From Alphaproteobacteria bacterium (GTDB lineage Bacteria; Pseudomonadota; Alphaproteobacteria; Rhodobacterales; Rhodobacteraceae), in the NCBI GenBank assembly GCA_016869835.1, contig VGDH01000008.1:1-47234 (forward strand): DNA of 47,234 nucleotides, given 5' to 3'. This document shows, piece by piece, positions 1 to 47,234 of this stretch. The number at the start of each line of letters is the position of its first letter. The first letter of the stretch is position 1. Made by a program: the position numbers and the translations under genes. The notes beneath the pieces are model-generated. The model was not told where the DNA came from, ran no database searches, and saw only the letters and a list, made by a program, of their open reading frames with translations.

Positions 1-1545
1 CAAGACCCCCGTCAGGCCCGACCCGATCTGGCTTGCCAGCCGGATCCGCTGGCTTTCGCCCCCCGAAAGCGTGCCGGCATTGCGGCTTAGCGTCAGGTAA
101 TTCAGCCCAACATTGACCAAAAAGCCCAGCCGCTCGCGGATTTCCTTCAGGATTGCCTGGGCAATCTCGTTCTTTTGCGCCGAAAGGCTGGCCGGCACCG
201 TCGCCACCCAGTCAAACGCCTCTTGGATGGACATCTGGACCACCTGGCCGACATGCAGTCCCGCGATCTTGACAGCCAGGGCCTCGGGCCGCAGGCGATA
301 GCCGTTACAGGCCCCGCAAGGCCGCTTGTTCTGGAACCGCTCCATCTCCTCGCGGCTCCAGGCCGAATCCGTCTCGCGATAGCGGCGTTCCATGTTGGGG
401 ATCACGCCCTCGAACACGCGGCTGACCTGATAGATGCGCCCGCCCTCATCATAGCGAAAACTGATCTCTTCGCCTTTGGAGCCGTTCAGGAACAGATCCT
501 TGATCTTCTCTGGCAGGTCCTTCCATTTCGCTTTCTTGTCAAAGCCATAATGGGTGGCCATGGCGTCGATGGTCTGGGTGAAATAGGGGCTTTTCGATTT
601 CGCCCAGGGTGCAATCGCCCCTTGCATCAGGGTGAGGCCCTGATCAGGGACGATCAGCCGTTCGTCAAAGAACAGCTCCATCCCCAAACCATCGCAGACC
701 GGGCAGGCGCCAAAGGGGGCGTTGAAAGAGAAAAGACGCGGTTCGATCTCGGCAATGGTAAAGCCACTGACCGGACAGGCGAATTTCTCGGAATAGGTGG
801 TGCGGACGCCCTCGCCTTCGGCAGGGGCTGTGTCAATCACCGCAATGCCATCAGCCAGGTTCAACGCGGTGCGGAAACTGTCGGCCAACCGTGTTTCCAA
901 CCCCTCGCGCACCACGATCCGGTCAACGACCACATCGATGTTGTGGCGGAATTTCTTGTCCAGCACCGGCGGCTCTTCCAGCTCATAGAAGGCACCGTTG
1001 ACCTTGACCCGCTGAAAGCCCTGTTTCCGCAGATCAAGGAATTCCTTTTTATATTCGCCTTTGCGGTCGCGAACGATGGGGGCCAAGAGATAGGCGCGCG
1101 TGCCCTCCTCCATCGCCATCACTGCATCCACCATGTCCTGCACCTGCATGGCTGTGATCGGCAGCCCGGTGGCGGGGGAATAGGGCGTGCCGACGCGGGC
1201 GAACAACAGGCGCAGATAGTCGTAAATCTCGGTCACCGTGCCGACGGTTGACCGCGGGTTTTTCGACGTTGTTTTTTGCTCGATCGAAATTGCCGGAGAA
1301 AGGCCGCTGATATGGTCGACATCCGGCTTTCCCATCATGTCAAGGAATTGCCGGGCATAGGCCGACAGGCTCTCGACATAGCGGCGCTGGCCCTCGGCAT
1401 AGATGGTGTCGAAGGCAAGGCTCGATTTGCCCGACCCAGACAGGCCGGTGATCACCACCAGCTGATCGCGTGGAATATCGACATCCACGCCCTTGAGGTT
1501 ATGCTCGCGCGCCCCGCGCACCTCGATGAACTTCTGCTCGGCCAT
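1..1545 (-). CDS. uvrA: Excinuclease ABC subunit A, N-terminal part (truncated by window edge)
   Basis: UvrA is the damage-recognition ATPase of nucleotide excision repair and loads UvrB on lesions in the cytoplasm. The gene is read leftward from an ATG at 1545; about 515 residues are visible and the 3' half lies outside the window. Visible motifs are the opening [20 protein letters not shown], the Walker [10 protein letters not shown] near residue 30, the zinc-finger stretch [11 protein letters not shown] (bases about 665-720), and the first ABC signature [12 protein letters not shown] at about bases 20-75. These are diagnostic of the UvrA family. A LexA-type box lies 65 bases upstream of the start, which fits SOS control. 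The divergent neighbour is a rhodanese gene. Identity is secure. Confidence 0.97.
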
Positions 1546-1609
1546 GATCCACCCCTGACGGACAGGCCAGATGTAGGGCCAAATCCCCGAGTCTCCAACC
1601 GGAAAATGT

Positions 1610-1624
1610 GAACGAAGGATGAAC
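1610..1624 (-). promoter_or_regulatory. LexA (SOS) box upstream of uvrA
   Basis: On the minus strand the site reads GTTC, seven bases (ATCCTTC), GTTC. This exactly matches the direct-repeat SOS box GTTC-N7-GTTC known for alphaproteobacterial LexA. It lies 65 bases before the uvrA ATG and about 95 bases before the divergent rhodanese start, so uvrA is the natural target. The match is seen in sequence; repression by LexA is inferred from the family. Confidence 0.8.
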
Positions 1625-1636
1625 ATTGGAGATTTC

Positions 1637-1681
1637 TTGCTGTCGCCCACGCGAGGTCTTTACAAATTCCACTAATTGAAT
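1637..1681 (+). promoter_or_regulatory. Candidate promoter with ATTC-N8-GAAT operator for the rhodanese gene
   Basis: A possible -35 (TTGCTG, 1637-1642) and -10 (TACAAA, 1661-1666) are 18 bases apart. The inverted repeat ATTC (1666-1669), eight bases, GAAT (1678-1681) sits at or just after the -10. From memory, ATTC-N8-GAAT is the motif described for the sulfide-responsive ArsR-family repressor SqrR of Rhodobacter capsulatus, which controls sulfur-handling genes including rhodaneses. No such regulator is encoded in the window. The repeat is seen; the promoter and regulator are inferences. Confidence 0.45.
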
Positions 1682-1717
1682 ATATTACATCGCAAGCATC
1701 ATGCGAAAGGACGCACC

Positions 1718-2074
1718 ATGTTCAACATTTTCGGCGGCTCGACCGCCCAACGCTTGACCGCAGCCGATGCGGTTTCTCTTGCCGCAAAAGGCGAGATCAC
1801 GCTTCTTGATGTGCGCGAGGCGGGTGAGGTTACGGCCTCGGGCACGGCCAAGTTCGGTGTGCATATCCCCTTGGCAATGGTGCCGGTGAAAGCCAATCCG
1901 CAAGGCCCCGACCATGACAAGCGGCTGGACCCGGCCAAGCCCGTTGCCGTGTTCTGCGCCGTTGGCGGGCGCGCCGGTCAGGCGGCGGAGGCTTTGGAGC
2001 GGATGGGCTATACCGCGCACAATATCGGTGGCTTCGGCGATTGGGTCAGTGCGGGCGGCGCGGTTCAGCGCTGA
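1718..2074 (+). CDS. Single-domain rhodanese-like protein
   Basis: A 118-residue cytoplasmic protein made of one rhodanese domain. Visible features are the LLDVRE motif near residues 29-34 and the active-site loop C80-A-V-G-G-R, in which the cysteine would carry a persulfide. No signal peptide or membrane segment is seen. The ATG at 1718 was chosen over an upstream in-frame codon at 1676 because an AAAGGA ribosome binding site sits at the right distance and the domain begins just after it. Such proteins move sulfane sulfur; the substrate cannot be told. Its stop region overlaps the convergent MFS gene by ten bases. An ATTC-N8-GAAT operator upstream suggests sulfide- or persulfide-linked control. 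Confidence 0.9.
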   Translation: MFNIFGGSTAQRLTAADAVSLAAKGEITLLDVREAGEVTASGTAKFGVHIPLAMVPVKANPQGPDHDKRLDPAKPVAVFCAVGGRAGQAAEALERMGYTAHNIGGFGDWVSAGGAVQR

Positions 2075-3216
2075 CGCCTGCGCGCTTGCCACTGGTGCAG
2101 CGCGATACCCAACGCCGAGAACCCGATCAGAAACAGGGCAAGGCCGGTCTGACCGGCCTTTTCCATGGCAAACACCAGCATCGGCGTGCCGGTGGTGGTG
2201 CCAAGATTGCCAAGCTGCGCAATCGCCCCGGCGGCACGGGCACGATCCTGGAAGGCGGGGTTCAACTCGGCCAGCGCAGCGAAGCTTGCGCCTTGTACAA
2301 TGCCAAGACACGCTGCCACGCCAAGCGCACAGGGAACCGCCGCAGCCTGACCCCAGAACAGCCAAAGCCCAAGCGTCGCGATGATGGCGGCAAGGAATCC
2401 GGCCTGAACCAGCTGGACCGCCGACATCCGTCCCAACAGCCAGACCCCCAGCGTCAAGGACAGCGCAATGGACACCAGTGGCATGGCGATGCCGATTAAG
2501 CTGCCCATATCCCCCATTTGTGCAGGCAAAAGCGTCAATACCGCGACATAAGTGACCGTGTAGCAGACAAAACCCATGGCCGGCGCGGCCAGGAAAGGCG
2601 AGGTGTAGATGTCGCGATGCTCGGCCCATAGCGTTCTTGGTGCCTCGGTCGGCGTGACCCTTGGATCTTTGGGCAGCAAGCCCCACAGGATCACCGCGAA
2701 AGCGGCCATCCACAGGCCGTGACCCGCAAAAAGACTGCCCGGCCCTTGCAGCGAAAGGATCGCAGGGCCAAGCCAGAACAGAACCGCATAGGCCACGCCG
2801 AAGAAGGACGACCAAAGCGGCATCGCGGCCCCCTGCCAGCGCGTCCCCGCCAGCCCGGCAATCGCAGTCGGTCCGACAACCACGATGGCCAGATGCGAAA
2901 ACCCTTCCAGCACGCGGCTGACCAGCATCACCGGATAGGCCGGAAAACCCGTCTGTACAAGGCTGACCACCGCCCCCAGCGCCAAAGCCACAACCAGCGC
3001 CCGGCGCGGACCGATCCGCGCAACCAAAAGCCCGGATGTCGTGCCAAAGACCAGCCCGACCAAGCCAACGATCGACAGCATCACCCCGATGCCAAGCCCC
3101 ACATGGGCGGCATAAACCGTCTCAAGCGCCGGATAGGCCACTGACATCTTGCCAAACTGCGCCGCCGCGCCAAGGCCGGCGGCCCAAATCGCCAAAATCG
3201 TCAAAGCTGCGCGCAT
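2065..3216 (-). CDS. MFS transporter
   Basis: A 383-residue integral membrane protein with about twelve hydrophobic segments spread along its length and the MFS loop 2-3 motif around GLLVARIGPRRA. It is a major facilitator transporter of unknown substrate. The ATG at 3216 is preferred to a TTG at 3252, because the TTG lies inside the terminator hairpins of lpd and the hydrophobic N-terminus starts with MRAALTILAIWAAGLG. The last ten bases overlap the convergent rhodanese gene through the palindrome TCAGCGCTGA, which supplies a TGA stop to each gene. The strong terminator between lpd and this gene argues that it has its own promoter or depends on read-through. Confidence 0.85.
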   Translation of the reverse strand: MRAALTILAIWAAGLGAAAQFGKMSVAYPALETVYAAHVGLGIGVMLSIVGLVGLVFGTTSGLLVARIGPRRALVVALALGAVVSLVQTGFPAYPVMLVSRVLEGFSHLAIVVVGPTAIAGLAGTRWQGAAMPLWSSFFGVAYAVLFWLGPAILSLQGPGSLFAGHGLWMAAFAVILWGLLPKDPRVTPTEAPRTLWAEHRDIYTSPFLAAPAMGFVCYTVTYVAVLTLLPAQMGDMGSLIGIAMPLVSIALSLTLGVWLLGRMSAVQLVQAGFLAAIIATLGLWLFWGQAAAVPCALGVAACLGIVQGASFAALAELNPAFQDRARAAGAIAQLGNLGTTTGTPMLVFAMEKAGQTGLALFLIGFSALGIALHQWQARRRQR

Positions 3217-3238
3217 CTCAGGCCCTGGGATCGGAATG

Positions 3239-3283
3239 AAAACGGGGGCCAAGGGCCCCCGCCGATTTCTGCCACAGAAATCG
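3239..3283 (-). terminator. Tandem-hairpin terminator of lpd
   Basis: Reading leftward from lpd, a perfect 9-bp stem with a 3-base loop (3263-3283, CGATTTCTG/CAGAAATCG) is followed at once by a GC-only 8-bp stem with a 3-base loop (3243-3261, CGGGGGCC/GGCCCCCG) and then a short T-rich run (GTTTTCATT on the minus strand). The second hairpin plus T tract looks like an intrinsic terminator. Both stems lie within 45 bases of the lpd stop. Confidence 0.75.
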
Positions 3284-3290
3284 TTTCCGA

Positions 3291-4688
3291 TCAGCTATGC
3301 AAGGTCCGGCCATAGGCATCCAGCACCGCTTCATGCATCATCTCGGACATGGTCGGATGCGGGAAGACCGTGTTCATCAGGTCTTCTTCCGTGGTTTCAA
3401 GACTGCGGCCGATGACATAGCCCTGGATCATCTCGGTCACCTCGGCCCCGACCATATGGGCGCCCAAGAGCTCGCCCGTCTTGGCGTCGAACACAGTTTT
3501 CACCAACCCCTCGGCCTCGCCCATGGCAATCGCCTTGCCATTGCCGATGAAGGGGAAACGGCCAACCCGCACCTCGAACCCGGCCTCCTTGGCCTTGGCC
3601 TCGGTCATGCCGACCGACGCCACTTGCGGGTGGCAATAGGTGCAGCCCGCGATGCTGCCCGGCTTGATCGGGTGCGGATGGCCGCCCGCGATCAGTTCGG
3701 CCACCATCACGCCCTCATGGCTGGCCTTGTGGGCAAGCCAGGGCGCGCCCGCGATGTCGCCAATGGCATAAAGGCCCGGCACCCCGGTGCGGCAGTATTC
3801 ATCCGTCACCACATGAGTGCGATCGATCTTGACGCCCAAAGCCTCCAGCCCAAGGTTCTCCACATTACCGACGATGCCCACAGCCGAAATAACCGTGTCA
3901 AATTCGGCCGTGACCGTGCCCTTGGCGTCTTCCAGATGCGCCGTGACGCCCACGCCCGGCTTGCGGTCCAGCTTCTTGACCGTCGTCTTTTCCAAAATCT
4001 TCATGCCCTGCTTGACAAAAGCCTTCTTGGCAAAGGCCGAAATCTCGGCATCCTCGACCGGCAGCACGCGGTCCATCACCTCGCAGACCGTCACATCAGC
4101 GCCCAAGGTGTTGAAGAAACTGGCAAATTCAATTCCAATCGCCCCCGACCCGATGACCAGAAGCTTTTTCGGCATCCGTTTCGGTTGCAGCGCATGGCGA
4201 TAGGTCCAGACAAGATCGCCATCCGCCTCAAGCCCCGGCAGCTCGCGCGCCCGCGCGCCGGTGGCGAGGATGGTTGCCTTTGCCGCCAGCTCCTCAACCC
4301 CGTTGTCGGTTTTCACCGACACCACGCCCGGTTTGGGCAGTGTTGCGGTACCCATGAACACGGTGATCTTGTTCTTCTTCATCAGATGGCCAATGCCGCC
4401 CGACAGTTGCTTGGCCACACCGCGCGACCGCGCGACGACGGCATCAAGGTCATAGGAAGCCCCCTGAACCGACAGGCCGAATTCCTTGGCGCGATGCATC
4501 AGGTGGAACACCTCGGCGCTGCGCAAGAGCGCCTTGGTGGGGATGCAACCCCAATTCAGGCAGATGCCGCCCAGGTTCTCGCGTTCGACGATCGCGACCT
4601 TCTGCCCCAGCTGGGCCGCCCGAATGGCCGCGACATAGCCCCCCGGACCTGCGCCGATCACCACCACGTCAAAGCTCTGGCCTGCCAT
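3291..4688 (-). CDS. lpdA: Dihydrolipoyl dehydrogenase (E3)
   Basis: A 465-residue FAD flavoprotein that reoxidises dihydrolipoyl groups of 2-oxoacid dehydrogenase complexes or the glycine cleavage system with NAD. The N-terminus has the FAD-binding GAGPGGYVAA motif (12-21) and the redox disulfide C43-LNWG-C48. A second dinucleotide fold begins at IGSGAIGIEFASFF, and the C-terminal dimerisation domain has the catalytic His in HPTMSE. Length is typical. The ATG is preceded by CGGAGCGAAAG. No E1 or E2 genes are adjacent, so the partner complex cannot be told from context. It is followed by a double-hairpin terminator. Confidence 0.96.
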   Translation of the reverse strand: MAGQSFDVVVIGAGPGGYVAAIRAAQLGQKVAIVERENLGGICLNWGCIPTKALLRSAEVFHLMHRAKEFGLSVQGASYDLDAVVARSRGVAKQLSGGIGHLMKKNKITVFMGTATLPKPGVVSVKTDNGVEELAAKATILATGARARELPGLEADGDLVWTYRHALQPKRMPKKLLVIGSGAIGIEFASFFNTLGADVTVCEVMDRVLPVEDAEISAFAKKAFVKQGMKILEKTTVKKLDRKPGVGVTAHLEDAKGTVTAEFDTVISAVGIVGNVENLGLEALGVKIDRTHVVTDEYCRTGVPGLYAIGDIAGAPWLAHKASHEGVMVAELIAGGHPHPIKPGSIAGCTYCHPQVASVGMTEAKAKEAGFEVRVGRFPFIGNGKAIAMGEAEGLVKTVFDAKTGELLGAHMVGAEVTEMIQGYVIGRSLETTEEDLMNTVFPHPTMSEMMHEAVLDAYGRTLHS

Positions 4689-4764
4689 CTTTCGCTCCGT
4701 CAGAAAAAGTAGTTTGCCATTAAACTATCCCGTTCAACCAAGCAACAATCCTACCGCTCACCCC

Positions 4765-5352
4765 CTATGCACCAGGCGCATGGCTGGCCCGCTGGCGGGC
4801 CACTTCGGCAGCATAGCCGCCATTCGCTAGAAACTCCGCCTCCTCGGGCGTCGTTTCGCGGCCAAGGGCTGCATTGCGAAAGGGAAAACGGCCAAAACGG
4901 GCGATGATCGCCTGATGGGCGCGGGCATGCAGCGCCATCTCCGGGTCCGAGGCCAGCCGTTCCGTCAAAAGCTGCACCGCAAGCGCCTGATCTGCAGCAT
5001 CTTCGGAATGTTCTAAGGGCATGTAGAAGAGCTGCCGCTCCGGCTCGGGCGCTTCCAGGTCCCAGCCCGCCGCGACGACCTTGCGCGCTGCGGCCTGCGC
5101 CTTTGCATCGGTGGCAAAGGCCTCGGCCCGGCCGCGGTGGATGTTGCGTGCAAGCTGATCGCAGATCACCAGATAGGCAAGCGTGCCGGCCGCACCCTCC
5201 ACCCAATGCTCCAGACCGCCCTCGTGGGCCACCTGCCACAGATCGCCAAAGCGCAGGCGACATTCGGCATCCAGCGCCTCACCCCCCGCATACCAGCCCT
5301 CAGGCCCCACCTCGCCCAACCGGAAATCCAGCACCTCAACCGGATCCGACAT
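4765..5352 (-). CDS. DUF924 family protein
   Basis: A 195-residue, all-alpha soluble protein. The combination DQLARNIHRGRAEAFA near residues 64-79 and FYMPLEHSED near residues 109-118 is characteristic of the DUF924 family, whose fold resembles tetratricopeptide-type helical repeats. No biochemical function is established for the family. It lies between lpd and a YcaD-like transporter, all read leftward, with gaps of 76 and 90 bases; co-transcription is possible but not shown. Confidence 0.85.
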   Translation of the reverse strand: MSDPVEVLDFRLGEVGPEGWYAGGEALDAECRLRFGDLWQVAHEGGLEHWVEGAAGTLAYLVICDQLARNIHRGRAEAFATDAKAQAAARKVVAAGWDLEAPEPERQLFYMPLEHSEDAADQALAVQLLTERLASDPEMALHARAHQAIIARFGRFPFRNAALGRETTPEEAEFLANGGYAAEVARQRASHAPGA

Positions 5353-5442
5353 GCCCGCCCCCCTTTTGCCTTGTGGCTGAACGCCCTCTTCGCGCCCAAC
5401 CCATTTCGAGCGCAGACCCGTCGCAGCCTTACATCAGGCCGC

Positions 5443-6669
5443 TCATTGGCCCTTGTCGCGGTTGATCGCGGCCTCAACGGCAACCGGGCTGGCGCCGGGC
5501 GCCAGGGTGCGCAGCTGCCTGCGGAAAAGCCTGCGCCGCCCGCGCGTCATTCGCCACAAGGCATAGGCCGCAATCGCAAGAAACATGATGGCGATGAACA
5601 CGAAAAACCCTGAAGGACCAACCCGCCCCATCAGCCAGCCGGTCACCATCGGGCCACCGATTGACCCCAGACCATAGATGAACAAAAGCCCCGCCGAAGC
5701 CCCCGCCATTTCCGATTCCTCAAGGTAATCATTGGCATAGGCGACAAGCAGCGAATAAAGCGGGTTGGCGATTCCTCCCGCCACAAAGCCCAGGCCGCTC
5801 AGCACGACCATGTTCCAGCTTAGCACGAGCCCCGCACTGGTCGCCAGCGCCCCTGCCACAGACATCCACAGGATCATCGCCCGCCTGTCCCACCGGTCCG
5901 AGGCCCATCCTACCGGATATTGCAAGACCAAGCCGCCGATGTAGATCGCCGCGATGAAGATCGAGATGTTCTGCACCGAAAGCCCAACCTCAGCCCCCCA
6001 AACCGCCGCCATGCCGAACAGCGCCGAAAACAGCGCCCCCAAAAGAAACAGCCCGACACAGCCCAAGGGCGATGTGTGAAGCAGCGCCCGGATCGACATC
6101 GGCTTGATTTCCTGAAAGGCCGGTGCGCGGCTGGCCGACAACAGGATCGGGGTAAAGGCCAGCGAGACCAGGATCGAAGAAAAGATGAACAGGTCAAACC
6201 CGCCCGGATCGCGCAGGTTCATCACGACCTGCGCCGCAACAATCCCGATCATGTTGACGATCATATAGGCCGAAAGCGCCTGCCCCCGCGTCTCATTGGT
6301 CGATGAGGCATTCAGCCAGCTTTCCGCGCTAATATAGACGCCTGCAAAGCAATAGCCCAAGAGCACCCGCATCGCCGCCCAGGCGATCCAGTCCGGGGCG
6401 ACCGGAAACAGGATCATCACCGCCGAAATCAGCGACCCCAGCGCCGAAAACACCCGCACATGACCCACGCGCTGGATCATCCGCGGTGCAAAGCGCGATC
6501 CCAGAAGAAAGCCCACCGAATAGGCGGCCATGACATAAGACATTTCCAGCGTGGAAAAGCCCTCGATCTTGCCGCGAATACCCAAAAGCGTGCCCTGGAT
6601 GCCATTGCCCAGCATCAAAAGCATCATGCCCAGAAGCAGGGCCCAGGAATTGCGCATCACCGAAAGCAT
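5443..6669 (-). CDS. MFS transporter, YcaD-like
   Basis: A 408-residue membrane protein with roughly twelve transmembrane helices. The sequence resembles the YcaD branch of the major facilitator superfamily: the opening GNGIQGTLLGIRGKIEGF, AESWLNASSTNETRGQALSAY in the cytoplasmic loop, and QYPVGWASDRWDRR as the central repeat of the MFS motif. The substrate is unknown. The ATG at 6669 has a good AGGAGA ribosome binding site six bases upstream; the preceding TTG codon at 6672 is less likely. It is separated from queA by 158 bases that contain one imperfect hairpin. Confidence 0.87.
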   Translation of the reverse strand: MLSVMRNSWALLLGMMLLMLGNGIQGTLLGIRGKIEGFSTLEMSYVMAAYSVGFLLGSRFAPRMIQRVGHVRVFSALGSLISAVMILFPVAPDWIAWAAMRVLLGYCFAGVYISAESWLNASSTNETRGQALSAYMIVNMIGIVAAQVVMNLRDPGGFDLFIFSSILVSLAFTPILLSASRAPAFQEIKPMSIRALLHTSPLGCVGLFLLGALFSALFGMAAVWGAEVGLSVQNISIFIAAIYIGGLVLQYPVGWASDRWDRRAMILWMSVAGALATSAGLVLSWNMVVLSGLGFVAGGIANPLYSLLVAYANDYLEESEMAGASAGLLFIYGLGSIGGPMVTGWLMGRVGPSGFFVFIAIMFLAIAAYALWRMTRGRRRLFRRQLRTLAPGASPVAVEAAINRDKGQ

Positions 6670-6786
6670 CAATGTCTCCTGCCGTGCCCGGGTTCCTTTT
6701 GACTATCGCATGATAGGCCAAAGGGGGCCAGCCCCAAGCCAGGGGCAAGGCGTCAGGATTTGCCTGTCTCCTAATGCTGTGCGGCA

Positions 6787-6816
6787 GGCCCGAAGGGAGC
6801 AATCCCCTCTCGGGCC
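6787..6816 (-). terminator. Possible terminator hairpin after queA
   Basis: An inverted repeat with arms GGCCCGA and TCGGGCC enclosing a further AGGG/CCCT pair lies 12 bases downstream of the queA stop. There is no T tract, so it may be a rho-dependent end or an RNA-stabilising hairpin rather than an intrinsic terminator. Confidence 0.35.
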
Positions 6817-6827
6817 GGACGTGCTGT

Positions 6828-7859
6828 CTAGGGGATCAAAAGCGAGGCATCGCCATAGCTGAAAAACCGATACCCTGTGCCAATCGCATGCGCATAGATC
6901 CAGTCGATCCGCTCTTTGCCCATCAGCGCCGAGACCAGCATCATCAGCGTCGACTTCGGCAGGTGGAAATTGGTCATCAAGGCATCGGTGACCTGAAAGC
7001 GGAAGCCGGGATAGATGAAAATGTCGGTCGGCCCGCGCCGGGGGGCCATCACCCCCCCCGCCGCCGCGCTTTCGATCAGGCGCAGCGCCGTGGTCCCCAC
7101 CGGAATGACGCGCCGCCCTTCGGCCTTGGCGGCGGCGATGCGGCGCGCCGCCGTCTCGGTCACCTCGCCCCATTCGGCATGCATGCGGTGGGTGGTGACA
7201 TCCTCGACCTTGACCGGCAGGAAGGTGCCAGCCCCAACATGTAGCGTCACCTCGACAAATTCGACGCCCTTGGCATGCAGCGCCTGCAACAGGGGCGCGT
7301 CGAAATGCAGGCTTGCCGTGGGCGCGGCCACCGCCCCGGCATGGCGGGCAAAGACGGTTTGATAATCATCCTTGTCGGCCGCATCCGCCGCTCGTTTGGC
7401 CGCGATATAGGGCGGTAGGGGCATCTGCCCCGCCTCGGCCAAGGCGGCATCGAAATCCTCGCCCGTAAGATTGAAGCCAAGCTCCAGATCGGTTTCGCTG
7501 CGGTTCAGAACCTGCGCCGAGAGTTGATCGGAAAACACGATCTCCTCGCCCACCAGAACCTTGCGCAACGGCTTGGCCAAGGCGCGCCAGCCCTTGGGCG
7601 TGGCCTCCAGCAGCGTGACCTCGATCCGTGCCTCGGCCTCGCCCCGCCGCCGCCGGCCGAAAAGCCGCGCCGGGATCACCTTGGTGTTGTTCAGCACCAG
7701 CACATCGCCGGGCTGAAAGATCTCGACCAGATCGCGCACATGGTGATCGCTGATCTGATCGCCCTTGGCCAGCAACAGCCGGGCCGAGCTCCGCGGGCGC
7801 GCGGGGCGCGTTGCAATCAGACCTTCGGGAAGATCAAAGTCAAAGTCGGAGAGTTTCAC
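6828..7859 (-). CDS. queA: tRNA preQ1(34) S-adenosylmethionine ribosyltransferase-isomerase
   Basis: QueA transfers and rearranges the ribosyl part of S-adenosylmethionine onto 7-aminomethyl-7-deazaguanine in tRNA, making epoxyqueuosine. The 343-residue protein has the family opening [19 protein letters not shown], then [28 protein letters not shown] and [16 protein letters not shown] near the C-terminus. A GTG start at 7859 gives the usual MKLSDF opening and follows CAGGGA; a TTG at 7865 would add two residues. The start lies two bases after the stop of the AsmA-like gene upstream, so the two are probably translated together. Confidence 0.95.
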
Positions 7860-7861
7860 GG

Positions 7862-10800
7862 TCAATCCCTGCCATTCTTGGGTATGTCGCGGGCTCTGGA
7901 GGCTTGGTCGGACAGGGAATCAGTACCGCTGGATCGCCCGCCGCTGAACAGGTTGCGAAACATCCCCGGTGTCAGGATCGACAGCGGATTGACTGCAACC
8001 TCCAGCGCATCCGCCGTGCCGCGTAGCCGGTAATTGAAGCCGAACACCCCTTCCCCCCGGCGCGTCAAGACCGCCCCGACCCCGTTCAAAAGATAGACCG
8101 GCGAAATGACCCCTTCCATGGCCAACTGGCGCGACCCACTTTGATAGATCCCGGTCATCGACACCCCAAGGCTTGCCCCGGTGCCCGAGCCGCGCCGCAG
8201 ATCGACAAGCTGCGGGGTCAGCAGAAACTCCCCCTCGACCTGATTGAAGACAAGCCCCTGCCCGTTCAACTGTTCCAAAAGCCCCACTACCGAAATCGCG
8301 TTCAGAAGTTCGGCCAGCACCGAGGCATTGCGCACCCGCACATCGCGGATTGTGACGCGCCCGTCATAATGGCCCGATTGGCTGCGCGGCTTCAGCGTCA
8401 TGTCCAGCGCCCCGCCGCGCCCGGACAGAAAGATGCCCGCCGCTGCAAAGGTCTCGCCCGCGTTGTTCGACCGCAACCGCACAGCCGAGCCATGGCGGCT
8501 GGGCACCACGGTGCCGGTCACTTCGGGGCCATCGTTGACCCGGGCGGTGAAGGTGCCGTTGAACCCGGCATTGGTGTTGAAATCGCCGCGCAGTCCGGTC
8601 AGCGCAATGGTCTCGCTGACGATCAGCCGGTCCAGTTCCAGCCGCCGCAGGCCCCCAGCCCGCGCGCTGCCCCCGGCTTCGCCGCCCCCCTCGCTGCCCG
8701 GCGCGCGCCGCAGATCGACCGAGCCCCCGGTAAGGGTAATGCCCACCGGCCTGCCTGCACCGCGCCCGGCCAACTCGACGCTGGCGTCCAGCCAATCGTC
8801 CAGCAACACCCGGTCAAAGCGCGCACGGTCCAGCCCGCCGCCCGCAGCCACGCGCACCGTCCCTTCGGCCTGCAACCCGCCCGCGTTGATCGCAAGCCGG
8901 TCTACCTGCGGAAGCGCGCCCAGCGTGACCTCGGCCTCAAGCTGGCCCTTGCTTGACCGCGCCTTTGTCCAACCGATTTCCGGCAGGCTCAGCCCGATGC
9001 CCGACAGGTCCGAGACCAGCCGCAACTGCCCCGGCGCGCCGCGCTGAAGGTCGATGTCTACCCGCGCCCGCCCCTCGCCCGACACCATGCCCTGCGGCAA
9101 GCCAAGCCCGAATTCCTCGGTCACCGCCTGCGACAGGGTGACCTCGCCGCGAATGGTCGATCGGCCGCGCTCCTCGGGGCCGAAGCCCTGGGCATAGGTC
9201 ACGTCGAAATCCATTGCCCCAAGACGCCCCTGCCCCGCGATTTCAAGACCGGCAGGCGTGGCGCGCACGTCAAGCTGATCGGCCGTGATGCGCCGATTCG
9301 GCACCACCTTGTCGGATGCAAAGTCAATGACCTTGCACGCCACCTCATAGGTGACATCGGCCAGCCCGACCCGGCCCTGCAACGGCAGTTGCAGCCGCGT
9401 CTCGATCTCGGCCCGGCCCTCGCCCAGATCCACCGGACGGTCGGCCTTGGTCATGAAGTTGAACGGCGGCAGATTCAAAAGCGACAGCGCTGCGGTGAGG
9501 CTTGATCGGGTCGAAAGCCGGATCTCGGCCATGGCGGGCTTGGCCGAGACATCCGACACGGCAAAGACCGATCCAGCCATATCGATTTCGCCGCCCTGCG
9601 GAGCGGTGACGCGACCTTCGGTCATTACCATCGTGTAGGTCAGCCCCTCGATAGTGGAATAGCCGCGCCCCCCCTCGATGGGCGGCAGGCTGCGCAAAAA
9701 GCGCACATCGGCCCCCTCAAAGCGATAGGAAAGATGCAGACGCGGCTCTGCTCCGGGGCTGCGGCGCAGCGACGCCCGAATGTCGCGCAAATTGCCCTCA
9801 AGCAGGTTCTGCCCCAACCAGTCGCGCGTCCTGCCCAGAACCGACTTGGGCCATAGCGCGATCAGCCGGTCATGGGAAATCTCGTTCAGCGTGACATCCA
9901 TTGCCGAGCTCCAACCTGCGGCATCCGCCCCGACCTGCCCCGTCAGCACAAGGCGGCGCTGGTCCTCGGCCAAGGCAAGCTGGCCGATCTCGAGCAGGAA
10001 GGGGTCAAGCGACAGGCGGAAATCCAGCGCGCCGCTGGAAAACCGCACCGGTTCGGCAAAGACACCCGCCGGGTCGATCATCACATCGTCAAAGCGGATC
10101 TGGGTCACGAAGGCCGATGGCACAACACCGCCAAGCGGCCCCGACATCCGGCTGCCCGTGGCATCGACCAAATAGCTCTGGCCCGAGGCAGTGGCGCGCA
10201 GGGTCTGGCTTTGCACTTCCATCCGCGACAGGCGCACAGTGCCGGTCTCGACCTCGTAGGCCATCGAGAAGGCAGCCCGGTCAAACGGCACCGCAGCCGC
10301 CGCCGGTGTGGGCCGCAAGGCGCCCTTGCCGATCTCAAGGCTGCCCTCCAGCGCCGCAACGCCGGTCTCGCCAAGTTCGGCCGCGATCCGCCCGGAAATC
10401 GCCGCTTCGAAACTGGCCAGGGGGGCAAGAAGCGGGGTCTGCGCCGCAAGATCGGCGGCGTTGATGTCGTTGAACTCGGCCGTGACGCGGGCCGTTGAGC
10501 GGCCCTTTTCGCTGACAATCTGTACCACAGCCCGGCCCGGCTGCACCGCGCCACCCTGCAAGGACACCGCAAGCTCGGCCGCCACCGCATCCGGCTGATT
10601 GTCCACCGTCAGCCGCCCGTCGCCCAGCTCATAAAGCCGTTTGCTGCGCAGGTCATTAACCGTGACCGACAGCGCCTCGGCCTCGATCCGTGTCAGATGG
10701 GCAAGCGTCGGGGCGCCCAGCACCGCATCAAGCCCGTCGAAAAGTTCGCCCAACCCCGTCAGCGCCGGCGCCTCTGCGACGGTCTCCTGCGCGGCAGGGG

Positions 10801-11347
10801 TGGCATCGCCCACCGCAATGTCAAAGCGCCCCTCGGCATCTCGCGTGACCTGAAGCCGCGCCCCTGTTATCCTAAGCGCGCTCAGCCGCGCTTCACCCGA
10901 CAAAAGCGCCCGCCCCTGCAGCGAGATTCGCACCTCGGGCAAAGACAACAGCGTGCTGCCATCGGGCTTGAGCAGCCGCAGGTCCTCAAGCAGAAGGCGT
11001 GGGACGAAGTCTTCATCCAGCGTCAGATCCACCTTGCCAAGCGCCAGGGACACATCGGGCGAGGCGGTCGCGAGGTCCCGGTTCAGCCGGGTTTCCACCT
11101 CGGCCACGATCCAGACCGGCAAGGGAAGCGTCCGACCGATCAGCGCAAAGCCGCCAATCACCAGCGCTAGGACAAGGACGACAAAACCCAACCGCCAGCG
11201 CAGACCCGTCCGACGCCGCGGCCGGACGGCGCGCAGAGCGTGCGTCTGGGCCGCAGCGTCCGGACCTGCCGACGCATCAGGACGCGGATCGCCCGGCTTG
11301 TCGGGCGCGTCCGCGACCGGTGCCTTATCCTCTGCCTGCCCGTTCAT
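7862..11347 (-). CDS. Large AsmA/YhdP-like envelope protein (DUF3971-type)
   Basis: A 1161-residue protein. It has an Arg-rich, Pro/Ala-rich cytoplasmic leader of about 50 residues, one hydrophobic anchor ([22 protein letters not shown], about residues 51-72), and then a very long periplasmic region rich in beta-strand repeats. The C-terminal part ([20 protein letters not shown] and the [17 protein letters not shown] stretch) resembles the AsmA-like C-terminal domain. Family members such as YhdP and TamB are thought to bridge inner and outer membranes and help move phospholipid; that role is inferred. The ATG at 11347 was chosen for its near AGGACAGG; a GTG at 11359 would add four residues. 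It is divergent from bcp and followed by queA with a two-base gap. Confidence 0.85.
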
Positions 11348-11499
11348 CCTGTCCTGCACACCTCAGCTCGATAGTGATCCCGCACGCCCTGCCCGCCGCA
11401 CCGGCGCATTCTTCACGCTATTGCCCGGGCTTGCCTTTATCTTTGCCGAAAGGCAACTAGATCGCCAAGGGTCTGACCCACAAAAGCAAGGAGCCGCCC

Positions 11500-11961
11500 A
11501 TGTTGACCGTCGGAGACACCGCGCCCGATTTCACCCTGCCCCGCGATGGCGGTGGCACTGTCACGCTTTCGTCCTTCCGTCCCGGCAAGGTGGTCCTTTA
11601 CTTCTACCCCAAGGTTGACACGCCCGGCTGCACGCTGGAAGCGCAGGATTTCACCGCCCGCGCCGCCGCCTTTGCCGCCGCTGGCACCACGGTCATCGGC
11701 CTGTCCAAGGACAGCGTCAAGGCCCATGACAAGTTCTGCAAGAAACACGGTCTGCAGATCATCCTCGCCTCGGATGAAGGCGGAACGACCTGTGAAGATT
11801 ACGGCGTCTGGGTGGAAAAAAGCATGTATGGCAAGACCTACATGGGCATCGAGCGCAGCACGGTGCTGATTGACGGTGCAGGCCGCGTGGCGCGGGTCTG
11901 GCCCAAGGTCTCGGTCAAGGGCCATGCCCATGAGGTGCTGGCTGCGGCACAGGCCCTGTAA
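11500..11961 (+). CDS. bcp: Thioredoxin-dependent peroxiredoxin, BCP/PrxQ type
   Basis: A 153-residue cytoplasmic peroxiredoxin that reduces hydroperoxides. The peroxidatic cysteine is C44 in TPGCTLEAQDF, the BCP signature; fold landmarks include GDTAPDFTLP at the N-terminus and YFYPK before the active site. There are other cysteines, among them C91 in HDKFCKKHG and one in GTTCEDYG, but no cysteine five residues after C44, so the resolving residue is not obvious. A strong AAGGAG lies six bases before the ATG. It is divergent from the AsmA-like gene and followed after 16 bases by the DUF455 gene, suggesting one transcript. Confidence 0.94.
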   Translation: MLTVGDTAPDFTLPRDGGGTVTLSSFRPGKVVLYFYPKVDTPGCTLEAQDFTARAAAFAAAGTTVIGLSKDSVKAHDKFCKKHGLQIILASDEGGTTCEDYGVWVEKSMYGKTYMGIERSTVLIDGAGRVARVWPKVSVKGHAHEVLAAAQAL

Positions 11962-11977
11962 CCAAAGGGCGCGCGGG

Positions 11978-12805
11978 ATGGCGACGAAAACCCTGGCCGA
12001 GATGGCGGTTGAAGTGCTGCGCACGGCCGATGGTCGCGCGAAAACCGCGCTGTCGCATGCCCATGCCGCCGCCTGGTTCGCGGCCCGAAGCGCGGGCGCG
12101 CCTTTGGCCATCGGCACCGCCACCCCGCCCGACTTTCCGGCCCGCCCCGACCGGCCCGAACTTCTTGACCCCCGCGATGTGGCGCGCCGCCGCCCCGGCA
12201 GCGAAGCTGGGCGGCTGGCGCTCTTGCATGCGGTGGCCCATATCGAGCTGAATGCTGTCGATTTGCACTGGGACATCATCGCACGTTTTGCCGATCAGCC
12301 CATGCCGCTGGGCTTCTATGATGACTGGGTCAAGGCCGCCAATGAAGAATCGCGCCATTTCAACCTGGTCTCAGACCGGCTTGAGGCGCTTTGCAGCCAT
12401 TACGGTGCTCTGCCCGCCCATGCCGGAATGTGGCGTGCGGCGGCGGATACGGCCCATGATTTCAAGGGCCGTCTTGCCGTTGTTCCCATGGTGCTTGAGG
12501 CGCGCGGGCTTGATGTGACCCCCGGCATGATCGCGATCTTCGAACGTGCCGGCGACCCCGAGACAAAGGCGGCGCTGGAAGTGATTTATGCCGAAGAGGT
12601 CGGGCATGTCGCCTATGGGTCGAAATGGTTCAACTGGCTGTGCGGCCGCGAAGGTCTGGACCCGAAAGAACAGTTTCACGATCTTGTACGAACGTATTTC
12701 CACGCCACGCTGAAGCCGCCCTTCAACGAGGAAAAACGTGCCGAGGCGGGCCTGCCACCCGATTTCTACTGGCCGCTTGCCGAAGCCTTTCCGGTGCGAG
12801 GTTAA
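11978..12805 (+). CDS. DUF455 family ferritin-like protein
   Basis: A 275-residue soluble protein of the DUF455 ferritin-like family. The helices carry candidate di-iron ligands: HAVAHIELNAVDLHWD (about residues 85-100), NEESRHFNLVSDRL (about 121-134) and YAEEVGHVAYGSKWF (about 207-221), each of the E-x-x-H or E-E-x-x-H kind. The C-terminus has PPFNEEKRAEAGLPPDFYWP, also typical. Function is unknown; a diiron oxidase or repair role has been proposed from fold only. It lies directly behind bcp, which suggests an oxidative-stress context. The ATG at 11978 follows GCGCGGG; the longer upstream frame overlaps bcp and is not needed. Confidence 0.86.
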   Translation: MATKTLAEMAVEVLRTADGRAKTALSHAHAAAWFAARSAGAPLAIGTATPPDFPARPDRPELLDPRDVARRRPGSEAGRLALLHAVAHIELNAVDLHWDIIARFADQPMPLGFYDDWVKAANEESRHFNLVSDRLEALCSHYGALPAHAGMWRAAADTAHDFKGRLAVVPMVLEARGLDVTPGMIAIFERAGDPETKAALEVIYAEEVGHVAYGSKWFNWLCGREGLDPKEQFHDLVRTYFHATLKPPFNEEKRAEAGLPPDFYWPLAEAFPVRG

Positions 12806-12967
12806 GGCCGTTCGGCAGAAACTCGCCGATCCTGCGCCCGGAACAGCCCCCTCTCGCTCCCTCGGGCGCAAAGCTCTTGCGAGGTGACAATGCGCTCGCT
12901 AATCAGTTGAAGCCGCGCCACGGGCGGGCTTCATTGGTCCCTGAACCCAGTAACGGAACCGCATTAC

Positions 12968-14299
12968 GTGTTGACGCGCCTTGCCTACCGGATTCACCTG
13001 ACGCTTGAGCGGCATTTTCCCGAACAGCGGCTGTTTCTGAAATCCGATACCGAAACCCGTTTCATCCGCCTGCGTCCGGCTACACAGGCCATTGCAGTGG
13101 TGGTCGGGGGGCTTGCCCTTGGCTGGACCATTCTGGCGACCGCGATCTTGTTGTTTGACTCGATTTCCGCCGGATCCTCACGCGAACAGGTGCTGCGCCA
13201 GCAGGCGCTTTACGAAGAGCGGATGAACGCGCTGTCCATCGACCGCGACCTGCGCGCCGAAGAGGCGGCATCGGCGCAGGAACGCTTCAACCTCGCCTTG
13301 GAACAGGTCGCAGCCATGCAGGCGCGGCTTCTGGCCTCCGAAGACCGTCGGCGTGAGTTGGAAACCGGGATCGACGTGATCCAGAATACGCTGCGCCGTA
13401 CCATCATCGAACGCGACGAGGCGCGCGCGGCGCTGGAAACCGCCCAGCTTGCCGCCGCCCCCGGCGGTGCCAAAAGCGAAGCGGGACGCGTGGAGGACAC
13501 GAAGGAAACGCTTGAATTCCTTGCCGAAAGCCTTGACGGAACCGCGCGCGAACGCGACCGGATCCAGGGTATGGTTGACAAGGCCAATGAGCAGGTCGCC
13601 AAGATTTCCGAGGAAAAACGCGAAATGGCCCTGCGCAACGAGGCCATCTTCACCAGGCTGGAAGAAGCGCTGACCGTCTCGGTCGAACCCTTGGAAAAGA
13701 TGTTCAACGCCGCCGGGATGGACCCCGACGATCTGCTGGAAACCGTGCGCAAGGGCTATGACGGCCAGGGCGGACCGCTGGCTCCGCTGGCGCTGTCGAC
13801 CAAAGGTGTGCCTTCGGTCGAAGAAGTGCGAGCCAATGTGATTATGGCCGGGCTTGACCGGATGAACCTGTACCGTCTGGCCGCCTTCAAGGCGCCGTTC
13901 GACAACCCGGTGAAAAGCCCCTATCGCTTTACCTCGGGCTTTGGCGCGCGTCAGGACCCCAAAGGCTGGGGCACCCGGATGCACGCGGGCACCGATTTCG
14001 CCGCCGCCTATGGCACGCCGATCTATGCCACCGCCGATGGCGTGGTCACCCATGCCGGCTGGTCGTCGGGCTATGGCCGCATGATCAAGATCCAGCACGC
14101 CTTTGGCATCGAAACCCGCTATGCCCATCTTGCGCAAATGCGCGTGTCCGTCGGACAAAAAGTGTCGCGCGGCGATCGGATCGGTGATATGGGCAACTCA
14201 GGCCGTTCGACCGGCACTCATCTTCACTACGAAGTCAGGATCGGCGGTAATGCCGTCAACCCCATGACATTCATAAAGGCAGCGACCCATGTTTTCTAA
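12968..14299 (+). CDS. M23 family metallopeptidase with N-terminal anchor and coiled coil
   Basis: A 443-residue inner-membrane-anchored peptidoglycan hydrolase. One transmembrane segment (about residues 36-60) is followed by a Glu/Arg/Ala-rich coiled coil (about 70-215) and a C-terminal LytM/M23 domain (about 310-440). Zinc ligands are visible as H339 and D343 in HAGTD and as H418 and H420 in HLHYE, so the peptidase should be active. The start is GTG at 12968; the next codon, TTG, is also possible. The last 11 bases overlap the bactofilin gene. M23 peptidase/bactofilin neighbours are known in other alphaproteobacteria, where bactofilin scaffolds localise the hydrolase to shape the cell; the same partnership is inferred here. 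Confidence 0.9.
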   Translation: MLTRLAYRIHLTLERHFPEQRLFLKSDTETRFIRLRPATQAIAVVVGGLALGWTILATAILLFDSISAGSSREQVLRQQALYEERMNALSIDRDLRAEEAASAQERFNLALEQVAAMQARLLASEDRRRELETGIDVIQNTLRRTIIERDEARAALETAQLAAAPGGAKSEAGRVEDTKETLEFLAESLDGTARERDRIQGMVDKANEQVAKISEEKREMALRNEAIFTRLEEALTVSVEPLEKMFNAAGMDPDDLLETVRKGYDGQGGPLAPLALSTKGVPSVEEVRANVIMAGLDRMNLYRLAAFKAPFDNPVKSPYRFTSGFGARQDPKGWGTRMHAGTDFAAAYGTPIYATADGVVTHAGWSSGYGRMIKIQHAFGIETRYAHLAQMRVSVGQKVSRGDRIGDMGNSGRSTGTHLHYEVRIGGNAVNPMTFIKAATHVF

Positions 14300-14816
14300 A
14301 AGCCGCATCAACGAACCCGGCCCCGCAAAAGCGGGCGAAACCGACAAGCCCAAAGCCCCGGAGACCTCTGTGACCAAACCCTCGATGGACTTCACCCCGA
14401 CGGCTCCCAAGGGCAAGGTTGCGGCTTCTGTACTTTCGTCCGATTTGACCGTGGTGGGCAATCTGCGCACCACCGGCGATATTCAGGTGGAAGGCACGGT
14501 CGAGGGCGATATCCGCGCCCACCTGCTGACTGTGGGCGAAACCGCGACCATTCGCGGCGAGATCGTCGCCGATGACATCGTGGTCAATGGCCGCGTGATC
14601 GGCCGCGTGCGTGGCCTGAAGGTGCGTCTGACCTCGACTGCCAAGGTTGAAGGCGACATCATCCACAAGACCATTGCGATTGAATCGGGCGCCCATTTCG
14701 AAGGCTCGGTTCAGCGTCAGGATGACCCGCTGGCCACCGGCCGCGCCCCGATCCCCCAGCAGCCCCGCATGCCCGCCGCCCCGGCGGCCGAAGGGGCCGA
14801 CGACGCGCAGTCCTGA
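14289..14816 (+). CDS. Bactofilin (polymer-forming cytoskeletal protein)
   Basis: A 175-residue protein with a Pro/Lys-rich N-terminal tail (1-50), a central bactofilin beta-helix (about 50-140; SSDLTVVGNLRTTGDIQVEG, then VEGDIRAHLLTVGETATIRG and GRVIGRVRGLKVRLTSTAKV), and a disordered Pro/Ala tail. Bactofilins polymerise without nucleotide at the inner membrane and scaffold cell-wall enzymes. The ATG lies inside the 3' end of the M23 peptidase gene (11-base overlap), so the two are translationally coupled. A strong intrinsic terminator follows. Confidence 0.94.
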   Translation: MFSKSRINEPGPAKAGETDKPKAPETSVTKPSMDFTPTAPKGKVAASVLSSDLTVVGNLRTTGDIQVEGTVEGDIRAHLLTVGETATIRGEIVADDIVVNGRVIGRVRGLKVRLTSTAKVEGDIIHKTIAIESGAHFEGSVQRQDDPLATGRAPIPQQPRMPAAPAAEGADDAQS

Positions 14817-14843
14817 ACAGACGGACGCGACAGACTTTACAAA

Positions 14844-14880
14844 GGGCGCCCAGCCACGGCTGCGGCGCCCCTCTGTTTTT
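14844..14880 (+). terminator. Intrinsic terminator after bactofilin gene
   Basis: A GC stem GGGCGCC (14844-14850) pairs with GGCGCCC (14864-14870), extended inside by CAGC/GCTG with a single bulged C, followed by CTCTGTTTTT. It lies 27 bases after the bactofilin stop and has the stem and T tract of a rho-independent terminator. Confidence 0.88.
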
Positions 14881-14896
14881 CTGACGCAGAGAGGCC

Positions 14897-15669
14897 TTAA
14901 CCGTCCCAGCCAATGGCCCGGCGGTAAAGATGCCAGGTCGCATGGCCAAACACCGGCAGGACGACAAAAAGCCCCGCAAAGCCCGGTAGCATAGCCAGAA
15001 ACAGGCTGGTCCCAATCAGCGCGCCCCAGCTCAGCATGACCACCGGGCTTGCCGCTACGACGCCGAATAATGTCAGCATTGCCGTCACGAAATCCACCTC
15101 GCGGTCTAGAAGCATCGGCAGGCTGACCACTGTCAGCGCAAACAGGAGCGTGGCAAAAACCGCCCCCACCACACTGCCCACCGCCAGCATCGCAAGCCCC
15201 GGCGGGCTGAGAAAAATGTCAATCGAGGTGGTGATGTTGGTCAGCGTGGCCTTGCCCAGAAAGAGCGCAAAGATCATGTGGGCCAGAAAGTTCCAGAACA
15301 GGAAGAACACCACGATCACCGCCGCCATCGACGGGATCTGGCGGTCCTTCTGGCGGAAGATGACGCCAAGGATCTCGCCCCAGACCAGCGCCCCCCCTGC
15401 TCGCGCCGTCGAGACACCGCATAAAGCCCGCAAGCGATGAAGGGCCCCAGAATAGGAAAGCCTGCCCCTGCAGGCAGCGTCAACCACAGCTGACCCTTGG
15501 CGGTGATCGACCACAGGATCAGCCAACCGCCAAGGACATAGATAGCAGCGAAAAACAACCCGTAAAGCGGCGCACTGCGGAAGTCTTGCCAGCCCGCCCC
15601 AAGGGCATGGCGCAGGTCTGACAGTTCCACCTGCAAGATCTCGGGGCGATCGGGGCTCGTCGCTTTCAT
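14897..15669 (-). pseudogene. DUF2189 family membrane protein, frameshifted
   Basis: The two halves of a DUF2189 integral membrane protein lie in different frames. The first half starts at an ATG at 15669 (after GGGAGAG) and runs through VELSDLRHALGAGWQDFRSA and helices to the sequence YAVSRRREQGG. The second half resumes as ALVWGEILGVIFRQKD and continues with four more helices to the TAA at 14897. The break is at a run of seven G on the minus strand (15391-15397); one extra G, or two fewer, restores a protein of about 257 residues with six predicted helices. The cause may be sequencing or assembly error, a recent mutation, or phase variation. Function of the family is unknown. Convergent with the bactofilin gene. 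Confidence 0.85.
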
Positions 15670-15823
15670 TCCAGTCTCTCCCGTTTTCGGCAAAGCCTAT
15701 GCGGGAGATGTGGATTAGAAAAAGATGTATTTTCGCCAAAGGAATACGCAATCTCGTCGGGCGCCTTCGGCTTCTCCTCGAGACGGAACCCGAGGAGCGG
15801 CGACGCCGACGACGAGGGCGGCG

Positions 15824-16951
15824 TCAGTCTTCGGAATTCGCCTCGGCGCGGTTCATCCCCGCCACACCAAGCGCCAGCGTGGCGGCCATGAACCGGTCAA
15901 GGTCCCCGTCCAACACCCCTTGGGTGTCGCTGGTTTCCACACCTGTCCGCAGGTCCTTCACCATCTGATAGGGCTGCAACACATAAGAGCGGATCTGGTT
16001 GCCCCAGCCCGCATCGCCCTTGTTTTCATGCGCCTCGTTGATCGCCGCCGTGCGCTTGTCGAGTTCCAGCTGATAAAGCCGCGACTTCAGCGCCTGCATG
16101 GCGATGTCGCGGTTCTGGTGCTGCGACTTCAAGCTGGAGGTCACCACGATCCCGGTCGGAAAGTGCGTGATCCGCACGGCAGAGTCGGTCTTGTTGACGT
16201 GCTGGCCACCGGCACCGGACGAACGATAGGTGTCGATACGGATGTCCTTGTCCTGAACCTCGATTTCGATGTTTTCATCAACCACCGGATAGACCCAGAC
16301 CGAGGAAAACGACGTGTGCCGACGCGCTGCCGAATCGTAGGGCGAGATACGCACCAGACGGTGAACGCCCGATTCCGATTTCAGCCAGCCATAGGCATTC
16401 TTGCCCGAAATCTTGTAGGAAACAGACCGGATGCCCGCCTCTTCTCCGGCGGTTTCCGATTGCATTTCAACCGTATAGCCCTTCTTTTCTGCCCAGCGGA
16501 CATACATCCGCGCCAGCATCGAAGCCCAGTCACAGCTTTCGGTGCCGCCAGCACCTGCGTTGATTTCCAGGAACGTGTCATTGCCATCGGCCTCACCGTC
16601 GAGCAGCGCCTCCAGCTCGCGCTGCGCGGCATCGGCCACCAGCGCCTTGAGCGCGGCTTCGGCCTCGGCCACCACCTCGGCGTCGCCCTCCGCTTCGCCC
16701 AGTTCGATTAACTCGACATTATCGCGCAGGCCCCCGTCGATCAGCTTGTAAGCCGCGATGGCATCCATCAGCGCCTGACGCTCTTTCATCAGCTTCTGAG
16801 CCTTGGCCGGATCGTTCCACAGATTGGGATCTTCGATCAGCGCGTCGAACTCTTCCAACCGATGCGGAGCAGTTTCCCAATCCAGCCGCTGTGCCAGAAG
16901 CTTCAGCGACTTCTCGATCTGATCGACATGGTTCTGGGTTTCGGCGCGCAT
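15824..16951 (-). CDS. prfB: Peptide chain release factor 2
   Basis: RF2 releases nascent peptides at UGA and UAA codons. The 375-residue reading frame is continuous, without the in-frame UGA and programmed +1 shift found in Escherichia coli prfB. It has the catalytic GGQ in [16 protein letters not shown] and the stop-codon recognition loop, here [15 protein letters not shown]: the usual SPF tripeptide is SPY, a conservative change. The Thr-Glu-Ser motif [18 protein letters not shown] is also present. It lies 87 bases downstream of the PBP1A gene on the same strand. Confidence 0.96.
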
Positions 16952-17038
16952 CGTGTCATCCTTGATCTTCGCGCTGCCTGATAGCCTGCGGCGCAGGGCG
17001 GGGCAAGCGGCACGCAGCCCGCCTACCCGCTTTGACCG

Positions 17039-19627
17039 TCAGTAAAGCCCGCCCGAACTCAGCGTGCCGAAATCAGCCTTCTTTGGAACCGACTTTTGCT
17101 GCCCGTCAGAGGTGGTGACCGTATCGACAAGATCCGCCTCGGTTTCCCCGGCGGCAAAGAGCGGCAGGTTCGAACCCATGGCGAAGCCACCGTCAACAAG
17201 CGCTTCAAGCCCGAACACCACTTCTTCCCCCTCGCGGAAATACTCGGAAATCACGTTGGGGCCAGTTGCATCGGCAGGCAGTTTAGCCCCGGTGAACCGG
17301 TCGATCTTCTGGAAATACCCCCCCGGCGGCACGGCAAATTCGGTGCCGCCATAGGTCTTGACCGCCTCTTTCATGAATTCCTGAAAGATCGGAACACAAA
17401 GCGTGCCGCCATAGGCCCCCTCGCCCAAAGAGCGCGGCTGATCAAAGCCCATGTAGCAGCCCGCCACCACTTCGGAACTGTAGCCGATGAACCAGACATC
17501 CTTGGCATCATTGGTGGTGCCGGTCTTGCCCGCTACCGGCACCGGCAGCTTTACCCCGGTGCCCGATCCGCGGATCACCACGCCCTCCATCATCGAGGTG
17601 AGCTGGTAGGCTGTGATGGCATCCATTACACGCTGACGGTCGGACTTGATGGTCACCCCCTGGCCTTTGGGCAGGTTCGGCAAAGTACAATCGAGACACT
17701 GGCGCTGATCGTGGCGATAGATCGTCTTGCCAAAGCGGTCCTGCACGCGGTCCACCAGTGTCGGCTCCACCCGCTCGCCGCCGTTGGCGAACATGGCATA
17801 GGCCGCCACCATCTTGAACAGGGTCGATTCCTGTGCGCCAAGCGCATTGGCCAAGAACGGGTTCATATTGGTATAGACACCGAATTTCTCGGCATAGCTC
17901 GCCACCAGATCCATACCGATCTCTTGGCCGATCCGGATCGTCATCAGGTTCCGGCTTTGCTCGATCCCGGTGCGCAGGGGGGTGGGGCCATAGAACTTGT
18001 TCGAGGCGTTCTTCGGCGTCCACAGCCCTTCGGGCGTTTCGATCTCGATCGGCGCGTCGACAACGATGGTGGCGGGGGTAAAGCCCGAATCAAGCGCTGC
18101 GGCATAGACAAAGGGCTTGAAGCTTGACCCCGGCTGCCGCGTCGCCTGCGTCGCCCGGTTGAACACCGAGGCCTGATAGCTGAAGCCCCCCTGCAAGGCG
18201 ATGACGCGGCCGGTCTCGACGTCCATCGCCATCAACCCGCCCTGCACCTCGGGCACCTGCCGCAAGGACCAGCGCTGGAAACTGCCGTCCTCATCGTTGG
18301 TGACAGCGCGCACCATGACCACGTCCCCGACCGAGACGAGATCCCCCGGCACGCGGGCTTTCTTGCCCAGCTTGCCATCCTCCAGCCGCTTGCGTGCCCA
18401 GGTGACATCTTCGGCCGGGATGATGGGCTCATGGCCGCCCAGATCGCCCTCCATGCCAAAGCGGGCAAAATCCTCGCCCAGCTCAAGAATGACCGCGGCA
18501 TGCCACCCTTCGACATCGCGGGGCAATTCGGCCACATCGGCCAAGGCCGCGCGCCAATCCGCCTCGGACCCCAGTTTCTCGATGGCAATCGTCTTGCCCG
18601 TGCCGCGCCAAACCCCTTGACCCCGGTCGTATTTCTCAAGGCCCCGGCGCAAGGCCCGCGCCGCGACCGCCTGCAACTCGGGTTCGACAGTGGCGCGGAT
18701 CGACAGACCGCCGCCAAAGAATTCCCGCTCGCCAAAGGTGCCCGACAGCTGACGCCGGATCTCGTCGGAGAAATAGCTGCGCGGCGGCAGCGCTTCGCGG
18801 AAGGCCGGATAATCGCCGTTCTGCACCGATTTCAGCGGCTGTTCGCGCTCGCTGAGATAGGCCGCCTCGGTGATATATGCGTTCTGCCACATCTCGCGCA
18901 GCACATAGTTGCGCCGCTCCAGAAGCCGGTCCTTGCCGCGCACCGGATGAAATTCGCCCGGCGCCTTCGGCAAGGCGGCCAGCATGGCCGCCTCATGTGG
19001 CGCCAACGCGCTCAGTGGCTTGTTGAAATAGGTCTGGGCCGCCGCCGCCACGCCATAGCTGTTCTGGCCCAGGAAAATCTCGTTGAGATACAGCTCAAGG
19101 ATCTTGTCCTTCGACAGGGTCTCTTCCAGCCGGGTGGCCAGGATGATTTCCTTGATCTTGCGCTCAACACTGCGCGAGCCATCCAGCAGGAAGTTCTTCA
19201 TCACCTGCTGCGTAATCGTCGAGGCCCCGCGCAGATTTGCGCCCCGGCTGACCACCGCATCGCGGAAGGCCGAGATCATGCCCGTCACGTCATAGCCCTT
19301 GTGGGTGTAGAAATGCTTGTCCTCAGCCGACACAAAGGCCTGTTTCACCAGCTCGGGAATATCCTCGGACGGCACGAACAACCGCCGCTCTTGGGCGAAT
19401 TCGTCAATGATCTTGCCTTCCCCCGAATAGATCCGGCTGATCGTCGGCGGGGTGTATTGGGCAAGGCTTTCGTGGCTCGGCAGGTCAGAGGAATAGATAT
19501 AGAAAATGCCGCCGATCGACAGGGCCCCGAAGAGAAGCCCCATGGTCAGCATGGTAAACAAAGCCCCGAAGAACGAGCCGATGAACCTGATCACGCCGGC
19601 AATCCCCACCGCAACGACATTAGCCAA
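17039..19627 (-). CDS. mrcA: Penicillin-binding protein 1A (bifunctional glycosyltransferase/transpeptidase)
   Basis: An 862-residue class A PBP that polymerises and cross-links peptidoglycan. An N-terminal membrane anchor (about residues 12-46) precedes a GT51 domain with catalytic E102 in SAEDKHFYTHKG and the GASTITQQVMKNF motif, then an OB-like insertion and a transpeptidase domain with S501-S-F-K504 (SxxK), SRN in IEQSRNLMT, and K701-T-G in GKTGTTNDAKDVWF. All catalytic residues are present. The start is TTG at 19627 with GAGGGCG five bases upstream; no suitable ATG lies before the anchor. It follows the amidase gene after 71 bases on the same strand, a cell-wall gene pair. Confidence 0.96.
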   Translation of the reverse strand: MANVVAVGIAGVIRFIGSFFGALFTMLTMGLLFGALSIGGIFYIYSSDLPSHESLAQYTPPTISRIYSGEGKIIDEFAQERRLFVPSEDIPELVKQAFVSAEDKHFYTHKGYDVTGMISAFRDAVVSRGANLRGASTITQQVMKNFLLDGSRSVERKIKEIILATRLEETLSKDKILELYLNEIFLGQNSYGVAAAAQTYFNKPLSALAPHEAAMLAALPKAPGEFHPVRGKDRLLERRNYVLREMWQNAYITEAAYLSEREQPLKSVQNGDYPAFREALPPRSYFSDEIRRQLSGTFGEREFFGGGLSIRATVEPELQAVAARALRRGLEKYDRGQGVWRGTGKTIAIEKLGSEADWRAALADVAELPRDVEGWHAAVILELGEDFARFGMEGDLGGHEPIIPAEDVTWARKRLEDGKLGKKARVPGDLVSVGDVVMVRAVTNDEDGSFQRWSLRQVPEVQGGLMAMDVETGRVIALQGGFSYQASVFNRATQATRQPGSSFKPFVYAAALDSGFTPATIVVDAPIEIETPEGLWTPKNASNKFYGPTPLRTGIEQSRNLMTIRIGQEIGMDLVASYAEKFGVYTNMNPFLANALGAQESTLFKMVAAYAMFANGGERVEPTLVDRVQDRFGKTIYRHDQRQCLDCTLPNLPKGQGVTIKSDRQRVMDAITAYQLTSMMEGVVIRGSGTGVKLPVPVAGKTGTTNDAKDVWFIGYSSEVVAGCYMGFDQPRSLGEGAYGGTLCVPIFQEFMKEAVKTYGGTEFAVPPGGYFQKIDRFTGAKLPADATGPNVISEYFREGEEVVFGLEALVDGGFAMGSNLPLFAAGETEADLVDTVTTSDGQQKSVPKKADFGTLSSGGLY

Positions 19628-19698
19628 TTTCGCCCTCTATAGGCGCGGCGCGGCCAAAGGTCAAAACACGATCCAGGGTAAGGACCAGCCATCCGCAG

Positions 19699-20907
19699 TC
19701 AATCGCCGAGGGCCGGCAGGCGGCGGATCGTAGCCTCGGCTTCGGCCCATGTGACAATCCCCTGGCGCAGCGCCTCGGCCATGCAGGCACGCCACGCTGG
19801 GTCTTGCAGCCGGTCTAGATCGGCCGCCGAGGATATGAAGCCAAGTTCAATCAGCAAGGAAGGAATGTCGGGTGATTTCAACACCGAAAACCCGGCCTTC
19901 TGATGCGGCCTGCGGTGCATCTTCAGACCCGCCCCCGAAATCGCGGTCTGAAGCGCCTCGGCCACCCGTTCAATCTTTGGGCCGGTCTCGGCGCGCGCCA
20001 TATCCATGAGAACCGTCGCCACCATGTCATCCTGCGCTGTCAGATCCACCCCGGCCAGAAGATCATCGCGCTCATGGCGTTCGGCCATTGCGGCGGAGGC
20101 CGCGTCGCTTGCTTCATCGGACAGCGAATACAGCGTCACGCCCACTGCGTCGCCCTCGCTTAGCGCGTCAGCATGAAGCGACAGGAACAGATCGGCCTCG
20201 GCCGCCCGCGCGATGGAAATCCGCGTCTCCAAAGGCACGAAATGGTCACTGTCCCGGGTCATGACCACCTGAAACCGGCCGTCGCGCAGCAAAAGCTCCT
20301 TGAACTCACGGGCGAATTGCAAAACCAGATCGGCCTCGGTCACCCCATCGCGCTCGGCCCCCGGATCAATGCCGCCATGGCCCGGATCCAACACAACGAT
20401 CCAGCGGCCCGGGATGCGTTCAGGGGGCTTGGCCAGATCGGTGACCGTCGGCATCCCCCAGCCCGGCAATTCAGGCTGGGCCGCCGCCGCCGCAAAAGCC
20501 TCGGGCGAGGCGTGATCGAGCCGCAACAGCAACTGCGTGTCATTGGCCGTCGACATCTCGGCCAGCGACAGCGCCATAGGGCCCGAAAGATCCAGCACCA
20601 GCCGCGACCAGCCGGGCCGGAACACCCCCGCCCTGAGCCCGGTCACATGGGCCGACCCCTGCAAGACAGTCTCGACCCCGGTCCAGTCCACCTCGCGCAC
20701 ATCCAAAACCATGCGCGGCGGATCGGCCCGAAACCGCACCCGCCACGGCACCGGCTGCGACAGGGAAAAGCGCACCTCAACCCCCTGACCGGCGTCGCGG
20801 ATGAAGGACTGCGCAGGTTCAAGCCGTGCCAGCGCCGACAGGTCTTGCGCCCGCGCCGCAAAGGGCAGGCACAAGACCACCATCAAAACCGCCACCAGCC
20901 ATTTCAT
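19699..20907 (-). CDS. amiC: N-acetylmuramoyl-L-alanine amidase, AmiC-like
   Basis: A 402-residue periplasmic amidase that cuts the lactyl-peptide bond of peptidoglycan during cell separation. A signal peptide (1-20, cleavage after ARA) is followed by an AMIN-type domain (about 25-130) and an Amidase_3 domain (about 168-395). Zinc ligands H177 (DPGHGG), E191 (VTEAD) and H245 (SLHAD) and a catalytic Glu in LLIELGFIS are visible. The ATG at 20907 gives a clean signal peptide; a TTG at 20943 would add 12 unlikely residues. In the family the AMIN domain targets the septum or Tol-Pal zone. It lies between the aminotransferase and PBP1A on the same strand. Confidence 0.93.
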   Translation of the reverse strand: MKWLVAVLMVVLCLPFAARAQDLSALARLEPAQSFIRDAGQGVEVRFSLSQPVPWRVRFRADPPRMVLDVREVDWTGVETVLQGSAHVTGLRAGVFRPGWSRLVLDLSGPMALSLAEMSTANDTQLLLRLDHASPEAFAAAAAQPELPGWGMPTVTDLAKPPERIPGRWIVVLDPGHGGIDPGAERDGVTEADLVLQFAREFKELLLRDGRFQVVMTRDSDHFVPLETRISIARAAEADLFLSLHADALSEGDAVGVTLYSLSDEASDAASAAMAERHERDDLLAGVDLTAQDDMVATVLMDMARAETGPKIERVAEALQTAISGAGLKMHRRPHQKAGFSVLKSPDIPSLLIELGFISSAADLDRLQDPAWRACMAEALRQGIVTWAEAEATIRRLPALGD

Positions 20908-20944
20908 CTTGGCATAAATACCCAAAAACCGACCTTTCGGCAAA

Positions 20945-22084
20945 TCACCGCCCTGTCATGAACTGACGCAACCGCTCCAGCCCTTCGGCAATGTCGGCCG
21001 TGGCGCGCGCATAGGAAAATCGCAAGGTCTGTGCCCCCCGCACCGGATCAAAGTCCAGCCCCGGCGTCACCGCAACCTCTGCCCCGTGCAGGATGTCGCG
21101 CGCAAGCTGCAGGCTGTCGTCGGTCAGGCCCGACACATCGGCATAGATATAGAACGCCCCATCCGGCGGCGCGATGCGGCTGAACCCGGCCTTGGGCAGC
21201 CCATCCAGCATCAGGCGGCGGTTTGCGGCATAGACGGCGCGATTGGCCTCCAGCTCGTCGATGCAGTCCAGCGCCGCAAGGGCCGCGACTTGGGACACAT
21301 GCGGCGGGCAGATGAACATGTTCTGCGCCAGCCGCTCAACCGTGCGAATATGATCCTCGGGCACCACCATCCAGCCCAGCCGCCAGCCGGTCATGCTGAA
21401 ATACTTGGAAAAACTGTTGATGACATAGGCCTCGTCGCTGATCTCCAGCGCCGACACCGCGCGGTCGCCGTAATGCAGCCCGTGATAGATCTCGTCCGAG
21501 ACAAACGCGATCCCGCGTGCGGCGCAGTGATCCATCAACGCCTTAAGCGCCCGTTGCGACAGCATGGTTCCCGAAGGATTGCCAGGCGAGGCGACGATCA
21601 GCCCCTGCATCTCGACCCCTGCCAGATCTTCCGGCACCGGTTGCAGCCGGTTTTCGTCCCGCGTCGGGATGCCGACCGGCGTCAGGCTTAGCGCGCGGAG
21701 GATCTGGCGATAGCTTGGATAGCCAGGCTCACCCAGGGCCACCCGGTCGCCTGCATCAAACAGCGCCGAGAAGGCCAGGAGAAAGGCCGAAGAGGACCCG
21801 GCGGTCACGATCACCCGGTCGGGGTTGAGATCAACGCCATACCAGCGCCGGTAAAGCTCCGCGATGCCGCACCGCAACTCGGGCAGGCCAAGCGCAACGG
21901 TATAGCCAAGCGGCTGATCTAGCGCAGCCGCCACCGCTTGCCGCGCGGCCAAGGGCGCAGGCGTGCCGGGCTGGCCCACCTCCATGTGGATGATGTGCCG
22001 CCCCGCCGCCTCAAGGCTGCGGGCCTCTTCCATCACATCCATCACAATAAAGGGATCAACCTGCCCGCGTCTTGATCTTTTCAT
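20945..22084 (-). CDS. Pyridoxal-phosphate-dependent aminotransferase, class I/II
   Basis: A 379-residue fold-type I aminotransferase. The PLP lysine is in NSFSKYFSMTGWRLGW, with the phosphate-binding arginine two residues after the G of TGW, the cofactor-contacting SDEIYHGLHYG, the substrate-side SPGNPSGTM, and the C-terminal RFSYARA arginine. The substrate cannot be told; aspartate, aromatic or branched-chain amino acids are all possible. The ATG at 22084 follows AGGGGCCGGG; the longer upstream frame has no family similarity. It is divergent from a DsbA-like gene, 115 bases away. Confidence 0.92.
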   Translation of the reverse strand: MKRSRRGQVDPFIVMDVMEEARSLEAAGRHIIHMEVGQPGTPAPLAARQAVAAALDQPLGYTVALGLPELRCGIAELYRRWYGVDLNPDRVIVTAGSSSAFLLAFSALFDAGDRVALGEPGYPSYRQILRALSLTPVGIPTRDENRLQPVPEDLAGVEMQGLIVASPGNPSGTMLSQRALKALMDHCAARGIAFVSDEIYHGLHYGDRAVSALEISDEAYVINSFSKYFSMTGWRLGWMVVPEDHIRTVERLAQNMFICPPHVSQVAALAALDCIDELEANRAVYAANRRLMLDGLPKAGFSRIAPPDGAFYIYADVSGLTDDSLQLARDILHGAEVAVTPGLDFDPVRGAQTLRFSYARATADIAEGLERLRQFMTGR

Positions 22085-22199
22085 GCCCGGCCCCTTAAGC
22101 TTTTGGCCATAGACCCCATGGCGGGTTGCATGGTCAAGCCCGCTCTCTGCACCGACCCGGCTCAACAGATCCGGGCCTGCCCCAGCCGAAGGAATCCTC

Positions 22200-22940
22200 A
22201 TGTCCCGCCTTGCCCTTGCCCTCTCTGCCTGCCTTCTGGGCACCACCGCCCTTGCCGGGGGGCTTGGCGAGATGACCGACGCTGAGCGCGAAGCCTTCCG
22301 GGCCGAGGTGCGGGCCTATCTGTTGGAGAACCCCGAGGTTCTGGTCGAGGCGATGGATATCTTGCAGGCGCAAGAAGAACAGGCCGCCGCCAATCGCGAC
22401 CTTGAGATGCTGGCAGCCAACAAGGACGCGATCTTCAACGATCCCGCCTCTTGGGTGGGCGGCAATCCTGAAGGCGATATCACGCTGGTGGAATTCGTTG
22501 ATTACCGCTGCGGATATTGCAAGAAAGCCCATGACGAGGTGGCCGAACTGGTGGCATCCGACGGCAACATCCGCTTTGTGCTGAAGGAATTTCCGATACT
22601 TGGCGAAGACTCGCTCAAAGCCTCGCAATTCGCCATTTCTGTGCTGCAGCTTCACGGGCCTGATGCCTACAAGTCGGTGCATGACGCGCTGATCGCCCTG
22701 CGCGGCAATCCGGATGAGGCGACCCTGTCGTCGATGGCAGCGGATCTTGGCCTGGATCCCGCCCCGATCCTCGCCCGCATGTCGACGCCCGAGGTGATGA
22801 CCGTGATCGAGGCCAACCACGCGCTGGCCAGCACGATGGAGATCCAAGGCACACCCACCTTCGTGATCGACAACACGATGGTGCGGGGATATGTGCCGCT
22901 TGACGGGATGCGCCAGATCGTTGCCGGGCAGCGCGGCTAA
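22200..22940 (+). CDS. DsbA family thiol:disulfide oxidoreductase
   Basis: A 246-residue periplasmic protein with a signal peptide (1-19, ending TALAG). A short helical N-terminal region (residues 25-75) resembles the Com1/ScsC-type oligomerisation segment. A thioredoxin/DsbA domain with active site C104-G-Y-C107 and cis-proline loop QGTPTF near residue 220 follows. It would introduce or isomerise disulfides in exported proteins. The partner membrane oxidase is not in the window. Its 3' end faces mfd, 26 bases away. Confidence 0.92.
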   Translation: MSRLALALSACLLGTTALAGGLGEMTDAEREAFRAEVRAYLLENPEVLVEAMDILQAQEEQAAANRDLEMLAANKDAIFNDPASWVGGNPEGDITLVEFVDYRCGYCKKAHDEVAELVASDGNIRFVLKEFPILGEDSLKASQFAISVLQLHGPDAYKSVHDALIALRGNPDEATLSSMAADLGLDPAPILARMSTPEVMTVIEANHALASTMEIQGTPTFVIDNTMVRGYVPLDGMRQIVAGQRG

Positions 22941-22966
22941 ATATTTGGTATATCTTGGTTTTCGGA

Positions 22967-26416
<3,450 letters not shown>

Positions 26417-26419
26417 GGC

Positions 26420-26944
26420 TTACCCCAGAACCCCGATGTGCATGTTCTGATACATGCCGAAAAGCGAGGTAACAAAGATCGACACCATGCCCAGGACCTG
26501 CGTCGAAAGCCGGTGGCGGTGCAGCCTGCGATGCAGGGCCTCGCCCTGCCCCTCGCCCGCATCGATCACCAAGGAGGTGCGCAGCGTCAGCGCCATCAGG
26601 ATCGAGAAGGGAAAGAACAGAAACAGCACCGCCTGCGCGAATTCGATGTCATAGACAAAGGCCAGAAGGATCAGCATCGTCAGGGTAAAGGCCCAGAACG
26701 CCACCAGCCATGAGCCTGCGGCGCGCACGATATACAGCATCCGCCCCGAATTGATCCGCACCATGGTTTCCAGATCGTCCTGCGCCTGCCCGCCCTGCCG
26801 TTCGGCCCGGCTGATCATGTCAAAGGGCACGCCCAGAACCCAGTGGCTTGCCGTTGACCACAGGACCGCCAGCACGATCCAGTACCACAGGTTCGAAAAA
26901 GACCGCATGTCGATCAGTTCGAAAATGACGTTGTACCAGTCCAC
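26420..26944 (-). CDS. Small membrane protein upstream of mfd (often annotated as SufBCD-complex component)
   Basis: A protein of about 174 residues with four predicted transmembrane segments: NLWYWIVLAVLWSTASHWVL, AGSWLVAFWAFTLTMLILLA, FAQAVLFLFFPFSILMALTL and a final one in LGMVSIFVTSLFGMYQNM. From memory, homologues next to mfd in Rhodobacterales are labelled 'component of SufBCD complex', but I know of no biochemical support and no suf genes are in the window. The start is taken as GTG at 26944 (opening VDWYNVIFELIDMRSFSN); an ATG at 26911 is an alternative. The stop lies three bases before the mfd ATG. Confidence 0.7.
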   Translation of the reverse strand: MDWYNVIFELIDMRSFSNLWYWIVLAVLWSTASHWVLGVPFDMISRAERQGGQAQDDLETMVRINSGRMLYIVRAAGSWLVAFWAFTLTMLILLAFVYDIEFAQAVLFLFFPFSILMALTLRTSLVIDAGEGQGEALHRRLHRHRLSTQVLGMVSIFVTSLFGMYQNMHIGVLG

Positions 26945-26975
26945 CGAAGCTCTGCCCGTCTGCAAACCGCGTTGA

Positions 26976-28073
<1,098 letters not shown>

Positions 28074-28118
28074 CCCCACCGGCAAGAAGCCGCGAAGGCC
28101 GAACTGCACAGGTGACAG

Positions 28119-28134
28119 GCGGGCCTTTGCCCGC
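28119..28134 (+). terminator. Hairpin after hemB
   Basis: A perfect 6-bp stem GCGGGC/GCCCGC with a CTTT loop lies 45 bases after the hemB stop. No T tract follows, so intrinsic termination is uncertain. Confidence 0.35.
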
Positions 28135-28189
28135 TAAACTGCGGCCAAAAGGGGGAAAACACCCCGACGAACGAGGCGGAGCACAGAAC

Positions 28190-28756
28190 ATGACCCAAGT
28201 TTCACGACGGACAATCCTTGCCATTGGCGGTGCCAGCGTTCTGGCGGCCTGTAACGGGGCGATCATGGGCAACGGCGTTGGCTCAAATGGGGCGGCGCAG
28301 ATTGATGCCCGGGTTCAGGCCACCAAATCCTATCTGTTCCAGACCTATCCCGGCACCCGCGACCTGGAACAAAAGGCGATGGGCGTCCTTTACATGCCCC
28401 TGGTCACCGAGGCGGGCTTTGGCATCGGCGGCAGCTATGGCCGCGGCGCCCTGCAGGTGCGCGGCGCGACGGTGGATTACTATGCCGCCACACGCGCCAG
28501 CATCGGCCTGCAGATCGGCGCGCAGCAATACGCCCATGCGCTGTTTTTCATGACCGATGCCGCGCTTCAGGATTTCCGCCGCTCCAGCGGTTGGGCGGCT
28601 TCGGCCGATATCCGCTATGCCACACCGCAGGAAGGCGCCTCGATCGGCAAGGAAACCACCGAGATTGATCCAGTGGTCGGGCTGATCTTCGGCCAGCAGG
28701 GGCTGATCGCCGGGGCGTCCCTAGCGGGCGTCAAATACAGCCGGATCATTCCGTAA
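28190..28756 (+). CDS. SYLF/YSC84-domain lipoprotein, probably Tat-exported
   Basis: A 188-residue protein with a twin-arginine-like leader (SRRTILAIGGASVLAAC) ending in a lipobox with C21, so a lipid-anchored periplasmic protein is expected. The rest matches the YSC84/SYLF lipid-binding domain, with TYPGTRDLEQKAMGVLYMPL, GGSYGRGALQVRGATVDYY and a C-terminal EIDPVVGLIFGQQGLIAGAS. SYLF domains bind phosphoinositides in eukaryotes; the bacterial role is unknown. The ATG follows GAGGCGGA. A separate unit from hemB is likely, given the hairpin between them. Confidence 0.85.
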   Translation: MTQVSRRTILAIGGASVLAACNGAIMGNGVGSNGAAQIDARVQATKSYLFQTYPGTRDLEQKAMGVLYMPLVTEAGFGIGGSYGRGALQVRGATVDYYAATRASIGLQIGAQQYAHALFFMTDAALQDFRRSSGWAASADIRYATPQEGASIGKETTEIDPVVGLIFGQQGLIAGASLAGVKYSRIIP

Positions 28757-28835
28757 GGCATCCGGCACGGGACAGCGACGCGCCGGGCGAGCGAGCTGCC
28801 CCGGCTCATTCTATACGATTAGATCCAATGCCATG

Positions 28836-28856
28836 GGCTGCGGTCTTACCGCAGCC
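28836..28856 (-). repeat. 9-bp perfect hairpin spanning a stop codon
   Basis: GGCTGCGGT and ACCGCAGCC flank a 3-base loop. The TAA stop of the dehydrogenase gene (28846-28848) falls in the loop and right arm. It may protect or end the transcript; there is no T tract. Confidence 0.5.
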
Positions 28857-29709
28857 GCCGGATCAGGCTTGAAGTGTCGTTCCGGCCCCCGCCCATCAGC
28901 TGCACATCCTTGTAGAACTGGTCAACCAACGCGGTCACCGGCACAGCCGCGCCAATCTGATCGGCGGTGTCCAGACAGATCTTCAGATCCTTGCGCATCC
29001 AGTCCACCGCAAAGCCAAAGTCAAAGCGGTCCTCCAGCATGGTCTTGTGGCGGTTGACCATCTGCCAAGACCCGGCCGCGCCCTGAGAGATCACCTCAAC
29101 CACCGCCGCGCCATCAAGCCCCGCCTTTTGCCCAAAGGCCAGCGCCTCGGACAGGCCCTGCATCAGGCCCGCGATGCAGATCTGGTTCATCATCTTGGCC
29201 AGCTGCCCCGCCCCCGTCTCGCCCAGACGGCGGCAGATGCGCGCATAGGCGGCCATCACCGGCTCGGCCGCGTCATACTGCGCTTGCGACCCGCCGCACA
29301 TGATGGAAAGCGCGCCGTTCTCGGCCCCCACTTGTCCCCCTGACACCGGAGCGTCGACAAAGCCCAAACCTTGCCCCGCCGCCACTTCGGCCAATTCCCG
29401 CGTGACCTGGGCAGAGACGGTAGTGTGATCGACAAAGATCGCGTCCTTGGCCATGCCGAAAAAGGCCCCGTCAGGACCAAGACAGACCGACCGCAGATCA
29501 TCGTCGTTCCCGACGCAGGCCATGACGAAATCAGCCCCTGAAGCGGCGGCGTTCGGGGTGGCGGCCGAGGTGCCGCCATGCTGGGCAACCCAGGCGGCGG
29601 CCTTGGCCGGGCTGCGGTTATAGACCGTCACCTGATGCCCCTTGGCGGCCAGATGCCCCGCCATCGGATAGCCCATGACCCCAAGACCCAGAAACGCCAG
29701 TTTTGCCAT
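28846..29709 (-). CDS. NAD(P)-dependent beta-hydroxyacid dehydrogenase (3-hydroxyisobutyrate/tartronate semialdehyde type)
   Basis: A 287-residue dehydrogenase. It has the Rossmann motif GLGVMGYPMAGHL (8-20), NRSPAKA at the end of the second strand (Asn-Arg suggests NADP preference), the substrate loop DAPVSGG (119-125) and catalytic K172 in GAGQLAKMMNQ. These define the 3-hydroxyisobutyrate dehydrogenase/GlxR family; valine catabolism, glyoxylate metabolism or a 6-phosphogluconate-like step are all possible and no neighbour settles it. The final bases form a perfect hairpin across the stop. It is divergent from the acylase gene. Confidence 0.9.
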   Translation of the reverse strand: MAKLAFLGLGVMGYPMAGHLAAKGHQVTVYNRSPAKAAAWVAQHGGTSAATPNAAASGADFVMACVGNDDDLRSVCLGPDGAFFGMAKDAIFVDHTTVSAQVTRELAEVAAGQGLGFVDAPVSGGQVGAENGALSIMCGGSQAQYDAAEPVMAAYARICRRLGETGAGQLAKMMNQICIAGLMQGLSEALAFGQKAGLDGAAVVEVISQGAAGSWQMVNRHKTMLEDRFDFGFAVDWMRKDLKICLDTADQIGAAVPVTALVDQFYKDVQLMGGGRNDTSSLIRRLR

Positions 29710-29814
29710 TCGCTGCCCCCGAAAGATTGCCGTTCGCCTGCCGATGCACTAGGACTGCATCCGGCGGATGCCGTCAAGGACCGCCCCTCGGACCGCGCCC
29801 CAAGGATACCTGTG

Positions 29815-32289
29815 ATGCTGATTGCCTTTCGTTGTGCGTTGCGCCTGTTTACCGGCCTTGTGATCCTGGCGCTCGTTGCGGGCTGGATGGCCTATTACAT
29901 CCTGTCGCGGTCGCTGCCCGACTATTCCGAGACCTTCACGCTGGATGGCATTTCCGCCCCGGTCGAGATCGTGCGCAACAATGCCAATGTGCCGCATATC
30001 TTTGGCGGCAACGAGGCGGATGTGTTCTACGCCTTGGGCTTTGTCCATGCTCAGGACCGCCTGTGGCAGATGACGATGCTGCGGCGCACTGCGCAAGGCA
30101 AACTGTCCGAGATCTTTGGCAGCCGAACCGTGAAGATCGACGAGCTGTTGCGGCGGCTGGACCTATACGAGCTGTCGCTGCAATCGGTCGCGGCGCAGGA
30201 TGCACGGACCAAGGCCGCGCTTGAGGCCTATTCGGCCGGGGTCAATGCCTGGATCACCGAGGTGAATGCCGGGGCGCGCGGCCGCGGGGCGCCGGAATTC
30301 TTTTTCTTTTCCAACGAGATCTCGGCCTGGTCCCCAGCCGATTCCATTGCGATCATCAAGCTGATGGCGCTGCAGATGTCCTCTCACCTGCAGACCGAGG
30401 TGCAGCGTGCCCAGCTGTCGCAGATCCTTGCCCCGGCGCGTTTGGCCGATATCCTGCCAGACGATCCGACGCAGGGCGTCATCTCTCTGCCGCCCTATGC
30501 CAGCCTAGTGCCCGGCCCCTTCCCGGTTCCTGACCCCAGCGCCATGGCCTATCTGGACGACCCCCTGTCGCCCTTTGTCTCGCGCAGCTTTGCCGGTGCG
30601 TCAAACGCCTTTGCCGCCCTGCCCGGCCGCTCGGCCGCAGGTGGCACCCTTTTGGCCAATGACCCGCACCTTGGCCTGACTGCGCCGTCGATCTGGTATC
30701 TCGTGCGGTTGGAGCTGCCCACCGGCGGCGTGATTGGCGGCACCATCCCGGGCATGCCGCTGGTACTGGTCGGCCGGTCGGACAAGATGGGCTGGGGCCT
30801 GACCTCGGCCTATGTCGATGATCAGGACATCGTAATCGAAAAGATCAATCCCGCCAACCCCGAGGAATATCTGACGCCCGAAGGCCCAAAACCGTTTCGC
30901 ACCGCCCAGACCATCATCACCGTCAAGGATGAGGCGCCGATCACCATTGTTCAAAGATGGAGCGAAAGCGGGCCGATCCTGCCGGGCAGCCATTACGACT
31001 TGGCCTCGGTCACCCCACCCGGCACGGTGGCGGCCCTGCAATGGACTGCCCTTTCGGGCACCGATACCTCGATGACCGCGGGGTTGCGGCTGATGACGGC
31101 GCAATCGGTCGCCGAGGCGATGGCGGCCGGGGAGCTCTTCGTGGCCCCAAGCCAGAACCTGACGCTGGCCGACCATGCGTCGATCGCGCTTCAGACCATT
31201 GGCGCGGTGCCGATGCGCGATGCGACCCACGTTACCCAAGGGCGGATGCCAGCCCCCGGATGGGAGGGCAAGAACCGTTGGAAAGGCGTGCAACCCTATG
31301 CCACCAACCCCCAGGTCTTGAACCCGGCCTCGGGCATCGTTGGCAATACCAACAACAAGACCGTGAACCGGCCCTTCCCCGACCATGTCTCGTTTGACTG
31401 GGGCGATACCCAGCGTGTGCAGCGTTGGCTGGCGCTGATGACCGCGCGCGAGGTTCATACCCGCGACAGCTTTATCGAGGCGCAGCTTGACACCGTCTCG
31501 CCGACCGCGCGCAGCATTCTGCCGTTGATCGGTGCCGATCTGTGGTTCACCGGCGAGCCCGCACCCGACGGCACACCCGAACGGTTGCGCCAGCGCGCGC
31601 TGACCCTTCTGGCCGAATGGAACGGCGAGATGAACGAACACATGCCCGAACCGCTGATTGCCGAGGCCTGGCTGCGCGCCCTGCAGGACCGGCTCGCACG
31701 CGACGAGATCGGCCCTCTCGCCGATGGATTCACCCATCCCGAGCCGTTGTTCCTTGAACGGGTCTACAAGAATATCGGCGGGGCTTCGGTCTGGTGTGAC
31801 GTGATCCAGTCGGCTGCGGTCGAGACGTGCACAGACATCGCCCGCATCGCGCTGGATGAGGCCCTGCTTTCGCTGGTCGAACGCTGGGGCCCCAACCTGG
31901 AAAGCTGGCGCTGGGGTGATGCGCATCAGGCCATCCACGACCATGCGGTGCTGGGCGAGGTGCCGGGCCTGCGGTTCTTTGTGAACATTCGGCAATCGAC
32001 CAGCGGCGGCGACACCACCTTGATGCGCGGCCGCACCAAAGGCACCGGCGATGAGCCCTTCCTCAACGTCCATGCCGGGGCCTATCGCGGGGTCTATGAC
32101 TTTGGCGACTCCGACAGTTCGGTGTTCATCCTGTCCACCGGCCAGTCGGGCCACCCGCTCTCGCGGTTCTATGACGACCTGTCCGAGCTTTGGCGGCGCG
32201 GCGAATACATCCCGATGAGCCTCGACCCGGCGCTGGCGCGGGCTGCAGCGGTGGGGGTGACGCAACTCTTGCCAAAGGCGGCGGGATGA
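29815..32289 (+). CDS. Penicillin acylase family protein (Ntn hydrolase, S45)
   Basis: An 824-residue precursor of the S45 Ntn-hydrolase family. An N-terminal hydrophobic segment (LFTGLVILALVAGWMAYYIL) acts as signal or anchor. The alpha-chain part has FYALGFVHAQDRLWQM. The nucleophile is S263 in GASNAFAALP, where autocatalytic cleavage would free the beta chain starting SNAFA; AGGTLLANDPHLGLTAPS follows, as in the family. Members hydrolyse beta-lactam side chains or acyl-homoserine lactones; the natural substrate here is unknown. The ATG at 29815 has CAAGGA upstream. Its TGA overlaps the ATG of the next gene (ATGA). Confidence 0.92.
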   Translation: MLIAFRCALRLFTGLVILALVAGWMAYYILSRSLPDYSETFTLDGISAPVEIVRNNANVPHIFGGNEADVFYALGFVHAQDRLWQMTMLRRTAQGKLSEIFGSRTVKIDELLRRLDLYELSLQSVAAQDARTKAALEAYSAGVNAWITEVNAGARGRGAPEFFFFSNEISAWSPADSIAIIKLMALQMSSHLQTEVQRAQLSQILAPARLADILPDDPTQGVISLPPYASLVPGPFPVPDPSAMAYLDDPLSPFVSRSFAGASNAFAALPGRSAAGGTLLANDPHLGLTAPSIWYLVRLELPTGGVIGGTIPGMPLVLVGRSDKMGWGLTSAYVDDQDIVIEKINPANPEEYLTPEGPKPFRTAQTIITVKDEAPITIVQRWSESGPILPGSHYDLASVTPPGTVAALQWTALSGTDTSMTAGLRLMTAQSVAEAMAAGELFVAPSQNLTLADHASIALQTIGAVPMRDATHVTQGRMPAPGWEGKNRWKGVQPYATNPQVLNPASGIVGNTNNKTVNRPFPDHVSFDWGDTQRVQRWLALMTAREVHTRDSFIEAQLDTVSPTARSILPLIGADLWFTGEPAPDGTPERLRQRALTLLAEWNGEMNEHMPEPLIAEAWLRALQDRLARDEIGPLADGFTHPEPLFLERVYKNIGGASVWCDVIQSAAVETCTDIARIALDEALLSLVERWGPNLESWRWGDAHQAIHDHAVLGEVPGLRFFVNIRQSTSGGDTTLMRGRTKGTGDEPFLNVHAGAYRGVYDFGDSDSSVFILSTGQSGHPLSRFYDDLSELWRRGEYIPMSLDPALARAAAVGVTQLLPKAAG

Positions 32290-33263
32290 CAGCCGACATA
32301 ACGCCTGCTCTGATCTTGCGGCCTCATGGGCGGCTGGGCAATCATTTCCTGCAATGGATCACCGCCCAGACGCTGGCAGCCCAGGTTCCGGGGCTGAGCT
32401 TGCACATTTTTGCATTGCCGCCTTGGGGCCTTGCCGCGGGCAGTTATCGCCGCAGACAGCCCTTCTTGCCGGCGCTGACGGCGCAGGACAGCGATATGAA
32501 CCTTGCTGCCAATCTAATGCGGTCAGGCGAGATGCCGCTTGCCCGGCTTAGCGCAATGGTCCTTCAGGCCGATGTCTGGGGCGACCCAGAGCGCTTTCGC
32601 CGCCTTTTGCCGCTGGAAGACAGGCAGGTAGAGACTGCCGGTCCAGATGAGATCCTGCTCAATGTGCGCGCCGAGGAGATCCTCAAGGCCCGACATCCGG
32701 ACTATGGACCAATTCCTGTGGGCTTTTACCACGCCGTTCTGCGTGAAACGGGGTTAGGGCCGGTGTTCATGGGCCAGCTTGGAGAGGACAGCTATTCGCA
32801 ACTCTTGCGCAGAAGTTTTCCCAAGGCGCGTTTTCTGCCCAGTCAGGGCGTGCGCGGCGATTTTGATGCCATGCGCCGAGCGCGCCACCTGGCGCTGTCC
32901 GTCAACACCTTTTCCTGGGCCGCCGGCTGGCTCTCGCAGGCCGAAAGCGTGCATGTTCCGGTTCTGGGCTTTTTCAATCCTGCACAGCGCCCCGATATCG
33001 CGCTTTTGCCGCGCGGGGAGACCCGGTTTCTGTGCTATGGCTTTGCCCCTCGCCTGTGGAAAGCAAGCCCCGAACAGATCGCAGAACTGGAAAGCCTGCC
33101 CCCACCACAGCTTCTGACACCGGATGGCGTCGAGGCATTGCGTCTGGGTGCCGATCAGACGCGCGCCAAAGCGCGGCAGCGCGATGGGGAAAGGCTTAAA
33201 CAGACAGCGGCAAGGGTGCGCCCATTTCTTGGGATTTTGCGCCGGATATACGCCACGCGCTAG
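32286..33263 (+). CDS. GT11-like (fucosyltransferase-related) protein
   Basis: A 325-residue soluble protein that I recognise only partly. RPHGRLGNHFLQWITAQTL near the N-terminus looks like the GDP-sugar motif GxGLGNQxFQY of alpha-1,2-fucosyltransferases (GT11), and LSVNTFSWAAGWLSQAE near residues 205-221 looks like their SNSTFSWWxAWL motif. No membrane segment is seen. A glycosyltransferase or sugar-binding role is inferred. The ATG overlaps the stop of the acylase gene as ATGA, so the two are translationally coupled. Its 3' end faces hflX nine bases away. Confidence 0.65.
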   Translation: MTADITPALILRPHGRLGNHFLQWITAQTLAAQVPGLSLHIFALPPWGLAAGSYRRRQPFLPALTAQDSDMNLAANLMRSGEMPLARLSAMVLQADVWGDPERFRRLLPLEDRQVETAGPDEILLNVRAEEILKARHPDYGPIPVGFYHAVLRETGLGPVFMGQLGEDSYSQLLRRSFPKARFLPSQGVRGDFDAMRRARHLALSVNTFSWAAGWLSQAESVHVPVLGFFNPAQRPDIALLPRGETRFLCYGFAPRLWKASPEQIAELESLPPPQLLTPDGVEALRLGADQTRAKARQRDGERLKQTAARVRPFLGILRRIYATR

Positions 33264-33272
33264 ACGGGCCTT

Positions 33273-34523
33273 TCAAAGCCCCTGATAGCGTTTCTTCTGA
33301 CGCGCAGTCCACAGCACCTGAATATCCCAGCCGTCCTCGGCCATTTCCTCGGCCTCGATCACCCCTTCAGCGTGAAGCCAGGCCCGGGCCTTGCCCGCGG
33401 CAAAAGGCAGATCCAGCCTTTCCTGGGTCTTTTCCTCACCAAAGACAGCGCTGATCGCCGTCAGAAGGCGGTCAATCCCCGCCCCGGTCAGCGCCGAGAC
33501 CGGGAACACACCCGACCTGTTCTGCGCCTGTTGCAACAGCGCCTCGTGCTGGCTTGGCTCCACCAAGTCCAGCTTGTTCCATACCTCGATCACCGGGACT
33601 TTCGGGTCCACCTTCAGGCTGGTCAGAATGTCGGTGACATCGGCGGCCTGTTCGGCGGTTTCGGGGTGGCTGATGTCGCGCACATGCAAGATGAGATCGG
33701 CCTCAAGCACCTCTTCCAGCGTGGCCCGAAAGGCCGCCACCAGTTGCGTCGGCAGGTCCGAGATGAAACCAACGGTGTCCGACACAATCACCTTTCTGCC
33801 CGGCGCGCCTTTTTCGTCGGGCAGGACCACACCGCGCATGGTGGGGTCAAGCGTGGCAAACAGCATGTCCTTGGCCAAGACCTCGGCCCCGGTCATCCGG
33901 TTGAAAAGTGTGGATTTTCCGGCATTGGTATAGCCCACCAATGCCACCAGCGGAAACGGCACCTTGCGACGCGAGGCGCGGTGAAGCTCACGCGTTTTCA
34001 CCACCTTGTCGAGCTGACGCTTCAGGCGGATCACCTGATCGTCGATCGCCCGGCGGTCGGCCTCGATCTGGGTTTCCCCCGGACCCCCGACAAAGCCAAA
34101 ACCACCGCGCTGGCGTTCAAGGTGGGTCCAGGCCCGCACCAGACGGGTGCGTTGATAGGACAGGGCGGCCAGTTCCACCTGCAGCACCCCCTCACGGGTG
34201 CGAGCGCGGTCGGCAAAGATCTCAAGGATCAAGCCGGTCCGGTCCAAAAGCTTGACGCCCCATTCCTTTTCCAGATTGCGCTGCTGCACCGGCGTCACCG
34301 GGCCATCGACCAGCACCAGATCGACCTTCAACGCCTTGAACCTGCCGGTCAGCTCTTCAACCTTGCCCGCGCCGAACAACATGCCCGGCTGCACCTTGGG
34401 CAGACGCACCACTTCGGCGCCCAGCACATGCAGATCAGGAAGCGCCGCCGCAAGACTGACCGCCTCGGCCAGCCCATGTTCGGCAAGGCGGCGCGTGCGG
34501 GCCGATTTCAGATCGGGATGCAA
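33273..34523 (-). CDS. hflX: GTPase HflX
   Basis: HflX is a GTPase that binds 50S and 70S ribosomes and can split stalled ribosomes under stress. The 416 residues from the TTG at 34523 include the HflX N-terminal domain (FGAGKVEELTGRFKAL; GPVTPVQQRNLEKEWGVKLLDRTGLILEIF), then the G domain with G1 GYTNAGKST, G3 DTVGF and G4 NKLD. The frame stays open upstream through DDPLSGDGGIHAYETAKP and TRAYVLHPDL to the hfq stop, with no ATG, GTG or TTG. The real N-terminus may therefore start at CTG 34628, overlapping the hfq TGA, with GAGGG at good spacing; see findings. The block hfq-hflX is standard. Confidence 0.93.
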   Translation of the reverse strand: MHPDLKSARTRRLAEHGLAEAVSLAAALPDLHVLGAEVVRLPKVQPGMLFGAGKVEELTGRFKALKVDLVLVDGPVTPVQQRNLEKEWGVKLLDRTGLILEIFADRARTREGVLQVELAALSYQRTRLVRAWTHLERQRGGFGFVGGPGETQIEADRRAIDDQVIRLKRQLDKVVKTRELHRASRRKVPFPLVALVGYTNAGKSTLFNRMTGAEVLAKDMLFATLDPTMRGVVLPDEKGAPGRKVIVSDTVGFISDLPTQLVAAFRATLEEVLEADLILHVRDISHPETAEQAADVTDILTSLKVDPKVPVIEVWNKLDLVEPSQHEALLQQAQNRSGVFPVSALTGAGIDRLLTAISAVFGEEKTQERLDLPFAAGKARAWLHAEGVIEAEEMAEDGWDIQVLWTARQKKRYQGL

Positions 34524-34624
34524 AACATAGGCCCGGGTAACGGGTTTGGCCGTTTCATAGGCATGAATCCCGCCGTCCCCTGACAGCGGGTCATCCTCAA
34601 ACTCTTCCTCGGGAAGATAGCCTA

Positions 34625-34858
34625 TCAGTCTTCGCCCTCGTAAAGGTTCAAGGGTCCGCCGGGCATGATCGTGGAAATGGCGTGCTTGTAGACCAGTTGC
34701 GACTGTCCATCACGGCGCAAAAGCACACAAAAATTGTCAAACCAGGTGATGACGCCCTGAAGTTTCACACCGTTGATCAGGAAAATCGTAACCGGAACCT
34801 TGGACTTTCGAACCTGATTGAGAAACGCGTCCTGCAAATTCTGTTTATCGGCGGCCAT
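34625..34858 (-). CDS. hfq: RNA chaperone Hfq
   Basis: A 77-residue Sm-like protein that binds sRNAs and A/U-rich RNA as a hexamer. It has [21 protein letters not shown] (Sm1), the conserved FDNF loop ([15 protein letters not shown]) and YKHAISTI (Sm2, normally the proximal RNA-binding site). It lacks the long C-terminal tail of Escherichia coli Hfq, as usual in alphaproteobacteria. A gap of 170 bases separates it from trkH, and this contains a TTGACA-like -35 at about 34900-34905, so hfq probably has its own promoter. Its stop overlaps the putative hflX CTG start. Confidence 0.96.
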
Positions 34859-35028
34859 TGGCTTTTTGTCCTTGTTTTTCGTCGCGCTACCCGCATCCGA
34901 CTGTCAACACAATCAGACAGTTCAAGTATTGCCTGACACGTAAGCAGTTTCCAGCCCAAAAACGGAGAATAAACCGGCATGGTTCGCGTGTTTTTGCAGG
35001 TTTTTCGCCAGCTTGGGTTGTACGGGAC

Positions 35029-36558
35029 CTAACGGCGCAGGTTTTCGGGCAGCAAGATTGCGAGAATCGCCAGCGCCTCCAGCCGGCCCACCACCATGGC
35101 CAGCGCGAGGGTTGCCTGCACCGCGCCCCCCTGCCCGCCATAGCTTGCCGCGATGCCGCCCGACTGTTCTACAAGCGGACCCGTGGTTGTCAGGGCCGAG
35201 AGTGCCAACACCAGGCTTTGGTCAAAATCCAGCCCGACAAAGGTCAGGGCGCCGACAAAGGCCATGATCGACAACCCGAAGATCATGAAGAACACCCAGG
35301 CCATCGAGGCGCCCTGCGCCAGGACGGCACGCGCGCTACCTGAACTGCCCCGGCTGCGCGCTACGGCCGAGGGGTGAATCACCCGGTCCAGCTCCTGCTC
35401 ACCAAACCGCAAGAGCGCATAGACCCGCATCAGCTTGACGCCCCCCGCCGTGGTGGCCACCCCGCCCCCGATGATCGCCAAGGCCCACAAGAGAAGATCG
35501 GGCGTGCCAAGGCCGGACCAGGACGACCAGCCTTCCCAGTAGCCCGAGACATAGCCAGCCGAGGTCAGAAACGACAGGAAGGTGAAAAGCAAGGCCCAGG
35601 CCACGCGCAGGGCCTCGATCAGAGCATCAGGCGCGCTATCGCCAAGCGCGCCGAAAAGTCCAAGGCCAAAAAGAACCACCGCCGCGCCGCAAACGATCAC
35701 CGCCGCCAGCCCCAGTTCGGGGTCGCGCAGCAAGGGCATGGTGCCGCCCTGCCCCAAAAGCCGCAACAGCGGCCGACGGCTAAGCGCAAGCAGCAAGAGC
35801 ACCGCCATGGCAACCTCGGCCAGCCACCCGCCCTCGACCACCGCACTTCCCCCCGGAAGCGGGCTGATGCCCGAGGTCGAAAGTACCCCCATCGCATGGG
35901 AAAGGGCCACAAAGCCCCCTTCGCCGGCCATGACCAAAAGGCCCCAAAGTCCAAGCGTCAGCCCGGCATAGATCGGAAAGATCCCGGTAGCAAAACGCGC
36001 CATACGCTCGGACGGGTCGGCGATACGGGTGATCTGCTGCATCGCGTGGCTGGCGCGGCCGGGGATGCGACCCGTCTCCACCTCGATGCCACCAAGGTTC
36101 AACGGGGCCAGCACCGAAAACACCATCACCAGCGCGAACAGCCCGCCCAGCCAGCCCACCACCGCCCGCCACAAATGCACCGATGGGCTAAGCGGCCCGT
36201 CCAGAACCGGTGCCCCGGTGGTGGTAAAGGCCGACAGCATCTCAAGCATCGCCGGCCCGAACTCGGCCCCACCTGCGGCACGCTGGATCAAGGGCAGGGC
36301 CTGGATCGGCGGCAGGATCGCATAGGCAAGTGCAAGCGAAATCAGATGGTTGCGCGTCACATTGCGCGGCTGGGCATTGGCCCGCGCCAGGCCCAACATG
36401 CCCGCGAAGATCAGCACCAAAAGCGCCATGTAGACAAAACTGCGCGCCAGCTCATGGTCGCGGAGCGTGAAGGCATGGGCTGCGGGCAGGAACATGGCCA
36501 AGCCCGACAGGCCGATCAGGATGACCAGAAGCGGCAACTCCAGCAGGCGGCGCAGCAT
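35029..36558 (-). CDS. trkH: Trk potassium uptake membrane subunit TrkH
   Basis: A 509-residue membrane protein of the TrkH/KtrB superfamily, the K+-conducting subunit. Four P-loop repeats carry filter-like turns: SAFTTTGAPV, GVLSTSGISP, VATTAGGVKLMR and ALTTTGPLV. About ten transmembrane helices are visible. It follows trkA, which encodes the cytoplasmic NAD-binding regulator, with a 12-base gap; both are read leftward after ntrX. Linkage of ntrYX with trkAH is typical in the Rhodobacteraceae. Confidence 0.93.
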   Translation of the reverse strand: MLRRLLELPLLVILIGLSGLAMFLPAAHAFTLRDHELARSFVYMALLVLIFAGMLGLARANAQPRNVTRNHLISLALAYAILPPIQALPLIQRAAGGAEFGPAMLEMLSAFTTTGAPVLDGPLSPSVHLWRAVVGWLGGLFALVMVFSVLAPLNLGGIEVETGRIPGRASHAMQQITRIADPSERMARFATGIFPIYAGLTLGLWGLLVMAGEGGFVALSHAMGVLSTSGISPLPGGSAVVEGGWLAEVAMAVLLLLALSRRPLLRLLGQGGTMPLLRDPELGLAAVIVCGAAVVLFGLGLFGALGDSAPDALIEALRVAWALLFTFLSFLTSAGYVSGYWEGWSSWSGLGTPDLLLWALAIIGGGVATTAGGVKLMRVYALLRFGEQELDRVIHPSAVARSRGSSGSARAVLAQGASMAWVFFMIFGLSIMAFVGALTFVGLDFDQSLVLALSALTTTGPLVEQSGGIAASYGGQGGAVQATLALAMVVGRLEALAILAILLPENLRR

Positions 36559-36570
36559 CGCCCCGCGCCC

Positions 36571-37950
36571 TTAGAAGAAGTCGACCGAGACCTGCAACAG
36601 GCGCTCGACCTCGGGCCGATCGCCGGCCATGGTGAACAGGGCAATCACATCGCCCGCCTCGATCCGCAAATCGCCTGTCGGCTTCATCACCCGATCGCCC
36701 TTCATCACCGCGCCGACCAGCACGCCTTCGGGGAAATCCACATCCCGCACCAGCCGCCCCGCCAAGGGTGAGGTGGCCAGGACCTGCGCCTCGATCAACT
36801 CGGCCTCGGCATCGCCGATCGAATAGATCGCGCGCACCTTGCCGTGCCGGATATGCCGAAGGATCGACGACACGGTGGTCGCGCGGGGGTTGATGTAGGC
36901 GTCAATGTCCAGTGCCCCCATCAAGGGGGCAAGCGTCGGGTCATTGACCAACGCAATCGCCATCGGGCAGCCCGCCTGCTTGGCGCGCACAGCCGCAAGA
37001 AGGTTGGTCTTGTCATCATCGGTGACCGCCAGAACCGCATCGGCCCGGTCAATGGCCGCCTCGGCCAAAAGGTCCATGTCCATGCCATCGCCATTCAGCA
37101 CGATGGTGCGCGTCAGGCTGTCGGCGGCAACCTCGGCGCGCGCGCGGCTCATCTCGATGATCTTGGCGCGGATCCGGTCGGTGCGCGATTCAAGCGCACG
37201 CGCCACCGCAAGCCCGACGTTGCCGCCGCCGATGATGATGACGCGTTCCTGCTTTTTGGTCCTCTTTCCAAAGACTTCCAGCGTGCGGTTCACATCCTCG
37301 ATATGGGTAAAGACATAGATCCGGTCCCCCGCCATCAGTATATCCATCGGTGAGGGGGCAAACAGCTTGCCCTCATCCCGGCGCACGCCAACGACAATGG
37401 CGCGCAGGGTCGGAAACAGCTCGTTCAACTGCCGAAGTGGCGTCATCAGGACCGGACAATCTTCAGTCAGCGCAATGCCCAAAAGCTGCGCCCGACCGTT
37501 CATGAAGCTTTCGGTGTCAAAGGCGGCGGGTGCCGCCAGACGCTGCAGCGCGGCCTCGGCCACTTCGCGTTCGGGGCTGATCACCACGTCGATCGGCAGG
37601 TGATCGCGGCGGTAAAGGTCGGAATAAATGGCATCCAGATAGGACTGGCTCCGCAGACGTGCAATCTTGCGCGGAACCGAAAAGATCGAATGGGCCACCT
37701 GACAGGTGACCATGTTCACCTCGTCGGAATGGGTGGCGGCGATGATCATGTCGGCATCGCGCGCACCGGCTTTCTCAAGAATATCGGGATAGCTTGCAAA
37801 GCCCGCAACACCCTGAACATCCAGCGTTTCCGAGGCCCGGCGCACCAGATCGGCGTTCTTGTCCACCACCGTCACATCGTTCTTTTCGCCCGACAAGTGG
37901 CGGGCGATCTGCCAGCCGACCTGCCCTGCTCCGCATATGATGACTTTCAT
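36571..37950 (-). CDS. trkA: Trk potassium uptake regulatory protein TrkA
   Basis: A 459-residue cytoplasmic protein with a duplicated RCK arrangement. It has two NAD-binding Rossmann domains, IICGAGQVGWQIARHLSG at the N-terminus and IIIGGGNVGLAVARALES near residue 235, each followed by an RCK_C domain (second one ending DVIALFTMAGDRPEVERLL). It gates the TrkH channel in response to NAD(H) or ATP and is required for K+ uptake. TrkH follows after 12 bases. The ATG at 37950 starts MKVIICGAG, the usual form. Confidence 0.95.
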   Translation of the reverse strand: MKVIICGAGQVGWQIARHLSGEKNDVTVVDKNADLVRRASETLDVQGVAGFASYPDILEKAGARDADMIIAATHSDEVNMVTCQVAHSIFSVPRKIARLRSQSYLDAIYSDLYRRDHLPIDVVISPEREVAEAALQRLAAPAAFDTESFMNGRAQLLGIALTEDCPVLMTPLRQLNELFPTLRAIVVGVRRDEGKLFAPSPMDILMAGDRIYVFTHIEDVNRTLEVFGKRTKKQERVIIIGGGNVGLAVARALESRTDRIRAKIIEMSRARAEVAADSLTRTIVLNGDGMDMDLLAEAAIDRADAVLAVTDDDKTNLLAAVRAKQAGCPMAIALVNDPTLAPLMGALDIDAYINPRATTVSSILRHIRHGKVRAIYSIGDAEAELIEAQVLATSPLAGRLVRDVDFPEGVLVGAVMKGDRVMKPTGDLRIEAGDVIALFTMAGDRPEVERLLQVSVDFF

Positions 37951-38057
37951 GGAACACCTCTGCTTGGGCTAAGGGATGGCTTGGCATGGGTTGTGCCGGG
38001 GGTCAAGACGCGGCTCGCCGGGGCAGAAGCGAACCGGCCAAGGCCCGCGGCCCCTGC

Positions 38058-38073
38058 CCCTTTGCGCAAAGGG
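38058..38073. repeat. 16-bp perfect palindrome between ntrX and trkA
   Basis: CCCTTTGCGCAAAGGG, extended by CCTG/CAGG after one mismatch, lies 11 bases downstream of the ntrX stop. It can form a stable hairpin in the RNA and may end or attenuate ntrX transcription before trkA. There is no T tract. Confidence 0.5.
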
Positions 38074-38084
38074 TCAGGTGGGGG

Positions 38085-39473
38085 TTACTCTTCGTCCTCG
38101 CCATTGCCGCCCTTATGCCCGCCAACAACGCCAAGCGACTTCAGCTTGCGGTGCAGCGCGCTGCGCTCCATACCCACAAAGCCTGCAGTCCGGCTGATAT
38201 TGCCGCCAAAACGGTTGATCTGGGTGATAAGATATTCGCGTTCAAACACCTCACGGGCCTCGCGCAGCGGCAGCGTCGCCATGGCGCCGCCCAGAACCAT
38301 GCGCCCGCCGGTGTCGGGGCTGGGCTCTTGCCCCGGAAGCTCGCGCGTCTCAATGGGGCCGGTGCCATCGCCCAGAATCAGGACCCGTTCGATCACGTTG
38401 CGCAGTTGGCGCACATTGCCGGGCCATTGCATGGTTTGCAGCATCGCCTCCGCCTCGGGCGTCAATTCGCGCTGCGGGAGACCCTGTGAGCGGTGGAAAA
38501 GATCAATGAAGTGCCGGGTCAACTCGGGGATGTCCTCGCGCCGGTCCTCAAGGCTTGGCACGGCGATCGGCACGACGTTCAGCCGGTCAAACAGCTCTTG
38601 GCGAAAGCGCCCCGCCCCGATCTCGCGCCGCAGATCGCGGGTGGTTGACGAAATCACCCGCAGATCGACGCGCACCTTGTCATTGCCACCCACGCGGGTG
38701 AACTGCTGTTCGGTCAGCACACGCAAGATCTTTGACTGGGTGCCAATGGGCATGTCTGCCACCTCGTCAAAATAGACCACCCCGCCATGCGCCTGCTCCA
38801 GAAGGCCCTTTTCCACCCCGCGGTCGGATGTCTCGCGGCCAAACAGCACCTCTTCCATCCGCTCCGGCTCGATCGTCGCAGAAGAGACCGAGACGAAGGC
38901 CGCCCCGGCGCGGTTGGAATGTTGGTGAATGAACCGCGCCGCCATTTCCTTGCCCGATCCGGCAGGCCCGGCCAGCATCACCCGACCGTTTGACTTGGTG
39001 ACCTTTTCCAGATTCGATTTCAACGTCTTGAAGGCCGAACTTGATCCAAGCATCTCGGTCGAGGTGACGTCGCGGCGGCGCAGGTCGGCGTTCTCGCGCC
39101 GCAGGCGCGAGGTTTCCATCGCCCGCGCCACCACCACCATCAGCTGGTCGATGTTGAAGGGCTTTTCGATGAAATCGTAAGCGCCCTGCTTGATCGCCGC
39201 TACGGCGATTTCGATATTGCCATGACCCGAGATGATAACGATCGGAATGTCGGGATTGTCGCGCTTGACGGTTTTGAGAATGTCGATCCCGTCCATCCGG
39301 CTGTCTTTCAGCCAGATATCCAGGATCATCAGCGCCGGCGGTTCGGCGTTGATCTCGGCCATGCACTCATCGGAATTCGAGGCGAGCCGCACCGAATAGC
39401 CCTCATCCTTCAGGATGTCGCCGATCAGCTCGCGGATGTCCTTTTCATCGTCGGTAATCAGAATACTGGTCAT
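38085..39473 (-). CDS. ntrX: Response regulator NtrX
   Basis: A 462-residue response regulator of the NtrC-like family: receiver domain (1-120) with phospho-acceptor D52 (MILDIWL), AAA+ domain (about 140-370) with Walker A GPAGSGKEMAAR and Walker B VVYFDEVADM, and a C-terminal Fis helix-turn-helix (GGNISRTAGFVGMERSALHR). The GAFTGA loop needed for sigma54 contact is absent; the segment reads EEVLFGRETSDRGVEKGLLE. Alphaproteobacterial NtrX is known to lack it and to act otherwise than by sigma54 activation. It overlaps the ntrY stop by four bases. Confidence 0.94.
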   Translation of the reverse strand: MTSILITDDEKDIRELIGDILKDEGYSVRLASNSDECMAEINAEPPALMILDIWLKDSRMDGIDILKTVKRDNPDIPIVIISGHGNIEIAVAAIKQGAYDFIEKPFNIDQLMVVVARAMETSRLRRENADLRRRDVTSTEMLGSSSAFKTLKSNLEKVTKSNGRVMLAGPAGSGKEMAARFIHQHSNRAGAAFVSVSSATIEPERMEEVLFGRETSDRGVEKGLLEQAHGGVVYFDEVADMPIGTQSKILRVLTEQQFTRVGGNDKVRVDLRVISSTTRDLRREIGAGRFRQELFDRLNVVPIAVPSLEDRREDIPELTRHFIDLFHRSQGLPQRELTPEAEAMLQTMQWPGNVRQLRNVIERVLILGDGTGPIETRELPGQEPSPDTGGRMVLGGAMATLPLREAREVFEREYLITQINRFGGNISRTAGFVGMERSALHRKLKSLGVVGGHKGGNGEDEE

Positions 39474-41743
39474 TTGTCCTCCTTGCCCGTCTGGGCCAGT
39501 CTGTTTGCCCTGCCGCCTGGGGTGCGGGGGGCGCGGGGCAGATGAATGACTGCCATCGCGCCCGCATGGGCGTTGCCGTCAAAGGGTGGCGCGTCTTGCA
39601 AGGCAAGCGTGCCGCCATGTTCCTCGATGATCTTCTTGACGATGGGCAGACCAAGGCCGGTGCCCTTTTCGCGCGTGGTCACATAGGGCTCGAACAGCCG
39701 CGCCCGGTCAGGGGGCAGGCCCGTGCCATTGTCCATTATGCGGATTTTGACCTGGGTTTCGTCGGCTGTCATCTCGACACGGATCTCGGGCCGATAGCTC
39801 TCGGGGGCGCCGCGTTCGATCAGGCCCTCGGTCGCCTCGCCCGCATTCTTGATGAGATTGGTCAGTGCCTGGCCAATCATGGTGCCGTCAAACTCCAGCA
39901 CGACCGGTGTTTTCGGCAGCGCCGAGACAAAGCGCACGCCGGGCTGACCGTTTTCTTGCAACATGACGGCAGCGCGCACCAGCTCAACCAGATCACCCTC
40001 GCGCCGATCCGGTTCGGGCATGCGGGCGAACTTCGAGAACTCATCGACAATCCGGCGCAGGTCATTGGTCTGGCGCACGATCACATCGGTATATTGTTCA
40101 AGATCTTCAGGCTCTTGCACCTGGGTGCGGAACTTGCGCTTGATTCGTTCGGCCGAAAGCTGGATCGGCGTCAGTGGGTTCTTGATCTCATGCGCGATCC
40201 GGCGGGCGACATCGCCCCAGGCGGCCATACGCTGGGCCGAGACAAGCTCGGTCACATCGTCAAAGGCCACCACATACCCTTCAAGCCGCCCGCCTTCGGT
40301 GCTGCGGCGCGAAACGCGCACCAGAAGGCTTTCCAGCTTGCCCGCCCGCGTCAGCCGCACCTCTTCCTGCACCGCCGCTTGCCCGCTTTCACGCAACCGT
40401 TCCAGAAGCGGTGCAAACTCGGGCACGGCAAGGCCAAGCGGCACATCATGGGCGGTCATGCCTACATCCAAAAGCCGCTCGGCAGCACGGTTGACAAAAT
40501 CCACCCGGCCCTCGGGGTCAAGACCGATCACCCCGGCGGTGACGTTTGACAGAACCGAATCGAACAGACGCCTGCGCTGTTCGGTCTGGCGATGGCTGTC
40601 GAGAAGCGCATCGCGCTGCCCTTTCAGCTGCTGGGTCATCTGGTTGAACACGCGCCCCAGAGTAATGATCTCGTCGTCACCCTCTTCCTCGATGACCTGC
40701 ACATTTAGATCCCCCTCGCCCACACGGGCAGCCGCACTGGCCAGTCGGCCCACCGGGCGGCTGAGCTTTTCGGCAAACCACAGGCCAAGCCAGATGGCAG
40801 CCAGAACCAGAATCAGGGCGAAGCCCAGATACAAGAGGCCAAAGTTGAACAGCACCCGGCCGCGTTCGGCTTCAAGCTGTTGATACAGCGAGACAGTTTC
40901 TTTCGTGTCATCGAGCAGCGACAACAGCTGCCCGTCAACAGACCGGCTGATGTATAGATAGCGGTCAGGAAAGGACTCAAGACGGACAAGCACGCGGAAC
41001 TCGTTGTTGATCCAATCCTCGATCACCACGGTTTCACCGGCGGCCGCGCGCTGCAAGTCGTCGGGGCTTGGAGCTTCGAAATCAAAGAGATAACTGCGCT
41101 CACCCCGGGTTTTCAGGCTGCCCGCCCCGTCGATCAGATAGACCTCGCGCAGACCGCGCTGAATGGCCTGCTGACCCTGGCTCAAGACCTGACGGATCTG
41201 CCCGTCATCCATGAAGAACTGCGCCTGCCGGGTGACATTCAAGATCCCGGCAAAGGCGGCAGCATCCTCGGTCAAGGCATCGCGCTGTTCCTTTTCATAA
41301 GCCTCGGCGGCCGAAAGCGAGGCGCCGACAACATTGCGCACGCGTTCGGAAAACCACCCTTCAAGCCCGATGTTCAGGTTCAAGACGGCAAAGACCGCGA
41401 CCAGGATCGTTGGCACCAGCGCGATAAAGGCAAAGACCCCGGTCAGCCGCAAATGCAACCGCGACCCGGCCGATTGGCTGCGCCGGTCGGCGATCATGCG
41501 GATCACCCGGCTCAGGATCAGGGCCGCGACCAAAAGCACATAGACAAGATCGACAAGCAGGATCAGTCGCAACAGGCCCGAGCTTGCGCCCAGATCATAG
41601 GGACCCATGGCCAGGAAGGTGACAACCGCCAGAAGCGGGCCCAGAAACACCAGACCAAAGCTGAAGGCACCCTGCATCGCCCGCGCCCGGCGCAGGCGAG
41701 ACAACCTCACCCATGTCGCGCTGCGATAGGAACTTGACGCCAC
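39470..41743 (-). CDS. ntrY: Sensor histidine kinase NtrY
   Basis: A membrane sensor kinase of about 757 residues that phosphorylates NtrX, linked in the family to nitrogen and redox or oxygen sensing. It has three N-terminal helices, a periplasmic region, a fourth helix ([20 protein letters not shown]), HAMP, PAS, a HisKA with [20 protein letters not shown], and an HATPase domain ([32 protein letters not shown]). The start is uncertain: GTG at 41743 ([15 protein letters not shown] opening, GGGGG upstream) is preferred; GTG at 41821 gives a 783-residue product. The stop overlaps the ntrX ATG by four bases. Confidence 0.9.
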
Positions 41744-43202
41744 AACCACCCCCAAAAGCGGGCGGGCCGTGCCATTCCCGCCACAGACTTGTGTCCGTTC
41801 CGCCTCTGGCGAAGCGAACACATGCCTGTGGCTGATTTACATCAACTTGCGGCGGCGTGTCACGCGGATATCGAAGTTCGGTGATCTTTTTTCTCAAGGT
41901 ATTGCGGTTGATGCCCAGAAGATCGGCACATTTTGCCTGATTTCCCGCCGTGGCATCCAGCGCGATTTCAATGAGAGGGATCTCCATTTCGCGCAACACC
42001 CGGTCATAAACCCCCGGAGGCGGCAGTTGGCCGCCATGCAGATCGAAATAGCGCCGCAGGTGACGCGCGACCGATTGGGCAAGCTTTTCACCCTCCATCG
42101 CGCCGGGCGGCACGGCACTGGCCTGCACCTGGCCAAGCGCCGCCTCGATCTCGGCCCGCGCGATTTCAGGCTCGGACGAGGTGACCATCAACCGGCGCAG
42201 CGTGTTTTCCAGCTGCCGCACATTGCCCGGCCAGGGATGGGCGCGCACAAAGGCCTTGGCCTCGGCCGACAGCGCCCGTGCAGCACCGCCCATCTCGCGC
42301 TCGCCCCGCGCCAGCACATGTTCGGCCAGCAGGGGAATGTCATCCACGCGCTCACGCAGCGCGGGCACAGCCAACGTCACACCCGAGAGCCGGTAATAGA
42401 GATCCTTGCGGAAGCTGCCTGATTCAAGCCGCGCCGTCAGATCGGCCTGAGAGGTCGACATGATGCGCGGCCCCTGCTCGCCCATCACATCAAGCATCCG
42501 GACCAGCCGCGCCTGTGCATCGGCGTCAAAATCGGCAACCTCGTCCAGCACCAGCGAGCCGCCCTTGCTGCGCGCCAAAAGCGTCGAAATGCCCTCGACC
42601 CCGGCCAGATCGGCGGCCTGGGCGACCACAAAAGGCTGGGCGCGGCGGTCGGAAAAGTCATGAATGGCGCGGGCGATCAACGATTTTCCGGTGCCGGATT
42701 CGCCAGTAATCAAGACCGGCAGATCGGCATTCATCACCCTTGCCACCAGCCGGTAAAGTGCCTGCATAGCCGGCGTTCTGCCCACCAGCGGCAATTCCTC
42801 GACCACCGGGCGCGGCTCGGCCGGTTTGGGGGCGACGCGTTTTTGCTCCAGCGCCCGGGCCGAACGTTTCATGAGATCGGGCAGGTCAAAGGGTTTCGGC
42901 AGATAGTCAAAGGCCTCGGCCTCGGCGGCCTGAATGGCGGTCATGATGGTGTTCTGCGCCGAAATCACGATCACCGGTAGGCCGGGTCGCAGCCGGGCAA
43001 TCTGCGGCAGTGCCTGAAGCCCGTTGCCATCGGGCATGATCACATCGGAAATCACCAGATCGCCCTTGCCTTCCTCGACCCAGCGCATCAGCGTCATCAG
43101 CGATGAGGTCGCATGAACCTTGCAGCCCGCCCGCGTCAATGCCTGGGTGAGAACGGTGCGGATCGTGCGGTCATCATCGGCGACAAGAACGGTGCCATCC
43201 AT
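41595..43202 (-). CDS. ntrC: Nitrogen regulator NtrC, C-terminal tail out of frame
   Basis: A response regulator of nitrogen control. Receiver domain with D53, AAA+ domain with Walker A GESGTGKS (167-174), Walker [10 protein letters not shown] and RKDLYYRL, and a Fis-type helix-turn-helix ending [12 protein letters not shown] (443). The GAFTGA motif is missing, as in Rhodobacter capsulatus NtrC, which activates sigma70 rather than sigma54 promoters. After residue 443 the frame reads on for 92 residues of unlikely sequence. One extra base at 41873-41876 explains this: the shifted frame gives the normal tail [11 protein letters not shown] and a TAA at 41837, making 454 residues. The ATG is three bases after the ntrB stop. 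Confidence 0.9.
41837..41882 (-). other. Frameshift site at the ntrC 3' end
   Basis: On the minus strand the sequence GAACTTCGATATC holds one base too many between the codons for Glu-Leu and Asp-Ile. Removing it joins TEL to [11 protein letters not shown] and a TAA at 41837-41839. The intact-looking coding tail beyond the shift implies that the insertion is very recent or an assembly error. Confidence 0.75.
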
Positions 43203-43205
43203 CGC

Positions 43206-44321
43206 TTAGCCCTTTTTCAGATGTGCTTGGTCCGGTCGCCCGGCGTCTTTCGGCGCCACCGGCAAGGAGACGCGAAACACCGTGCGACCCGGTGCAGAGT
43301 CGACTGAAATCCAGCCGTCGTGGTCGGAAATGATCTTCGAAATAAGCGCAAGCCCGAGGCCGGTGCCGTTTTCACGCCCCGAGACAAAGGGTTCAAAGAT
43401 ATCGGCCGCAATATCGGGCGGAATGCCGGGGCCGTCATCCTGCACCTCGACTGTGAGGGGAAGGCGGGCAAAGCTGCCATCGCGCCGCTTCACCCGAAGC
43501 GACTGGTCATAAAAGGTGTGCAGCCGGATCGTGCCCGGCCCGCGCGCCGCCTCGGCGGCGTTCTTGATAAGGTTCATAAACACCTGCATCAGCTGATCGC
43601 TGTCGGCAAAGGTCGACGGCAGCGAGGGGTCGTAATCCTCGACAATCGACATATGCGCGGCGAAACCCACCATGGCCGAGCGGCGCGCCCGGTCCAGCGC
43701 GTCGTGCAGATTGACCGGGCGGCGGTCTGGCGCGCGCAGATTGCCGAATTGCTCGACCTGCTTCAAAAGCTTCACGATACGGCGGGTTTCGGCCACGATC
43801 AGATCGGTCAGCTCGCGGTCCTCGGGGCTGGCGTTCATCGAGATGAGCTGGGCTGCGCCCGAGATACCCGCCAGCGGGTTCTTGATCTCATGCGCCAGCA
43901 TCTCGGCCATGCCGATGGCCGACTTTGCCGCCGATTTCACCTGCATGCCGCGCCCGATCCTGTCGGCCAGATCGCGGGGCGAGATCAGCATCAAAAGGTA
44001 GTCGGCATTGTCATGCATCGGCGCTAGCTGGATGTTGCACTGCACCGGCGGGCGTTCACCCGTGGTCACATCGACGTCATTAATGAACAAGGCCGCATGG
44101 TTGGCCCGCGCCCGGTCCATCGCGCTGTCCATATCGGCATCAATCGCCAGACGGTCCAGCACCGGCTGGCCTTTCAGCAGTTTCAGCGAGGCGTTGAGGA
44201 AAATCTCGCCCGCCGGGTTCACCTCGGCGATCATCCCGGCACGGTCGATCAGCAGGGCCGGAACCGGAAGGCTCGCCCAAATGACGCCCGGAACCGGGTA
44301 TGGCGGGCGATAAGCGCTCAT
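43206..44321 (-). CDS. ntrB: Nitrogen regulation sensor kinase NtrB
   Basis: A 371-residue soluble PII-responsive histidine kinase/phosphatase that controls NtrC. It has an N-terminal PAS domain (about 10-115), a HisKA domain with H144 in [16 protein letters not shown], and an HATPase domain with N-box FMNLIKNAAEAARG, the G1 box VQDDGPGIPPD and GTGLGLALISKI. No transmembrane segment is seen. The ATG overlaps the dusB stop as ATGA, and ntrC begins three bases after its stop, so all three are one operon. Confidence 0.95.
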   Translation of the reverse strand: MSAYRPPYPVPGVIWASLPVPALLIDRAGMIAEVNPAGEIFLNASLKLLKGQPVLDRLAIDADMDSAMDRARANHAALFINDVDVTTGERPPVQCNIQLAPMHDNADYLLMLISPRDLADRIGRGMQVKSAAKSAIGMAEMLAHEIKNPLAGISGAAQLISMNASPEDRELTDLIVAETRRIVKLLKQVEQFGNLRAPDRRPVNLHDALDRARRSAMVGFAAHMSIVEDYDPSLPSTFADSDQLMQVFMNLIKNAAEAARGPGTIRLHTFYDQSLRVKRRDGSFARLPLTVEVQDDGPGIPPDIAADIFEPFVSGRENGTGLGLALISKIISDHDGWISVDSAPGRTVFRVSLPVAPKDAGRPDQAHLKKG

Positions 44322-45298
44322 GCCGCCTGCCTTTCGGGCGAAGCAAAACCAAGCGCAATCAGCCGCAAGACCTGGGCCGGGTCTTCGGCGGTCAGCATTT
44401 CGGCCTTGGGCGCGCCGGCGCGGTCGGCATACCAGCCCAGATGCTTCCGCGCGACCTTGCGGCCAAGATCGGTGCCGTAAAACGACAGCATTGCTTCATA
44501 ATGTTCAGCCACCAGTTCGGTCAGGGCCGCGCCTTCTGGTTCCACCGGCTCGGGCGTGCCGTAAAGCGCATGGGCGATCTGGCCCAGAACCCAGGGCGCG
44601 CCCTGCGCCCCCCGCCCCACCATCACCCCATCCGCCCCAGAAAGCCGCAGCGCCGCAGCGGCCGTGGCGGCATCCACAATGTTTCCATTGGCAATGACCG
44701 GGATCGACACCGCCGCCTTGACCGCCGCAATCGCCGCCCAATCGGCGCTTCCCTTGTAGAACTGTGCCCGGGTCCGGCCGTGGATGGTGACCATGGCCAC
44801 CCCTGCCCCCTCGGCGGCTTTCGCGATGTCGGGCGCGTTCATCAGCGTCTCATCCCAGCCAAGCCGGGTTTTCAGTGTGACCGGCACCGACACCGCCCCC
44901 ACCACCGCTTCGATCAGCCGCAAGGCGAGATCGGGCTCCTTCATCAGCGCAGACCCGCAGGCCCCATTGCCACCCGAGGCCGTCACCCGTTTGGCCGGGC
45001 AGCCCATGTTGATATCGATCACCCGCGCGCCCTGCGCCTCAAGATGGCGCGCGGCCTCGGTCATCCAGCGCGGATCGCGGCCCGCAAGCTGAACCGAGGT
45101 GGTCGCATCGCCCACGCCCAGCTCGGCCCGGGCCCGCGCCAAGGGCTTGGCGCGCATCATGTCCTCTGAGGCCACCATTTCCGACACCACAAGCCCCGCG
45201 CCAAAGCGCGCGACGATCCGCCGGAACGGAAAATCGGTGATCCCGGCCATCGGAGCCAGAATCACAGGAGGCAAAAAGGACAGAGATCGGTTCGGCAT
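44318..45298 (-). CDS. dusB: tRNA-dihydrouridine synthase (NifR3/DusB)
   Basis: A 326-residue FMN enzyme that reduces uridines in tRNA. It has the opening LAPMAGITDFPFRRI, catalytic C100 in NMGCPAKRVTASGGNG, IHGRTRAQFYKG and the C-terminal FMN phosphate motif DGVMVGRGAQGAPW. The gene is the classical nifR3 at the head of nifR3-ntrB-ntrC in Rhodobacter. The ATG at 45298 follows GAGGAG; the longer frame from 45382 would run across the NtrC-like palindrome and is rejected. The stop overlaps the ntrB ATG. Confidence 0.94.
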   Translation of the reverse strand: MPNRSLSFLPPVILAPMAGITDFPFRRIVARFGAGLVVSEMVASEDMMRAKPLARARAELGVGDATTSVQLAGRDPRWMTEAARHLEAQGARVIDINMGCPAKRVTASGGNGACGSALMKEPDLALRLIEAVVGAVSVPVTLKTRLGWDETLMNAPDIAKAAEGAGVAMVTIHGRTRAQFYKGSADWAAIAAVKAAVSIPVIANGNIVDAATAAAALRLSGADGVMVGRGAQGAPWVLGQIAHALYGTPEPVEPEGAALTELVAEHYEAMLSFYGTDLGRKVARKHLGWYADRAGAPKAEMLTAEDPAQVLRLIALGFASPERQAA

Positions 45299-45382
45299 TT
45301 CGGCTCCTCTTCGGACAGATTGCGTCGATCCGCGAGCCAGACCTAGCAAACACCGACCGACATATGCCGGAAATCCAAGCAA

Positions 45383-45399
45383 TGCACAAATTTTGTGCA
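45383..45399. promoter_or_regulatory. NtrC-like palindromic operator between dusB-ntrBC and ispDF
   Basis: TGCACAAATTTTGTGCA is symmetric over its outer eight positions on each side and matches the NtrC consensus TGCACCANNNTGGTGCA in 12 of its 14 defined positions. It lies in the 154-base divergent region, 85 bases from the dusB start and 54 bases from the ispDF start. Autoregulation of dusB-ntrBC is inferred. Confidence 0.6.
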
Positions 45400-45452
45400 G
45401 TTATGCCGCTTTTCAAGGTCAGATTGTCATGTGGCGCGGCATGGCCTAACAG

Positions 45453-46595
45453 ATGTTCATGACGAATTCGGATCACACGGTTGCCATCATCGTTGCTGCC
45501 GGGCGCGGCACCCGCGCCGGGGGCGATTTGCCAAAGCAATGGCAGATGCTGAATGGTCAGCCTGTGCTGGCCCATACGCTGGCCGCCTTTGCCAAGATGC
45601 CGCGTGTTCTGGTGATCCACCCCGATGACCGCGCAAGGGCCGAGGCCATTGCAGGCGATGCGCTGATCGTCGAAGGCGGTGCCACCCGCGATGCCTCGGT
45701 GATGAATGCGCTGCTGGCGCTGGAAGGTGCCGCGCCGCGCAAGGTTCTGATCCATGACGGCGCGCGTCCGCTTGTCTCGGCTGCGCTGATTGGCCGTGTG
45801 CTGGACGCGCTTGACCGCAGTCCCGCCGCTGCGCCGGCCCTTGCCGTCACCGATGCGCTTTGGACGGGCGTGCAAGGACGTGTCACCGGCACCCGCGACC
45901 GCGCGGGGCTTTATCGCGCGCAAACGCCGCAAGGCTTTCATTTTGTAGCGATCCTTGCGGCCCACCGCGCTCACCCCGGCGGGGCGGCTGATGATGTCGA
46001 GGTGGCCCGCGCGGCGGGCCTTGACGTGACCATCGTCGAGGGCGAGGAAGACAACCTGAAACTTACCTTCCCCGGCGATTTTTCGCGCGCCGCGGCAATC
46101 TTGAAAGGGCGCGGCATGGATCTGAGGCTTGGAAACGGCTTTGATGTGCATGCCTTTTGTCCGGGCGACCATGTCTGGCTTTGCGGGGTCAAGGTGCCGC
46201 ATGGAAAAGGGCTTTTGGGCCATTCCGATGCCGATGTGGGCATGCACGCCTTGACCGATGCGATTTATGGCGCGCTGGCCATGGGCGATATCGGCCGCCA
46301 CTTTCCGCCGTCCGACCCCCAATGGAAAGGCGCGGAAAGCCACATCTTCCTGCGCCATGCCGCTGATCTTGCTCGCTCAAACGGCTATGCGATTGCCAAT
46401 TGCGACGTGACCCTGATCTGCGAGCGGCCCAAGATCGGCCCCCATGCCGAAGCGATGCGCGCCGCGCTGGCCGCGATCATGAGCACCGAGCTGGCGCGTG
46501 TCTCGGTCAAGGCCACCACCTCTGAACAGCTTGGCTTTACCGGGCGCGAAGAGGGCATCGCCGCCATCGCCACCGCCGCACTGATGAAGTCATGA
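45453..46595 (+). CDS. ispDF: Bifunctional IspD/IspF (MEP isoprenoid pathway)
   Basis: A 380-residue fusion enzyme of the non-mevalonate pathway. Residues 10-222 are the CDP-ME synthase IspD ([38 protein letters not shown]). Residues 224-380 are the MECDP synthase IspF with metal ligands D231 and H233 (NGFDVHAF), [18 protein letters not shown] and the C-terminal [20 protein letters not shown]. Such fusions are common in alphaproteobacteria. The start could be either ATG of ATGTTCATG at 45453 or 45459. The stop overlaps the pgpA ATG as ATGA. Confidence 0.96.
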
Positions 46596-47101
46596 TCCGC
46601 GCTATTGTCACCTTTGGCGGCATCGGCCATCTGCGCCCAGCCCCCGGCACCTGGGGTTCGGCGGCAGCGGTAGTGCTTGCGGTCCTGGCCTATGAGGCTG
46701 GTGCCGCGCTTTTTGTCCCGGTTGCAGCCGTCTTGGCCACGATCCTTGGCTTTTGGGCCATCCCCCGCGCGCTGGAGGGGCAAACCGACAAGGACCCCTC
46801 GCATATCGTCATTGACGAGGTGGCGGGCCAGATGCTGGCGCTGTGCTTTACCGTGCTGCCGCTTTGGCGGCATGGGGTGGAAAGCCTGTTCCTCGGCGCC
46901 TGGCCGGGATGGGTGATGCCGTTTGTGCTTTTTCGCCTCTTCGATATCTGGAAGCCTTGGTTTGTCGGCCGGGCCGACCGTCGCGGCGACGCGGCGGGGG
47001 TGATGCTTGATGATCTTTGGGCGGGGCTGTTCGCCGGGATTTCTTCGGTTATTCTGGCGGGACTTTACCACGGGGTCCTGCAACCATGGCTGAACGGCTA
47101 G
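46592..47101 (+). CDS. pgpA: Phosphatidylglycerophosphatase A
   Basis: A 169-residue inner-membrane enzyme that dephosphorylates phosphatidylglycerol phosphate. It has the family opening [37 protein letters not shown] (acidic metal-binding motif), RLFDIWKPW and [17 protein letters not shown], with three or four hydrophobic segments. It is coupled to ispDF through ATGA, and its own 3' end overlaps the next gene by 16 bases. Confidence 0.95.
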
Positions 47102-47234
47102 ACATCGCAGAGCTTTTGCAGACCGCCCGTGTCTGGGGCTGGCGCATTGCCACCGCAGAAAGTTGCACCGGCGGCATGGTTGCGGCGGCGCTGACCGACA
47201 TCGCAGGCTCATCCGATGTCTTTGACCGTGGCTT
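47086..47234 (+). CDS. cinA: CinA-like nicotinamide-nucleotide amidase, N-terminal fragment
   Basis: Only the first 49 codons are visible; the gene runs out of the window. The opening, with LLQTARVWGWRIATAESCTGG, matches the stand-alone CinA C-terminal family (pncC-type), which deamidates nicotinamide mononucleotide. The ATG lies inside pgpA (16-base overlap), so expression is coupled. The name cinA follows common annotation and could equally be pncC. Confidence 0.85.
   Translation, partial: MAERLDIAELLQTARVWGWRIATAESCTGGMVAAALTDIAGSSDVFDRG

Follow-up and report, generated by a model that had tools for sequence, protein, structure and literature searches.

An extra base near the 3' end of ntrC in a draft Rhodobacter-family genome, probably an indel error

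In the window (the whole stretch of 47,234 nt analysed here, taken from a draft Rhodobacter-family genome), ntrC has one extra base close to its 3' end, which is probably, at a rough probability of 0.7, an indel error of a fragmented draft assembly. We infer that the base is absent from the organism, and its real ntrC would then end like those of the relatives examined, with an 11-residue ending. Its product would be a typical NtrC of Rhodobacterales, with a response regulator domain, an AAA+ domain without the GAFTGA loop, a Fis-type helix-turn-helix, and a short basic tail. The finding bears mainly on annotation, since an entry taken straight from the assembly would give the ntrC product a false tail of 92 residues and a false overlap with ntrY.

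Structure of the ntrC locus

The features discussed below are the following.

41595..43202, minus strand: ntrC as assembled, from the list of open reading frames; 535 aa including 92 out-of-frame residues
41873..41875, minus strand: extra base, either a C that follows CTT or a second T
41837..41872, minus strand: expected NtrC ending of 11 residues plus TAA, now out of frame and preserved at the DNA level
41598..41873, minus strand: 92-codon out-of-frame tail made by the extra base, without a Pfam match
41877..41996, minus strand: Fis-type helix-turn-helix HTH_8, residues 403-442, intact according to Pfam and to a model of a relative's domain
39470..41743, minus strand: ntrY, a sensor kinase gene that probably starts with GTG at 41743; the ntrC frame of the assembly runs into it
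43206..44321, minus strand: histidine kinase upstream of ntrC, putatively ntrB from its position and domains
15391..15397, minus strand: run of seven G at which a second one-base shift on the same contig breaks a DUF2189 gene (about 14903-15669)

The minus strand at 41886-41863 is GATCACCGAACTTCGATATCCGCG; the 3' region of the gene reads GAA CTT CGA TAT and then continues with unrelated residues. Residues 1-442 of the as-assembled protein form the NtrC body, L443 is common to both frames, and residues 444-535 lie in another frame. Both the reading of the sequence and the list of open reading frames thus agree with the preliminary description of this DNA, which had reported a one-base insertion throwing the end of ntrC out of frame and an unrelated tail of 92 residues. 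Dropping the C at 41873 gives CTT GAT, while dropping the T at 41874 or 41875 gives CTC GAT, and either deletion restores L and the 11-residue ending, with TAA at 41839-41837, where the description had placed it. Its range for the removable base (41873-41876) holds for the first three positions; removing 41876, however, gives F in place of the L of the relatives, and 41873-41875 is therefore the best location for the extra base. A compensating indel elsewhere was considered and found superfluous, since the frame is correct through GAA CTT. As for ntrY, a 10-residue sequence at the likely start GTG 41743 is shared with the related genome G002. The as-assembled ntrC frame ends at 41595 and therefore overlaps this likely start by about 149 nt, which confirms the overlap noticed earlier.

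Identity of the gene

According to Pfam, the protein contains Response_reg (5-113), Sigma54_activ_2 (140-282), AAA_lid_14 (283-363), and HTH_8 (403-442), i.e. a receiver, an AAA+ domain of the sigma-54-activator type, and HTH_8, in the order of NtrC. The best NCBIfam family by E-value is TIGR01818 (ntrC), but the score of 407.4 bits lies below the curated cutoff of 558.6, and the protein is therefore not an equivalog by that model. The lower score may be due to the missing GAFTGA loop, which is absent in the window's NtrC; of 109 loci (among the matches listed), a script recognised 105 full-length relatives, and none of these has the loop either. Judged from its sequence, the gene takes the name NtrC here from gene order and from likeness to Rhodobacterales NtrC, and apart from the tail it appears to be an ordinary Rhodobacterales NtrC gene without GAFTGA. 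One published study describes NtrC proteins of Rhodobacterales, among them that of R. capsulatus, as having no GAFTGA loop, and R. capsulatus NtrC is reported to work through sigma-70 (PMC10274813).

Comparison with relatives

Related loci were collected from two sources: a search of 61 genomes (match in 44, 30 loci given) and a species-level genome collection (best 80 of 573 matches). In total, 115 loci were entered and 111 with an ntrC match were counted; the 4 outside the count are the window itself (L001), a paralogue (L002), and two stretches without ntrC (L113 and L114). Some loci represent one place fetched repeatedly, which leaves 103 distinct sequences of 300 bases. All relative counts in this and the following sections refer to the matches listed.

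An in-frame NtrC ends at the expected place in 111 of the 111 counted loci (103 distinct), and the distance from RNTLRKK to the stop is always 22 residues. This 22-residue ending is identical in 65 of the 111 loci and varies by a few residues in the others. The comparison of NtrC C-termini proposed in the preliminary description thus returns the short tail throughout. The extra base is found in 0 of the 103 distinct loci. Regarding the tail DNA, the 36 bases 3' of the extra base were compared with six relatives only (L003, L004, L005, L034, L035, and L036) and show 3, 2, 3, 2, 3, and 1 differences, respectively, all of them synonymous in the expected frame. The shift is therefore a recent event, or is not present in the organism, or is still being decoded. 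Both the uniform in-frame ending and the small number of synonymous differences from each of the six relatives argue for an indel error.

The less likely alternative, a frameshift mutation that is real, private to the strain and recent, is consistent with the sequence as given, and a recent event would also leave the tail DNA undecayed. Against it stand the absence of the extra base from all distinct relatives and the strong conservation of the tail, which suggests selection against change. The site itself has no long homopolymer (TT at most) and is thus not a classic error context, which favours the mutation and counts against the indel error. Codon 442, directly 5' of the site, is GAA in the window vs GAC in the three nearest relatives, and this also seems to count against an error, though Glu occupies the codon in 16 of the 103 distinct relatives.

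Recoding and a genuine long tail

Programmed +1 recoding, in which ribosomes slip at CTT before the rare CGA and still make the normal tail, appears very unlikely. Release factor 2 offers a comparison, with a +1 slip at CTT TGA, and CTT-C-GAT is formally a +1 site; moreover, CGA is a rare codon, with a frequency of 1.7 per 1000 among 7460 codons, and the coding of the tail is preserved. The site is, however, conserved in 0 of the 103 distinct relatives, and in-frame CTT CGA occurs 8 times (7 besides ntrC) in 310 long ORFs of the same genome, which were chosen mechanically and need not all be genes. Even less credit is given to the combination of a real base and +1 slippage at CTT CGA with translation setting how much NtrC carries the normal tail relative to the long one.

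Least plausible of all is a long tail that truly codes, as an extension of ntrC or an overlap with ntrY. The frame is open for 92 codons in the window, and in 28 of the 103 distinct relatives the frame shifted back by one base stays open for at least 92 codons, though it is not the ntrC frame there; in 5 of the 103 it meets no stop before the end of the fetched locus. This openness is probably explained by chance and the spacing to ntrY. In the three nearest relatives, however, the would-be long frame stays open for only 24, 0, and 0 codons, all counted loci stop at the normal place, and the 92 out-of-frame residues match 0 Pfam families at an E-value of 0.01, so a genuine long tail was rejected. 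A few relatives, L036 among them, keep the frame shifted back by one base at the end of ntrC open over about 790 codons, which presumably reflects the length of the spacer; in L036 this frame enters ntrY in frame.

The ntrC-ntrY spacer

The spacer holds a strong hairpin at 41780-41832 on the minus strand, with a 70-nt minimum free energy of −38.7 kcal/mol and a z-score of −5.9 relative to mononucleotide shuffles. For 102 distinct relative spacers the median z-score is −1.97, with values below −2 in 49, and the motif GC[AC]ACA lies at most 14 nt from the ntrC stop in 95 of the 102. Two results speak against the hairpin: a consensus fold of the spacer built from 56 rows yields 0 pairs, and Rfam reports no match at gathering scores in the whole window. 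Below cutoff, Rfam gives two weak microRNA rows at 41600-41950. In one relative (L072:7363-7378) 13 extra bases resembling the last bases of the gene stand between the ntrC stop and the usual spacer motif, which looks like a duplication of the gene end.

Assembly quality and a second frame break

The genome consists of 217 contigs with 3,144,613 bases, 100% completeness, and 1.73% contamination, and this fragmentation also speaks for an indel error. A second one-base break is located in the DUF2189 membrane-protein gene, at the 7-G run 26 kb from the ntrC site. The gene is whole in G001 and G002 (2 of 3 genus relatives) and has no match in G003, a genome that is 81% complete. A second break on the same contig, in a gene intact in two relatives, supports the indel-error explanation for ntrC and weakens the case for a private mutation.

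In a frame-aware survey, 92 genes of G002 were compared with the window and five of twenty sampled stretches of the genome to which the window belongs (107,514 aligned nt). Among 32 raw frame changes the only clean breaks, judged by eye, are those in ntrC and DUF2189; the reverse survey (97 genes, 26 raw changes) recovers both among others. The count of clean breaks is a judgement by eye, with only some of the raw events, which include others in L118, L134, L117, and L119, checked singly. Most raw events were judged, likewise by eye, to lie either in stop-to-stop extensions ahead of the real start or in divergent stretches, as pairs that compensate each other. On separate checking the DUF2189 break was upheld, and the flagged end of ntrY proved naturally variable in the relatives inspected. 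An earlier, cruder comparison of 46 genes each way missed the ntrC break. The rate, two breaks per roughly 107 kb, is low, which counts against errors. Each of the two breaks could be a real mutation of recent date, and the poly-G break in DUF2189 could be true slippage.

Consequences if the mutation is real

A real frameshift would keep the receiver, the AAA+ domain, and the helix-turn-helix, replace the TRRRKLM tail with 92 other residues, and carry translation across the hairpin of the spacer as far as the beginning of ntrY. The DNA-binding region of a relative (74 residues, 37 sequences) was modelled with a mean pLDDT of 88.3, which drops to a mean of 62 over the last four residues; helices are predicted at 2-9, 19-38, 43-50, and 54-63, with none after residue 63. 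According to Pfam and this model, HTH_8 and the four predicted helices stop short of the site, and the extra base falls directly after the last helix. The preliminary description had suggested that a real mutation flanking the helix-turn-helix could weaken binding: the tail flanking it is indeed replaced, but HTH_8 (403-442) is wholly spared.

Within the tail, V, T, R, R, R, and L are invariant in 37 aligned relatives (the last residue is outside the aligned stretch), so the basic tail is probably useful, perhaps through contact with the DNA backbone. Because the mutation would replace this conserved tail and spare the helix-turn-helix, weaker DNA binding is possible. According to one study, Caulobacter NtrC loses its function when the helix-turn-helix is broken or deleted (PMC12421884). 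A real mutation would be a natural test of the role of the conserved TRRRKLM tail in Rhodobacterales NtrC, since the helix-turn-helix is left intact. In the literature searched, no report of such a tail or frameshift was found by title or abstract.

Comparison with known systems

Single-base indel errors occur in draft assemblies. The ntrC break resembles them in being isolated, private, and frame-breaking with intact coding downstream, and in having a second break on the same contig at a 7-G run; it differs in that no long homopolymer is present at the ntrC site. As for the protein, the NtrC of Rhodobacter capsulatus likewise has a receiver, an AAA+ domain without GAFTGA, and a Fis-type helix-turn-helix, and its gene adjoins a histidine kinase gene and ntrY. 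In comparison with such GAFTGA-less Rhodobacterales NtrC, the window's NtrC differs solely by the extra base and the resulting tail.
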